Of a stretch of 64,000 nucleotides of DNA, positions 1 through 64,000 are shown one piece after another. This DNA comes from Thermomonas carbonis (GTDB lineage Bacteria; Pseudomonadota; Gammaproteobacteria; Xanthomonadales; Xanthomonadaceae), in NCBI RefSeq assembly GCF_014396975.1, contig NZ_CP060719.1, forward strand, positions 3,320,001-3,384,000. The letters run 5' to 3'. The translations under genes were made by a program, and so were the position numbers. Every line of letters starts with the position of its first letter. Positions within the stretch are counted from its first letter, which is position 1. Under the pieces are notes generated by a model. The model did not search any database. It was given only the letters and a program-made list of their open reading frames with translations, and was not told the origin of the DNA.

Positions 1-397
1 GCACCACCGGCAGGCCGCCCTCGTCGGCGACCGCGCGGAAATGCGCGAGCAGGCCGGACTGGGTGGGCCGCACGTACGGCGGCGTCACCACCAGCGCGGC
101 ATCGGCACCCAGCGCGGCGGCGCGGCGGTTGGCCTGGATGGTCTTGGCGGTATTCGAATGACCGGTGCCGGCCAACACCGGCATGCGCCCGCCCAGGAAC
201 TCGACGGCGCTGACCAGCAGAGTCTCGTATTCGTCGTCGAACAGCGCTGCGGCTTCGCCGGTGGAGCCGGCCACGATCACGCCTTGGGTGCCCGCATCCC
301 GCTGCGCCTTCAGCAAGCGCTGCCAGGCGGGGAAGTCGATGTCGCCGGCGGCCGTGAAAGGCGTCGCCAGCGCAGTGATACTGCCGGAAAGTCGCAC
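1..397 (-). CDS. dapA: 4-hydroxy-tetrahydrodipicolinate synthase, 3' part outside window
   Basis: Condenses pyruvate with aspartate semialdehyde in the lysine/diaminopimelate pathway (cytoplasmic TIM barrel). Read on the minus strand, the first 132 codons give [14 protein letters not shown], then [14 protein letters not shown] (the phosphate-binding loop region) and [15 protein letters not shown], all typical of Xanthomonad DapA. The start is taken as GTG at 397; no in-frame ATG fits the family N-terminus. The rest of the gene lies beyond base 1. It diverges from gcvR with 111 bp between starts, the same dapA/gcvR-bcp arrangement as in E. coli. Confidence 0.88.
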
Positions 398-508
398 GTG
401 GGTGGCTCGTACTGGGCGCGGCCGATGAACGCGCGACGCGATGGGGGATGGGTGGAGCGAAGCCGAATCTTACTTGCGGCTCGAAAGCACCGGCAAGTAT
501 GCTGGCAC

Positions 509-1129
509 ATGCGTCGCATCCCACCCGCGCCTCCCGCGCCGCCCACCCCATCCGCTCCGGACGCTCCCTTGACCGATATCTCTGCCCGCCCGGCGCCGAA
601 CGAAAACCACCTGCTGATCAACGCGTACACCACGCATCCGCAGTCGCCCCTGCTGGCGGTCACCCGGCGCATCTCGGATTCCGGCTGCAACCTGGTCGAC
701 ACGCGCCTGGCCACGGTCGGCCGCGATGTCTCGGTGACCGCGCTCGCCACCGGCTCGTGGGATGCGGTGGCCAAGCTCGAGACCATGCTGGCGAAGCTGG
801 AGCGCGAGGAAGGCCTGAAGCTGATCTGGTACCGCACCGGGCCCAAGCCCGTGCAGTCCAGCCTGCTGCCGTACGTGGTCGAGGTGATCGCCTCGGACAA
901 ACCCGGCATCCTGTTCCAGCTGGCCGACTTCTTCGACCAACAGGGCATCACCATCGAAAGCCTGCACTGTTCGCGCTACCGGGCGATGCAGACCGGTGCC
1001 GACATGTTCTCGGCGCAACTGACCATCGGGATCCCGGCCGACATGCACATCGCCGCGCTGCGCGACGACTTCCTCGAGTTCTGCGACCACCTGAACCTCG
1101 ACGCCATCATGGATCCAATGAAGTACTGA
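509..1129 (+). CDS. gcvR: Glycine cleavage system transcriptional repressor-like ACT-domain protein
   Basis: Two tandem ACT-type ligand-binding domains, roughly residues 25-110 (HLLINAYTTHPQSPLLAVTR) and 115-200 (PYVVEVIASDKPGILFQLAD), match the GcvR family. In E. coli GcvR senses glycine and restrains GcvA at the gcv operon. The open frame continues upstream but overlaps dapA and its leader, so the ATG at 509 is chosen. A TTG at 569 (followed by TDISARPAPNENHLL) would start closer to where the ACT homology begins and is a real alternative; neither has a clear Shine-Dalgarno. bcp follows 5 bp after the stop, probably in the same transcript. Confidence 0.85.
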   Translation: MRRIPPAPPAPPTPSAPDAPLTDISARPAPNENHLLINAYTTHPQSPLLAVTRRISDSGCNLVDTRLATVGRDVSVTALATGSWDAVAKLETMLAKLEREEGLKLIWYRTGPKPVQSSLLPYVVEVIASDKPGILFQLADFFDQQGITIESLHCSRYRAMQTGADMFSAQLTIGIPADMHIAALRDDFLEFCDHLNLDAIMDPMKY

Positions 1130-1134
1130 GTCCG

Positions 1135-1605
1135 ATGCTCGATACCGGCGACCGCGTCCCCGACCTCCCGCTCTCGCTCACCGGCGACCAGCCGGCCTCG
1201 CTTGGCGATTACGCCGGCAAGTGGCTGGTGTTGTACTTCTACCCGAAAGACTCGACGCCGGCCTGCACCACCGAAGGCCAGGACTTCAATGCGCTGTTGC
1301 CCGCATTCAAGCGTGCGGGCGCCGTGGTGCTCGGCGTTTCGAAGGATTCGCTGAAGTCGCATCAGAATTTCTGTGCGAAGCAGGGCTTCAAGTTCGACCT
1401 GGTGAGCGATGCCGACGAAACCGTCTGCAACGCGTTCGGCGTGATCCAGCCGAAGAAACTCTACGGCCGCGAGTACATCGGCATCGTCCGCAGCACCTTC
1501 CTGATCGATCCCGCTGGCGTCATCCGTCAGACATGGCAACCGGTGAAAGTCCCGGGTCACGCGCAAGCCGTGCTTGACGCGTTGAAGGCCGCAAACGCCA
1601 AGTGA
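1135..1605 (+). CDS. bcp: Thioredoxin-dependent peroxiredoxin, BCP/PrxQ family
   Basis: A 156-residue thiol peroxidase that reduces hydrogen peroxide and organic hydroperoxides. The peroxidatic cysteine is Cys44 in DSTPACTTEGQDF. Residue 49, where E. coli BCP has its resolving cysteine, is Gln here. A cysteine at position 80 (NFCAKQGF) is 36 residues from Cys44, the spacing of the Cys47-Cys83 pair known from Xylella PrxQ, so this is inferred to be the alpha3-resolving subtype. The ATG at 1135 lies 5 bp after gcvR, consistent with co-transcription. Confidence 0.93.
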   Translation: MLDTGDRVPDLPLSLTGDQPASLGDYAGKWLVLYFYPKDSTPACTTEGQDFNALLPAFKRAGAVVLGVSKDSLKSHQNFCAKQGFKFDLVSDADETVCNAFGVIQPKKLYGREYIGIVRSTFLIDPAGVIRQTWQPVKVPGHAQAVLDALKAANAK

Positions 1606-1687
1606 CCAACCCTGTTTCCCGTGCCCATCATCGCCCCGCCCCGCGGGACGCGATGGCCCATCGCTGTCCGACCGCAGGAATCCACGC

Positions 1688-3085
1688 ATGACGCGAAGCA
1701 AGCGCATCTACGTCCTCGACACCAATGTGTTGATGCACGACCCGACCGCGCTGTTCAAGTTCGAGGAACACGATGTGTACCTGCCGATGCAGGTGATGGA
1801 AGAGCTGGACAACGGCAAGAAGGGCACCAGCGAAGCCAGCCGCAACGCACGCCAGGTCAGCCGCTTCCTCAACGAGCTGATCGAAGCGCACGGCAGCCCC
1901 GACGTCCACAATGGCGTCGCCCTCGCCCGTCCGCACGGATTGCAGCTGCGCGGCGCGGACAGCGTGGGCCGGTTGCGCTTCCAGACCGGCGATTTCGATG
2001 CCGGCAAGCGCTTCGGCGCGGTGATCCCGGACAACCACATCCTCGGCGCGATCCTGGCCCTGAAGGAATCGGAGCCAGGCGCGCCAGTGGTGTTCGTGTC
2101 GAAGGACATCAACCTGCGGATCAAGGCGTCGATCGCCGGGATCGTCAGCGAGGACTACGAGAACGACCGCGCGCTGGACGATTTCAGCCTGCTGTACACC
2201 GGCGCCACTGCATTGCCGGCGGATTTCTGGGAACGCCACGGCAAGGAATTGCGTTCGTGGACCGAAAAGGGCCGCACGTTCTACGAGATCGCGCGCACCG
2301 AGGATGACGACTGGTATCCGAACCAGTTCGTCTACCTGCCCGGCGACGACGATGCGGAGATGAAGGTCGCGCGGGTCGACGACACCAGGGTCACCCTGCA
2401 GATCGTCGACGACTTCCGCCACAGCCAGCACGCGGTGTGGGGCATCCTGGCCCGCAACCGCGAGCAGAACTTCGCGCTGAACGCGCTGATGGACCCGGAG
2501 ATCGACTTCGTCAGCCTGCTCGGCACCGCCGGTACCGGCAAGACCCTGCTGGCGCTGGCCGCGGGCCTGGCGCAGACCATGGATGCGCAGCGCTACCGCG
2601 AGATCATCATGACCCGCGCCACGGTCAGCGTGGGCGAGGACATCGGCTTCCTGCCCGGCACCGAGGAGGAAAAGATGACGCCGTGGATGGGCGCGCTGAC
2701 CGACAACCTGGAAGTGCTCACCCACAACCAGGACGGTGGCGCCTGGGGGCGCGCGGCGACCAACGACCTGCTGGCGTCGCGAATCAAGATCCGCTCGATG
2801 AACTTCATGCGCGGGCGCACCTTCCTGTCGCGCTACCTGATCCTCGACGAGGCGCAAAACCTCACGCCGAAGCAGATGAAGACCCTGATTACCCGCGCGG
2901 GGCCCGGCACCAAGATCATCTGCCTGGGCAACGTCGAGCAGATCGACACGCCCTACCTCACCGAGACCACCTCGGGCCTGACCTACGCGGTCGACCGCTT
3001 CAAGGCCTGGGCGCACAGCGCCCACGTGACCTTGCGCCGCGGCGAGCGTTCGCGGTTGGCGGACTTCGCCTCCGAGATCCTGTAA
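1688..3085 (+). CDS. PIN domain-PhoH family ATPase (PhoH2/YlaK type)
   Basis: 465 residues. The N-terminal PIN nuclease domain (about 1-150) starts with YVLDTNVLMHDP and carries the acidic pair in MEELDNGKK. The C-terminal PhoH-type P-loop ATPase (about 240-465) has Walker A LLGTAGTGKTLLALAAG and Walker B YLILDEAQN. Related PhoH2 proteins act as RNA unwinding and cleaving enzymes; that role is family knowledge, not shown here. The ATG at 1688 is preceded by AGGAA at good spacing. The next gene starts 21 bp after the stop, so the two may share a transcript. Confidence 0.92.
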   Translation: MTRSKRIYVLDTNVLMHDPTALFKFEEHDVYLPMQVMEELDNGKKGTSEASRNARQVSRFLNELIEAHGSPDVHNGVALARPHGLQLRGADSVGRLRFQTGDFDAGKRFGAVIPDNHILGAILALKESEPGAPVVFVSKDINLRIKASIAGIVSEDYENDRALDDFSLLYTGATALPADFWERHGKELRSWTEKGRTFYEIARTEDDDWYPNQFVYLPGDDDAEMKVARVDDTRVTLQIVDDFRHSQHAVWGILARNREQNFALNALMDPEIDFVSLLGTAGTGKTLLALAAGLAQTMDAQRYREIIMTRATVSVGEDIGFLPGTEEEKMTPWMGALTDNLEVLTHNQDGGAWGRAATNDLLASRIKIRSMNFMRGRTFLSRYLILDEAQNLTPKQMKTLITRAGPGTKIICLGNVEQIDTPYLTETTSGLTYAVDRFKAWAHSAHVTLRRGERSRLADFASEIL

Positions 3086-3106
3086 GCCGCGATCTGGTCA
3101 CTCGAG

Positions 3107-5927
3107 ATGGCAATGTATCTTGCTGGTCTGCAATTCAGGCATCACCCGGGCGCGACCACCCATGCCAATGGACCCACCGTCTCGATCAACCTGCCGCTGG
3201 ACTGGTGCGGAGACAACGTCGACGACGCGCACGTGGTGCACGTCGTTGCGCGCCTGGGGGATGCGTATCCCGGTTGGCTAGACGGCCTGCCTTCCCTAGA
3301 CTTCGTGCTGCCCGGGCAGGCATTGGCGCTCGTCGCCACCTACTGGGCACGTGGCCTGCTGAATTCTCGAAGAGGCGTTGTACTCGACGCGGGTGCGACC
3401 CGTGCAACGGCAACCGTCCTGCACTTGTGGGTGGGGACTCATGTCCCGAAGCTGTCGGCCAATGCCTTGGCGCTGGGCCTGAACGCCGTGCGGCTGGATG
3501 GCATGGATGCCCTCGCCTGCAACAGGCTCGTGGCGCAGGTGGGCACCCTGCTCGACCAGTGCGGCACCTTGCATCCCGACTATATCGCACGCGTGCTGAT
3601 GATCGGCGCCGCGGACACGGGCATTCCGTTCGCGCCCTCCCCTTTCGGCAACCGCACCTGGCAGTACGGCCTGGGCAGGCGTTCGCGCTGTTTCCTGGAG
3701 GCCACCCCGCTGGACGATTCGCTGACCGGCACACGAATCGCGCGCAACAAGCTGCTCACGCACGATTTGCTGCCCCGTCTCGGATTCGCGATGCCTCGCC
3801 AAGTCCAGGCGGAAACCGCCGAACAGGCGCTCTCGGCGGCGCAGCAACTCGGTTGGCCGCTCGTGGTGAAGCCCGCCGATCGCGGCAAGGGCAAGGGCGT
3901 CGCCGTCGGGATCCGCGACAGCGAGGGGCTGCGCCGCGCCTTCTCGGAAGCGCGCGCTCAGCGCACTGCCGGTGATCGTGCAACAACTGGTGCCAGGTGA
4001 CGATCATCGCCTGCTCGTGCTGCATGGCCAACTGGTTGCCGCCACGCGACGCAATCCCCCCACGATCGTAGGCGACGGGCGCGCCAGCGTGGCGCAACTC
4101 GTTGCCCGCCTGAACGCGAATCGCCTTGCCGATCCGATGACCGCCCGTTATCTGCAGCAGGTGAAACGCGAACTCCTCATCGATCGCTACCTCGCTGCAC
4201 AAGGACTGGACTGGAACGCCATTCCCACCGTTGACCGGCGCGTCGCGCTGCGCGGCAATGCCAATGTGTCCACTGGCGGCGGAGCAACCGACGTGTTGCA
4301 GCAGGTACATCCGCATATCCGCCGCATGGCGGAGGCAATTGCCGCGAACCTCGGGATGGCCTCGATCGGGATCGACTACCTGTGCTCGGACATCTCGCTT
4401 TCGCCTGAGGTCGCCGGTGGCGCCATCATCGAGGTCAACACCACACCCGGACTCGATCTCCATCTCGCGGATCATGGCTACAGTGAGGAAGCCTTGGGCG
4501 CACTGGTACTCGGGGACGGACTGGGGGCGATCGCGACCGTTGTGGTAGTGGACGACGACGCCTCGTCCCTGCGCGCGTTGGCGACCGCCGACTTCCAGGT
4601 ACCCGGCCTCGGCATCGTCGGCAACGAGTGGGCCACGCTCGATGGACTGCAACTCACGCTAGCCGAATCCGGCCTGCACGACCGTACTGCGCGCATGCTG
4701 GCTCAGCGCAGCTGCAATGCACTGCTGGTTCTGGCCACCGTCGAGTCCATTGCACGCGAGGGGTTTCCCGTGCCTGCCAGCACCTTGACCCTGTGGTGCA
4801 GCGAAAACCAAGGGCAGGGAACTCTGCCCGCCTGGGGTGCTGCCCGACGTTGCAGCATGGAATTGCAGGAAGTAGCCGCCCCGAGCGCGGATGCCGGCCT
4901 GCAATCCATCGCTCGCGCACTAACCGTCGCACCAATGCTTCCGCGCGCTCCGTCGCTGCGGCGCGACGCCCAACTGCGGACGCTGCGCCGGCACCGGGAT
5001 ACCGGTGGGCCAGCGGTATTCGCGATCATGCGCAACGAATCCTGCCTGCTGCCGCATTTCCTCGACCATTACCGCGCACTGGGCGTGGAGGATTTCCACA
5101 TCCTCGACGACAACTCCAGCGACGGTACCCGCGAGTTCCTGCTCGAACAACCCGACTGCACTGTCTGGGCCACGCCTGCCGGCTTCAGCGAGATGCTGGC
5201 CAACGGCGAGAAATTGCTCCACCACGTACGCAATGCGATCCCCGCCACATTGGGCACCGATCGTTGGGTGGTGGGCGTCGACGCGGATGAATTCCTGCTG
5301 TTGCCTTCGCGCTTCGACGGACTGCTGGGCGCCCACGGCCTGCTTGCGCACCTGGACCGTCAGGGCTGGCCGTGCATGCTGGCCGAGATGGTGGAACTCT
5401 ATCCACGCCGGCTGTGTGACGCTTTCCATGTCCCACTGGACGCCCCGCCGCTGCAGGCCCCGCTCTGGTTCGACCAGGACCCGACCTTCGAACGCCGCGA
5501 TGATGGGCGACCGAAAAAACGCGCCGCCGGGATTCGCTGGCGCTTGCAGCAAATGCTGCTTGAACGGCATCCAACCCGGCATCGCGCCATATACGAAGGC
5601 CAGAATTACGCATTGCCGGCATTGTGGAAGACGCCGCTCGCCAAGACGGGCAATGGCGTGGTTTACCTGAACGCCCACAGCTGTAACCGGACCCCGCCGT
5701 CATCAATGCAACTGGCTTTGGCGCACCTGAAATACGGCCCCGATCTCAGGCCTCGCGTGCGCGATTCCCTGGCGACCAAGTCCCACTTCATGGGCAGCAT
5801 CGAGTACCGCCTGCTGGACGCGGCATTGGAACTGCTCGCCGATGAGGACCTCCTGTGCGAAAAAAGCCGGGTTTACGAGGGAGGAGCCTCGCTGGAACGG
5901 GCCGGCATGATGTTCGTGAAAAACTGA
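3107..5927 (+). CDS. Cyanophycin-synthetase-like ATP-grasp / glycosyltransferase family 2 fusion, split by a frameshift
   Basis: Frame 3107-4000 reads through an N-terminal region (1-185) into an ATP-grasp start (NKLLTHDLLPRLGF; LGWPLVVKPADRGKGKGVAV, about 213-268). It stops early; the homologous reading resumes in another frame from about 3972 (VIVQQLVPGDDHRLLVLHG). One extra base near 3950-3970 explains this, giving about 939 residues. Later ATP-grasp motifs are GNANVSTGG and IIEVNTTPGLDLH (about 382-448). Residues about 498-564 resemble a CphA Mur-ligase strand but lack a P-loop. Residues about 636-939 form a Glyco_tranf_2_4 type domain (AIMRNESCLLPHFLDHY, HILDDNSSDGT, GVDADEFLLLP). CphA proper continues into a full Mur ligase, so this is a variant architecture. 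The substrate is unknown. A CphA-like amide ligase joined to a sugar transferase is inferred. Confidence 0.72.
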
Positions 5928-5984
5928 ATGACGATGCCCAGGACCTGCGCATATTGATCTGGTAATTGCATTCGGAAGCTTGGC

Positions 5985-6310
5985 GCCACGCATGCCCTGC
6001 GCATGCGGCCGCTGCCAGGGGCGAGCATCGTCACCCCGAATATTCGCTAACTCGAAATGCTCACTGACCCTGCCATCGCGAATGCCGACCACGCTGCAGC
6101 CGCACTGATGCAGACGCTTGAGCTGACGGTCGAGAACGGCGATGGCCACCGTTGCGACCTGATCACCCGCATTCCCGCGGCCCCGCCCGAACACGGGCTG
6201 TGGCTGGCCGGCAGGGGCATGGGCATGCCCACGCGCCATTACCTACCGTTTGCGGGCGCGCCCCGGCCACACGCGGGAGGGCGGTTCCGGCACGAGTGGC
6301 GGCGGCGATT
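5985..6310 (+). pseudogene. Decayed duplicate of the thiD / alpha-beta hydrolase junction
   Basis: Bases 5990-6100 align with the thiD interior at about 8778-8885: the stretches around GCGAGCATCGTCACCCCGAA and CCATCGCGAATGCCGAC are near-identical, and a region in between is diverged. From 6108 the similarity jumps to the start of the hydrolase gene at 9205: MQTLELTVENGDGHRCDLI here against [19 protein letters not shown] there, then WLAGRGMGMPTRHYLPF against WLAGMGMPARHYLPF. The match fades near 6305. About 300 bp of thiD 3' sequence are missing between the two parts. No intact product is possible, so this is a relic of an old duplication. Confidence 0.8.
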
Positions 6311-6359
6311 CGCGGCTGGCCCACCGCGCCTAGGACAGGTTCTAATCACCCAGCAATAT

Positions 6360-6388
6360 TTGATATCTCAGATATCAATATAGATATT
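6360..6388 (+). promoter_or_regulatory. Predicted promoter and operator of the XRE/SulP unit
   Basis: In an AT-rich island unlike the surrounding sequence, TTGATA (6360-6365) and GATATT (6383-6388) are 17 bp apart and fit a sigma-70 promoter. A perfect inverted repeat, TGATATC-TCA-GATATCA at 6361-6377, covers the -35 element and much of the spacer. That is a natural place for the product of the following XRE gene to bind and repress itself. A second palindrome, ACAAGCTTGT, lies at 6399-6408. The promoter is inferred from sequence only. Confidence 0.6.
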
Positions 6389-6449
6389 CTGAAGTTGTAC
6401 AAGCTTGTCTGAAGCTTGATGATCATGCCTTTCCCGACGGAAGCCGCCC

Positions 6450-6701
6450 ATGATCAGTTCGACCCAGATGCGCGCCGCCCGCGCCCTGCTCGGCATCGAC
6501 CAGAAGCAGCTCGCGGAGATGGCGGGCGTGTCGGTGCCCACCATCCAGCGCATGGAAAGCAGCCACGGCAACGTGCGCGGCGTGGTCGCCACCCTGACCA
6601 AGATCATCGACGCACTGGACGCGGCCGGCCTGGAACTCATCGGCAACGAGAACCCTAGCCAGGGACGCGGCCGCGGGGTGCGACTGAAGGAACCGCAGTA
6701 A
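6450..6701 (+). CDS. Small XRE-family helix-turn-helix regulator
   Basis: 83 residues, essentially one XRE helix-turn-helix: MRAARALLGIDQKQLAEMAG followed by VSVPTIQRMES, then a helical tail (LTKIIDALDAAGLELI). The ATG at 6450 has GGAAG 6 bp upstream. Its stop overlaps the ATG of the SulP gene (6701), so the two are translationally coupled. It is probably an autorepressor acting at the palindrome 75-90 bp upstream. Proteins of this size and type often sit before membrane transporters; the signal it responds to is not evident. Confidence 0.85.
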   Translation: MISSTQMRAARALLGIDQKQLAEMAGVSVPTIQRMESSHGNVRGVVATLTKIIDALDAAGLELIGNENPSQGRGRGVRLKEPQ

Positions 6702-8394
6702 TGGCCGCACGCTTGGAAGCGGCCCGGCGCGCGTGGCACGGCATGTTCGAGCCGAAGCTGCTGACGGTGCTGCGCGAAGGCTATGGCCTGCAGACCTTCA
6801 AGGCGGACGCGATCGCCGGCCTGACCGTGGCGATCGTCGCGCTGCCGCTGGCGATGGCATTGGCGATCGCCAGCGGCACCACGCCGGAAAGAGGCCTGCA
6901 CACGGCGATCATCGCCGGCTTCCTGATCTCGGTGTTCGGCGGGTCTCGGGTGCAGATCGGCGGGCCTACCGCCGCCTTCATCCCGGTGGTGTTCGTGGTC
7001 ATCCAGAAGTTCGGCTACGGCGGCCTGATCCTGTGCACGCTGATGGCCGGGCTGATGCTGATCGGCGCCGGCCTGCTGCGGCTCGGTACGCTGATGAAAT
7101 ACATGCCGCAGCCGGTGATCACCGGCTTTACCGCCGGCATCGCGGTGAGCATCTTCTCCAGCCAGGTCAAGGACGTGCTCGGCCTGCGCATGGACGCGGT
7201 GCCCGCCGAGTTCCTTGCGCGCTGGATGGCGTATGGCAAGCACATGGCCACCACCCAACCGGCCGCGGTGGCGCTGACCGTGCTCGGACTGGTGGTGATC
7301 GTGGCCCTGCGGCGCTGGAAGCCGAGCTGGCCAGGGTTCCTGATCGCGCTGCTGGCATGCACGCTGGCCAGCATGGCCTTCGCCCTGCCGGCGGAGACCA
7401 TCGGCACCCGCTTCGGCGAGCTGCCATCCGCCCTGCCCACCTTCGCGATCCCGCACATCCCGTTCGAGCGCACGTTCGAGATGCTGCCCAGCGCGTTCAC
7501 CATCGCGTTCCTGTCTGGCGTGGAATCGCTGCTGTCCGCGGTCGTTGCCGACGGCATGACCGGCGGGAGGCATCGCTCGAACGGCGAACTGGTGGCACAG
7601 GGCATCGCCAATGTCGGATCGGCGCTGTTCGGGGCCTGCCCGCGACCGGCGCCCTCGCGCGCACAGCGACCAATATCCGCGCGGGGGGCCGCAGCCCGGT
7701 CGCCGGCATCCTGCATGCCTGCTACCTGCTGCTGTTCATGCTCTTGCTCGCGCCGCTGATGCGCCATGTCCCGCTGGCAGCACTGGCGGCGGTGCTGCTG
7801 GTGGTGGCTTGGAACATGAGTGAGCACGAGGCCTTCCGCAACACGCTGTCGGCGCCGAAGGGCGACCGCCTGGTGTTGTTGCTCACGTTCCTGCTGACGG
7901 TGTTCATGGACCTCACCATCGCGATCGAGGTCGGCATCGTGGTCGCCGCGTTCGTCTTCATGTTCCGGATGTCCGAGGCGATGGAAGTGAGCTCGGGCGT
8001 GGACCAGGCCGGTGATGACGAGCAACGCGCCCGCCTGCCGAAAGGCGTCGAGGTCTACCAGATCAGCGGACCGCTGTTCTTCGGCACGGCGAACCGGCTG
8101 GACAACCTGCTGGACCAGTTCCGGGCGCCGCCGAAGGTGTTCATCCTGCGCATGCGCCTGGTCCCTGTCCTGGACGCAAGTGGCGTGCACGCGCTGAAGA
8201 AGCTGGCAGACCGCTGCCAGCGCAAGGGCATCGCGCTGGTCATCTCCGGCCTGCAGGAGCAGCCGAATCGCGTGCTTGCGCGGATGCAGACGCATGCCGA
8301 TCCCGGCCACATGCACCTCGCGCCCGACTTCGAGCACGCCCTGAAGCTGGCGGAGCGCCTCACCCGCCTGCCTGCGCCGGCTCCGGCACAATAG
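6701..8394 (+). CDS. SulP family inorganic anion transporter, frameshifted
   Basis: An inner-membrane SulP/SLC26 type permease with a C-terminal STAS domain, likely for sulfate, bicarbonate or another anion. The membrane part begins [20 protein letters not shown] and contains [14 protein letters not shown] and [15 protein letters not shown]. The STAS domain (about 440-550) has [17 protein letters not shown] and [15 protein letters not shown]. The reading frame breaks at the GGGGCC run at 7631-7636, where one base is missing. Upstream it reads SALFG and downstream [17 protein letters not shown]. Restored length is about 564 residues, normal for the family. The start overlaps the stop of the XRE gene. 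An indel error is more likely than real inactivation, but this is unproven. Confidence 0.85.
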
Positions 8395-8398
8395 GCGG

Positions 8399-9205
8399 AT
8401 GCAGGACAACCGCCCGTACAGCGCGCTGACCATCGCCGGTTCCGATTCCGGTGGTGGCGCCGGCCTCCAGGCCGACCTCAAGACCTTCGCCGCGCATCGC
8501 GTGCATGGCCTCACGGCGGTCGCCGCGCTGACCGCGCAGCACACCCGCGGCGTGACCGCCGTGCACGTGCCGGATGTCGGCTTCCTGCGTGCGCAGCTCG
8601 ACGCGTGTTTCGATGACTTCGATATCGGCGCGGTGAAGATCGGGATGCTCGCCACTGCCGAAGTGATCGGCTGCGTCGCTGACGCGCTGGAAGCTCATCG
8701 ACCACCGCACGTGGTGCTGGACCCGGTGATGGTCGCCACCAGCGGCGCGAAGTTGCTGGCCGATGACGCGCTGCACGCGCTGCGCAGGCGACTGCTGCCA
8801 CTGGCCAGCATCGTCACGCCGAATATCCCGGAAGCGGAACTACTGACCGGACAGGCCATCGCGAATGCCGACGACGCGGTCGCCGCCATCGCTGCGCTGC
8901 GCGCGATGGGCGCGAGGGCCGTGCTGCTGAAAGGCGGCCATCTCGATGAAGGCGAGACCGTGATCGACCGCTACGACGATGGTGTGGTCGACGCGGAGTT
9001 CATCCACGACAGGCTCGCGCTGGAAGGCCACGGCACCGGCTGCACGCTTGCCTCCTCGATCGCCGCCAACCTGTGCCGGGGCATGTCGATGCCTGCTGCG
9101 GTGGAAGCTGCCACCGACTACATCGAACGCGCGCTGCGTGGCGGCTACCGGCCGGGTCGCGGCGACGTGGTGGTGCTCGATCACTTCGGCGCGGCGGCGC
9201 GCTGA
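8399..9205 (+). CDS. thiD: Bifunctional hydroxymethylpyrimidine kinase / phosphomethylpyrimidine kinase
   Basis: Phosphorylates HMP and then HMP phosphate to HMP diphosphate in thiamine synthesis. 268 residues, the usual length. It shows the ThiD N-terminus [20 protein letters not shown], the central [16 protein letters not shown], and the C-terminal anion-hole and catalytic region [18 protein letters not shown] of the ribokinase-like fold. It starts 4 bp after the SulP stop, and its stop overlaps the next ATG (TGATG), which points to one transcript. Confidence 0.95.
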
Positions 9206-10032
9206 TGCAGGCGCTTGAACTGCCGGTGGAGACCGGCGATGGCCATCGTTGCGAATTGATCGCGCGCATCCCCGACGCGCCACGCGGGCGTGTGCTGTGG
9301 CTGGCCGGCATGGGCATGCCCGCGCGCCATTACCTGCCGTTCGCGGATGCATTGGCTGCACGCGGGATGGCCGTATTCCTGCACGAATGGCGCGGGATCG
9401 GTTCCAGCAACCTGCGCGCCTCGCGGGGGAACGACTGGGGTTATCGCGAATTGCTCGCCGACCTCACCGCCAGCCAGGCGATGGCGGATGCGCATGCGCC
9501 CGGCCTCCGTCGCATCGTCGGTGGCCACAGTCTCGGCGGGCAGATGTCGTGCTGCCAGTTGGGCCTGCATCCGGACAGCGCGGATGCGTTGTGGCTGGTC
9601 GCCAGCGGTGCGCCGTACTGGCGCGAGTTCGCCGCACCGAAGCGCTGGGGCCTGCTGCCCGCCTATCAGTTCATGCGCTGGCTGGCCGCACGCAATGGCT
9701 TCATGCCGGGTCGACGGATCGGCTTTGGCGGCAACGAGGCGCGCAGCGTGATCGCCGATTGGGCACGCATCGCGATCAGTGGCCATTACGCCGCGCCCGG
9801 TGTCGATGTGGACCTCGAAGCCGGCATGGCGCGCTTCACCGGCGAGCTGCGCGCGCTGACCTACGATAAAGACTGGCTGGCACCGCCGGTATCGACGGCC
9901 TTCCTCACCGGCAAATTGCCGAATGCGAAGCTGACCGCAGGGCATTTCGATGCTGCGGCGGCCGGCACCGTGGCTGACCATTACGCGTGGATCAAGACCC
10001 CCGACGCAACGGCCGACTGGCTGCTGCGCTGA
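9205..10032 (+). CDS. Alpha/beta hydrolase family protein
   Basis: 275 residues with an alpha/beta hydrolase fold. The nucleophile elbow is GGHSLGGQ (Ser near residue 112). An oxyanion-type region is LWLAGMGMPARHYLPFADAL, and a C-terminal His lies in LTAGHFDAAAAG. It resembles the uncharacterised YheT/UCP037442-like hydrolases of Xanthomonads; the substrate is unknown. The ATG overlaps the thiD stop, so translation is coupled. A decayed copy of its first about 65 codons lies at 6108-6305. It ends 4 bp from the convergent fabB stop. Confidence 0.8.
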   Translation: MQALELPVETGDGHRCELIARIPDAPRGRVLWLAGMGMPARHYLPFADALAARGMAVFLHEWRGIGSSNLRASRGNDWGYRELLADLTASQAMADAHAPGLRRIVGGHSLGGQMSCCQLGLHPDSADALWLVASGAPYWREFAAPKRWGLLPAYQFMRWLAARNGFMPGRRIGFGGNEARSVIADWARIAISGHYAAPGVDVDLEAGMARFTGELRALTYDKDWLAPPVSTAFLTGKLPNAKLTAGHFDAAAAGTVADHYAWIKTPDATADWLLR

Positions 10033-10036
10033 TCGC

Positions 10037-11257
10037 TCATATCCGCGCGAACACCACTGCGGCATTGGTGCCGCCGAAGCCGAAGCTGTTCGACATCACC
10101 GTGTCCAATTCCGCATCGCGGCTTTCGCGCACGATCGGAAAGCCCTCGCAACGCGGATCGAGCGTCTCGATGTTCGCCGAACCGGCGATGAAGCCGTCGC
10201 GCAGCATCAGCAGGCTGTAGATCGCCTCGTGCACGCTGGCCGCGCCCAGGGAATGGCCGGACAGCGCCTTGGTCGACGACAGCGGCGGCACCGCATCGCC
10301 GAATACTTCGCGCACCGCGTTCAATTCGGTGATGTCGCCGAGCGGGGTCGAGGTGCCGTGGGTGTTCAGGTAATCGATCGGACGGTCGATGCCTGCCATC
10401 GCCATGCGCATGCAACGCACCGCGCCCTCACCGCTCGGCGCGACCATGTCGGCACCGTCGCTGGTCACGCCGTAGCCGATCAGCTCGGCGTGGATATGCG
10501 CGCCGCGTGCCTTCGCGTGTTCGTAGTCTTCCAGCACCAGCATGCCGCCGCCGCCGGCGATGACGAAACCGTCGCGGTTGGTGTCGTAGGGACGCGATGC
10601 CGTGGCCGGCGTCTCGTTGAAGCTGGTGGACAAGGCACCCATCGCGTCGAACATCACGCTCATGGTCCAGTCCAGGTCTTCGCCGCCACCGGCGAACATG
10701 ATGTCCTGCGCACCGTGGTGGATCAGGTCGGCGGCCGCGCCGATGCAGTGCGCGGAGGTCGCGCAGGCAGCGGACAGCGAATAGCTGAGACCCTTGATCT
10801 TGAACGCAGTGGCGAGGTTGGCCGAGACCGTCGAACACATCGTCCGCGGCACCATGTACGGACCGACCTTGCGCACGCCGCGATCGCGCAGCAAGTCGGC
10901 GGTTTCCACCTGCCAGCGACTGGATCCGCCACCGGAACCGGCGATCAGGCCGGTGCGCGGATCGCTGGTTTGCGACTCGTCGAGGCCGGCATCTTTGATC
11001 GCGTCGCGCAGCGACACGTAACTGTATGCGGCGGCATCGCTCATGAAACGCTTGAGCTTGCGATCGATCACCGCATCGAGGTCGAGGTCGACGGCACCGC
11101 CGACCTGACTGCGCAATCCGTGCTCGGCGTGGTCGGGGAGGAAGCGGATGCCCGGCCGGCTGGCGCGCAGCGCCGACGACACCGTTTCGAGATCATTGCC
11201 CAGGCAGGACGCGATGCCCATGCCGGTCACCACCACGCGGCGCATCGTCGTACTCAC
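10037..11257 (-). CDS. fabB: Beta-ketoacyl-ACP synthase I
   Basis: A condensing enzyme of fatty acid elongation, needed to extend the cis-3-decenoyl intermediate made by FabA. It has the thiolase-fold motifs: the catalytic Cys in [16 protein letters not shown], the His in [12 protein letters not shown] and the second His in [13 protein letters not shown]. The start used is GTG at 11257, which overlaps the fabA stop (ATGTGAG) with GGAGG just upstream. ATG at 11245 ([13 protein letters not shown]) aligns exactly with the E. coli FabB N-terminus and is equally possible. It is 402 or 406 residues long, normal for the family. Confidence 0.93.
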
Positions 11258-11768
11258 ATGGCCTCCGTCGACTGGAACAGGCCCACGCGCATGTCGCGGG
11301 CGGTGTAGATCTCGCGGCCATCCACGTAGGTGCGGCCGTCGGCGACGACCAGGCGCAGGCGCCCGCGCAGCAGGCGGCGGATGTCGATCTCGTAGCTGAC
11401 CACCTTGGCGTCCGGCAGCACTTGCCCGGTGAACTTGATCTCGCCGGCGCCCAGTGCGCGGCCACGGCCGGTTTCGCCCAGCCACGGCAGGAAGAAGCCG
11501 GTGAGTTGCCACATCGCATCCACCCCAGGCAACCGGGCATCACCGGGTCGCCGAGGAAGTGGCAGCCGAAGAACCACAGGTCCGGGTGGATGTCGAGTTC
11601 GGCGCGGATGAAGCCCTTGCCGTGCGCGCCGCCGTCATCGCTGATGTGGGTGATGCGATCGAACATGAGCATCGGCGGTGCTGGCAAGCGGGCATTGCCT
11701 TCGCCGAACAATTCACCACGGGCGCAAGCCAGCAGTTGCTCACGATCCAACGAGGAAAGACGCGTCAT
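11254..11768 (-). CDS. fabA: 3-hydroxydecanoyl-ACP dehydratase/isomerase, frameshifted
   Basis: Makes the cis double bond of unsaturated fatty acids. From ATG at 11768 it reads [20 protein letters not shown], then [17 protein letters not shown] with the catalytic His. The frame then breaks at a C run on the plus strand (11523-11526, GGGG in the gene) where one base is missing. It resumes as [18 protein letters not shown] and runs to GLFQSTEAM. The restored length is 171 residues, matching FabA (172 in E. coli). FabA is normally essential beside FabB, so the break is most likely a sequencing or assembly indel. Confidence 0.88.
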
Positions 11769-11949
11769 TGCGGGGCCCTGGACGACTAGAGCAACGATTC
11801 TAAAGGGCAGCTGCGCGACATACCTATGCGTACTGCCTACATGAATGATCTCCACCCGCCATACCTCGGCGAACGTTGGAAACGAAACCACTGCGACATC
11901 CGCGGCGCAGCCGTATTAAGCTTCGGGTTCCCCACGCCGGAACCCATCC

Positions 11950-13419
11950 GTGACGCATGCCGCGCCCGCTTCGCTACTGACCATCTTCGGCGCCACCGGC
12001 GACCTCGCGCGGCGCATGCTGCTGCCCTCGCTGTACAGCCTGCAGGCCGAGCAGCTGTTGCCGGCGAACCTGCGCATCCTGGGTACCGCGCGCAGCGAAC
12101 TCGACCGCGAAGGCTTCGCCAACCTCGTCTCGGCCAGCATCGCCGACCGCATTGCCGCAGCGGAACGCAACGATGCCGCGCTGCGCGGTTTGCTGGATCG
12201 ACTCGACTATGCCGCGGCAAGCGTCGACGACGATGCCTCGATGGCCGCGCTGGCGTCGAAGGTGCAAGCGCTGCGCGACGGCGACGTGCTGTATCACATG
12301 AGTACCGCGCCGAAATTCTACGGTCCCGCCTGCCAGTCCCTTGCTGCGCACGGTGCTGCCGGTGCCGGCACTCGCGTGATGCTGGAGAAGCCGATCGGCA
12401 AGGACCTCGCTTCTGCCATCGCGATAAATGACAGCGTTGCCATGGCCTTCGACGAGGAGCGGATTTACCGCGTCGATCACTACCTGGGCAAGGAAGGCGT
12501 GCAGAACCTGATCGCCTTGCGCTTCGGCAATGCATTGTTCGAACCGCTGTGGAATGCGCGGCATATCGAGCAGGTGCAGATCACCGTCGGCGAGACCGTC
12601 GGCGTCGAAGGGCGTGGCGATTACTACGACGATTCCGGTGCGCTGCGCGACATGCTGCAGAACCATCTGCTGCAACTGCTGTGCCTGGTGGCGATGGAGC
12701 CGCCGGCCAAGTTCGACCCGACCGCGGTGCGCAACGAGAAGATCAAGGTGCTGCGCTCGCTGCGCCCGATCGGTCGCGAACAGGTCGCGCACGAATCGGT
12801 CGCCGGGCAGTACACCGCGGGTGCCAGCGACGGCGTCGCGGTCCCCGGCTACGCGGACGAACTGGGTCGCAGCAGCCGCACCGAAACCTTCGTCGCCCTG
12901 CGCGCGCACGTGGACAACTGGCGTTGGTCCGGCGTGCCGTTCTACCTGCGCACCGGCAAGCGGCTGCCCTCGCGCAGCACCGAGATCTACATCCAGTTCC
13001 GCAAGGTGCCGTATTCGATCTTCGGTGGCCGTACCGCCAGCGACATGCAGCCCAACGGCTTGTTGATTCGCCTGCAGCCGGAAGAGCGCATCGAACTCGA
13101 CCTGATGGCGAAGACACCGGGGCTCGACCGCAGTGGCCTGCGCTTGTCGCAGGTCGGCCTGGACCTGGACTTCCACGAGGAGTTCGCCAACGCGCGCAAG
13201 CGCATCGCCTACGAACGCCTGTACCTGGATGCGATCGAAGGCAACGGCACCCTGTTCGTGCGCCGCGACGAAACCGAAGCCGCGTGGCAATGGGTCGATG
13301 CGATCGCCGATGGCTGGCGCGCGGCGGGGATCACGCCAAGGCCGTACCCGGCCGGCACCTGGGGTCCGGGCGCGGCGGTCTCGCTGACCGAACGCCACGG
13401 CCACGGCTGGCGGGAATAA
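11950..13419 (+). CDS. zwf: Glucose-6-phosphate 1-dehydrogenase
   Basis: Oxidises glucose-6-phosphate to 6-phosphogluconolactone with NADP+/NAD+. 489 residues, full length. The nucleotide-binding motif is IFGATGDLARRMLLPSL near the N-terminus, and the active-site signature is YRVDHYLGKEGVQNL. The GTG at 11950 has GGAAC 6 bp upstream and gives MTHAAPAS. It is the first gene of an Entner-Doudoroff run (zwf-pgl-edd-glk-eda) with gaps of 6 bp or less or overlaps, so it is probably one operon. The promoter lies in the 181 bp shared with divergent fabA. Confidence 0.96.
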   Translation: MTHAAPASLLTIFGATGDLARRMLLPSLYSLQAEQLLPANLRILGTARSELDREGFANLVSASIADRIAAAERNDAALRGLLDRLDYAAASVDDDASMAALASKVQALRDGDVLYHMSTAPKFYGPACQSLAAHGAAGAGTRVMLEKPIGKDLASAIAINDSVAMAFDEERIYRVDHYLGKEGVQNLIALRFGNALFEPLWNARHIEQVQITVGETVGVEGRGDYYDDSGALRDMLQNHLLQLLCLVAMEPPAKFDPTAVRNEKIKVLRSLRPIGREQVAHESVAGQYTAGASDGVAVPGYADELGRSSRTETFVALRAHVDNWRWSGVPFYLRTGKRLPSRSTEIYIQFRKVPYSIFGGRTASDMQPNGLLIRLQPEERIELDLMAKTPGLDRSGLRLSQVGLDLDFHEEFANARKRIAYERLYLDAIEGNGTLFVRRDETEAAWQWVDAIADGWRAAGITPRPYPAGTWGPGAAVSLTERHGHGWRE

Positions 13420-13423
13420 CGAA

Positions 13424-14122
13424 ATGCCGTGGATCGAACACGACCATGCCGATGTCGCTGCGCTCGTCTCGCACGTGACCGAGGCGTTCGTCGATGCCTG
13501 CCGCACCGCCATCCACGCACGCGGGCAGGCCTGGTTGGCGCTCGCGGGCGGACGCACGCCGTTGCCGGTGTACGCGCAACTCGCCGCTGCGAATCTGGGT
13601 GGCGTGGTCAGTGCGATCCCCACCGACGAACGCTGCGTGCCGCACGACCACCCGGCCTGCAACCTGCGCGCGCTGCGCGAGGCATTCGCCGCCGATGCCA
13701 ACATCGTCCCGAATGCACTCACCCGTGAGGATGGCGATGTCGATGCCTCGCTTGCGCAATCGCGCGCATTGCTCGCGGTGAATCCGCAACCGTTCGATGC
13801 GGTGCTGCTGGGCATGGGCGCGGATGGCCATTTCGCCTCGCTGTTTCCCGGCGCGGAAAACCTGGCCGAGGGGCTTGCGACGGCATCCGGCATCGACGCC
13901 ATCGCCACCCTGCCCGACCCGCTGCCGCCGGAAGCGCCGTTCGCGCGGATCAGCCTGACCCTGCCGCGACTGCTGCATGCGCGCGACATCCATCTGGTCG
14001 TCACCGGTGCCGACAAGCGCGTGGTGTTGCGACAGGCACAAGCAGATCCCGATTGCGCCTTCCCGGTGACCACGCTGTTGCATGCGCCCGGTCGCCACGT
14101 CCACATCCACTGGAGTCCTTGA
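13424..14122 (+). CDS. pgl: 6-phosphogluconolactonase
   Basis: Hydrolyses 6-phosphogluconolactone to 6-phosphogluconate. 232 residues of the DevB/NagB-like type. It shows WLALAGGRTPLPVYAQLA, the signature VSAIPTDERCVPHDHPACNL, and LLGMGADGHFASLFPGA with its conserved Gly-His. It starts 4 bp after the zwf stop. This is the second step of the operon pathway. Confidence 0.95.
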   Translation: MPWIEHDHADVAALVSHVTEAFVDACRTAIHARGQAWLALAGGRTPLPVYAQLAAANLGGVVSAIPTDERCVPHDHPACNLRALREAFAADANIVPNALTREDGDVDASLAQSRALLAVNPQPFDAVLLGMGADGHFASLFPGAENLAEGLATASGIDAIATLPDPLPPEAPFARISLTLPRLLHARDIHLVVTGADKRVVLRQAQADPDCAFPVTTLLHAPGRHVHIHWSP

Positions 14123-14125
14123 ACG

Positions 14126-15979
14126 ATGCCCCTGCTTCCCGCCATCGAGCGTGTCACCTCGCGCATCGCCGACCGCAGCCGGCGCCTGCGTGGCGACTAC
14201 CTGGCGCGGATGGACGCGGCGCGCGAGGCCGGCCCGGCGCGGCGCGAACTGTCCTGCGGCAACCTGGCGCATGGCTTCGCCGCATCGGGCGTGGACAAGC
14301 CGATGTTGCGCGAAGGTGCCGGCGGCAACATCGGCATCATCACGTCGTACAACGACATGCTCAGCGCGCATCAGCCGATGGAGCACTACCCCACGCTGAT
14401 CCGCATGGCCGCGCGCAATGCCGGCGGCAGCGCGCAGGTCGCGGGCGGCGTGCCGGCGATGTGCGACGGCGTCACCCAGGGCCGCACCGGCATGGAGCTG
14501 TCGCTGTTCTCGCGCGACGCCATCGCCATGGCCACCGCAATCTCGCTGTCGCACGACATGTTCGATGCGGTGCTGTGCCTGGGCGTGTGCGACAAGATCG
14601 TGCCCGGCCTGCTGATCGGCGCGTTGAGCTACGGGCATTTGCCGGTCATCTTCATCCCTGCCGGACCGATGCCGTCCGGAATCCCCAACAAGCAGAAGGC
14701 CGAGGTTCGCCAGCGTTACGCATTGGGCCAGGCAAGTCGTGACGAGTTGCTCGAAGCCGAAGCGGCGTCGTATCACTCGCCCGGCACCTGCACGTTCTAC
14801 GGCACCGCCAATTCCAACCAGATGCTGATGGAAGTGATGGGCCTGCACATGCCGGGCAGCGCCTTCGTCCCGCCGAACACGCCGCTGCGCGATGCGCTGA
14901 CCGTGGCCGCCACGGAACAGTCGCTGCGCATCACCGCGCTCGGCAACGATTACCGACCGCTGGCGCGCACCATCGACGAGAAAGCCATCGTCAACGCAAT
15001 GGTCGGGTTGGCCGCCACCGGCGGCTCCACCAATCACGCGCTGCATCTCGTCGCGATGGCGCGCGCGGCCGGCGTGCTGATCGACTGGACCGATCTCGAC
15101 GAACTCTCGCAGGCCACGCCGCTGCTGGCGCGCGTGTATCCGAACGGATCCGCCGACGTGAATCATTTCGAGGCCGCCGGCGGCCTGGGCCTGGTGATCA
15201 ACGAGCTGCTGGATGCCGGCCTGCTGCATGGCGATGTCGCCTGCGTGCACGGCGGCGACTTGCGCCAGCAGGCGATGCAACCGTGGCTCGACGACCTGAC
15301 CTTGCGTTGGCGCAACGCGCCGGCCACGTCGTTGGACGACAACGTGGTGCGTGGCGTGGCCGCGCCGTTCGACAGCGAAGGCGGCCTGCGCTGCCTGCAG
15401 GGCAACCTCGGCCGCGCGGTGGTCAAGATTTCCGCGGTCGCCCCCGAATTGCGCCGCATCGAAGCACCGGCACGCATCTTCGAATCGCAGGACGCATTAC
15501 TGGCCGCGTTCAAGGCCGGACAACTCGACAAGCGCGATGGCTTCGCGGGGGATTTCGTCGCAGTCGTGCGCGGCCAGGGCCCGCGCGCGAACGGCATGCC
15601 CGAATTGCACAAGCTCACCCCGACGCTGGCCGCCTTGCAGGATCGCGGCCAACGCGTCGCCCTGCTCACCGACGGCCGCATGTCCGGTGCGTCGGGCAAG
15701 GTGCTGGCGGCGATCCACGTCACTCCGGAAGCCGCCGATGCCGGCCCGCTGTCGAAACTGCGCGAGGGCGACATCGTCCGCATCGATGGCGACGCCGGCA
15801 CGATGGAAGCATTGGTCGATGCCGACACCTGGGCCGCACGCGAGGCCGTGCGCCCTGCACTGGCCGACAACCACATCGGCCATGGCCGCGAGTTGTTCGC
15901 GATGATGCGCAAGCAGGTCGGCTCCGCCGAACAGGGCGCATGCGCGCTGTTCCTCGACGAGGACGAGGGCAGGCCATGA
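14126..15979 (+). CDS. edd: Phosphogluconate dehydratase
   Basis: Dehydrates 6-phosphogluconate to 2-keto-3-deoxy-6-phosphogluconate, the key Entner-Doudoroff step. 617 residues of the IlvD/Edd Fe-S dehydratase family. It shows [57 protein letters not shown] and [13 protein letters not shown], with cysteines placed as for an iron-sulfur cluster, and a C-terminal [23 protein letters not shown] precedes the ATG at 14126. The stop overlaps the glk start (ATGA). Confidence 0.96.
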
Positions 15980-17010
15980 GCGAAAACTCGCTCGCGCTGG
16001 TCGGTCACATCGGTGGTACCAATGCGCGATTCGCGCTGACCGACCTGTCGTCGCCGACCATCGAATTGCTGGAATCGAAGTCGCTGCCGAATGCGGACTT
16101 CGCAAGCATGCAGCACGCGATCGAGCACTACCTGTCCGGCGTCAGCGCCAGGCCGGCGCGGGCCGCGCTGGCGGTCGCCTGCCCGGTCGGCAGCGACGAG
16201 ATCCGTCTGACCAATCGCGCCTGGTCGTTCAGCCGCAGCGAATTGCAGCGCACGCTGGGGCTCGACGAATTGCGCATGCTCAACGACTTCGGGGCGGTCG
16301 CTTGGGCGATCCCGGCGCTGCAGCCGGAACACCTGGTGACCCTGCATGGCCCTTCGGCAGGCTCATCAGGGCAGGCTCCATCGCCGCTGCGCGGCCCGAT
16401 CAGCGTGCTCGGCCCGGGCACTGGCCTGGGCGTTGCCCTGATCGTCGGCTCGCACGAGCACGGCTGGCATGCGGTCGAAACCGAAGGCGGCCATGTCGGG
16501 TTCTCGCCGGTCGGCGACGAGGAACGCGCGATCTCCGCCTGGCTCACCGCACAGCACGGCCGCACCTCGACCGAACGCCTGCTGTGCGGCAAGGGATTGT
16601 CCGAAATCGATGTGGTCCTGCGCGGTGCCAGCGCGGTGCTGCCGGGACCGTCGCTGCTTCCGGGTGAAACATCACTGCTCAAGCCGGCACTGCGCGAACC
16701 TGCGGAGATCGTCGCCGCCGCGCTGGAAGGACATGATCAGGCCGCGCGGCGCACACTCGCACGGTTCTGCTCGGTGTTGGGCAGCGTGGCCGGCGACTGC
16801 GCGCTCATCCACGGTGCGCGCACGGTGGTGATCGCCGGCGGCATCATCCCGCGCTTCATCCCGTTCCTGCGCGCCAGCGCGTTCCGCGAGCGTTTCCTGG
16901 CCAAGGGCCGCATGGCCGCGCTGCTGGAATCGGTGCCGATCCACGTCATCACCCATCCCCATCCCGGCCTGCTCGGTGCCGCCACCGCACTGCGCGCCAA
17001 GGAGTTCTGA
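15976..17010 (+). CDS. glk: Glucokinase
   Basis: Phosphorylates glucose with ATP, feeding zwf. 344 residues of the bacterial Glk family. The phosphate-1 loop is [17 protein letters not shown] and the sugar/ATP region is [16 protein letters not shown] with [16 protein letters not shown]. The ATG at 15976 overlaps the edd stop. Between LVTLHG and [10 protein letters not shown] there is an unusual loop ([15 protein letters not shown]), encoded by a stretch at about 16350-16380 that resembles a dispersed genomic repeat inserted in frame. A product is still expected. In this locus it would capture glucose released from maltodextrins. Confidence 0.93.
16350..16380 (+). repeat. Dispersed-repeat-like segment inside glk
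   Basis: CCCTTCGGCAGGCTCA followed by CAGGGCAGGCTC resembles the CCCTTCGACAGGCTCAGGG type repeats scattered in many GC-rich proteobacterial genomes. Its length leaves the glk frame open and adds about 10 residues. The identification is by pattern memory only; no second copy was seen in this window. Confidence 0.4.
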
Positions 17011-17015
17011 GTCCG

Positions 17016-17663
17016 ATGTTCGATACCGCCCGCCATAGCCAACTGGTCGATGCCGTGTTCGACCTTGCCCCGGTGATCCCGGTGCTCGCCATCGACCGCA
17101 TCGAGGACGCGCTGCCGCTGTGCCGCGCGCTCGCGGACAACGGCCTGCCGGTGCTGGAGATCACCCTGCGCACCGCCTGCGCCCTGGATGCCATCGCCCT
17201 GGTCGCGCGCGAATTGCCGCAGGCCTGCGTCGGTGCCGGCACCGTGCTGTCGGCCACCGATCTCGCCAACGTCGCCGATGCCGGCGCGCGCTTCGCGATC
17301 TCGCCCGGTGCCACCGACGCGCTGTTCGATGCCGCGAAAGCCAGCCGCACGCCGCTGATCCCGGGCATCGCCACCGCCAGCGAACTGATGCGCGGAATGG
17401 AACATGGTTGGCGGCGGTTCAAGTTCTTCCCGGCCGAATCCAGCGGCGGCATCGGCGCATTGAAAGGCTTCGGTGGACCGCTGCCGATGGCGCGGTTCTG
17501 CCCCACCGGTGGCATCGATGCGGCGAAGGCCCCCGCCTATCTCGCATTGCCGAACGTCGCCTGCGTCGGCGGTTCGTGGATGGTGCCGGCAGATGCGGTG
17601 AAGGCGGGCGACTGGGCACGCATCGGTGCGCTGGCCGCCGAGGCCGCTTCGCTGAAACGCTGA
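17016..17663 (+). CDS. eda: KDPG aldolase (2-dehydro-3-deoxy-phosphogluconate aldolase)
   Basis: Cleaves KDPG to pyruvate and glyceraldehyde-3-phosphate. 215 residues, TIM barrel. The catalytic Glu lies in GLPVLEITLRTACALDAI and the Schiff-base Lys in RRFKFFPAESSGGIGALKGF; phosphate binding is at RFCPTGGID. It starts 5 bp after glk. It is the last gene of the operon and is followed by a hairpin terminator at 17701. Together with zwf, pgl, edd and glk it gives a complete Entner-Doudoroff route from free glucose. Confidence 0.96.
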   Translation: MFDTARHSQLVDAVFDLAPVIPVLAIDRIEDALPLCRALADNGLPVLEITLRTACALDAIALVARELPQACVGAGTVLSATDLANVADAGARFAISPGATDALFDAAKASRTPLIPGIATASELMRGMEHGWRRFKFFPAESSGGIGALKGFGGPLPMARFCPTGGIDAAKAPAYLALPNVACVGGSWMVPADAVKAGDWARIGALAAEAASLKR

Positions 17664-17700
17664 GGCAGCACGACGGCGACACTCGCCTGGTCAAACGTAA

Positions 17701-17721
17701 AAGCCGGCTGCGTGCCGGCTT
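17701..17721 (+). terminator. Hairpin terminator after eda
   Basis: AAGCCGGC-TGCGT-GCCGGCTT forms an 8-bp stem 37 bp after the eda stop. The A and T residues flanking it could allow termination in both directions, but the T tract is short. Confidence 0.65.
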
Positions 17722-17754
17722 CTACATGCACGTTCTGCAATCCGCAAATGAAAA

Positions 17755-17778
17755 CCCCCGCCTCTTGCGAGGCGGGGG
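17755..17778 (-). terminator. Rho-independent terminator of the TonB receptor gene
   Basis: CCCCCGCCTC-TTGC-GAGGCGGGGG is a perfect 10-bp stem. On the minus strand it is followed by TTTT (17751-17754), and it lies 27 bp after the receptor stop codon, so it ends that transcript. Confidence 0.8.
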
Positions 17779-17805
17779 CCGGTTGCCACCCGGGAGGGAG
17801 GGCAA

Positions 17806-20583
17806 TCAGAACTTGTAGCTGACTCCGAGCAGCACGGTGCGGCCCCACTCGATGTGCTCGAGCGGACGATCCTTGTCGCCGGCGTACGTGCGATACGACT
17901 CGTTGGTGAGATTGCTGACCTGCAGTTGCAGGCCCAGACCCTTCAGCCGGCCTTCGCCGAACGAGTAGCCGATCTGCGCGTCGGTGATGTTCTCGCCGAC
18001 CACGTAACGCGATTTGCGGTTCGCCGCGAAATCGCCGATCTCGCCGATGAAGTCGGAACGCCGACGATTGTTGACGCGGGCCTCGAAGCCGTTGCGCTCG
18101 TAGTACGCGGTCAGGTTGTACACCTGATCCGACAAGCCCGGCAACGTGATGTCGGCATTGCCGACGCTGGACGCGCTTTCCGGATCGCGGATCTTGATGT
18201 TGCTGTCCGTGAAGCTCGCACTGGCCACGATGCCGAAGCCGTCGAGCGCCTGCGACCACAGGTTGAACGGCAGCGACGCGGTGAGTTCCAGGCCCTGCAA
18301 CTTGCCACCCTTGCCGTTGTAGGGCGCGGTGTAGATACCCGTGGTCTTTGGTGGCGTGGTGACACCGGGAGGCAGCACGTAACCCGCCAGGAGGTCGGTG
18401 AAGTCATAACCATCGCGCGGCTGGGTGAAGATGTAGCTGCTCAGCTGCTTGTAGAACACGGCGGCCGCGACATAGGCCTTGGTGCCGAAATATTTCTCGT
18501 AGGAAATATCCAGCGCGTTGGCCCGCCACGGATCCAGTTCCGGATTGCCGCCGCCAGCGCCCGGCTCGGGGATCGGCTTGCTGGTATCGACGCCGAATTC
18601 CAGTGAGGAGCGCAGCTGATCGACACGTGGCCGCGCGACCTGCCTGGCCAGCGCCACGCGCAGGGTCTGGTCGTCGCTCAACGAGAACGCCAGGTTCATG
18701 CTCGGCAACACGTCGGTGTACTTCTTGCCACGGTTGATCGGCTGGACTTCCTGACCGGCCGGCCGCGAGGCATCCCAGTAATTCGAAGCCGACGACTGGT
18801 CGACCTGCTGGATCTGCAGGCCTATGTTGCCGCGCACCGGCACCGAGCCCAATTCCGTGTCGATGTTCGCGCGCAGGTAGCCGGTCAGGATGGTCTCGTC
18901 CACCGTCCACGCTTTCGGAATCAGGTAGTTCAGGTTCTCGACCGGATTGAAGGTCATGTACTTGGCCACCGCGCCCGGCACGTTCCATGACGGGATGTAA
19001 CCGATGCCCGCGAACCCCAGGTCGACCAGCCCGTACTGGAACTCGGAGCCGATCACGGTATCGCCCTGCGCCCCGACGTTGATGTTGCCTTCAGGCTGGC
19101 GTTTGGCTTTGCTGCGATCGGCGTAATTGACGCCGAAATCGATACTGGATAGCCAGCCCATCGACTCCGGCGCAGGCATCGTTGCACCCAGCTTGAGACT
19201 GAGCAGCTCGTCTTCGACCTTGGGCGTCTTGCCGTAGCCCGACCCGTAGATCGTATTGCGGAGGAACAGCTTGCTGGCATCGGAATAATCCCGACCCGGC
19301 ACCATCTGCGAGAACCCATCGCTGGAGTAGGTCAGTGCCAACGTATCCAGCGACGGCACCGGTGCCAGCTGGGTGTTGTTTTCCAGGTTGAGTTCGTCGC
19401 GATTGGCCTTCGACCAGCTGGCATCGGCCACGATGGTGGTGCCACCGACGAAGAATTCGTTCTTCCAGCCGAACGCCTTGATCGTGTCTTCGCGCTTGTT
19501 GTACATGCCGCGCACCAGCGGATACAGATTGGCGACGGTGCCGCCGGTGAAGGTGTTATTGCCGTTGATCTGCGGATTGGTGATGTTGATGCGCCCAAAC
19601 CCGCCGTTGTAGTCGCCCAGGTTGACCTCGAACTGATTCGCGGTGTCCTCCTGCGTCGCCTTCGAGTGGAACGCATCCAGCGTGCTGATCCAGGCATCGG
19701 ACGGGCGGAACTCGAGTGATGCCATCACCCCATCGCGCTTGGTGTAGCCGGTGCGACGCAAGGCCTTGATGCCATCCGAGTAGAACGTGCCGGCGGCGAC
19801 GCCCGGCCGCCAGCCGTCACCGATCGCCTGCCATGGCTCGTACAGACCCACCTGATTTTCCTGGATCGGCGTATCGGAATGCGAGTAACCGACGGTGAAT
19901 CCGACCCGGCGATCCGAAGACTGACCGATGTAGCTGACGTTGAAGCGATTGCCATCGGCATCCGTATTTCCGGCAGAACCGAGCGAATTGCGCTGCATGC
20001 GGCCGCTGATTGCGAACACGGACTTGTCGTAATCCAGCGGGCGCACGGTGCGCATGTCCAGCGTGCCCGACAGACCCTGGCCGACCATCGAGGCATCCGG
20101 GGTCTTGTAGACCGTTACGCCGGCCATCAGCTCGGACGGGTACTGGTCGAACTCGACGCTGCGGTTGTCGCCGGTACTGACCAGCTCGCGTCCATTGAGC
20201 AAGGTGGTGGCGAAGTCCGGCGACAGGCCACGCACGCTGATCACCTGCGCGCGACCCGCAACGCGTTGTGCGGCAAGGCCAGGCAGTCGCGCGATCGATT
20301 CGGCGATGCTGATGTCGGGCAGTTTGCCGATATCCTCGGACGACACCGCTTCGACGATCGACGTCGCGTTTTTCTTGGTGTCGATCGCGCGTTCGATGCC
20401 GCCACGGATGCCGGTGACCACGACAGTGTCGAGGTTCTTCGCATCGTCTCTCTTCTTCGCGGCCGCTGCTTCTTGTTCGGTCTGGTCCGCGGCAGGCGTG
20501 GACTGCGCATGTGCCTGCGCCGCAAGCATCATCGCGGCCGAAGCCAATGCCACGCTCAACAGGTTTCGCTTCAACTGCACCAT
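17806..20583 (-). CDS. TonB-dependent receptor, maltodextrin locus (Xanth-Caul type)
   Basis: An outer-membrane beta-barrel transporter of 925 residues, inferred to import maltodextrins because it sits beside the amylolytic genes. The N-terminus VQLKRNLLSVALASAAMMLA ending AHAQ is a signal peptide. A TonB-box-like NLDTVVVTG precedes the plug (IGKLPDISIAESIARLPGLA, VISVRGLSPDFATTLLNGR). The barrel ends in the aromatic GVSYKF. The start at 20583 is chosen because GGAGG precedes it; an in-frame ATG 60 bp upstream has no such site. A LacI-like operator lies about 125-135 bp upstream and a strong terminator follows. Confidence 0.9.
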   Translation of the reverse strand: MVQLKRNLLSVALASAAMMLAAQAHAQSTPAADQTEQEAAAAKKRDDAKNLDTVVVTGIRGGIERAIDTKKNATSIVEAVSSEDIGKLPDISIAESIARLPGLAAQRVAGRAQVISVRGLSPDFATTLLNGRELVSTGDNRSVEFDQYPSELMAGVTVYKTPDASMVGQGLSGTLDMRTVRPLDYDKSVFAISGRMQRNSLGSAGNTDADGNRFNVSYIGQSSDRRVGFTVGYSHSDTPIQENQVGLYEPWQAIGDGWRPGVAAGTFYSDGIKALRRTGYTKRDGVMASLEFRPSDAWISTLDAFHSKATQEDTANQFEVNLGDYNGGFGRINITNPQINGNNTFTGGTVANLYPLVRGMYNKREDTIKAFGWKNEFFVGGTTIVADASWSKANRDELNLENNTQLAPVPSLDTLALTYSSDGFSQMVPGRDYSDASKLFLRNTIYGSGYGKTPKVEDELLSLKLGATMPAPESMGWLSSIDFGVNYADRSKAKRQPEGNINVGAQGDTVIGSEFQYGLVDLGFAGIGYIPSWNVPGAVAKYMTFNPVENLNYLIPKAWTVDETILTGYLRANIDTELGSVPVRGNIGLQIQQVDQSSASNYWDASRPAGQEVQPINRGKKYTDVLPSMNLAFSLSDDQTLRVALARQVARPRVDQLRSSLEFGVDTSKPIPEPGAGGGNPELDPWRANALDISYEKYFGTKAYVAAAVFYKQLSSYIFTQPRDGYDFTDLLAGYVLPPGVTTPPKTTGIYTAPYNGKGGKLQGLELTASLPFNLWSQALDGFGIVASASFTDSNIKIRDPESASSVGNADITLPGLSDQVYNLTAYYERNGFEARVNNRRRSDFIGEIGDFAANRKSRYVVGENITDAQIGYSFGEGRLKGLGLQLQVSNLTNESYRTYAGDKDRPLEHIEWGRTVLLGVSYKF

Positions 20584-20890
20584 CTTCCCCTCCAGGAATG
20601 AATGAGGTGTCGAACGGTCCCTCGCCGTTCGATCATCGTGCATGCCGTGACGGCTTTACACGAACGGCGCGATGGTAGTCGCGTCACTCCACTGCCGCGC
20701 CAACTTGCATACGTATTCATTGCAATCCATCGCAAGAAGCCGCGAAACCCGCACCAGCGCTTGCTTTCAGCATGATCGAGCGACCCCTGAAACGCGCATC
20801 GGCATGCACATCGGTACCGATCGGCACCGATATGCGGCAACGCAACAATGTCCAGCGCCGCGAAAATCGCAGCAATGGATGCATCACGGA
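20584..20890. other. Intergenic region between the GH97 gene and the TonB receptor gene
   Basis: About 307 bp without a gene. It should hold the receptor promoter on the minus strand, and it contains the LacI-like operator at 20706-20719. Two overlapping near-palindromes, ATCGGTACCGAT and ATCGGCACCGAT, lie at 20810-20831. No terminator with a T tract was seen after the GH97 gene, so some read-through into the receptor gene is possible. Confidence 0.5.
20706..20719 (-). promoter_or_regulatory. LacI-family operator-like site upstream of the TonB receptor
   Basis: On the minus strand it reads TGAATACGTATGCA, a dyad with a central CG as in LacI-type operators (half sites TGAATAC and TGCATAC, 6 of 7 matching). 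It shares 12 of 14 bases with the site at 27356-27369. The LacI-type regulator at 30612-31658 is the natural candidate to bind it. Confidence 0.55.
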
Positions 20891-22927
20891 TCAGCGTGTC
20901 AGCGGCACCAATCGCACGGCGATGCCACCACCACCCGCGAGCCACGCATCGAGCACGTCGCCACGCACAACCGTGCGTTCCTCGCGCACGAAGCGAAAGC
21001 GCGCAGCGCCCTTCCAGTCGGCGCCTTCGCCATCGCGATAGATCTCGGCGCGATAACGTGTTCCGGCATCCAGGAAATCGAGTTTCAATGGCACGCTGCG
21101 CACATGGCGATCATTGATCGCACCGATGAACCAATCCGCGCCGCCGCGTTGCTTGCGTGCGATGGCGGCGTACTCACCCACTTCGCCAGCAATCAGATGA
21201 CTTTCGTCCCAATCCACCGCCACGTCCTTGATGAAGCGGAACGCTTCCGAATGTTGCGCGTAATGCTCCGGGAGGTCGGCGGCCATCTGGATCGGGCTGT
21301 ACAGCGCCACGTACAACGCCAATTGGCGCGCCAGTGTGCTGCCGATTTCCTGGCCGTTCTTGCCGGTCAGGCTGACCACGCCGGGCGTGTAATCCATCGG
21401 CCCGGCGAGCATGCGCGTGTAAACCAGGGTGACTTCGTGTTCGGGCGTGTTCGGCGGATCGCCCCAGGCATTGAACTCCTGCCCGCGCGCGCCTTCGCGC
21501 GACACCCAGTTCGGATACGTGCGGCGCAGACCGGTGTCCTTGATCGGTTCGTGCGCGTTGATCGCGACACGATGCTTCGCCGCATCCCGCACCACGCGAA
21601 GGTGATGGTTGCTCATCCACTGGCCTTCATGCCACTCGCGCAGCACCGATCCATTCGCCACGTCTTGCCGCTCGATCTGCCCGGCATCGCAGACGTAACC
21701 GGTCTTCACCGCGTCGATGCCGAGCGTGTCGAACAACGCGAAGGCGTCATCCATCTGCCGCTCGTAGTGGCTGACCGCGCAGCCGGTCTCGTGGTGGCCG
21801 ATCAGGTGCACGCCTTTCGCCTTCGCGTACGCGGCTAGTCCGCGCAGGTCGTAATCGTTTGTTGCCTTGCGGAAATCGAAATCCCAGCCGTTGGCGAACC
21901 AGTCGCCATCCCAGCCCACATTCCAGCCCTCTACCAGCACGCCACGGAATCCATTGGCGGCAGCGAAGTCGATGTAGCGCTTGGTGTTCGCGGTGGTCGC
22001 GCCGTGCTTCGGGCCAGTGGCCCAGGTTTCCTTGTCGAGATGCAGCGACCACCACACGCCCACGTACTTGTGCGGCTTGAACCAGCTGGTGTCGCCGAGC
22101 GCGTTCGGCTCGTTGAGGTTGAGGATGAGGCTGGATTCGACCAGGTCGGCTGCGCGATCACCGATCTGGATCGTGCGCCATGGCGTGTGGAACGGCGTGG
22201 AGCGCACCACCGCTGCTGCGCCGCTACCCGGCGTCAGCGACGCGTGCAACAACTGGCCCTTGCCTTTCGCCAGATTCATGCCGGCGTAGTCCACCAGCGC
22301 CGCTTCATGCACGGTGACATGCAAGCCATCATCGGCACGCAGGGTGATCGGCGTCTGCGCCACGCCCACCTGCGACAACGCAGTGCGGTTGTACAGGTAC
22401 TCCTCGCGATTCCATTGATAGGCCGGAATCCACCACGCCGTCGACGGCCTTGCGACCGCGAATTCGGTCAATTCCTGCACGATCTGCGCTTCCGCAAGGT
22501 TCGGCTGCTTCGGCACGTCGTAGCGAAAGCCGACGCCATCATCGAACACCCGGAACACCATCGAGAAGCGGCGCTGGTCGCGATCCTTCTCCGCGAAGTC
22601 CGCGCGCAGTTCGTTGTAACGGTTGCGCACGAAGCGACGCTCGCCCCACGGCTGTTCCCAGGTCTCGTCGAAGCTGCGCGATGACTGTCCGTCGATCTTG
22701 AGGTTGCGCAGCAACTGGCGATCGTTGCGCAGGATGAAGCCGAGCCGCGAGTCGCTGATGACCGGCTTGCCATCGCGCAGCACGCGATAGGCCAGGCGAC
22801 CTTCGCCATTGAGATCCAGTTGCACCACGATGCGGCCGTCGGGCGATGCCGCCTGCGCCACCTGTTCCGCGTGCACGAAGCCCGGCAATGCGAGCGCCAG
22901 CAGGATTCCGAATTTCAGCGTCTTCAT
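20891..22927 (-). CDS. GH97 alpha-glucosidase (SusB-like), exported
   Basis: 678 residues with signal peptide [20 protein letters not shown]. It belongs to glycoside hydrolase family 97: an N-terminal beta-sandwich (SPDGRIVVQLDLNGEGRLAY), a TIM barrel and a C-terminal domain. Conserved acidic residues lie in HLIGHHETGCAVSHYE, AINAHEPIKDTG and GQEFNAWGDPP, matching the calcium-dependent inverting SusB type; the retaining-type Asp is absent (KTGYVCDAG). It probably splits maltodextrins to glucose in the periplasm. The ATG overlaps the stop of the upstream pullulanase gene, so translation is coupled. Confidence 0.92.
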   Translation of the reverse strand: MKTLKFGILLALALPGFVHAEQVAQAASPDGRIVVQLDLNGEGRLAYRVLRDGKPVISDSRLGFILRNDRQLLRNLKIDGQSSRSFDETWEQPWGERRFVRNRYNELRADFAEKDRDQRRFSMVFRVFDDGVGFRYDVPKQPNLAEAQIVQELTEFAVARPSTAWWIPAYQWNREEYLYNRTALSQVGVAQTPITLRADDGLHVTVHEAALVDYAGMNLAKGKGQLLHASLTPGSGAAAVVRSTPFHTPWRTIQIGDRAADLVESSLILNLNEPNALGDTSWFKPHKYVGVWWSLHLDKETWATGPKHGATTANTKRYIDFAAANGFRGVLVEGWNVGWDGDWFANGWDFDFRKATNDYDLRGLAAYAKAKGVHLIGHHETGCAVSHYERQMDDAFALFDTLGIDAVKTGYVCDAGQIERQDVANGSVLREWHEGQWMSNHHLRVVRDAAKHRVAINAHEPIKDTGLRRTYPNWVSREGARGQEFNAWGDPPNTPEHEVTLVYTRMLAGPMDYTPGVVSLTGKNGQEIGSTLARQLALYVALYSPIQMAADLPEHYAQHSEAFRFIKDVAVDWDESHLIAGEVGEYAAIARKQRGGADWFIGAINDRHVRSVPLKLDFLDAGTRYRAEIYRDGEGADWKGAARFRFVREERTVVRGDVLDAWLAGGGGIAVRLVPLTR

Positions 22928-25674
22928 CGCGTGTCCTTTTTCGTATCCACCACGAACACCACCGCCGTGCGGCCCGGCACCGTGAAGGCTCCATCCTTCG
23001 CTGTATAGCGCGCCTGCTTCGCGCGCGCATCTGCCGCTCCGTCCGCGGCTTGCACGGGATGCAACACGTACGGCTTGCCTGCCTCTTCCGGCAGCACCAG
23101 CGACTGCACGTCAGGCGACACGTTGAGGAGGTACAGCACCTCGCGATACGCGCCGGGCATGCCGTCGCCATCGAGATGACCAACGACAACCAGCGGATTC
23201 TGCTTCGGCCCGACATTGCGGAATACCAGCCTGCGCTGCACGTCATCCGCACTGCGCAAGTGGAAGAGCGGTGAGCTGGCACGAATGCGCAACAGGTCGC
23301 GGAAGGTGTCGCGCATCCAGGCGATGTCGGCGGGCGGCGGCTTCGCATTGGCATTGCGCAGGACGGGCCGCAAGAGATCCCAGTCCTTGCCGTTGTCCTG
23401 CGGCGGCGGCAGTCCCGCGCCGAAGCCGTTGTCGGTGTAACTCCAATCGAGCCGATTGAACCAGTCGCCGGAATCGAAGCTGTTGCGATCAAGCGACTTG
23501 CTGCGCAGCACGTCCATGCCGGCATGAAAATACGGGACGCCCTGGCTGAAGGCGACGAAAGCGGCACCCAGCAGTTGCACGCGCGCACGCTCCACCGCGC
23601 TGGTGTCCTGCGGCAACTTCAAGGCGTGGATGTCCCACAGCGTCGGGTTGTCGTGGTTCTCGACGTAGTTGACGACCTCGCCGGGCTGACTGGCATAGCC
23701 GGCTTGCATGCCCTTGTAGTCGAGCGCAGAGAGGGGCGCGACGCGGCCATCCGCCAACATCATGCGGTACTCGCGCAGGGTGCCCGCCAAACCGGTGCGC
23801 GCGAGGTCGGCGGCATGCAGCAGGTCGCGACGCGTGGCCTTGCCGCGTGCACTCGCATTCGGCGCGTACGCCAGTCCGTTGAGCAGGCCCTGCTGCGCGA
23901 ACAGGTCGACGCCACTGTCGCAACAACCGCCACCGCGCAGCGCGTCGCGCGCACGATCGCTGAACGTGGCGATGTCGCTGCCGTTCAACATGCCCTGCGC
24001 GGCCTGCGGGAAACGCGCGCCGTTGGCGACCTCGCCGAAATTCCAGCCCTCGCCGACCAACGGGACGTAGCGACCGGCAGCGGCGTTCGCGGCGCGCTGC
24101 ACCTCGATCATTGCCGCGCGCGGCTGGTGGCCCATCAGGTCGAAGCGGAACGAATCGATGCGGTAGTCGCGCGCCCACAGCGCCACCGAATCACGCATGA
24201 GTCGGACCATCATCGGGTGCTCGGTCGCGGTGTTGTCGCAGCAGGTCGAGGTCTCGACGTTGCCGTTCGCATCCAGCCGCTGGTAATAGCCCGGCACGAT
24301 GCGGTCCAGCACCGATCGCGGCGACTGCCCGGACGCGGTCGTGTGGTTGTAGACCACGTCCATGCCCACGCGCAGGCCGGCTGCGTGCAGGGCCTGCACC
24401 ATCGCGCGCAACTCGAGGATGCGCACCGCGCCGTCCGCGGCATCGCTGGCGTAGCTGCCCTCCGGCGCGTTGAAGTGGAACGGGTCGTAGCCCCAGTTGA
24501 AGCAATCCTTCGCGGCAACGGCCATCACCGCCGCCTGCTGCGAGTCGCTGTCCGCCTTGGCCTGCCGGATCACGGGAGTAACGCAGTCCGATTCCGGGAT
24601 AGTCGCGATATCGAAGACCGGCAGCAGGTGGATATCGGTGATGCCGGCCTCGCCCAACGCGCGCAGATGGCGCATGCCATTGCTGTCGGCATCGGTGAAG
24701 GCGAGGTACTTGCCGCGATGCGCTGCGGGCACGCTGGCGTCGCCGATCGAGAAGTCGCGCACGTGCAATTCGTAGATCGCCATCTCGGTGTTCGATGCCA
24801 ACGCAGGCGGGCGCGGCGCATCGTCCCAACCGGCTGGCTTCAATGCGGGATCGTCGAGGTTGGCGATGTAGCTGCGCCTGGAGTCCGTGGTCAGGCTCAC
24901 CGAGTACGGATCGGTGACGCGATTGCGCACGATGCCGACACCCGGCACGAAGACGTCGACCAGGTACGTGTAGTAACTGCCGCGCAGGTCGCGCGGGTTG
25001 CCGTTGAGCCACTGGCCGGTGCGCTCCTCGCGCGCCAACGGCACCGACTCGATGGCAGGCGATGCGCCATCGGGATACAGGCAGACCGACACGTCGATCG
25101 CCGTCGGCGCCCATACCCGAAACCACGTTGTTCCGTCGCCCGGCGTTGCCCCGAGCGGCACGCGATCATCATCGGCAGCGGCGGCGTACAACGCATCCAG
25201 CGCGCCCGGCGTTTGCAGATAGGTGGCATCGATCACGTTGCCGCGGGCGTCTTCATGCACCAGCATCGCCTGGCCGCGCAACAAGTCGCGCAGTTCCGTC
25301 CGCGCATCCTGCGGCAACGCCAACGTCGCGCCAGCGCCAACAAAGCGGAAGCGTGCGGCGACATCGTCAGGCACATTTTCCGATCCCGACAAGGCGTACC
25401 CGTGATCCGCGCCAGCGACAGGCGCACCGCGTTGTACCTGCAGGGTTGCGGATGTCGAAGCAACGAGGCGGTAGCGTGCGCCTACAGGCTGTCCCGGCCA
25501 ACGGATGCGCGTGTCATCCAGCCAGTACCCGCGCGCATCGGTGGCGGCATGCGCGACCGGTTGCAGCACGCGCATGCTGTCGCCATCGCAGTCATCGATC
25601 CCGGCCTGGGCCACGCCGCTTGCGGCGAGCAGCAATGCGAAGGTCGTTCGCATGCCGCGCATCGTCTTGCTCAC
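22924..25674 (-). CDS. Pullulanase-type alpha-1,6-glucosidase (GH13), exported
   Basis: About 916 residues. A signal peptide ([17 protein letters not shown]) precedes N-terminal beta-domains and a CBM48-like segment ([20 protein letters not shown]). The GH13 barrel follows, with [15 protein letters not shown], the nucleophile region [11 protein letters not shown], the acid [11 protein letters not shown] and [14 protein letters not shown]. It debranches limit dextrins at alpha-1,6 bonds. The start is GTG at 25674, overlapping the upstream gene's stop; ATG at 25662 or 25653 are alternatives with the same signal peptide. It lies between two coupled glycosidase genes. Confidence 0.9.
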
Positions 25675-27293
25675 GCCAGGCTGGCGTAGGCGGCGCTGCG
25701 CGGCGGGAACTGCAACACGCCATCGCGCAGGTTGGCCGCATCGATGCCGGGTGCGGACAGCAGCGCAATGCCGGTCGGCGGTGTCCACGCGATTGCCTCC
25801 GGCGAGAGGTTCAACGCGACCAGCATCCGCTTGCCTCGATGTTCGCGCACGAATGCGAGGACATGCGCGGGTGCATCGAGGAAGCGGATCGTGCCTTCGA
25901 CCAGCGCGGGTTGCGACTTGCGCCAATGCAGGAATGCACGCGCGGCATTCAGCACGGACGACGGATCGGCTGCCTGCACGTCCACGTTGCGCGCGATGTG
26001 CGTCGCCGGCACCGGTAGCCACGGCTTGCCTTCACTAAAGCCGGCATGTTCGCCCGCAGTCCACGGCATTGGCGTGCGGCAACCATCACGTCCCTTGAAG
26101 TTCGGCCAGAACGCCTTGCCGTAGGGATCCTGCAGCGCTTCGTACGGCACGTCCGCTTCCGGCAGGCCGAGCTCCTCGCCCTGGTAGAGGCAGACCGATC
26201 CGCGCAGCGAGCAGACCAGCGCGATCAACTGGCGCGCATGCGCTTCGTCATCATGGCCATTGCCCCAACGGGTGACCGCGCGTTGCACGTCGTGGTTGGA
26301 AATCGCCCAGCACGGCCAGCCGCCCTGCAGTTGCGATTCCAGCGCTTCGACGGTGTTGCGGATGTGTGCGGGCGATGCGTCGTCGGTCAGCAGCTCGAAG
26401 CTGTAGCCCATGTGCAGGCGGTGCGGCTGCACGTAGTCGGTCATCGTCGCCAGCGAATCATCCGACGAGATTTCGCCAAGCGCGGCGACATCGGCGTAAC
26501 CGTCCATCAATCGGCGAACGTCTTCGAGGAAGCCGAGATTCTCCGGCCGCGTGTTGTTGTAGGTGTGGTACTGGAATGCATACGGATTGTCGGGACTGAA
26601 GCCACGGCCTTGGCGCAGCTCCATCGGCTTGGCCGGGTTGTCGCGCAGTTGCGCGTCGTGGAACGGGAAGTTGATCGAATCCAGGCGGAAGCCGTCCACG
26701 CCGCGATCCAGCCAGAAACGCAGGGACTCCAGCTGCGCGGCGTAGGCCTGCGGGTTGTGGAAGTTCAGCTGCGGCTGCGAGCTGAGAAAGTTGTGCAGGT
26801 AGTACTGCCGCCTGCGCGGCTCCCAGGTCCAAGCCACGCCGCCGAAGATCGACAGCCAGTTGTTGGGCGGGCTGCCATCGGGTCTCGCATCGGCCCACAC
26901 GAACCAGTCGGCCTTGGGGTTGTCGCGGTCCTGCCGGCTCTCGACGAACCAGGGATGCTCGATCGAGCAGTGGCTGGGCACCTGATCGATCATCACCTTC
27001 AGCCCGCGCGCATGCGCCGCGCGCAGGAGCCGGTCGAAGTCGTCCAGCGTGCCGAACAGCGGATCGACATCGCAGTAATCGGAAATGTCGTATCCGAAAT
27101 CGTGCATCGGCGACTTGAAGAACGGCGAGATCCAGATCGCGTCCACGCCGAGCGACGCCACGTGGTCGAGGCGCGCGACGATGCCCGGCAGGTCGCCCAC
27201 GCCGTCGCCATCGGTGTCGAGGAAACTGCGCGGGTAGATCTGGTAGATCACCGCGCCGCGCCACCATTGCTGATCCGTCATCCCCACATCCAT
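25671..27293 (-). CDS. GH13 alpha-glucosidase (oligo-1,6-glucosidase / maltase type)
   Basis: 540 residues without an obvious signal peptide, so probably cytoplasmic. It has the GH13_23-type barrel: WWRGAVIYQIYPRSFLDTDG, GDLPGIVARLDHVASLGVDA, the nucleophile Asp in GVDGFRLDSINF, the acid Glu in VAALGEISSDDS and the third Asp in WAISNHDVQR. It hydrolyses maltose and short maltodextrins to glucose. The start is ATG at 27293; ATG at 27281 (MTDQQWWRG) fits relatives better and is possible. It is the first gene of the run GH13-pullulanase-GH97 and diverges from the transporter gene across a region with a LacI-like operator. Confidence 0.92.
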   Translation of the reverse strand: MDVGMTDQQWWRGAVIYQIYPRSFLDTDGDGVGDLPGIVARLDHVASLGVDAIWISPFFKSPMHDFGYDISDYCDVDPLFGTLDDFDRLLRAAHARGLKVMIDQVPSHCSIEHPWFVESRQDRDNPKADWFVWADARPDGSPPNNWLSIFGGVAWTWEPRRRQYYLHNFLSSQPQLNFHNPQAYAAQLESLRFWLDRGVDGFRLDSINFPFHDAQLRDNPAKPMELRQGRGFSPDNPYAFQYHTYNNTRPENLGFLEDVRRLMDGYADVAALGEISSDDSLATMTDYVQPHRLHMGYSFELLTDDASPAHIRNTVEALESQLQGGWPCWAISNHDVQRAVTRWGNGHDDEAHARQLIALVCSLRGSVCLYQGEELGLPEADVPYEALQDPYGKAFWPNFKGRDGCRTPMPWTAGEHAGFSEGKPWLPVPATHIARNVDVQAADPSSVLNAARAFLHWRKSQPALVEGTIRFLDAPAHVLAFVREHRGKRMLVALNLSPEAIAWTPPTGIALLSAPGIDAANLRDGVLQFPPRSAAYASLA

Positions 27294-27355
27294 CCCGCTT
27301 GCGACTGCCGCGGATCATGCCGCCTGCGGCACGCATCGCCGATTCGATGAGGGGT

Positions 27356-27369
27356 TGAATACGTTTACA
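27356..27369 (+). promoter_or_regulatory. LacI-family operator-like site between the divergent maltodextrin genes
   Basis: TGAATACGTTTACA is a dyad with central CG, placed in the 186 bp between the divergent GH13 gene and the transporter gene, so one bound repressor could control both. It closely matches the site upstream of the TonB receptor (20706-20719). Confidence 0.6.
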
Positions 27370-27479
27370 TGCACGATGACCCCCTGAAACATGCCGAATA
27401 TGCGGCGCTGCATCACGACTCGGCCGATGCGCTGCAGCACACTCCGCGCACTCTGATCGCCACGCACACGAGGCAACGC

Positions 27480-28862
27480 ATGCATGCAACGGGCACGTCA
27501 TCCAGGCCGGCACTGTCGTTCTGGCAGATCTGGAACATGTCGTTCGGCTTCCTCGGCATCCAGTTCGGATTCGCCCTGCAGGGCGGTTTCATGTCACGCA
27601 TCTTCCAGACATTGGGTGCGGAGAAAGACGCGTTGCCGTTGCTGTGGATCGCCGCGCCGCTGACCGGCTTGCTGGTGCAACCGGTGATCGGCTGGTTCAG
27701 CGATCGCACCTGGCATCCGGTGCTGGGCCGCCGCCGTCCCTACTTCGTGATCGGTGCCCTCCTCAGTTCGATCGCCCTGCTGTTCATGCCGCACTCGCCG
27801 ACGCTGTGGATGGCGGTGGGCTTGCTGTGGGTGCTCGATGCCAGCATCAACATCAGCATGGAACCGTTCCGTGCACTGGTCGCCGACAAGCTTCCCGAGC
27901 AGCAACGTTCTTACGGCTTCGTGCTGCAGACGCTGATCATCGGCATCGGCACGTGGATCGCCAGCAACCTGCCTTGGTTCGTGACCTTGCTCGGCGTGCC
28001 CAACGAAGCCGGGCCCGGAGTGGTGCCGCCGTCGGTGAAGATCGCCTTCGCGATCGGCGCGTTCGTGTTCATGGCCAGCATCCTGGTCACGGTGTTCACC
28101 ACCCGCGAATATCCACCGGAGGATCTGCAGCGCTTCCGCGACGAGAATCGCATGCAGCGCAATCTCTTCAGCGAGATCTTCAAGCATGTACGAGCGATGC
28201 CCCTGCAGATGCGTCGGCTCGGCACCGTGCAGTTCTTCAGTTGGCTGGCGTTTTTCACGATGTGGAGCATGGCCACGCCGGGCCTGACCGAACACGTGTT
28301 CAAGGCACCGGCACCGAACCCGGCTGCGTTCGACATGGCGAATGCGACGCAAGCGGCGGCGTTCCAGTCGGCGAATGCCGCATTCCAGGATGCCGCCGAC
28401 CTGGTGGGCTCCTACATGGGCTACTACGGCCTGTCGTCGATGCTGGTCGCACTGCTGCTCAGCTTCATCGCCGCGCGCAGGCCATTGAATCGCAAGGCCG
28501 TGCACGCGATGTCGCTGGTGCTCGGCGGCGTCGGCTTTTTGTCGATGTGGGCGGTGCCGGATCCGGCGTGGCTGATCCTGTCGTTCGCGCTGGTCGGCGT
28601 GGCCTGGGCGAGCATCCTGTCGATGCCGTACGCGCTGCTGTCCAGCTGCGTACCAGCGCCGAAGATGGGCATCTACATGGGCATCTTCAACATGTTCATC
28701 GTGATCCCGCAGATCGTCGCCGCGACCCTGCTCGGGCCGGCCTTGCGTGGGCTGTTCGACAACCGCCCGATCTTCGCGATGGCGATCAGCGGCACCAGCC
28801 TGCTGCTGGCGGCGTTGGCGCTCGTGCGCGTCCAGGAACCATCGCCGGAGGCAAGCGCATGA
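27480..28862 (+). CDS. MFS sugar transporter (SLC45/GPH-like, probable maltose permease)
   Basis: 460 residues with about 12 hydrophobic segments, for example [20 protein letters not shown] and [20 protein letters not shown]. The cytoplasmic loop motif [15 protein letters not shown] after the third segment is typical of the SLC45/GPH sugar-proton symporters found in maltose loci of Xanthomonads and Caulobacter (MalY type). The start at 27480 has GAGG at 6 bp. An earlier in-frame ATG at 27369 overlaps the operator and is rejected. The stop overlaps the next start (ATGA). It is inferred to carry maltose or maltodextrins across the inner membrane. Confidence 0.88.
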
Positions 28863-30604
28863 CCTTTCGCCACACGACCACCTCGCTTGCCGTCGCCATC
28901 GCCCTGGCCATCAGCGGCTGCGCCTCGACCACGCCGCGCGATGCGGCAACGACCGCCGCACCGGCGAAGGACTACTACGGCACGCTGGAACCGTTCGCCG
29001 CCAACGCGGTGTACTTCGTGGTCACCGACCGCTTCGTCAACGGCGATACCGGCAACGACCATCGCGACCAGGGCGGTGCGAACCGCACCTTCGACATCCC
29101 GCTGCCGGTCTGCGACGGCGTGGCCGGCAACATCGGCTATCTCGGTGGCGACTTCAAGGGCATCGCCGACAACCTCGACTACATCCGCGGGATGGGCTTC
29201 ACCTCGGTATGGATCACACCGGTGATCGACAATCCGGACGAAGCCTTCACCGGCGGCTCGCCACCGAGTTGCGGCAGCATTCTCACCGACCAGGGCAAGA
29301 GCGGCTACCACGGCTACTGGGGCACGAATTTCTACAAGCTCGACGAACACCTTCCAAGTGCCGGGCTCGACTTCGCCGGGCTTGCGAAGTCGGTGCATGC
29401 CAAGGACATGAAACTGGTGCTGGATATCGTCGGCAACCATGGCTCGCCGGGCTGGACGATGCCGAAGCCGCAGCCGAAGTTCGGCCAGGTCTTCGACAAG
29501 GCCGGCAGGCTCATCGCCGACCACCAGAACCTGCCGCCGCAATCGCTGGATCCGGTGCGCAATCCGCTGCATCGCTTCTACAACACCACCGGCCCGGTCG
29601 ACGGTGCGAAGGGCTCGATCTTCGACGGCAACCTGGCGCAACTCGCGGATTTCGATGCGGGGAACCCGGCGGTGCTCGAGTACATGGTCGATGCCTACGG
29701 CCTCTGGATCGACCAGGGCGCCGACGCGTTCCGCATCGATACGATCAGCTGGATGCCGCCATCGTTCTGGCACGCATTCACCCAGCGCATCCGCGCGAAG
29801 CGTCCCGGCTTCTTCATGTTCGGCGAAGCCTTCGACTACGACGCGGCCAAGATCGCGGTGCACACCCTGCCCGGCAACGGCGGAGTCAGCGTGCTCGACT
29901 TCCCGATGAAGCAGGCGATGGACGAGGTGTTCGGCCGCAAGCGTGTGGGCTTCGAGCGGCTGGCACCGTCGCTGTTCCTCACCGAAGGCCCCTACGCCAA
30001 TCCGTACGACCTGGCGACGTTCTACGACAACCATGACATGCCGCGGATGGACGCGAGCGATGAAGGCTTCATCGACGCGCACAACTGGCTGTTCACCGCA
30101 CGCGGCATCCCGGTCGTCTACTACGGCTCGGAGATGGGCTTCATGCGCGGTCGCGCGGAACACGCCGGCAATCGCAATTACTTCGGCAACGAGGGGATCA
30201 AAGCGGCGAAGCGCAGCCCGATCCACGCGGCGCTGTCGCGAATCGCCAACGTGCGCGCGGCGACGCCTGCACTGCAGCGCGGCCTGCAACTCGACATCGC
30301 GCTGCAAGGCGACCGCGCGGCCTTCTATCGCGTGTTGCAGCACGACGGCATGCGCCAGATCGCGCTGGTATTGCTCAACAAGGGCGATGCCGCGCAACGC
30401 TTCGAGATCGCCACGATGCTGCAGGCGGGACGCTGGCGTTCGGCGCTGGACGCCAGCACGGTCGATGTCGCCGCAGGCGGCGCGCTGTCGGCCAAGGTGG
30501 CGGCGCATGACGTGCAGGTCTTCGTGCTGGATGCGCCGGTGATGGAGCCCGCGTTGCAGGCCGCGCTCGATCAGGCGATGTCTGGCGCGCGCAGAGCGCA
30601 TTAG
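28859..30604 (+). CDS. GH13 alpha-amylase family lipoprotein
   Basis: 581 residues. The N-terminus ends in the lipobox LAISGC, so the protein is probably anchored to a membrane facing the periplasm or cell surface. The GH13 barrel shows AVYFVVTDRFVNGDTGNDH, KLVLDIVGNHG, the nucleophile in GADAFRIDTI, the acid Glu in FFMFGEAFDY and FYDNHDMPRM. It resembles alpha-amylases and cyclomaltodextrinases and should cut starch or dextrins before uptake. It is translationally coupled to the transporter gene and ends 7 bp from the convergent LacI-type gene. Confidence 0.9.
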   Translation: MTFRHTTTSLAVAIALAISGCASTTPRDAATTAAPAKDYYGTLEPFAANAVYFVVTDRFVNGDTGNDHRDQGGANRTFDIPLPVCDGVAGNIGYLGGDFKGIADNLDYIRGMGFTSVWITPVIDNPDEAFTGGSPPSCGSILTDQGKSGYHGYWGTNFYKLDEHLPSAGLDFAGLAKSVHAKDMKLVLDIVGNHGSPGWTMPKPQPKFGQVFDKAGRLIADHQNLPPQSLDPVRNPLHRFYNTTGPVDGAKGSIFDGNLAQLADFDAGNPAVLEYMVDAYGLWIDQGADAFRIDTISWMPPSFWHAFTQRIRAKRPGFFMFGEAFDYDAAKIAVHTLPGNGGVSVLDFPMKQAMDEVFGRKRVGFERLAPSLFLTEGPYANPYDLATFYDNHDMPRMDASDEGFIDAHNWLFTARGIPVVYYGSEMGFMRGRAEHAGNRNYFGNEGIKAAKRSPIHAALSRIANVRAATPALQRGLQLDIALQGDRAAFYRVLQHDGMRQIALVLLNKGDAAQRFEIATMLQAGRWRSALDASTVDVAAGGALSAKVAAHDVQVFVLDAPVMEPALQAALDQAMSGARRAH

Positions 30605-30611
30605 TACGAGA

Positions 30612-31658
30612 TCAGCCGCCGCTGGAGGCGCGGACTTCCAGCGTCGGCATCAGGGTCACACTCTCGGCGGGCTCGTCGCGCACCAGTCTCAGCAGGCTGG
30701 CCACCAGCAATTCGCCTGCGCCCGACGTGTCCTGCACCACCGTGGTCAGCGGCGGGTTGGAGAAGCGCGCCATCGGAGTGCCGTCGAAGCCGACGATGGC
30801 GACGTCGTCGGGCACGCGCAAGCCATGCTCGGTGAGCGCGCGAATCGCGCCGATCGCGATCAGGTCGCTGGCGGCGAAGATCGCGTCGAATGCATGGCCA
30901 CGTGCGATCAGCGTGCGCGCTGCGTCGTAGCCGGATTGCTCGGAACTGTCGGCATCGACCTGCAAGGCCGGATTCATGCGCAGGCCGGCTTCGCGCAGCG
31001 CGCCATCGCAGCCGCAGTAGCGCGCGAAGAATTCCGGGAAGTGGGTCGAGGCATCGCCCAGGAACGCAACCTTGCGTCGCCCGCGCGCGATGAGATGTCG
31101 CCCGACCAGTGCGCCACCCGCGGCGTTGTCGCAACCGATGGAAATGCCCGGCTGTCCCTGCAGCACCGCGCCCCAGCGGACGAAGTGCGTGCCCTGCGCC
31201 ACCAGGTGGGCGAGCTTGCTTTCGTAGGCGATGTAATCGCCGTAGCCGAGCAGGATCAGGCCATCGGCCTTCATGCTGTCCTCGTAGTCGGCATGCCAGT
31301 CGTCCGACAGCTGCTGGAACGACACCAGCAGGTCGTGGCCATGCTTGGCGCAGGCGCGGGTGATCGAACCGAGCATCGACAGGAAGAACGGGTTGATGTG
31401 CGAGTCGTCCGGGGTCGGATCCTCGAACAGCAGCAGGGCCAGCGTGCCGGCGCGCTGCGTGCGCAGGCTGGAGGCGTGGCGATCGACCTTGTAGTTGAGC
31501 TCGCGGACCGCTTCCTCGACGCGTTTGCGGGTCTCGGCATTGACCAGCGGGCTGCCGCGCAACACGCGAGAGACCGTGGCCTGCGACACCCCGGCACGAT
31601 GGGCGATGTCCATCGAGGTGGCCTTGGTTTTCTTCTTGGCGCGGCGCGGTTCCTGCAT
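30612..31658 (-). CDS. LacI-family transcriptional repressor of the maltodextrin locus
   Basis: 348 residues. The N-terminal helix-turn-helix is MDIAHRAGVSQATVSRVLRG plus the hinge region of LacI proteins, followed by a periplasmic-binding-protein-like sensor (LALLLFEDPTPDDSHINPFF ... AIFAASDLIAIGAIRAL ... VAIVGFDGTPMARFSNPPLT). The start at 31658 (MQEPRRAKKK) removes a proline-rich upstream extension. The effector is probably maltose or a relative, by position. Candidate operators with central CG lie at 20706-20719 and 27356-27369. Confidence 0.9.
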   Translation of the reverse strand: MQEPRRAKKKTKATSMDIAHRAGVSQATVSRVLRGSPLVNAETRKRVEEAVRELNYKVDRHASSLRTQRAGTLALLLFEDPTPDDSHINPFFLSMLGSITRACAKHGHDLLVSFQQLSDDWHADYEDSMKADGLILLGYGDYIAYESKLAHLVAQGTHFVRWGAVLQGQPGISIGCDNAAGGALVGRHLIARGRRKVAFLGDASTHFPEFFARYCGCDGALREAGLRMNPALQVDADSSEQSGYDAARTLIARGHAFDAIFAASDLIAIGAIRALTEHGLRVPDDVAIVGFDGTPMARFSNPPLTTVVQDTSGAGELLVASLLRLVRDEPAESVTLMPTLEVRASSGG

Positions 31659-31770
31659 CGCCGCAGTGTAGCAATCGCCCGCGCGGATGCCGGGCGATGC
31701 GTTCCGCGGCATGCTGGCGCTGGCCGGATCGTTGAATTGCTACGCGCCAATCATCCGGAAACAAAAAAAA

Positions 31771-31793
31771 GCCAACCCGGAGGTTGGCTTTTT
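31771..31793 (-). terminator. Terminator next to tRNA-Arg, probably bidirectional
   Basis: GCCAACC-CGGA-GGTTGGC with TTTTT on the plus strand (31789-31793) and eight T on the minus strand. It lies just past the 3' end of tRNA-Arg, which is transcribed on the minus strand. Confidence 0.75.
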
Positions 31794-31797
31794 CATA

Positions 31798-31874
31798 TGG
31801 TGCGCCCGGAGAGATTCGAACTCCCGACCCCCAAGTTCGTAGCCTGGTGCTCTATCCAACTGAGCTACGGGCGC
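31798..31874 (-). tRNA. tRNA-Arg (anticodon ACG)
   Basis: On the minus strand a 77-nt cloverleaf including an encoded CCA. The acceptor is GCGCCCG/CGGGCGC, the anticodon stem CCAGG/CTTGG, the loop CTACGAA, and the T-arm contains GTTCGAATC. The tRNA-Ser/tRNA-Arg pair next to csrA matches the E. coli csrA-serV-argV order. Confidence 0.95.
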
Positions 31875-31920
31875 AAATCAGAAGCGGAATTATGCGTTGC
31901 CGCATGAGTCCTCGTCAACG

Positions 31921-31937
31921 AAAAAACACCTTCGGTG
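31921..31937 (-). terminator. Weak hairpin between tRNA-Ser and tRNA-Arg
   Basis: On the minus strand CACC-GAA-GGTG is followed by six T. The stem is only 4 bp, so it may be a weak terminator or simply a spacer. Confidence 0.35.
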
Positions 31938-31963
31938 ACGTTTGTTTCGCGGTTTCGCCAAAC

Positions 31964-32056
31964 TGGCGGAGAGTGAGGGATTCGAACCCTCGATCAGGCT
32001 TTTGACCCGATACTCCCTTAGCAGGGGAGCCCCTTCAGCCACTCGGGCAACTCTCC
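31964..32056 (-). tRNA. tRNA-Ser (anticodon GCT)
   Basis: 93 nt on the minus strand including encoded CCA. The acceptor is GGAGAGT/ACTCTCC and the anticodon loop is CTGCTAA between stems CCCCT-like and AGGGG-like pairs. A long variable arm, as expected for a class II tRNA, precedes the T-arm with GGTTCGAATCC. Confidence 0.95.
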
Positions 32057-32113
32057 GGCGTGACGAAATCGCGAGCGGCGAAGAATACAGGCTGTACCGT
32101 GATCCGGCAAACC

Positions 32114-32308
32114 TTACGGCTTCGCTTCGCCGTCCTTGTTGCTTTCATCACCCTGGATACGCTGGTAGATCTCCTCGCGATGCACGGCGACATCCTTCGG
32201 CGCGGTGATGCCGATGCGCACCTGATTGCCCTTGACGCCCAGCACCGTCACGGTGATGGCATCGCCGATCATCAAGGTTTCACCTACTCGCCTGGTCAAG
32301 ATCAGCAT
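32114..32308 (-). CDS. csrA: Carbon storage regulator CsrA
   Basis: 64 residues, the usual size. [20 protein letters not shown] and [19 protein letters not shown] are the CsrA/RsmA signature. The dimer binds GGA motifs in mRNA leaders to repress or stabilise messages, and in Xanthomonads it controls carbon flow, motility and virulence traits. The start at 32308 is fixed by the conserved N-terminus. It follows alaS on the same strand with a 115-bp gap that may hold its own promoter. Confidence 0.97.
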
Positions 32309-32423
32309 CGCAACTCCCCTGTCGCAGCCGCCACGGAACCGTGCGGCCAGATGCATCCAATCCATCCGATCATACGGGGCATTGTTCAGCTTGCACAAGC
32401 GACCGCGGTCACGGTCGCCGCAT

Positions 32424-35063
32424 TCACTGTGCCGCGATGCGCTCGCTGACCCAAGCCGGCACGCGATCCAGCGCGGCGACCAGCGCCTGGCCGTCTTCGC
32501 CGCCACCCTGCGCCATGTCAGGGCGACCGCCGCCCTTGCCGTTGACCTGACGGGCCACGTCGCCCAGCAAATCGCCGGCCTTGACCTTGCCGGCGGCCGC
32601 GCCGCTGACGCCAGCCACCAGCGTGGCCTTGCCGCCATCGGTACCGGCCAGCACGATCACCGCATCGCCCAGTTGCTGCTTGAGCCGATCCAGAGCATCG
32701 CGCAGCGCCTTGGCATCGAAGCCTTCCAGGCGCGCCGCAAGCACCTTGATGCCGTCGACATCGCGGGCCTGGTTGCCGAGATCGCTGGTCGCACCGGAAG
32801 CCGCCTTGGCCTTCAACGCTTCGAGCTCGCGCTCCAGCTTCTTCTGGCGGTCGAGCAAGGCACGCAGCCTGTCGGCAACATCGCCGGTGGTGCCGCCGAG
32901 CAGGGCCGCAGCTTCGTCCAGGCGGCGCTCTTCCTCTGCCACATGATCCAGTGCGCCCTGCCCGGTCACCGCCTCGATGCGGCGAACACCTGCGGAGACG
33001 CCACCCTCCGAAACGATCTTGAAGAGGCCGATATCGCCGGTGCGGCCCACATGCGTGCCGCCGCACAGTTCGGTCGACGTCGGGCCGAAGCGCAACACCC
33101 GCACGTGCTCGCCGTACTTCTCGCCGAACAATGCCATCGCACCGAAATCGAGGGCCTCCTGCATCGCCATGTTGCGCACTTCGCCTTCGTGGTTGGCACG
33201 CACCTCGACGTTCACCCGGCGCTCGATCTCGGCCAACTCTGATTCGGTCATCGGCTGGAAGTGCGAGAAGTCGAAACGCAGGCGATCCGGCGCGACCAGC
33301 GAGCCCTTCTGCTGCACATGCGTGCCAAGCACGTCGCGCAGGGCGGCATGCAGCAGGTGGGTGGCGCTGTGGTTGAGGATCGTGGCGCCGCGGCGCGCAC
33401 CATCGACCGAGGCCAGCACGCGGTCGCCGCGCTTCAGCGTCCCGGTGGACAGCGTGCCGACATGTCCATGGAACTGGCCGGCGAGCTTGAGGGTGTCATC
33501 GACCACGAAGCGCACACCCTGCTCATCGAGTTCGCCGGTATCGCCGACCTGGCCGCCGGACTCGGCATAGAACGGGGTTGCATCGAGGATCACGATGGCA
33601 GCATCGCCCGCTTCGATGGATTCGACCGGCTTGCCGTCCTTCAACAGCGCTTGCACTTCCAATCCTCCCGCGGCCAATGCGTCGTAGCCGACGAATTTCG
33701 TGGGCGTCAGCCGGGCCACCAAGTCCGCCGGCAGCGTGGTGCCGCCACCGAACTTGCCGGCAGCGCGAGCGGTTTCTTTCTGCTGGGTCATCGCCGCATC
33801 GAAGCCGGCCACGTCCACCGACATGCCGCGCTCGCGGGCCATGTCCTGGGTCAGGTCGAGCGGGAAGCCGTAGGTGTCGTACAGGCGGAAGGCGTCGGCG
33901 CCCGGGATCGTGCCATCGCTGCGCGCGGCCACATCGTTGAAGATGCGCATGCCGGAATCGAGCGTCTCGGCGAAGCGCTCTTCCTCGGCCTTGAGTGCGC
34001 GCTCGGCGGTGGTGCGCCCTTCACGCAGCACCGGGTAGGCATCGCCCATCTGCGCATCCAGCGTGGACACGAGCTTGTTGAAGAACGGTTCGCGCACGCC
34101 CAGCATCCAGCCATGGCGCAACGCGCGACGGATGATCCGACGGAGCACGTAGCCGCGACCCTCGTTCGACGGCAACACGCCGTCCACGATCAGGAAGGCG
34201 CAGGCGCGGATGTGATCCGCGATCACCCGCAGCGACTTGTTCTCGAGGTCGGCGGTGCCTGTGAGCTCGGACGCGTGCCTGATCAGCGCCTGGAACAGGT
34301 CGATCTCGTAGTTGGTATGCACCCGCTGCAGAATCGCGGCCAGCCGCTCAAGGCCCATGCCGGTATCCACGCACGGTGCCGGCAGCGGCACCAGGGTGCC
34401 GTCCGGCTGGCGATCGAACTGCATGAACACGTTGTTCCAGATCTCGATGTAGCGGTCGCCGTCTTCATCAGGCGAACCGGGCGGACCACCGGCGATGTGG
34501 TCGCCGTGGTCGTAGAAGATCTCGGTGCAGGGGCCGCAGGGGCCGGTATCAGCCATCTGCCAGAAGTTGTCGGAGGCGAACGGCGAGCCCTTGTTGTCGC
34601 CGATGCGGACAATGCGCTCCGGCGGCAGGCCGATATCGTTGTGCCAGATGTCGTAGGACTCGTCGTCGTTGTGGTAGACCGTGACCAGCAGGCGCTCGCC
34701 CGGCAGCCCCCAGACTTGGGTCAGCAGTTCCCACGACCACGCGATGGCCTCCTTCTTGAAGTAGTCGCCGAACGACCAGTTGCCGAGCATCTCGAAGAAG
34801 GTGTGATGGCGCGCGGTGTAACCGACCTGGTCGAGGTCGTTGTGTTTGCCGCCAGCGCGCAGGCAGCGCTGCACGTCGGCCGCGCGCACGTAACTGCGCT
34901 TCTCCGCGCCCAAGAACACATCCTTGAACTGGACCATGCCCGAGTTGGTGAACATCAGGGTCGGGTCGTTTCCCGGCACCAGCGGTGCGGACGGCACGAT
35001 GGTGTGGCCCTTGGAGGCGAAGAACTCGAGGAAGTCCCGGCGGATATCGGAGGTCGTTTTCAT
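32424..35063 (-). CDS. alaS: Alanyl-tRNA synthetase
   Basis: Charges tRNA-Ala. 879 residues, full length. It has the class II catalytic core ([40 protein letters not shown]), the editing domain with zinc ligands ([18 protein letters not shown] and [19 protein letters not shown]) and a C-terminal C-Ala domain. It is placed between recX and csrA as in many gammaproteobacteria. Confidence 0.97.
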
Positions 35064-35147
35064 GCGGCCATTTTACAGGCGCAGCGTGCCCGCAAGGCTC
35101 TAAATCGCGTGTCCGTTATCGAGCACCCTCTGCAGCTGCGGAAGAAC

Positions 35148-35644
35148 CTATTCCTGGCGAGTCGCGGTCCGCACATGTTCCATCGAGAATCCGCGGCGCA
35201 ACAGCAGATCGGCGGCCTTGCGCCGCTGTGCGACGTCCAGCGGCCCGTCACCGCTGAAGCGGCGACGGATCAGGCCGCGGGCCACATCGGCCCAATCCTC
35301 CTCGAAGCTTGCCAATGCCGCCAAGACCGCCTCTGCGCCCAGCCCATGCGTGCCGAGTTCCGCGCGGATCCAGCCGGGTCCGTAACCTGCGCCCGCGCGG
35401 CTGCGTACGAGCGATTGTGCAAAACGGGTGTCGTCCTGCCAGCCGGCGGCAGTCAGTTTGTCGACTACCGCGCATGCATCGGCGGTCTCGACTCCACGGC
35501 TGACGAGCTTGCGTGCCAGTTCCTTGCGCGAGTGTTCGCGCCGGGTCAGCAGTCCCAGAGCACGTTGGGTGGGTGAAGGCTCCGGGCGGCGACGGCGATT
35601 CCGCGCTGACGAGGACGTTTCACCGCCATCGCCGCCCGGCCCCG

Positions 35645-35648
<4 letters not shown>
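35148..35648 (-). CDS. recX: Regulatory protein RecX
   Basis: Binds RecA filaments and limits their activity. 166 residues, alpha-helical, with RecX-type repeats: [40 protein letters not shown] and [19 protein letters not shown]. The first about 25 residues are Ser/Arg-rich and look disordered. The start ATG overlaps the recA stop (ATGA at 35645-35648), so it is coupled to recA. Confidence 0.93.
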
Positions 35649-36670
<1,022 letters not shown>

Positions 36671-36825
36671 GGTGCAGGTCCTCGGTACTGAAGGGTGATA
36701 TCGGGTCTGGAATCAGGTTAGGCGGCACCCATCGCAAAAGCTGCGACGTGGCGGGCCGTGCGATGACAGTGGCAGCCGGCGCGATGCATGGGCATCAGGA
36801 AATCCCCCGCCGGACACTGGGACGC

Positions 36826-37461
36826 TCACGCATTCGGTCGCACCAGGCCGCAGTACAGGCCCTCGATGGCGAAGTCCTGGCCGGGCTGCACCTCGATCGG
36901 CGCGTAGTCGGGATTACGCGGCAACAAGCGAATGCGGCCCTGCCCGATCTTCAACAACTTGACCGTGACCTCGTCATCGATCCGGGCGATCACCACTTGG
37001 CCGCTGCGCGCATCGGAGGTGCGATGCACGCCGATCAGGTCACCATCGAAGATGCCTTCGTCACGCATCGAATCACCCCTGACCTTGAGCAGGTAATCCG
37101 GGGTGGGCGTGAAGAATGCACGATCCATCAACACGACCTGCTCGGAGCCGATGTCGGCGCCGATCGGCACGCCGGCAGCGACCTGACCGAGCACGGGCAG
37201 TTGCAGGATGTCGTCGTTGGCCGGCAGTTCGGCCTGCCTCGGCCCATCCGGCAACTGCAGCAGGCGCAGGCTGCGCGCACGCCCCGGGCTGCGCTCGAGT
37301 ATGCCGGCAACTTCCAGCGCCTCCAGGTGGTACTGCGCGGCGCGGACGCCCTTGAAGCCAAAGGCACGGGCTATTTCCGCCTGCGATGGGGCGAAGCCAT
37401 CGCCCTCGATGCGTTCGGCAATGAAGGTGTGGATCGCGCGTTGGGTTTCGGTCAGGCTCAT
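36826..37461 (-). CDS. lexA: SOS repressor LexA
   Basis: 211 residues. The N-terminal winged helix (APSQAEIARAFGFKGVRAAQ) is followed by the S24 autoprotease domain. The cleavage site is Ala96-Gly97 (GQVAAGVPIG), the catalytic Ser131 is in VRGDSMRDEGIF, and Lys168 is in DEVTVKLL. It represses SOS genes until activated RecA triggers self-cleavage. A perfect palindromic box directly before its start shows autoregulation. Confidence 0.97.
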   Translation of the reverse strand: MSLTETQRAIHTFIAERIEGDGFAPSQAEIARAFGFKGVRAAQYHLEALEVAGILERSPGRARSLRLLQLPDGPRQAELPANDDILQLPVLGQVAAGVPIGADIGSEQVVLMDRAFFTPTPDYLLKVRGDSMRDEGIFDGDLIGVHRTSDARSGQVVIARIDDEVTVKLLKIGQGRIRLLPRNPDYAPIEVQPGQDFAIEGLYCGLVRPNA

Positions 37462-37463
37462 GA

Positions 37464-37482
37464 TTAGTAGTAATACTACTAA
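37464..37482 (-). promoter_or_regulatory. LexA box (Xanthomonas type)
   Basis: TTAGTAGTAATACTACTAA is a perfect 19-bp palindrome 3 bp upstream of the lexA start. It fits the TTAG-N6-TACTA form known for Xanthomonas LexA. It should overlap the promoter and initiation region. Confidence 0.92.
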
Positions 37483-37514
37483 CGATTTGCGACGTCAACC
37501 GCTTCGAGCGTCGC

Positions 37515-38012
37515 TCACTCGAGATGCTGTTCAAGCCCCGTCAGCGCCTTGGCCACGGTTTGCCGGCGCACCGCGTCGCGGTCGCCATCGAAATGGAAGA
37601 CGTCCGCCTTGGCGTAACCGCCACGCCGCTTCCACGCGATCCAGACCGTGCCGACCGGCTTGTCGTCGCTGCCGCCACCCGGCCCGGCGATGCCGGTCAC
37701 CGCGACGGCGAGGGTCGCGCCGGAATGCACCAAGGCACCGCTGACCATCTCCACCACGGTTTCACGACTGACCGCGCCGTGGGTTTCCAGCGTCTGCGGG
37801 CGCACGCCGAGCAAGGCCTGCTTGGCTTCGTAGCTGTAGGCCGCCATGCCGCAATCGAACCACGCCGAGGAACCTGCCACGTCGGTCACCGCCTTGGCGA
37901 TCCAGCCGCCCGTGCAGCTCTCGGCAGTGGCCAGGCGATGACGCGTTGCCAGCAGGCGCTCACCGGTGGTGCGTGCCAGAAGATCGAGTTCGGTGTCGGT
38001 GGGAACGGTCAT
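37515..38012 (-). CDS. pncC: Nicotinamide-nucleotide amidohydrolase (CinA C-terminal domain protein)
   Basis: Deamidates NMN to NaMN in pyridine nucleotide recycling. 165 residues, a stand-alone CinA C-terminal domain: RLATAESCTGGWIAKAVTDV with the catalytic Ser and Cys region, WFDCGMAAYSYEAKQALLGV, and VAVTGIAGPGGGSDDKPVGT. The start at 38012 (MTVPTDTE) has GAG at 7 bp; ATG at 38033 is an alternative. It is next to lexA-recA, as in many relatives. Confidence 0.92.
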   Translation of the reverse strand: MTVPTDTELDLLARTTGERLLATRHRLATAESCTGGWIAKAVTDVAGSSAWFDCGMAAYSYEAKQALLGVRPQTLETHGAVSRETVVEMVSGALVHSGATLAVAVTGIAGPGGGSDDKPVGTVWIAWKRRGGYAKADVFHFDGDRDAVRRQTVAKALTGLEQHLE

Positions 38013-38067
38013 CGTCAACTCATTGCGGGACATGGCCGACTTGTAACGCACGCCGGCTGAAAACGGA

Positions 38068-38089
38068 ACGGCCCGCTTGCGCGGGCCGT
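38068..38089 (-). terminator. Hairpin terminator after the second TonB receptor
   Basis: ACGGCCCGC-TTGC-GCGGGCCGT forms a 9-bp stem 27 bp past the receptor stop. On the minus strand only a short TTTT follows a few bases later. Confidence 0.65.
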
Positions 38090-38115
38090 CCGTGATGCGT
38101 GTCGCCTGCGGTGGA

Positions 38116-40809
38116 TCAGAACTGGAAGCGCAGGGTCACGCCATACATCGCCGGGGCACCCAGGAAGGCGTTGTAGGTATTCAGCGGATCGCCCGGGGTC
38201 GGCGCACCTGGTGCCTGCAGCGGCCCATCGAATCCAACCTGCACGTAGTCCTCGTCGAGAATGTTGGTGCCCCACAACTCCAACTGCCAGGTGCGGTCGC
38301 GCGAGCCGATGCCGATGCGCGCGTTCACCACCGCATACGCGTCCTGCAGCTTCTCGGCATCCAGATCGGAGCCGGTGTTGTATTCGGACTGCCACTTGGT
38401 GCCGATGTTGAAGCGACCTTCCAGGTTCGACGCCATGTCCCATTCGTAGGTCAGCGATGCCGACAACGACCATTCCGGGGCGAAGCTCATCTGCGCACCC
38501 GGCAGCTTGTACAGCTGTCCGACCGAAGGACATGCCGTCGAGGTCTGGCCCGGCCCAACGAAGTCGCACCCTGGGATGGTCTTGCCGTACTTGGTGTCGG
38601 CGTACACCAGGCCCGTCTGCAGCATCAGACCCGGAGTGGCCTGCCACAGCAGCTCGGCATCCAGCCCCTGCGACGTCACCTTCGGAATGGAGCGCACCAC
38701 GAAGCTGGTGCCCAGGAAGCTGTTGAGCTGGAAGTCGCTGTAGGTCTGATGGAAGAACGCGCCGTTGAGCAGCAGGTTGCCACCCATCCAACTGGTCTTG
38801 GCACCCAACTCGTAGCTGTCCACGAACTCGCCGGGGAACGAGGTGTCATTCACCGGTGTGATGCCGGCCCCACCACTGGAAAGACCATTCGACGACTGCA
38901 CGCGATCGAGGTTGAAGCCGCCTGCCTTGTAACCGCGTGCCGCGGAGAAGTAGGTCATCGCGCGCTCGTTCCAGCGATAGGCCGCCTTCAGGGTGCCCGA
39001 CCATTCGTTCTCGGACCGCGACTGGTCCGTGCTGCGACCGTCATGCAGCACGTTCGTCCACGGCAGGCAGATGCGTCCGACGATGCCGGACACCAGGCCG
39101 GGCGATGCCGCGACCGCCGGCACCAGGCTTGCCAGCAACTGCTGCTGCACCTGGGGCGGCAGGTTGCCGAAGCCATTGATGCGGGCTGCGAGCATGCGCG
39201 AAATGCCGGCAGCGGGATTCGCGACCGAAGCCGCGCAACCGAGGCCGCCATTCGGGTTGTCATAGACCGACTGGAGGCCCTTCTTCTCCGTGGTGTAGCG
39301 CAGGCCCATGGTGATATCCAGTGCTTCCGTGGCATGCCAGGTGTTGTTGGTGAACAACGCAGTCGTCTTGGCATTCTGCTTGTAGCGGTCCAGCGCGCCC
39401 ATGCCGGCAAACGTGGTGCCATACGGGCGACCACTGAACTGCGACAGCAACGTGGCCGGGTTCGAGGTATTGAACGACAAACCGAAATTCGCGAGCGTCG
39501 GATTCAGCGCCTGCGCCAGCCCGGGCAGGACGCTGCCGCCGACCAGGGTCGACAGGAATGGCTCGTAGCCCGCGCCCACGACGTAGCTTTCGGTACGTTC
39601 CAGGTCTTCGTTCGCGTAGAACAGTCCAAACAGCCAGTCGACCTTCTCGGTCGAACCGGTCAGGCGGAATTCCTGGCTGAAGGTCTTGAAGCTGACGAAG
39701 GATTCATCCTCGCGCGGATTCGAGTAGATCAGGTCGGCCGCGGTGAAATCGAAATCGCGGCCATTGGTCGAGTCCCAATCGCGACTGGCGGTGACCGAGG
39801 TGAACGTCGCGCCACCAAAGGCTTCCAGGTCGATGTTGACCTCTGCCTGCACGCCCCTGTCGTCCATCTTCTGCGCGGTGCTGCGGTTGCTGTAGGCAAC
39901 CCGCGCCCAAGGATCCGCCGGGATGGCGATCGCATTGCCGCCGCCCACGCCATTGATGATCGGCGCGGTGCCACCGCTGATCAGTTGCACGGCCGTACAG
40001 CAGTTCTCGTCGCGCTTGGTGGAATCCGCAGACAGCACGATCTCGACATTGTCGGTCGGCGCCAGCAGCAGCTTGCCGCGGAAGGTGCGGAAGTTCTGGT
40101 CGTTGTCCTTGTCTTCGGTGCGTGGGCCTGCACCGGTCGCCACGTCCATCCAGCCATCGCGATCACGATGCGCCGCATACACGCGGAATGCGGCGTAGTC
40201 GCCGAGCGGCGCGTTGAACCAGCCCGCCAAGCCCAGCGCACCGTAGTTGCCGAAGGTGACCTCCCCCGCGCCGCTCATTTCGAAATCGGGATTGCGGGTG
40301 ACCACATTGATCACGCCCGCCGAGGTGTTCTTGCCGAACAGGGTGCCTTGCGGCCCCTTCAGCACCTCGATGCGCTCCAGTTCGCCAAGATCGCCGAAGC
40401 CGACCGAGTTGCGCGGCCGGTACACGCCGTCGACCACCACACCAACCGAGGACTCCAGGCCGACGTTATCGCCCACCGTGCCCACGCCACGGATGCGTGC
40501 GGTGGTGATCGCCTCGCTCTGGGTGCTGGTGACGGTCAGGCCCGGCACCAGAACCTGCAGATCCTTGATATCGCGCACACCGGTGTCCTGCAAGGTCTGC
40601 TGGGACAGGGTCGTGACCACGATCGGCACATCCTGGGCAGCTTCCTCGCGCTTCTGCGCGGTCACGACCATGGTGTCGAGGGTTTTCGCCTCTTCCGGCT
40701 TGTCCTGCGCGGCAGCATCCTGGGCGAACGCGGGCAACGCGGAGAACGAGATCAATGCCGCCATCACGGCGACGGCCAACGGCTTTGGCTGCGGTTGCTT
40801 GCGGTACAT
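38116..40809 (-). CDS. TonB-dependent receptor, substrate unknown
   Basis: 897 residues. It has a signal peptide (LAVAVMAALISFSALPAFAQ), a TonB-box-like TLDTMVVTAQKR, a plug domain (DIKDLQVLVPGLTV, IEVLKGPQGTLFGKNTSAG) and a beta-barrel ending in YGVTLRFQF. It is of the FecA/IroN-like type seen for siderophores and varied small organic ligands; nothing nearby indicates the substrate. GGGGG precedes the ATG at 40809. It stands alone between pncC and mutS, two genes of the usual DNA repair block, and has its own terminator. Confidence 0.88.
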   Translation of the reverse strand: MYRKQPQPKPLAVAVMAALISFSALPAFAQDAAAQDKPEEAKTLDTMVVTAQKREEAAQDVPIVVTTLSQQTLQDTGVRDIKDLQVLVPGLTVTSTQSEAITTARIRGVGTVGDNVGLESSVGVVVDGVYRPRNSVGFGDLGELERIEVLKGPQGTLFGKNTSAGVINVVTRNPDFEMSGAGEVTFGNYGALGLAGWFNAPLGDYAAFRVYAAHRDRDGWMDVATGAGPRTEDKDNDQNFRTFRGKLLLAPTDNVEIVLSADSTKRDENCCTAVQLISGGTAPIINGVGGGNAIAIPADPWARVAYSNRSTAQKMDDRGVQAEVNIDLEAFGGATFTSVTASRDWDSTNGRDFDFTAADLIYSNPREDESFVSFKTFSQEFRLTGSTEKVDWLFGLFYANEDLERTESYVVGAGYEPFLSTLVGGSVLPGLAQALNPTLANFGLSFNTSNPATLLSQFSGRPYGTTFAGMGALDRYKQNAKTTALFTNNTWHATEALDITMGLRYTTEKKGLQSVYDNPNGGLGCAASVANPAAGISRMLAARINGFGNLPPQVQQQLLASLVPAVAASPGLVSGIVGRICLPWTNVLHDGRSTDQSRSENEWSGTLKAAYRWNERAMTYFSAARGYKAGGFNLDRVQSSNGLSSGGAGITPVNDTSFPGEFVDSYELGAKTSWMGGNLLLNGAFFHQTYSDFQLNSFLGTSFVVRSIPKVTSQGLDAELLWQATPGLMLQTGLVYADTKYGKTIPGCDFVGPGQTSTACPSVGQLYKLPGAQMSFAPEWSLSASLTYEWDMASNLEGRFNIGTKWQSEYNTGSDLDAEKLQDAYAVVNARIGIGSRDRTWQLELWGTNILDEDYVQVGFDGPLQAPGAPTPGDPLNTYNAFLGAPAMYGVTLRFQF

Positions 40810-41022
40810 GGAACCCCCTTATGTTGAACACGCCTGAGTCTAGCCGTCGCGGGAGCGGCGGCTGCATCGTCATCGGCGCGACCATGTGGGGGTATGGCGC
40901 GCGGGCAGTGGAACGGCTGCCTTGACGGAAAACTAACACATCCATACGGCACCGTGTCCAGTGATTTGTGGCCGCCATCCGGGGATCGGGCACACTAGCC
41001 GCCCCCTGCTGCCGCACCATCC

Positions 41023-43587
41023 ATGTCGCTCGAACAGCACACTCCGTTGATGCGCCAATTCTTCTCGGCCAAGGCCGAGCATCCGGACGTGCTGCTGTTC
41101 TTCCGGATGGGCGATTTCTACGAACTGTTCTACGACGACGCCCGCAAGGCGGCGCGGTTGCTCGACATCACCCTTACCCAGCGCGGCAATTCCGCCGGCC
41201 AGCCGATCCCGATGGCCGGCGTGCCCTACCACGCGGCCGAGGGCTACCTGGCGCGGCTGGTCGCGCTGGGCGAATCGGTGGCGATCTGTGAGCAGATCGG
41301 CGATCCGGCACTGGCCAAGGGCCTGGTCGAACGCAAGGTGGTGCGGATCGTCACCCCTGGCACGGTGACCGACGAAGCCCTGCTGGACGAACGCCGCGAC
41401 ACCCTGCTGCTGGCGATCAGTCGGATCAAGTCGGGCTATGGCCTGGCGTGGGCGGATCTCTCCAGTGGCCGCCTCCGCGCAAACGAAGTCGATGGCGATG
41501 ATGCACTGGAAGCCGAACTGGCCCGCCTGCAGCCGGCTGAAGTCCTGCTGGCCGATGAGGACGGCTGGCCTGCCGCCGTGCTGGAATCGCGCGGCCTGCG
41601 CCGTCGCCCGCCATGGCTGTTCGATGCCGAAGCCGGCCGTCGCCAGTTGCTGCAGTTCTTCAGCCTGCACGACCTCACCGCGTTCGGCATCGACGGCAAG
41701 CCGCGCGCGATCGCCGCCGCCGCCGCGCTGCTCGGCTACATCGAGGAAACCCAGAAGCAGCGCCTGCCGCACCTGCGCGCGATCGCGCTGGAGGCCAGCG
41801 ACGAGGCCATTGCGATGAACGCGGCCACCCGCCGGCATCTGGAACTGGATTCGCGGGTCGATGGCGACGTGCGCGCCACCTTGCTCGGCGTGCTCGATTC
41901 AACCGTGTCGCCAATGGGCGGACGCCTGTTGCGGCGCTGGCTGCACCGGCCATTGCGCGACCGCAATGTGGTCGGCGAACGCCACCAAGCGGTGTCGGCC
42001 TTGATCGATGCGCGCGCCGACGACCTGCTGCGAGAGGCCTTCCGCAGCCTGGGCGACCTCGAACGCATCCTCTCGCGCGTCGCCCTGCGCAGCGCGCGCC
42101 CGCGCGACCTGTCCACGTTGCGCGACGGACTCTCGCTGCTGCCATCGGTGCAGGAGATCCTGTCCGGGCTCGACTCGCCGCGCCTGCGGGTATTGCATGC
42201 GGCACTTGGCGAACACGATGCGACCGCGCGCATGCTGCGAGCCGCCATCGTCCCGCAGCCGCCGCTGCTCGCCCGCGATGGCGGCACCATCGCTGATGGC
42301 TACGACGCCGAACTCGACGAACTGCGCATGCTCAGCACGCATGCGGACCAGTTCCTCATCGATCTGGAAGCGCGCGAGCGCGAAGCCACCGGCATCGCCA
42401 CGCTGAAAGTCGGCTACAACCGCGTGCATGGCTACTTCATCGAGATCAGCAAGGGCCAGAGCGTCAAGGCACCGGTGCATTACACCCGCCGGCAAACGCT
42501 GACCGGCGCGGAGCGCTACATCACCGAGGAGCTCAAGACCTTCGAGGACAAGGTGCTGTCCGCGCGCGAACGTTCGCTGTCGCGCGAGAAGCTGCTGTAC
42601 GAAGGCGTGCTCGACCTGCTCAACGAAGTCGTCGAACCGCTGCGCCACTGCGCCGCCGCCTTGAGCGAACTCGACGTGCTCGCCGGCTTCGCCGAACGCG
42701 CACAGGCACTGGACTGGAACATGCCGCTGCTGCGCGACGAGCCCGGCATCGCCATCGAACGTGGCCGTCATCCGGTGGTCGAGGCGCTGCGTGACGCGCC
42801 CTTCGAGCCGAACGACCTGCACTTCGATGGCGACACCCGCATGTACGTGATCACCGGCCCGAACATGGGCGGCAAGAGCACCTTCATGCGCCAGAACGCG
42901 TTGATCGTGCTGCTGGCCTGCATCGGCAGTTTCGTGCCGGCGGCCAAGGCGACGATCGGCCCGATCGACCGCATCCTCACCCGCATCGGTGCCGGCGACG
43001 ACCTCGCCCGCGGGCAGTCGACCTTCATGGTCGAGATGAGCGAGACCGCCTACATCCTCCATCACGCGACCGAACACTCGCTGGTGCTGATGGACGAGAT
43101 CGGCCGCGGCACCTCGACTTACGACGGCCTCGCACTCGCCGATGCGGTGGCGCGCCAGCTGGCCGCGACCAATCGCAGCTACACCTTGTTCGCGACGCAC
43201 TACTTCGAACTGACTGCGCTGGCGGAGCCGGGCAGCGGCATCGCCAACCTGCACCTGGATGCGGTCGAACATGGCGATGCATTGGTGTTCATGCACGCGG
43301 TGCGACCCGGCCCGGCCAACCGCAGTTTCGGCCTGCAGGTCGCAGCACTGGCCGGACTCCCCAAGCCTGCATTGCAGCAAGCGCGCGCGCGGCTCGCCGA
43401 ACTGGAAGCGCAGGGCCGCGATGCGCCGGCAGTGACGTTGAGCGCACCGGCATTGGATGCACCGCAGCAGTTCGGCTTGTTCGCGTCGCGCTCGGCGGCG
43501 CTGGATGCGCTGGCCGGCATCGAGCCCGACGAGTTGTCGCCGAAGCAGGCATTGGAAGCGCTGTACCGGTTGAAATCGCTGGCCTGA
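41023..43587 (+). CDS. mutS: DNA mismatch repair protein MutS
   Basis: Recognises mismatches and starts methyl-directed repair with MutL. 854 residues, full length. The mismatch-reading Phe-x-Glu motif is in [20 protein letters not shown] near the N-terminus. The ABC-type ATPase has Walker [18 protein letters not shown], the signature region [17 protein letters not shown] and Walker [21 protein letters not shown]. It is oriented opposite to the receptor gene, with 213 bp between them for promoters. Confidence 0.97.
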
Positions 43588-43663
43588 CACTGCCGGCATC
43601 GGCACGGACTGGTAGTGTGGCTCGCCCGGGAGCTGATCCGGCCCACGCCACGAGGATGCCGCG

Positions 43664-44284
43664 ATGTCCACCCTGACCGACCAGATCTTTTCGCAGATTT
43701 CCGGTGCCGCCATGCAGCAGATCGGCCAGCAACTCGGCACCGGGCAGGCGCAGACCTCCGGTGCGGTCGCTGCGGCGCTGCCGATGATCCTGGGCGCAAT
43801 GGGCCGCAACACCGCGCAGCCGCAAGGGGCGGAGGCATTGCTGGGTGCACTCGGTCGCGATCATTCGGGTGCAGGCGGAATCGGCGACATCCTCGGTGCC
43901 GTGCTGGGTGGCCAGTCGAGCCGGCAAGCCGACGGCCTTGGCCAGTTGGGCCACATCTTCGGCGGACAGCTGCCGCGTGCAGAGGCCGGTCTCGGCCAAG
44001 CCACCGGCCTGGGCGGCGACAAGGCACAAATGCTGCTGAAGATCCTTGCCCCGATCGTGATGGCCTACCTGGCCAAGCAGATGTTCGGCGGCGCGCCATC
44101 GCAAGGCGCGGGAAACGCTCAGGCGCTTGGCGACATCCTTGGTCAGGAACGTGCGATCCAGCAGCAGCAAGGCGGCCTCGGCGGCGGCCTACTCGGCGCG
44201 GTGCTGGACCAGGACGGCGATGGCGAAGTCGGTCTGGACGATCTGCTGAAGATGGGCGGCTCGTTCCTGGGCGGTGGTCGCTGA
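43664..44284 (+). CDS. DUF937 (YidB-like) protein with C-terminal EF-hand-like motif
   Basis: 206 residues, low-complexity in Gly/Gln/Ala. The DUF937 region spans about 1-140: LTDQIFSQISGAAMQQIGQQ, VAAALPMILGAMGRN, then AQMLLKILAPIVMAYLAKQM. Near the C-terminus, LDQDGDGEVGLDDLLKMGGS matches the calcium loop DxDxDG of EF-hand and dockerin motifs. No function is known for the family. It starts 76 bp after mutS and is followed by 206 bp before katG. Confidence 0.75.
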   Translation: MSTLTDQIFSQISGAAMQQIGQQLGTGQAQTSGAVAAALPMILGAMGRNTAQPQGAEALLGALGRDHSGAGGIGDILGAVLGGQSSRQADGLGQLGHIFGGQLPRAEAGLGQATGLGGDKAQMLLKILAPIVMAYLAKQMFGGAPSQGAGNAQALGDILGQERAIQQQQGGLGGGLLGAVLDQDGDGEVGLDDLLKMGGSFLGGGR

Positions 44285-44385
44285 CCCGTCATCGCTTCAG
44301 TTGGGGTGATGCGCGAACGGCCGCCCGGGCCGCCGTTCTGCATTACGTGGCTGGAGCAGCAACGCTGCGGGGATGCTGCACTGCG

Positions 44386-44402
44386 GATAGGGAACCCCTA
44401 TC
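44386..44402 (+). promoter_or_regulatory. OxyR-like binding site upstream of katG
   Basis: GATAGGG-AAC-CCCTATC is a perfect inverted repeat containing ATAG-N7-CTAT, the half-unit of the OxyR consensus. A second ATAG-N7-CTAT unit at the expected distance is not evident. It lies about 90 bp upstream of the katG start, where OxyR activation would be expected. Confidence 0.55.
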
Positions 44403-44448
44403 GAACACTTCACTTCATTCAATTTTTCTTTAATGAAAGCCTGCGTAG

Positions 44449-46727
<2,279 letters not shown>

Positions 46728-46750
46728 TCGTCCAGCCGGTGTTGCAACAC

Positions 46751-46774
46751 GAACGGCCGCGCAAGCGGCCGTTC
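46751..46774 (+). terminator. Hairpin terminator between katG and the convergent gene
   Basis: GAACGGCCGC-GCAA-GCGGCCGTTC is a perfect 10-bp stem 23 bp after the katG stop, followed by GTTTG. It may also serve the convergent gene ending at 46792. Confidence 0.75.
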
Positions 46775-46791
46775 GTTTGCCTGCGTCTGCC

Positions 46792-47484
46792 TCAATACGG
46801 AACCAGCAGCAATTCGAGCGAGGCCGCGTAGCGCAGCGAACCATCCCTGAGCACGATCGGGTTCAGGAAGCTGGTGTACACAGCCCCCTGTCCGACCGGC
46901 CACGGATCATGGATGCGCACCATGGTGCCTGCGCCCGATGCGTCGCCATCGCTGTAGACCCCGCTCAGCACCACGGCGTGGCGTCCGCTGGAATGCCGCA
47001 CGCCGAGCCACAACGGCGTGCGCATCAACATCGCCACCAGCGCGGAAACAGTCGGCGTGTGGTTGGGCATGCTCCAGCCCAGTCCCTGCCCGAACGCGGT
47101 GACATTGTCGATACTCGGACTCAGGCCCCCGCTGTCACCGGTGGCTGCTGTGCCCGAGCCCACGCTCATGTTGGTGCCCAGGATCATGGTGGCCGCGGCC
47201 GACCAGCAGGTCATGCCGGTCGGCTGCCCGTAGCGGCGGATCGGGTGTTCGCGATGATCGCGCAGGCCCAGCGCGGTCCAGGTACGCGGGCCGACCACGC
47301 CATCCACCGTCAGGCCGGGACGCCTGCGTTGCAGCGCCCTGACCGCCTGTTCGGTCTGCGGCCCGAAGATGCCATCGCTGCCGTAGAACGGACTGTCGAC
47401 ACGGTCGCGCACGTCCGCACGCACCAGCAAGCGCTGCATGTACTCGACGTCATGCCCTCTGCTTCCATTGCGCAGGATGCGCAT
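46792..47484 (-). CDS. Peptidoglycan-binding domain plus papain-like cysteine protease domain protein
   Basis: 230 residues. Residues 1-75 form a PG_binding_1 domain ([51 protein letters not shown]). The rest looks like a papain-like/C39-type peptidase: the Cys in [17 protein letters not shown], the His in [15 protein letters not shown] and the Asp in [15 protein letters not shown]. No signal peptide is visible. It could be a secreted effector, toxin or wall-associated protease. The start at 47484 has GGGAGAG upstream. It stands alone between katG and hslR. Confidence 0.72.
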
Positions 47485-47579
47485 GTTCGTCTCTCCCGGG
47501 TGGAAATTCCGGCGAAGTCTCCATGCGTGGCCGCGCGTGGACAATCCATCGTCCGCAATAGGCCGGACGCAAGGCAGGA

Positions 47580-47986
47580 TCAGAGTGCGTCGATGTCGCC
47601 CAGCGCGCGGATCAAGCGGCGCGCACGCTTGTCTGGTTTCGATTCGGGTGGACTGAAACCCGCGCGTTCCGCAGCGCGCACGGCCCGCGCCTGTTCGCGT
47701 GCGAGTTTCGACGCAACGGATTCGCGATACAGCGCCTGGGCGATGCTGGCCGGGCCGCGCATTGTGTTCAAGCCGACGACCTCGACCTCCAAGCGTTCCT
47801 CGCCACGCGCAACCACCAGCGCATCGCCGACGCGCACGCTGCGCGACGGTTTGGCCCGCTGCCCCCGACATCGACCTTGCCGGTCTCGATGGCGTGCTTC
47901 GCCAACGCACGCGTCTTGTAGAAGCGCGCCGCCCACAGCCACAGGTCAAGGCGAACGCTGGCGACGGGTTCGATCAGCATCGTCAT
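47580..47986 (-). CDS. hslR: S4-domain RNA-binding heat shock protein Hsp15 type, frameshifted
   Basis: In E. coli Hsp15 binds 50S subunits stalled with nascent chains. The reading from 47986, VRLDLWLWAARFYKTRALAK then HAIETGKVDVGG, is the S4 domain. It breaks at a five-base G/C run (47862-47866), one base short, and continues as QRAKPSRSVRVGDALVVARG and then ERLEVEVVGLNTMRGP. The C-terminal tail is basic (KPDKRARRLIRALGDIDAL). The restored length is about 135 residues, normal for HslR. A homopolymer indel is likely. Confidence 0.83.
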
Positions 47987-48013
47987 CGGAAAGGACGAAT
48001 CTCCTGAAATGCA

Positions 48014-48037
48014 AACGGCCACCCGAAGGTGGCCGTT
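48014..48037 (-). terminator. Terminator after rplS
   Basis: AACGGCCACC-CGAA-GGTGGCCGTT is a 10-bp stem 22 bp after the rplS stop on the minus strand, ending the ribosomal/tRNA-modification operon. Confidence 0.75.
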
Positions 48038-48058
48038 GCAGGAAGCGCAGCGTGCGCC

Positions 48059-48487
48059 TTACTCGGCGGCAGCGGCCGCTTCAGCGGCGGCAGCGGCCTG
48101 CGCGGCAGCCTTGGCCTTGGCGTTGCCGGCCAGGTCTTCCTTGATGCGCGCCTTCTTGCCTTCCAGGCCACGCAGGTAATACAGCTTGGCGGCACGGACG
48201 TCGCCGCGGCGCTTGACCGTGACCGAGTCGATCGCGGCGCTGTGGGTCTGGAACACGCGCTCCACGCCGAAGCCGTGGGAAATCTTGCGCACGGTGAACG
48301 CGGAGTTCAGGCCGGCGTTCTTCTTGCCGATGACCACGCCTTCGTAGGCCTGCACGCGCTCGCGGTTGCCTTCCTTGACCTTGACGTTGACGATGACGGT
48401 ATCGCCGGGGCCGAAGTCGGGAAACTTGCGCGAAACCTGTGCGGTTTCGAAGTCCTGGAGCAGGGTGTGGATCGAGGGCTTGTTCAT
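48059..48487 (-). CDS. rplS: 50S ribosomal protein L19
   Basis: 142 residues. The core ([60 protein letters not shown]) is L19, which sits at the interface between ribosomal subunits. After residue 115 a tail of Ala, Lys and Glu extends the protein beyond the E. coli length (115 aa). It is the last gene of rpsP-rimM-trmD-rplS. Confidence 0.97.
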
Positions 48488-48645
48488 GGGATCAACCTTG
48501 ATGGAATCGTGGCGTGCGGTGCACGCGCCTGTTGGATTAGTTGTTGCGCGAGTGCACGTGGACCCGCGTCATGGCATCGGTGGAACGTGGTGCGGCAAAG
48601 CAAGCCGCGCATTATAGCCGGGATTTTCTCAACCGCGCCAGAGGC

Positions 48646-49425
48646 TTAGGCGTCGCCGGCCGGGGGCTCGCCGACCGCCAGCAACCAGCGTTCGCGGAAT
48701 TCTCCGAGCAGGATCCGGTCCTGTTTCGACAGGCTCGCCTCATCCAGCAGGTCCGGTCGCCGCAGCCAGGTCCGGCCCAGCGATTGCTGTCGGCGCCAGC
48801 GTGCGATCCCGGCATGATTGCCGGACAGCAGCACCTCCGGGACGGCCCCCAACTCATGCTCGACCGGGCGGGTGTAATGCGGGCAATCGAGCAGGCCGTC
48901 GCCCCCGAAACTGTCCTGCACCGCCGATTCCGCATCGTTCAGCGCACCGTCCTGCAGCCGGGCCACGGCATCGATCAATACCGCCGCTGCCAGTTCGCCG
49001 CCGGACAGCACGTAGTCGCCGATCGAGAGCTCCTCGTCGACCTCATGCTGCACAAGGCGCTCGTCCACGCCTTCATAACGACCGCAAAGCAGGATCAGCC
49101 GCGGCGCGGCAGCCAGTTCGCGAACCTTGGCCTGGTCGAGTCGGCGACCTTGCGGGCTCAGGTAGAGCACTTTCGCGGGTGCCGCATCCGCCTCGCGCGC
49201 CGCATTGATCGCCGCTCGCAGCGGATCGATCAGCATGACCATGCCCGGCCCGCCACCGCAGGGCCGGTCATCGACCCGGCGATAGTTGCCCTCGGCATGG
49301 TCGCGCGGGTTCCAGCCGTGGATCGACAGCAGGCCTCGATCGCCGGCACGCCCGACCACGCCGTGCGCGGCGAGCTGGGCGACGAATTCGGGGAACAGGC
49401 TGACGATGTCGAAGCGCATCGGCAT
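48646..49425 (-). CDS. trmD: tRNA (guanine37-N1)-methyltransferase
   Basis: Methylates G37 next to the anticodon to prevent frameshifting. 259 residues with the SPOUT trefoil knot: [56 protein letters not shown] and [23 protein letters not shown] at 49425 gives MPMRFD; ATG at 49419 is also possible. It lies 5 bp from rimM within the conserved operon. Confidence 0.97.
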
Positions 49426-49430
49426 CGACG

Positions 49431-49952
49431 TCAGAAATCCGCGTCCCAGTCCACGGTGACCAGGCCAGCCTCGAAATCGACGCTGCGGATGAAGTCCGGC
49501 TGCACGAACGGGATCATCCGCTCGCGGTCGCCCTTCGCCACCAGCACGTCATTGGCGCCCGTCGAGAACAGGTGCGAGACGGTCCCGAAGTCCACGCCCT
49601 CGGCGTTGACCACGCGCAGGCCCTCAAGGTCGACCCAGTAATACTCGCCGTCGGCCGGTGGCGGCAATGCGGAACGCGGCACCAGCACGTCGACGCCACG
49701 CAGGGCATCGGCAGCATCGCGATCCTCGACGCCGGTCATGCTGGCGATCAGGCCCTTGACGCCTTCGCGCACCTTCACGCCTTCGCAGGATCGCTGCTGC
49801 CCGCGCGCGTCGCGCAGGATCCACGGCTGGTAGCGGGCAATGGCGTGCAAGGGATCGGTGAAGCTTTCCAGCTTCACTTCGCCACGCACGCCAAACGCAC
49901 CGTGCAACCGACCGACGGTGATCATCCGCTGGCCGGTGTCCGGTGCGTTCAT
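49431..49952 (-). CDS. rimM: Ribosome maturation factor RimM
   Basis: Assists 30S head assembly by binding S19. 173 residues. The N-terminal RimM domain is [20 protein letters not shown] and the C-terminal PRC-barrel has [18 protein letters not shown] and [14 protein letters not shown]. It sits between rpsP and trmD. Confidence 0.96.
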
Positions 49953-49994
49953 GGGAATGCGATCAGAGGGCCGCCGCTAAGACGACTCGCCGGA

Positions 49995-50243
49995 TCAGGC
50001 AGCCTTGGCGGCCTGCTTGTAGAGATCAGCGACCTTGTCGGTCAGCTGCGCGCCGTTGTCGACCCAGTGCCTGATGCGCTCGAGGTTCAGCTCGACGCGC
50101 TTCTCGGCACCCTGGGCAACCGGGTTGTAGAAGCCCACGCGCTCGATGTTGCGGCCGTCACGGGCGCTGCGGCTGTCGGTGACGATGACGTGGTAGAAGG
50201 GACGCTTCTTGGCGCCGCCACGGGTAAGGCGAATCTTGACCAT
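49995..50243 (-). CDS. rpsP: 30S ribosomal protein S16
   Basis: 82 residues starting [20 protein letters not shown], the S16 N-terminus, with [20 protein letters not shown]. The open frame extends further upstream, but the conserved start at 50243 fixes the gene. It is the first gene of the rpsP-rimM-trmD-rplS set. Confidence 0.97.
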
Positions 50244-50338
50244 TGCAGTTTCTCGGTGTTGCCCAGCGGCCGGAATGGCCGGGTAAGCCGGCAAGTATAA
50301 CGCGGTGAATCGACTGGCGAAACCCACGCCGACTTCAG

Positions 50339-51706
50339 TCACCTCATGGGCATGCCGCCGCGCCCACCCATCATTCCGCTCAGCCCGCGCATCATCCCCT
50401 TCATGCCACCGCGGCCCAGCTTGCCCATCATTTTTTCCATCTGCTGGTACTGCTTCAGCACCTTGTTGACGTCGGCCGGGGTCAGGCCGGAGCCACGCGC
50501 CACGCGGGCACGCCGCGAGCCATTCAACAAATCCGGATTGCGGCGCTCCTTCTTGGTCATCGAATTGATGACCGCGATCATTCGCGGCACTTCCTTGCCG
50601 GTGACCTGCTGCTTGACCGCTTCCGGCAGCGCGCCGACGCCGGGCAGCTTGTCCATCAGCCCATGCAGGCCGCCCATGTTCTGCATCTGCTCGAGCTGGT
50701 CGCGCATGTCGTTGAGGTCGAACTTCTTGCCCTTGGCGACCTTGTCGGCGAGCTTTTTCGCCTTGTCGTGGTCGACCTGCTGCTCGACCTGCTCGACCAG
50801 CGAGAGCACGTCGCCCATGTCGAGGATGCGGCCGGCGGCACGATCCGGGTGGAACACATCCAGCGCGTCGGGCTTTTCGCCAACGCCGACGAACTTGATC
50901 GGCTTGCCGGTGATGTAACGCACGCTCAGCGCCGCGCCACCGCGCGCATCGCCATCGGTCTTGGTCAGCACCACGCCTGTCAGCGGCAGCGCCTCGCCGA
51001 AGTGCTTGGCGGTGACCGCGGCGTCCTGGCCGGTCATCGAATCGACCACGAACAGGGTTTCGACCGGGTTGACCGCGGCATGCAGCGCCTTGATCTCGGC
51101 CATCATCGCGTCATCGATGCTGGTGCGGCCGGCGGTGTCGACGATGAGGACATCGGCGAAGGTCTTGCGCGCCTCGATGATCGCCGCCTTGACGATGGCT
51201 TCCGGCTTCTGCGACGCATCGGACGGGAAGAACAGCGCGCCGACCTGCCCCGCGAGCGTCTGCAACTGTTCGATCGCGGCCGGGCGATAGACGTCGGCGC
51301 TGACCACCATCACCTTCTTCTTGCGGCGTTCCTTCAGGTGCTTCGCCAGCTTGGCGACCGTGGTGGTCTTGCCCGCACCCTGCAGGCCGGCCATCAGGAT
51401 CACCGCCGGTGCCGGTACGTTGAGGTTGAGGTCGGTCGCTTGCGAGCCCATCACCAGCGCCAGCTCGTCGCGGACGATCCGCACCAGCACCTGGCCGGGG
51501 GTGAGCGAGCGCATCACTTCCTGGCCGACCGCTCGCACCTTGATCCGCTGGATCAATCCCTGCACGACCGGCAACGCCACGTCCGCTTCCAGCAGGGCGA
51601 TGCGCACTTCGCGCACCGCTTCACTGATGTTGGATTCAGACAGCCGGCCACGGCCACGCAGGCGTTCCATGGTGCCGGACAGGCGCTGGGTCAGGGATTC
51701 GAACAT
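50339..51706 (-). CDS. ffh: Signal recognition particle protein Ffh
   Basis: The GTPase subunit of SRP that targets inner-membrane proteins. 455 residues with an N-domain, a G-domain ([48 protein letters not shown]) and a methionine-rich M-domain ([20 protein letters not shown]). The start at 51706 ([11 protein letters not shown]) is the conserved one. It is on the same strand as rpsP, 95 bp apart. Confidence 0.97.
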
Positions 51707-51794
51707 GGGGCTGGCAGCCTTGCAGATGCTGGGATTTCGGGCCGCGGAGTATAGCTCGCGCCCGGCCGGCGCACCTTTGTGCGACACTCACGCG

Positions 51795-52586
51795 ATGACA
51801 ATCGTTCTCATCGCCGCGGTGCTCTACGTGGCCGCAGCCGCCCTGCTCTGGCACTCCGCCACTGGCGATGGGACGCCGCGCCGCGGCTGGATCCCGCTGG
51901 CGGTGCTGGCAGTGCTGTTCCATGCCGAAACCCACGCGGAAGCCTGGCGCCTGCTGCAGGGCGCGGACATGCATTTCTTCGCCGCGCTGTCGCTGGTCGG
52001 GCTGGGCATGACCGCCTTGACCACCGCCTTCGGTGCCTCCGGGCGGATGCCGGCGCTCGGGATCGTGGTGTTCCCGCTCGCCGCGGCCAGCCTGCTCGCC
52101 TATCGCGGGTACGGCCATGCCGACAACGCGAGCGAGCTCGGCTGGCGGTTGCAACTGCATGCGTGGATGGCCTTGCTGGCTTACGCGACGCTGGCCTTGT
52201 CTGCGGTGTTGGCGATCTTCCTTTGGGCGCAGGAACGCGCCCTGCGCCGTCGCGAGTTCCGCCGATGGCTGCGCGCCCTGCCGCCACTCACCGAACTGGA
52301 GAGCCTGTTGTTCCGCAGCATCACCGTCGGCTTTGTGCTGCTGAGTGCGACCCTGCTGACCGGTCTGCTGTTCGTCGATGATCTGCTCGCCCAGCACCTG
52401 GTCCACAAGACCGTGCTCAGCGTGCTGTCGTGGCTGGCCTTCGGGGCATTGCTGCTGGGTCGTTGGCAACGCGGCTGGCGTGGCGCCATCGCGGTGCGCT
52501 GGACCCTGGCGGCGATGGCATTGCTGGTGTTGGCGTTTTTCGGCAGCAAGTTCGTGTTGGAGCTTGTCTTGCACCGGACGGGCTGA
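51795..52586 (+). CDS. Inner membrane CcsA/YpjD-like cytochrome c assembly family protein
   Basis: 263 residues with about eight membrane segments, the first being MTIVLIAAVLYVAAAALLW. It matches the CcsA/ResC family (HemX/YpjD subgroup): LHAWMALLAYATLALSAVLA and DLLAQHLVHKTVLSVLSWLA carry the conserved histidines. E. coli YpjD, the relative usually found beside ffh, has no settled role. It diverges from ffh with starts 88 bp apart. Confidence 0.85.
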   Translation: MTIVLIAAVLYVAAAALLWHSATGDGTPRRGWIPLAVLAVLFHAETHAEAWRLLQGADMHFFAALSLVGLGMTALTTAFGASGRMPALGIVVFPLAAASLLAYRGYGHADNASELGWRLQLHAWMALLAYATLALSAVLAIFLWAQERALRRREFRRWLRALPPLTELESLLFRSITVGFVLLSATLLTGLLFVDDLLAQHLVHKTVLSVLSWLAFGALLLGRWQRGWRGAIAVRWTLAAMALLVLAFFGSKFVLELVLHRTG

Positions 52587-52621
52587 CCCAGGCCACAGAC
52601 GAGAATACGTTTGCAGTGTAG

Positions 52622-52641
52622 ATAATTGCATTGACAACTAT
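52622..52641. promoter_or_regulatory. Inverted repeat upstream of marR, likely MarR operator
   Basis: ATAATTG-CATTGA-CAACTAT (6 of 7 bases pair) lies 27 bp before the regulator's start and includes TTGACA. This is the form and place of a MarR-family autoregulatory operator that would also control the downstream efflux genes. Confidence 0.55.
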
Positions 52642-52667
52642 TGCATGGACGCAGATCATGCTGCCCC

Positions 52668-53150
52668 ATGACGACTCTCCATCCCCCCGACCACCCGGTC
52701 GCGCCCAAGATCGCCGCCTGCAGCGGCTCCACGCTGGGCCTGCTGTTCCGGCAAGCGCGCGACGCGATGTGGGCGCGGATGGAGGCCGAACTCGCCCGTT
52801 CGGGCCATGAACTGAATTTCAGCCAGTTCATCACCATCAAGACGCTTGCCAACAGCAAGACCAGCGTCACCGACCTGGCCCGTGCGGCGTACCTGCACCC
52901 GGGCGCGATGACCCGGCTGCTGGACAAGCTGGAGGCACGCGGGATCCTGGAGCGCGTGGCCGATCCCAACGACCGCCGCGCCCTGCACATCCACCTGACC
53001 GACGCCGGTCAGGCGATCTGGCGCGACATCGACCAGTGCGGCAAGCGCGTGCGCGAGGCCGCCTTGCAGGGCATGGACAGCGGCGAGCGCGAGCAGTTGC
53101 TCGCCCTGCTGGAACGCGTGCGCGACAACCTTCAATCGACTACGGACTGA
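52668..53150 (+). CDS. MarR-family transcriptional regulator
   Basis: 160 residues. The winged helix-turn-helix is NFSQFITIKTLANSKTSVTD, then LARAAYLHPGAMTRLLDKLE, with the wing DPNDRRALHIHLTDAG. It probably represses itself and the adjoining efflux genes and is released by a small aromatic or drug ligand, as EmrR/MprA is for emrAB. The start at 52668 is chosen over an upstream ATG that lacks family homology. The channel gene starts 3 bp after its stop. Confidence 0.9.
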   Translation: MTTLHPPDHPVAPKIAACSGSTLGLLFRQARDAMWARMEAELARSGHELNFSQFITIKTLANSKTSVTDLARAAYLHPGAMTRLLDKLEARGILERVADPNDRRALHIHLTDAGQAIWRDIDQCGKRVREAALQGMDSGEREQLLALLERVRDNLQSTTD

Positions 53151-53153
53151 CTC

Positions 53154-54596
53154 ATGTCCCGTCTCCCGCTCCTGGTCACCGCGCTGGCCACCGCCCTCCT
53201 CGCCACCGCCTGCGCCAGCACCGGCGATATCGCGCCACGCGGCGTGATGCGCGATGCCGGCAGCCTGCGATCCGCCGCCTCGCTGGCCGGCACCCGCGTC
53301 TCCGACGCCGCCTGGCCGAGCGACCACTGGTGGGCCGCATTCGGTGACCCGCAACTGGATGCATTGGTCGACGAAGCCCTGGCCAACGCGCCGTCGATCG
53401 AAGCCGCGGATGCACGCACGCGCAACGCCATTGCCCAGGCGGGCCTGGCCGATGCGGCGCGCAAGCCGACGCTGGGTGCAGGCGCGCAGGTATTGGGCGC
53501 ACAGGTGCCTCCCGCGTTGGTCGGCGACGAGATCGGCGGCGACTTCAAGGTCGTCAATGCGTTGACCCTCAGCTTTGCCTGGAACCCCGATCTCTGGGGC
53601 ATGTCGCGCAGCAAATGGCAGGCCGCGGTGGGTAGCGCACGCGCCGCCGAGGTGGACGCGCAATCTGCACGCGTGGCACTGGCCGCGAATGTGGCGCGCA
53701 GCTACGTCAGCCTGGCCCGCGCGTTCGACGCACTCGACGCGGCGAATGCCGAAGCCAGACGCGCCGACGCACTCATCGCGCTCAACCAGCAGCGGATCAA
53801 TGCCGGGCTGGACAACACCATCGCGCTGAATCAGAACCGCAGCGCAGCCGCCACCGCGCGCCAGCAGGCGCAGGCCGCGCAGCACGACATCGATGCCCTG
53901 CGCAACGCGTTGGCGGCATTGCTAGGCGCGGGACCGGATCGCGGCATCGAGATCGCCCGGCCGGCACTGAAGACACCCGGCCTCGCATTGCCGTCCGTAC
54001 TTCCTAGCGAACTGCTTGCACGCCGTGCCGACATCGTCGCAGCGCGCTGGCGGGTGGAAGCGGCGCAGCACGGCATCGACGCCAGCAAGGCCGCGTTCTA
54101 TCCCTCGATCAACCTGAGCGCGCTGGCTGGCCTGGCCGCCGGCAATCTCGGCGACCTGTTCGGCAGCGATGCGTTGCTGCTCAACGGCGGTCCCGCATTG
54201 AGCCTGCCGATCTTCGAAGGCGGACGACTGGAACAGCAGTTGCGTTCCAGCGATGCCGACCGCGACCTCGCCGTTGCCACCTATGACGAGACGTTGATCG
54301 GCGCGATCCGCGACGTCGCCAATGCGGTGCAAGCCGCCCGTGCGATGGACGCACAGATCACCAGCACCACCATCGCGCGTGATGCCGCCGCCAAGGCGCA
54401 TGCGCTCGTGTCGCAACGGCAGCGCGCCGGCCTGGCCACCCAGCTCGATGTGCTGGCCGCGCAGGCACCGCTGCTGAAACTCGACCAGCAACTCGCTGCG
54501 CTGATCGCCACGCGCCGCATCGCCAGCATCGACCTCGACCAGGCGCTCGGTGGCGGCATCGCCATCGACGCACCCATCGCTGCCGCCTCCCACTGA
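53154..54596 (+). CDS. Outer membrane efflux lipoprotein, NodT/TolC family
   Basis: 480 residues. The signal ends in a lipobox (ALATALLATACAS), so the protein is anchored by lipid. Two OEP repeats follow: WWAAFGDPQLDALVDEALAN, ALRNALAALLGAGPDRGIEI and AAFYPSINLSALAGLAAGNL are typical of NodT-type RND/MFS channel proteins. It serves as the outer-membrane exit duct for the EmrAB-like pump. It is in one run marR-nodT-emrA-emrB. Confidence 0.92.
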   Translation: MSRLPLLVTALATALLATACASTGDIAPRGVMRDAGSLRSAASLAGTRVSDAAWPSDHWWAAFGDPQLDALVDEALANAPSIEAADARTRNAIAQAGLADAARKPTLGAGAQVLGAQVPPALVGDEIGGDFKVVNALTLSFAWNPDLWGMSRSKWQAAVGSARAAEVDAQSARVALAANVARSYVSLARAFDALDAANAEARRADALIALNQQRINAGLDNTIALNQNRSAAATARQQAQAAQHDIDALRNALAALLGAGPDRGIEIARPALKTPGLALPSVLPSELLARRADIVAARWRVEAAQHGIDASKAAFYPSINLSALAGLAAGNLGDLFGSDALLLNGGPALSLPIFEGGRLEQQLRSSDADRDLAVATYDETLIGAIRDVANAVQAARAMDAQITSTTIARDAAAKAHALVSQRQRAGLATQLDVLAAQAPLLKLDQQLAALIATRRIASIDLDQALGGGIAIDAPIAAASH

Positions 54597-54603
54597 CGCC
54601 GCC

Positions 54604-55824
54604 ATGACCACCGAAACCATCCCGAACACGTCCGCCGGCAGTACCGCGCCGCTGCCGTCCTCACCACCACCCACGCCGGCCAGCAATGGCAAGCGCAAGC
54701 GTGCGCTGCTGATCCTGCTCGCGATCGTGCTGATCGCCGCTGGTGCCTGGCTTGCGTGGTACCTCACGGTTGCACGCTGGCACCAGTCGACCGACGACGC
54801 CTACGTGCAGGGCAACATCGTCAGCATCACCCCGCAGACGCCGGGTACGGTGGTGTCGATCAATGCCGAAGACGGGATGCGGGTCGAGGCCGGCCAGGTA
54901 CTGGTGCAACTGGATCCCAACGACGCCGAAGTCGCCTACGCGCAGGCCGAAGCCAACCTCGCCGGCGTCGTGCGCCAGGTACGCGGGCTGTACAGCAGCG
55001 TCGACAGCGCGCAGGCGGACATCGCCGCACGCCGAGTCGCGGTCGCGCAGGCGCGCGCCGATGTGGCCCGTCGTAGCGGACTGGTCGCAACCGGTGCGGT
55101 GTCGTCCGAGGAACTGGCGCATGCCCGCGCGCAACTGGATGCCGCGGAAGCTGCGCTGTCCGGATCGCAAGGACAGCTGTCGCGCAACCGCGCGCTGGTC
55201 GATGCCACCACCGTCGGCAACCAGCCGCAGGTCAAGGCCGCCGCCGCGCAACTGCGCCAGGCCTATTTGAATTTGCAGCGCGCGGCGATCGTCGCGCCGA
55301 TTTCGGGCTTCGTCGGCAAACGCCAGGTGCAACTCGGCCAGCGCGTGCAGCCGGGCACCACGCTGATGACCGTGGTGCCGCTGGAACAAGTCTGGGTGGA
55401 AGCCAATTTCAAGGAAACCCAGTTGCACGCGATGCGCCTGGGCCAGCCGGTCGAACTGACCGCCGATGTCTACGGCGACGACGTGACCTATACCGGCAAG
55501 GTGACCAGCCTGGGCCTGGGCACGGGCAGCGCGTTTTCGCTGCTGCCCGCGCAGAACGCCAGCGGCAACTGGATCAAGATCGTGCAGCGCGTGCCGGTGC
55601 GCATCGAACTGGATCCGAACCAGGTTGCCGAGCATCCGTTGCGCCTGGGCATGAGCATGTCCGCCGATGTCGCGATCCGCGATCAGGCCGGCAAGACCCT
55701 GCCCACCGCATCGCCTGCGAAAACCCTGCTCACCACCCAGGCGTACGCGAAGCAATTGCAGGACGCCGACGCCCGCATCGAAACGATCATCGACCGGAAC
55801 CTGGCGCAGGGCCGCCGGTCCTGA
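54604..55824 (+). CDS. emrA: HlyD/EmrA-family membrane fusion protein
   Basis: 406 residues. One membrane segment (RALLILLAIVLIAAGAWLAW, about 36-57) is followed by the biotinyl-lipoyl-like halves (DDAYVQGNIVSITPQTPGTV and RAAIVAPISGFVGKRQVQLG), a long alpha-helical hairpin between them and a beta-barrel domain (VWVEANFKETQLHAMRLGQP). It bridges the MFS pump and the outer-membrane channel. It starts 7 bp after the channel gene. Confidence 0.92.
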   Translation: MTTETIPNTSAGSTAPLPSSPPPTPASNGKRKRALLILLAIVLIAAGAWLAWYLTVARWHQSTDDAYVQGNIVSITPQTPGTVVSINAEDGMRVEAGQVLVQLDPNDAEVAYAQAEANLAGVVRQVRGLYSSVDSAQADIAARRVAVAQARADVARRSGLVATGAVSSEELAHARAQLDAAEAALSGSQGQLSRNRALVDATTVGNQPQVKAAAAQLRQAYLNLQRAAIVAPISGFVGKRQVQLGQRVQPGTTLMTVVPLEQVWVEANFKETQLHAMRLGQPVELTADVYGDDVTYTGKVTSLGLGTGSAFSLLPAQNASGNWIKIVQRVPVRIELDPNQVAEHPLRLGMSMSADVAIRDQAGKTLPTASPAKTLLTTQAYAKQLQDADARIETIIDRNLAQGRRS

Positions 55825-55951
55825 CCGTCCCTTACGCAGGAGTCGCGCTGGCGGCGCTTCGTTCCCTCCCCCTCCCCTCGTGGTGACGGGCGACGCCTAG
55901 CCGGCAGCCAACGTGCTGCCGCTCCTGCACCTTTTCCGAAGCCGAAGCCGC

Positions 55952-57532
55952 ATGTCGACCATCGCGCAAGACGCATCTGCCGGGCCGCCCGCTGCTGCCA
56001 GCCCGGCCGCCTTCCGCCCACCGAACATGGCATTGACCACGCTCGGCCTGGCCTTGGCGTCGTTCATGCAGGTGCTGGACACCACCATCGCCAACGTCTC
56101 GCTGCCGACCATCTCCGGCAGCCTCGGCGGCAGCGCCAACCAGGCGACGTGGGTGATCACCTCGTTCGCGGTCAGCACCGCGATCGCGTTGCCGCTGACC
56201 GGCTGGCTAGCGCGCCGGTTCGGCGAGCTCAAGCTGTTCGTGTGGTCGACGATGGCCTTCGTGATCGCCTCGTTCCTGTGCGGCATCGCCAACAGCATGG
56301 GCATGCTGGTGGTCGCGCGCGCACTGCAGGGCTTCGTCGCCGGGCCGATGTATCCGATCACCCAAGCGCTGCTGCTGTCGATCTACCCGCCGGCGAAACG
56401 CGGCCAGGCGATCGCGTTGCTGGCCATGGTCACCGTGGTCGCGCCGATCGCCGGCCCGATCCTGGGCGGCTGGATCACCGACAACTACAGCTGGGAAGGG
56501 ATCTTCTTCGTCAACGTGCCGATCGGCATCTTCGCCAGCCTGGTCGTGGGCCGCCAGCTGAAGGGCCGTCCGGAACGGCTGGAAAAGCCGAAGATGGATT
56601 ACATCGGCCTGGCCACGCTGGTGCTGGGCGTCGGCGCCCTGCAGATCCTGCTCGACCTCGGCAACGACGAGGACTGGTTCGCCTCGCAGACCATCGTGGT
56701 GCTGGCGATCGTCGCGGCGATCTCGCTGGCGGTGTTCGTGATCTGGGAACTCACCGACAAGGATCCGATCGTCAACCTGCGCCTGTTCCGGCACCGCAAC
56801 TTCGCCGCCGGCACGCTGGCGATGGTGGTGGCGTATTCGGCGTTCTTCAGCGTCGGCATCCTGGTGCCGCTGTGGCTGCAGCGCAACCTCGGCTATACCG
56901 CGATCTGGGCCGGTTTCGCGACCGCGCCGATCGGCATCCTGCCGGTGCTGCTGACGCCGTTCGTTGGCAAGTACGCCAACCGTTTCGACCTGCGCGTGCT
57001 TGCCAGTGTCGCCTTCGTGGCGATGTCGCTGACCAGCTTCGCGCGCTCGCACTTCAACCTCGACGTCAATTTCGAGCACGTGGCGTGGATCCAGCTGTTC
57101 CAGGGCATCGGCGTGGCGCTGTTCTTCATGCCGGTGCTGCAGATCCTGCTGTCCGACCTGGAGCCGCACGAGATCGCGGCGGGCTCTGGTCTGGCCACCT
57201 TCGTGCGCACCCTGGGCGGCAGCTTCGCGGCGTCGTTGACCACGTATGCCTGGTCCGAACGCGGCGCGGTGCACCACGCCCACCTGACCGAGAAGATTTC
57301 GACGCAGGACCCGGCGACGATGCAGTCCGTCATGCAACTCGGCGGCGGCGACCTCCAGCGCGGCGCGGCGATGCTGGAGCGGACGATCTCCAACCAGGCC
57401 GCGCAGATCGCCTTCAACGAGATCTTCCACCTGCTCGGCATCATCTTCCTGTGCGTGATCGCCTTCGTGTGGTTCGCCAAGCCACCGTTCGCGGCGAAGC
57501 TTGGAGGCGCGCCGCCGGGCGGCGGTCACTGA
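55952..57532 (+). CDS. emrB: DHA2-family multidrug efflux MFS transporter (EmrB/QacA type)
   Basis: 526 residues with about 14 membrane segments. The DHA2 motifs are ASFMQVLDTTIANVSLPTIS near the N-terminus and VVAPIAGPILGGWITDNYSW in the fifth segment. It exports drugs or other hydrophobic compounds with proton antiport, together with EmrA and the NodT-like channel. The start at 55952 follows 127 bp after emrA; an in-frame ATG at 55913 is possible. Its stop touches the convergent PAP2-like gene (TGATCA). Confidence 0.93.
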   Translation: MSTIAQDASAGPPAAASPAAFRPPNMALTTLGLALASFMQVLDTTIANVSLPTISGSLGGSANQATWVITSFAVSTAIALPLTGWLARRFGELKLFVWSTMAFVIASFLCGIANSMGMLVVARALQGFVAGPMYPITQALLLSIYPPAKRGQAIALLAMVTVVAPIAGPILGGWITDNYSWEGIFFVNVPIGIFASLVVGRQLKGRPERLEKPKMDYIGLATLVLGVGALQILLDLGNDEDWFASQTIVVLAIVAAISLAVFVIWELTDKDPIVNLRLFRHRNFAAGTLAMVVAYSAFFSVGILVPLWLQRNLGYTAIWAGFATAPIGILPVLLTPFVGKYANRFDLRVLASVAFVAMSLTSFARSHFNLDVNFEHVAWIQLFQGIGVALFFMPVLQILLSDLEPHEIAAGSGLATFVRTLGGSFAASLTTYAWSERGAVHHAHLTEKISTQDPATMQSVMQLGGGDLQRGAAMLERTISNQAAQIAFNEIFHLLGIIFLCVIAFVWFAKPPFAAKLGGAPPGGGH

Positions 57533-58111
57533 TCAGTTCAAGACGCCCAGCGCGATTCCGGCCAGCAGCCCCAACGCGCTGCCGCCGAACACCTCCGGCA
57601 AGCTGTGCCGGGCCATCCGCAGGCGCGACCATCCCAGCAGTGGCAACGCGAGCAGCGCGGCGATGCCGGCGGTTGGCCACAACGACAGCATCGCCACGCT
57701 CGCGAATGCCAGGCTGGCCATGTGCAGGGACAGCTTGATCCAGCGATTGGCGATGCCGGCGACGCACAGCATCGCGATCACCGCGACGACGCCCTGCCCG
57801 GTCGCCGACGCACGTCCGCCGAGCCACCACCAGTAACCGGCCGCGACGACCAGCACCAACGCGTACAGGATCGGGCGTTCGCGCCGATCCGAGGCATCCA
57901 CCGTGCCCCAGCGACCACTGCGCCTGCGTTGCAGGACGAAAGCCCAGACGATGGCGATCGCCACCGCGATGCCGATGGCCGTGCGCGGCAACGCCGCCGG
58001 ATCCACGCGCCACGCCGCGATCAACGCCAGCACAGCGAACACCGCGAATGGATGCAGCAGGATCGAGGTCCAGCGCGCGAAGCCGGATGACGCCGATGCG
58101 GCGTCGCTCAC
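57533..58111 (-). CDS. PAP2-like membrane protein with a degenerate phosphatase motif
   Basis: 192 residues with about five or six hydrophobic segments (SILLHPFAVFAVLALIAAWR, YALVLVVAAGYWWWLGGRA). The layout NRWIKLSLHMASLAFASVAM followed by LGWSRLRMARHSLPEVFGGS resembles the PAP2 motifs, but Ser-Leu-His replaces Pro-Ser-Gly-His. Lipid phosphatase activity is therefore uncertain. The GTG start overlaps the radA stop (GTGA), so it is coupled to radA. Confidence 0.65.
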   Translation of the reverse strand: MSDAASASSGFARWTSILLHPFAVFAVLALIAAWRVDPAALPRTAIGIAVAIAIVWAFVLQRRRSGRWGTVDASDRRERPILYALVLVVAAGYWWWLGGRASATGQGVVAVIAMLCVAGIANRWIKLSLHMASLAFASVAMLSLWPTAGIAALLALPLLGWSRLRMARHSLPEVFGGSALGLLAGIALGVLN

Positions 58112-59511
58112 GCGTGTTCCAGCGCGTCCGCCAGCCGCTCCACCGCGACGACTTCCATGCCCTTGTAGCTGCCTGACTTCGGTGCGTTGCCTTTCGGCAC
58201 GATCGCGCGCTTGAAACCGTGGGTCGCGGCCTCGTTCAAACGCTCCTCGCCATTCGGGACTGGCCGGATTTCGCCACTCAGGCCGACTTCGCCGAACGCG
58301 ATGGTCTTCTCCGCCAGCGGCTTGTCGCGCAGCGAGGACAACACCGCCAGCAGCACCGGCAGGTCGGCCGCCGTTTCCTGCACGCGGATGCCGCCGACCA
58401 CGTTCACGAACACATCCTGGTCGCCCACCATCACCCCGCCGTGGCGATGCAGCACCGCCAGCAGCATCGCCAGGCGGTTGCCTTCCAAGCCAACGACCAC
58501 GCGCCGTGGATTCGACAGCGGCGAGGCATCGACCAGCGCCTGCACCTCGACCAGCAACGGTCGCGTACCTTCGCGCGTCACCATCACGCAACTGCCGGGC
58601 TGTGGCGTACCGCTACCGGACAGGAAGATCGCCGACGGATTCGGCACTTCGCGCAGGCCGCCATCCGACATCGCGAACACGCCCAGCTCGTTGACCGCGC
58701 CGAAGCGGTTCTTGAACGCGCGCAGCACGCGGAACCGGCTGCCGGCATCGCCCTCGAAATACAGCACCGCGTCGACCATGTGCTCGAGCACGCGCGGACC
58801 GGCGATGCCGCCTTCCTTGGTCACGTGGCCGACCAGGAACACCGCGGTGCCGGTCTCCTTGGCATAGCGCACCAGTCGCGCCGCGGACTCGCGTACCTGG
58901 CTGACCGAGCCCGGCGCGGCAGTCAAGGTGTCGGTCCACAGGGTCTGGATGGAGTCGGCGATCAGCAGCTTCGGCCTGGCCTGCACCGCGTGCTCGAGGA
59001 TGCGTTCCACGCAGGTCTCGGCCAGCGCCTGCAGGCCGTCCAGCGGCAAGCCCAGGCGCACTGCGCGGCCAGCGACCTGGGCCAGCGACTCTTCGCCGGT
59101 CACGTACAGGCCGGGCAGGCTCGGAGCCATCTTCGCCAGCGCCTGCAGCAGCAAGGTGGATTTGCCGATGCCCGGATCGCCACCGACCAAGACCACCGCA
59201 CCTTCCGCCAAGCCGCCGCCGAGCACGCGGTCGAACTCGCCGATGCCGGTCGAGGTGCGCGCGTGTTCGGTGTGACGCACGTCGGCCAATGCGACGACCT
59301 GGGCGACATCGACCTTGCCCGCCCAACCGCTGCGCCGCGATGCCGGCGAGGCCGCCTGCGCTGCACTTTCCAGCACGATTTCGCTCAGCGAGTTCCACGC
59401 TCCGCAGGCTTCGCACTGGCCCTGCCACTTGGCGTGATCGGCCCCGCATTCGGTGCACACGTAGGCGCTGCGGCGCTTTTGCGAAGCTGTTTTTGCGGCG
59501 GGCTTGGACAT
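58108..59511 (-). CDS. radA: DNA repair protein RadA
   Basis: Promotes branch migration in recombination. 467 residues. The N-terminal zinc finger is Cys19-x2-Cys22-x10-Cys33-x2-Cys36, then comes a RecA-like ATPase with Walker A LVGGDPGIGKSTLLLQAL, the RadA motif AFKNRFGAVNELG and a C-terminal Lon-protease-like domain (GGIRVQETAADLPVLLAVLS). The start at 59511 (MSKPAAKTASQKRR) is placed just before the zinc finger. Confidence 0.96.
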   Translation of the reverse strand: MSKPAAKTASQKRRSAYVCTECGADHAKWQGQCEACGAWNSLSEIVLESAAQAASPASRRSGWAGKVDVAQVVALADVRHTEHARTSTGIGEFDRVLGGGLAEGAVVLVGGDPGIGKSTLLLQALAKMAPSLPGLYVTGEESLAQVAGRAVRLGLPLDGLQALAETCVERILEHAVQARPKLLIADSIQTLWTDTLTAAPGSVSQVRESAARLVRYAKETGTAVFLVGHVTKEGGIAGPRVLEHMVDAVLYFEGDAGSRFRVLRAFKNRFGAVNELGVFAMSDGGLREVPNPSAIFLSGSGTPQPGSCVMVTREGTRPLLVEVQALVDASPLSNPRRVVVGLEGNRLAMLLAVLHRHGGVMVGDQDVFVNVVGGIRVQETAADLPVLLAVLSSLRDKPLAEKTIAFGEVGLSGEIRPVPNGEERLNEAATHGFKRAIVPKGNAPKSGSYKGMEVVAVERLADALEHA

Positions 59512-59652
59512 GGATGCGCGGCAGATGGCGATGCCGCACTGTAGCCGGACGCCGTCGCAGCCGCTAAGACGAATAACCACCCAATATCGGGTCGGTGATC
59601 CGGCATCGAAACATCGCTGCGACGCGCGGCGTTAGCGGACGTCCGGAAAACG

Positions 59653-59672
59653 AAAAAACCGCCACTTGGCGG
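59653..59672 (-). terminator. Rho-independent terminator of the small gene at 59722-60009
   Basis: On the minus strand CCGCCA-AG-TGGCGG is followed by six T, 50 bp past the stop of the small gene. The 210 bp between that gene and radA otherwise hold nothing recognisable. Confidence 0.7.
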
Positions 59673-59721
59673 GTCATGCCGGCATCCATCACCGGATTGC
59701 AGGAACGATGCCGCGGCGGCG

Positions 59722-60009
59722 TCAGCCTGATGCGGCTGCCGCTTGCGCGCCATTCGCATCGGCTTCGGCGACCGCGCGTTGTTGCAGGATTTTCTCGGCC
59801 TGTGCATCCGCCGCCACGCGATGCTGCAACGACTTGCACAGCTCGATGCCGGCCGTGGTCAGTCGCAAACCGTCGGCATCGTCCTCGATCAACCCGCTTT
59901 CGACCATGCGCTGCCGGATGACGCCATCACCATGCACAAGCTCGATGCCCTGATCGATGCGATGCAGGACATCCAGCAGGGCCAGGTCTTCGAGCGAAAT
60001 CGCGTCCAT
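59722..60009 (-). CDS. Small hypothetical protein
   Basis: 95 residues, MDAISLEDLALLDVLHRIDQ onward, mostly helical. The middle GLIEDDADGLRLTTAGIELC resembles the wing of a winged-helix fold, and the tail is Ala/Gln-rich. No family was recognised. It is judged real because it fills the space between radA and tRNA-Thr, has balanced composition and is followed by a good terminator. It is a possible small DNA-binding protein, but that is weak inference. Confidence 0.55.
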   Translation of the reverse strand: MDAISLEDLALLDVLHRIDQGIELVHGDGVIRQRMVESGLIEDDADGLRLTTAGIELCKSLQHRVAADAQAEKILQQRAVAEADANGAQAAAASG

Positions 60010-60039
60010 GACCGTCCGGCGGTTGATTGATCGATGGGT

Positions 60040-60115
60040 TGGTGCCGGAAATAGGAATCGAACCTACGACCTACGCATTACGAATGCGCCGCTCTACCAA
60101 CTGAGCTATTCCGGC
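60040..60115 (-). tRNA. tRNA-Thr (anticodon CGT)
   Basis: 76 nt on the minus strand with encoded CCA. The acceptor is GCCGGAA/TTCCGGC, the D-arm GCTCAGTTGGTAGAGC, the anticodon stem GCGCA/TGCGT with loop TTCGTAA, and the T-arm has GGTTCGATTCC. Confidence 0.96.
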
Positions 60116-60168
60116 GAGGGCGCAAGTCTAGCCGCTCGGGCCACGCTCCACCAGCTTCGCGAACTCGT

Positions 60169-60552
60169 TCACGCCTGTCCCGCGCGGCGGCGGCTGGACT
60201 GCAGGGTGTCGACCAGGTCCAGCACCAACTGCTGCGAGCGCCGCGGCAGCTCGCGGAATCCGGCAAGCAGGATGCGTTCTTCCTCGACATCGACCAATTC
60301 CGCATCGGCGGCCGGTACCTCGGCCAAGGCCTCGGGATCGGTCGAGATGCCGCCGCGGCCGGTGCCCAGCCATTCCAGCGAAACCCGACAGGCCTTGGCG
60401 ATCGCCAGCAGGTTATGCATCGAGGGCAGCACACCATCGGCGGACTCCCAGTTGGAAACCGCGCTGCGGCGCACGTCCACCGCTGCCGCCAGGCCGGTCT
60501 GTGAAAACCCCGCACGCCGGCGCGCGCGGCGGATCCGTTCCTGCATCTTCAT
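60169..60552 (-). CDS. XRE-family transcriptional regulator
   Basis: 127 residues. The helix-turn-helix near the N-terminus is IRRARRRAGFSQTGLAAAVD then VRRSAVSNWESADGVLPSMH, with the Cro/CI-type LLAIAKACRVSLEWLGTGRG. A C-terminal acidic helical region (DAELVDVEEERILLAGFREL) may mediate dimerisation. The start at 60552 has GGGAGG at 5 bp. It stands alone next to tRNA-Thr; no linked phage genes were seen, so it is probably a chromosomal regulator. Confidence 0.85.
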   Translation of the reverse strand: MKMQERIRRARRRAGFSQTGLAAAVDVRRSAVSNWESADGVLPSMHNLLAIAKACRVSLEWLGTGRGGISTDPEALAEVPAADAELVDVEEERILLAGFRELPRRSQQLVLDLVDTLQSSRRRAGQA

Positions 60553-60599
60553 GGTGCCTCCCGTGCCAGCCAACGTGGCTGCCATCGATATTGGCACAA

Positions 60600-60863
60600 G
60601 GTTGTACAGGATTGCTGTCTTTCACGCATGGAAAGCTCAGTGAATGGTCGATTCAAGCAGTGCCAGACATTGGGAATGGCGTCCAGCTCGGATGCAATTC
60701 CGTGCATTCACAAGCAGGATGATGGCTCGGGCGACACGGACGTTGCCCGCTCCTCCCCCCGGGGCGCCGGAGCTCCTCGTCATCGATACCCCTTATCGAT
60801 TCCGTGCCGCCCCGCTTTATGCAAGATTGGACGCCACGTTCGCAGCGTGGCGTCCCTTTTTTT
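60600..60863 (+). ncRNA. Candidate small RNA ending in a strong terminator
   Basis: This gap of about 320 bp between divergent XRE and convergent ispH has no convincing gene. It ends in GGACGCCACG-TTCGCAG-CGTGGCGTCC followed by eight T (60829-60863), a strong plus-strand terminator with no plus-strand gene before it. A hairpin ATCGATA-CCCCT-TATCGAT lies at 60782-60800. A transcript starting somewhere after 60600 is inferred. The 5' end is a guess. Confidence 0.4.
60829..60863 (+). terminator. Rho-independent terminator on the plus strand
   Basis: A perfect 10-bp GC-rich stem with a 7-nt loop, followed by a run of eight T. On the minus strand the A/T tracts are on the wrong side, so it does not serve ispH. 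Confidence 0.8.
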
Positions 60864-60876
60864 CCGGGCAACGGTC

Positions 60877-61830
60877 TCAGTCGACCAGGCGCAGGCGCAA
60901 TTCCTTGGGCAGGGCGAACACCATGTCCTCGGGTTCGCCATGCAGGTCGCGCACGCCGACTGCGCCGAGTTCGCGCAATCGCACCAGCACGCCCTGCACC
61001 AGCACGTCCGGCGCGGAAGCGCCCGCGGTCACGCCGATGCGCTTGCGCCCGGCCACCCACGCGGGATCGATCTCCTCGGCACCATCGATCAGCCAGGCGG
61101 CCGCGCCCTCGCGCTCGGCGAGTTCACGCAGGCGGTTGGAGTTGGAGCTGTTCGGCGAACCGACCACCAGCACCGCGTCGCAGCCCTCGCCGACCAGCTC
61201 GCGCACGGCGTCCTGGCGGTTCTGCGTCGCATAGCAGATGTCATCGTTCTTCGGACCCTGCATCTGAGGGAAGCGGGCCTTCAGGGCGGCGATGATGTCG
61301 CGGGTGTCATCCACGCTCAACGTGGTCTGGGTGGTGAACGAGCAATTCCCCGGCTGGCCGATGTCGAGAGTCGCGACATCGTCGATGTCCTCGACCAGAT
61401 GGATCGTCCCCACCCCGCCCTCGCGGTTCCACTGACCCATCGTGCCTTCGACTTCCGGATGCCCGGCATGGCCGATCAGCACCATGTCGCGGCCGTTGCG
61501 GCATTGCCGCGCGACTTCCAGGTGCACCTTGGTCACCAGCGGACAGGTGGCGTCGAATACCTTCAATCCGCGCCGGTCGGCTTCACGGCGTACGGCCTGC
61601 GACACGCCATGTGCACTGAAGATCACCGTGTTGCCGTCCGGCACTTCGTCCAGTTCCTCGACGAAGATCGCGCCGCGCGCCTTCAGGTCGTCGACCACGA
61701 ACTTGTTGTGCACGACTTCATGGCGCACGTAGATCGGAGCGCCCAGCGTCTCGATGGCACGCTTGACGATCTCGATGGCGCGGTCGACGCCGGCACAGAA
61801 GCCACGCGGATTGGCGAGCAGGATGTCCAT
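60877..61830 (-). CDS. ispH: 4-hydroxy-3-methylbut-2-enyl diphosphate reductase
   Basis: The last step of the MEP isoprenoid pathway, making IPP and DMAPP. 317 residues, a [4Fe-4S] enzyme. Its cysteines are in [37 protein letters not shown] and [15 protein letters not shown], and [20 protein letters not shown] is also conserved. The start at 61830 ([12 protein letters not shown]) is conserved. It is downstream of ileS and lspA on the same strand, the usual order. Confidence 0.97.
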
Positions 61831-61837
61831 GCGCGAA

Positions 61838-62338
61838 TTATCCCGCCTTGGTCTTCGGCTTGCCGGAGAACAGCCCGAACAGCGCGATGCCGATCGCGCC
61901 ACCGACCACCGCGCAATCGGCGATGTTGAACGCCGGCCAGTAGTGTTCGCCGATGTGCCACTGGATGAAGTCGATCACGTGGCCATGCACAAGGCGATCG
62001 ATGACATTGCCGATCGCGCCGCCGATCACCAGCGCCAGCGGCAGCGCCTGCTTCCAGTCGTTGCGCCTTGTTCCCCTGAGCATCCACGCCATCAGTCCAC
62101 TGATGCCGAACGCCAGCACGGTGAAGAACCATTTCTGCCAGCCGCCGGCATCGGCCAGGAAACTGAAAGCCGCACCGGTGTTGTAGGTGCGATACCAGTT
62201 CCAGAAGCCGTCGATCACCGGCACCGCGGTGTATTCCGGCAGCGACGCCAGCACCCAGGCCTTGGTCAGCTGGTCCAGCACCAGCACCAGCGCGGAGGCG
62301 CCGAGCCAGGGAAGCGCATTGGGCTTCACCGCGGCCAT
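61838..62338 (-). CDS. lspA: Prolipoprotein signal peptidase
   Basis: Cleaves signal peptides from lipidated prolipoproteins in the inner membrane. 166 residues, four membrane segments. The catalytic Asp pair lies in [19 protein letters not shown] and [14 protein letters not shown]. The ATG overlaps the ileS stop (ATGA), and ispH follows 7 bp later. Confidence 0.96.
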
Positions 62339-64000
62339 CAGAACCACATCCGGTCTTCGCCCGGCCCTTCGATGTTGGAGACGCAACGCCCGCACAACTG
62401 CGGGTGCGCCGCATGCACACCCACGTCCGCACGGTGGTGCCAGCAGCGCACGCATTTGGCCTTCGTGGTCGGCTGCGCGAACACGCCGATCGCGCCCTTG
62501 GCCTCGGCATCGGGCACCACGCGGACGTCGCCGCTGATCAGCAGGAAGCGCAGTTCGTCGGCCAGCGGCGCCAGCCAGTTCTGGTCGGACACGCCGCAGC
62601 GCAGCTCGATCTCCGCCTGCAGTGCGGCACCAATCTCGCCGGCGGCGCGCATGGGTTCCAGCACCTTCGCGACCTGGTCGCGCACTTGCAGCAGGTTGTC
62701 GAAGTCGGTGATCGACAACGCCGCCTCGGAAGGCAACGGTGCCAACCCGTCGTACCAGGTCGCGAACAACACGTTGTCGACGCGTTCGCCGGGCAGGTAA
62801 CCCCACATCTCGTCGGCGGTGAAGCTGAGCACCGGCGCGATCCAGCGGACGAAGGCCTCGGTGATGCGGAACATCGCCGACTGAGCGCTACGGCGCCCGC
62901 GCGAGTCCTCGCCCATCGTGTACAGGCGGTCCTTGGTGACGTCGAGGTACAGCGAGCCCAGGTCCACGCTGCAGAAATTCATCAGCGACTGCACCACTGC
63001 GGCGAAGTCGTAGCGCGCATACGCCGCGGCGATGTCTTCCTGCACCTGCCAGGCGCGATGCACGATCCAGCGATCCAGCGCGACCATGTCCTCCAGCGGG
63101 CGCAGGTGGCGCGCGGGCTCGAAGCCGTGAAGGTTGCCGAGCAGGAAGCGCGCGGTATTGCGGATGCGCCGATAGGCATCCGCGTTGCGCTTGAGGATCT
63201 CCTGCGACAGCGACATCTCGTTGCTGTAATCGGCGGACGCGATCCACAGGCGCAGGATGTCCGCGCCCAGCGTCTTCATGATGTCCTGCGGCTCGATGCC
63301 ATTGCCCAGCGACTTCGACATCTTGCGGCCGTGCTCGTCCACGGTGAAGCCGTGGGTCAGGCATTGCCGGTACGGAGCGGCCTTGTCGATGGCGACGCCG
63401 GTCAGCAGCGAGCTCTGGAACCAGCCGCGGTGCTGGTCGGAACCTTCGAGATACAGATCCGCCGGCTTGCCGAGGCCGCGTTCCAGCAGCACCGCTTCAT
63501 GGGTGATGCCGGAATCGAACCAGACATCGAGGATGTCGGTGATGCGGTCGTAGTCCTTCGCCTCGTCGCCGAGCAGCTCCGCGGCATCCAGCGAATACCA
63601 GACATCCACGCCACCCTGCTCGACGCGATCGGCGACCTGCCGCATCACCTCGACGCTGCGCGGATGCGGCTCGCCGGTTTCGCGATGCACGAACAACGCG
63701 ATGGGTACGCCCCAGGTGCGCTGGCGCGAGATCGTCCAGTCCGGACGCCCGTCGATCATGCCGGCGATGCGCGCCTCGCCCCATTCGGGATACCAGGTGA
63801 CAGTCTTGATCGCCGCCAGTGCATCGCGGCGCAGGTTGGCCTGATCCATGGAGATGAACCATTGCGGGGTGGCGCGGAACGCGACCGGCGTCTTGTGCCG
63901 CCAGCAATGCGGATAGCTGTGGGTGAGCTTCGAGAACGCGAGCAGGTGCCCGCTTGCACGCAGCACCTCGACCAGCACGTCGTTGGCCTTCCACACATGC
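62338..64000 (-). CDS. ileS: Isoleucyl-tRNA synthetase, 5' part outside window
   Basis: The C-terminal about 554 residues are present; the start lies beyond base 64000. Visible are the class I KMSKS loop in [18 protein letters not shown], the tRNA-binding domain ([20 protein letters not shown]) and the C-terminal zinc finger ([20 protein letters not shown] and [10 protein letters not shown]). It charges tRNA-Ile. It forms the ileS-lspA-ispH run typical of proteobacteria. Confidence 0.97.

Follow-up and report, generated by a model that had tools for sequence, protein, structure and literature searches.

A rare predicted fusion of a CphA2-like amide ligase and a glycosyltransferase, present as a broken-frame copy in Thermomonas carbonis

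What might a bacterium make with an amide ligase and a sugar transferase encoded end to end? The question is raised by a 64-kb stretch of the Thermomonas carbonis genome, here called the window (G000:C1:3320001-3384000, inside a 3.46 Mb genome assembled as a single contig), in which a reading of the sequence alone had placed a CphA-type ATP-grasp module and a glycosyltransferase in one polypeptide. Two ORFs that overlap on the + strand in different frames together make up a single protein layout. ORF1 (3107-4000, +; 297 amino acids) carries a CphA-type N domain (about residues 1-185) and the first half of an ATP-grasp domain (about residues 185-285), and ORF2 (3972-5927, +; 651 amino acids) carries the second ATP-grasp half, a remnant of a Mur (M) domain without a P-loop, a linker, and a GT-A glycosyltransferase. 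The answer that we favor, tentatively and with somewhat less than even confidence, is that this is a rare single-chain two-enzyme protein, broken and probably horizontally acquired in the window, that would make a glycosylated amide or short isopeptide apart from cyanophycin storage.

In alignments, homology switches reading frame at about 3940-3975 (+), and intact homologues continue uninterrupted across this stretch; the C-terminal residues of ORF1 just before its stop lack homology because of the break. A programmed frameshift was considered and rejected, as no evidence pointed to one: on reading the alignment, homology departs from ORF1 upstream of its stop codon, too early for slippage at that codon to account for the break. 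Homologues were gathered by protein searches and one genome scan. Seven are uninterrupted fusions of 927-976 amino acids (P0002, 938; P0004, 944; P0006, 927, whose start lies about 45 residues inside the N domain; P0037, 952; P0038, 965; P0039, 976; and an ORF at L040, 965), and four incomplete homologues (P0003, P0005, P0007, and P0040) carry both parts. All 11 lie above the PF13704 cut-off and have the same domain order. P0037 is the protein of locus L039, in an Alphaproteobacteria MAG, and L040 belongs to a Burkholderiales MAG. A scan of contigs with ORF2 alone matched 89 stretches, with no relative among them; a second scan, for which three intact fusions had been aligned, picked out five loci. 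The description as one polypeptide therefore holds for the homologues, which are single uninterrupted chains, but not for the window as read, which has two ORFs. The sequence-only reading had named homologues in the form of two separate proteins as the finding that would count against it; the search returned the fusions listed above. The same order in uninterrupted homologues led us to reject a chance fusion confined to the window's genome, and, as judged by sequence comparison, the fusion is real and old.

The CphA-type ATP-grasp module was recognized correctly: the motifs GNANVSTGG and EVNTTPGLDLH are present, and the cyanophycin synthetase model NF010623 matches both ORF1 (residues 168-285, E 5e-19) and ORF2 (residues 2-166, E 9.2e-46). 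CphA structures are matched by ORF1, by ORF2, and by the homologue P0002. The C-terminal half of the ATP-grasp domain (3972-4469, +) retains the equivalents of Arg309, Arg323, Asn394, Ser396, Glu450, and Asn452, and is followed by the Mur remnant plus linker (4470-4973, +, boundaries approximate). This short Mur-like stretch, reported from the sequence in place of a normal Mur ligase, is real, and comparison with P0002 equates it with the truncated M domain of CphA2. A pattern search for the P-loop GKT[TS] found none in ORF1 or ORF2 and none in 10 fusion rows, as against 11 of 11 CphA1-type rows. A structure search with the model of P0002 assigned residues 1-604 the fold of cyanophycin synthetase 2. 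The search with the whole model covered only these residues well, and the glycosyltransferase domain was therefore folded separately; the linker between ligase and glycosyltransferase is short and has low model confidence. Sequence and model together identify residues 1 to about 604 as a predicted ATP-grasp amide ligase shaped like CphA2 and made up of the N domain, the G domain, and the P-loop-less Mur remnant. The missing Mur ligase is not new in itself, because CphA2 is a known Mur-truncated enzyme of the same fold as these N-terminal 604 residues.

The glycosyltransferase domain occupies 4974-5924 (+), with a PF13704 core at 5031-5309 and both of the motifs first noted from the sequence, DDNSSDG at 5106-5126 and a DxD-E motif (VDADEF) at 5277-5294. 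PF13704 matches ORF2 residues 354-446 with an E-value of 5.3e-21 and 75.4 bits, against a gathering cut-off of 27.5. Failure of the C-terminal part to model as GT-A had been named as a second adverse outcome; modelled alone, the window's domain adopts a GT-A fold with a mean pLDDT of 95.3. Among the matches listed in structure searches with this model, glycosyltransferase titles appear on 50 of 50 VIA rows and 48 of 50 Foldseek rows, and likeness to peptide glycosyltransferases is at the fold level only (TM-score about 0.4). The DD-S-D and D-D-E positions are kept in the window and 10 other fusion rows, the one exception being P0039, which has Glu for the first Asp. This part is accordingly described here as a PF13704-kind GT-A glycosyltransferase with intact catalytic motifs and predicted sugar transfer. 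It shares the GT-A fold and the DxD motif with PF13704 glycosyltransferases and with the galactan synthase GalS1 (PDB 8d3t), which we take to be a GT92 enzyme, but is joined to a ligase.

The fusion is rare. The same domain order was sought in the window's family and was found in 1 of 296 genomes, the window's own. The other genomes among 369 of the class and 398 of the phylum (overlapping sets, both including the window's genome) yielded no fusion, nor did 24 other sampled genomes of the genus. In two further sets, 96 genomes related to that of L039 and 99 related to that of L040 (each set including the named genome), L039 and L040 were the only carriers. Matches were counted down to a preset E-value, and the best two candidates per genome were scored in the family, class, and phylum scans, up to nine in the L039 set and up to eight in the L040 set, so that some carriers could be missed. 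Names of neighboring genes follow Pfam matches (phoH, PhoH; SulP, Sulfate_transp; thiD, Phos_pyr_kin). In 11 genus relatives, the sequence that follows phoH (compared over about 1 to 1.5 kb) has no match to either fusion ORF; SulP lies within about 0.4 kb in three of them (L099, L100, and L103), L097 and L098 have thiD within about 0.8 kb, L104 and L105 have a more distant SulP on the opposite strand, and L101, L102, L106, and L107 have neither gene. Third-position GC is 0.75-0.80 in the fusion ORFs and 0.91-0.92 in phoH and SulP; composition is weak evidence, because thiD and the hydrolase gene are nearly as low (0.80-0.83). The fusion was probably acquired horizontally.

Just after the fusion gene, 6057-6383 holds a decayed and incomplete second copy of the alpha/beta-hydrolase gene that lies at 9202-10032, downstream of thiD; the two are 77% identical over 203 bases, and the intact copy matches Hydrolase_4, whereas the fragment has no Pfam match.

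The strongest rival to our reading takes the copy in the window for a dead gene: a fusion that arrived by horizontal transfer, lost its frame, and has no function here, whatever the family does elsewhere. We regard this as a serious possibility, although on balance a doubtful one. The break falls inside the ATP-grasp domain, the fusion was not found in the 24 other genus genomes sampled, and there is damage nearby: besides the hydrolase fragment, the SulP gene, which starts 0.8 kb downstream of the fusion, is itself split near 7640, with Sulfate_transp positions 1-297 and 295-379 in different frames. Apart from the one break, however, neither ORF contains a stop, and the counted catalytic residues of both enzymes are retained. 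A gene comparison with a genus relative also found one of 36 other window genes split, near 46305 (ORF pair 44491-46724; SulP is not among the 36), and three breaks within 64 kb could equally reflect genuine decay or errors of assembly. With its broken frame, the copy in the window may be dead; the two-enzyme reading of the family is argued below from its homologues as well.

What the ligase might join was examined at residues numbered according to 7lg5, in 10 homologue rows plus the window (ORF2 for C-terminal sites, ORF1 for positions 215 and 267). Rows comprised up to 700 residues; L078 was left out of the counts and the ligase tree, L043 was likewise unused, and L069 has no intact ORF. The fusion shares with CphA1 (TIGR02068; PDB 7lg5 and 7wac) the fold of the N and G domains and R309, R323, N394, S396, E450, and N452, all six kept in 11 of 11 fusions, but it lacks the Mur P-loop, and H267 and R458 are replaced. 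At the position of Arg458, within EVNTTPGLDLH, the window has Asp (4455-4457, +, by alignment to CphA1), as do all 11 fusions and 23 of 29 standalone rows, whereas each of the 11 Mur-bearing CphA-type rows has Arg there and the two CphA2 structures have Phe or Tyr. Since Asp458 is common among standalone ligases, it is not tied to the glycosyltransferase. An excerpt of the CphA1 literature places Arg458 near the alpha-carboxylate of the incoming aspartate (PMC9427784). At the position of His267 the window has Lys (3887-3889, +, likewise by alignment to CphA1); the fusions have Lys in four, Gln in six, and Arg in one of 11, with His in none, and an excerpt of another report has H267A employed to inactivate the G domain of CphA1 (PMC9262961). 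Glu is found at position 215 in none of the 11 fusions. These two positions discriminate less cleanly, because four of 11 Mur-bearing rows vary there too (His267 in 7/11, Glu215 in 7/11). Neither window ORF and none of 10 fusion rows has the N-domain pattern Cx19HxxEH, yet this pattern matched only one of 11 CphA1-type rows and separates the groups poorly.

In the best-supported mechanism, the ligase would use ATP to form an amide with an amine that is not Asp, and this product would then be glycosylated; the order of steps and both substrates we infer. ATP would activate a carboxylate as an acyl phosphate, which would then be joined to the amine. Because CphA1 Arg458, beside the aspartate alpha-carboxylate, is Asp in the fusion, the amine-bearing substrate would not be Asp and would more likely have a positive or hydroxyl-rich group near position 458. 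The amide or short isopeptide so formed, or a side chain of it, would then receive a sugar that the glycosyltransferase takes from a nucleotide sugar, with the Mur remnant serving as scaffold only. One polypeptide would thus yield a glycosylated amide or short peptide outside cyanophycin storage. The glycosylated peptide or polyamide proposed from the sequence alone is accordingly a reasonable candidate product. A bolder extension, which we consider somewhat unlikely, is that a CphA2-like ligase with a switched amine pocket and a peptide-type glycosyltransferase constitute a single-chain synthetase for a new class of glycosylated isopeptides or amides in Pseudomonadota, the glycosyltransferase lineage serving alternately ligase-made and hydroxylated substrates.

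The two steps could also run in the opposite order: the glycosyltransferase would first attach a sugar acid or amino sugar to an acceptor, and the ligase would then amidate the sugar carboxylate or acylate the sugar amine, so that an amino acid or amine would come to decorate a glycan. Unfused relatives of the glycosyltransferase are plentiful, a PF13704 gene lies near nucleotide-sugar genes in two other genomes of the order (NTP_transferase and GDP_Man_Dehyd in L091, GDP_Man_Dehyd in L093), and a substrate rich in hydroxyls would be compatible with Asp at the Arg458 position. Against this, the N domain and the pocket residues N394, R323, and S396 match CphA amino-acid ligases, and reading of the window, L039, and L040 revealed no glycan cluster, only one isolated GT2 gene, which in L039 lies about 2.6 kb upstream. 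We judge glycan decoration of this kind to be unlikely and retain ligation before glycosylation as the preferred order.

The ligase tree has a single clade (100/99) in which 11 fusion rows are mixed with 27 standalone rows, although some standalones may be cut by contig ends; the window is represented by part of ORF2 alone, and the tree does not fix its position inside the clade. In the glycosyltransferase tree, the 12 fusion domains all fall to the same side of a branch (76/87). A larger tree, built from 61 of the best 120 of 162 glycosyltransferase relatives plus 21 of the 23 rows of the earlier tree (P0031 and P0035 left out), again unites the fusion domains (SH-aLRT 98) with a single outsider, P0099, which bears a second glycosyltransferase domain. 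Fusions of a related glycosyltransferase domain with a 2-oxoglutarate oxygenase (P0008 and P0069-P0072) occupy a separate branch; their partner is a PF13759/TIGR02466-type oxygenase and not a ligase. Mean identity among the ligase fusions is 56% in the ligase part, 48% in the glycosyltransferase, and 23% in the Mur-like stretch; the identity matrix used ligase stretch 281-470 and glycosyltransferase stretch 636-850 of P0002 and left out P0005. Pairwise identity in the glycosyltransferase part is 39-64% over 11 of the 12 fusion proteins, and pairwise identities of the ligase and glycosyltransferase parts are correlated over 11 fusions (r = 0.56; 0/2000 permutations as high). The simplest reading of the sequences is that the two parts were joined once and that some ligases later lost the glycosyltransferase; partner exchange on the ligase side may have occurred, and the trees are compatible with either.

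Ligases of the same clade without a glycosyltransferase are common. At five loci with standalone ligases in relatives of the L039 genome (L118-L122), a glycosyltransferase profile scan found a PF13704-type gene near the ligase in none, and the ligase can therefore work without this partner. In L118-L121, from four genomes, the neighbors include a hybrid histidine kinase (4/4) and a MAPEG protein (3/4). An unfused ligase of the clade in Methylophaga (L042) is followed by a PF13692 glycosyltransferase gene that starts 14 bases later, which lends weak support to the proposed mechanism. The neighbors of the window, L039, and L040, compared by reading, have none in common, and a function based on an operon was discarded on that ground. 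A chance joining of unrelated enzymes with no shared pathway would fit the frequent absence of the glycosyltransferase from same-clade ligases, the single-domain size of most glycosyltransferase relatives listed, and the lack of conserved neighbors; we nevertheless hold it to be improbable, given the same order in 12 divergent proteins (the window's included), the grouping of their glycosyltransferase domains, and the correlated distances.

The protein is probably not a cyanophycin synthetase, as the pocket residues speak against cyanophycin chemistry. TIGR02068 scores of the window ORFs are 57.3 and 145.7 bits against a cut-off of 850; the intact homologue P0037 reaches 250.2 bits, and the control, the CphA1 of the same genome, 1109.2 bits. 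That CphA1 belongs to a complete cyanophycin locus separate from the fusion (L086, G000:C1:1612000-1630000, at 6690-13405), in which isoaspartyl dipeptidase, cyanophycinase, and CphA1 score above their cut-offs and are accompanied by a Mur-domain protein; with this locus present, the fusion is unlikely to serve the cell as its cyanophycin synthetase. With CphA2 (PDB 7ta5 and 8fxh/8fxi) the fusion has in common the N and G domains and the truncated M domain without a P-loop, but the CphA2 protein stops after the M domain, where a PF13704 domain comes next in 7 of 7 uninterrupted fusions; CphA2 is described as cyanobacterial, whereas the named fusion hosts are the Alphaproteobacteria and Burkholderiales MAGs. 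It is very improbable that the fusion is still a cyanophycin-type polymerase, joining beta-Asp-Arg dipeptides as CphA2 does from a single active site (according to excerpts of PMC9427784 and PMC10206079), with the glycosyltransferase starting or capping the polymer with a sugar: the CphA2-like fold would allow it, but Asp458 is unlike the Phe/Tyr of CphA2 and the Arg of CphA1, Glu215, which contacts the Arg side chain of the polymer, and His267 are kept in no fusion, and the genome already has a full CphA1 locus.

Related ligases are numerous in the same genomes. Those of L039-L043 show a large expansion of Mur-less CphA-like ligases, the Burkholderiales MAG alone having 12 places above 100 bits, the fusion included, and Pfam-matched methyltransferases adjoin several ligases (L080, L083, L087, and L122). 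In the window's genome, L087 (G000:C1:2759000-2777000, at 7943-11893) encodes a second CphA2-like ligase (626 amino acids), then a methyltransferase and an enolase-superfamily enzyme whose matches to cycloisomerases and L-Ala-D/L-Glu epimerase fall below the cut-off; these genes look like a small peptide pathway. Two genomes of the same genus (L088 and L089) have tandem CphA-type proteins of 733-892 amino acids, one member deviating from CphA1 at positions 323, 396, and 458.

The proposal of an undescribed system stands in part: among the matches listed in the open-licence literature we found no description of a fusion of CphA or ATP-grasp to a glycosyltransferase, but the component parts are of kinds already known. 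CphA1 and the truncated CphA2, as described in the excerpts at hand, make one storage polymer. In the fusion family the catalytic core is kept, one of the residues in contact with the incoming amino acid is changed, and a sugar transferase is carried on the same polypeptide. Should the proposed activity prove true, the CphA ligase family would extend to glycosylated products. The fusion also points to a large, apparently uncharacterized set of Mur-less CphA relatives.
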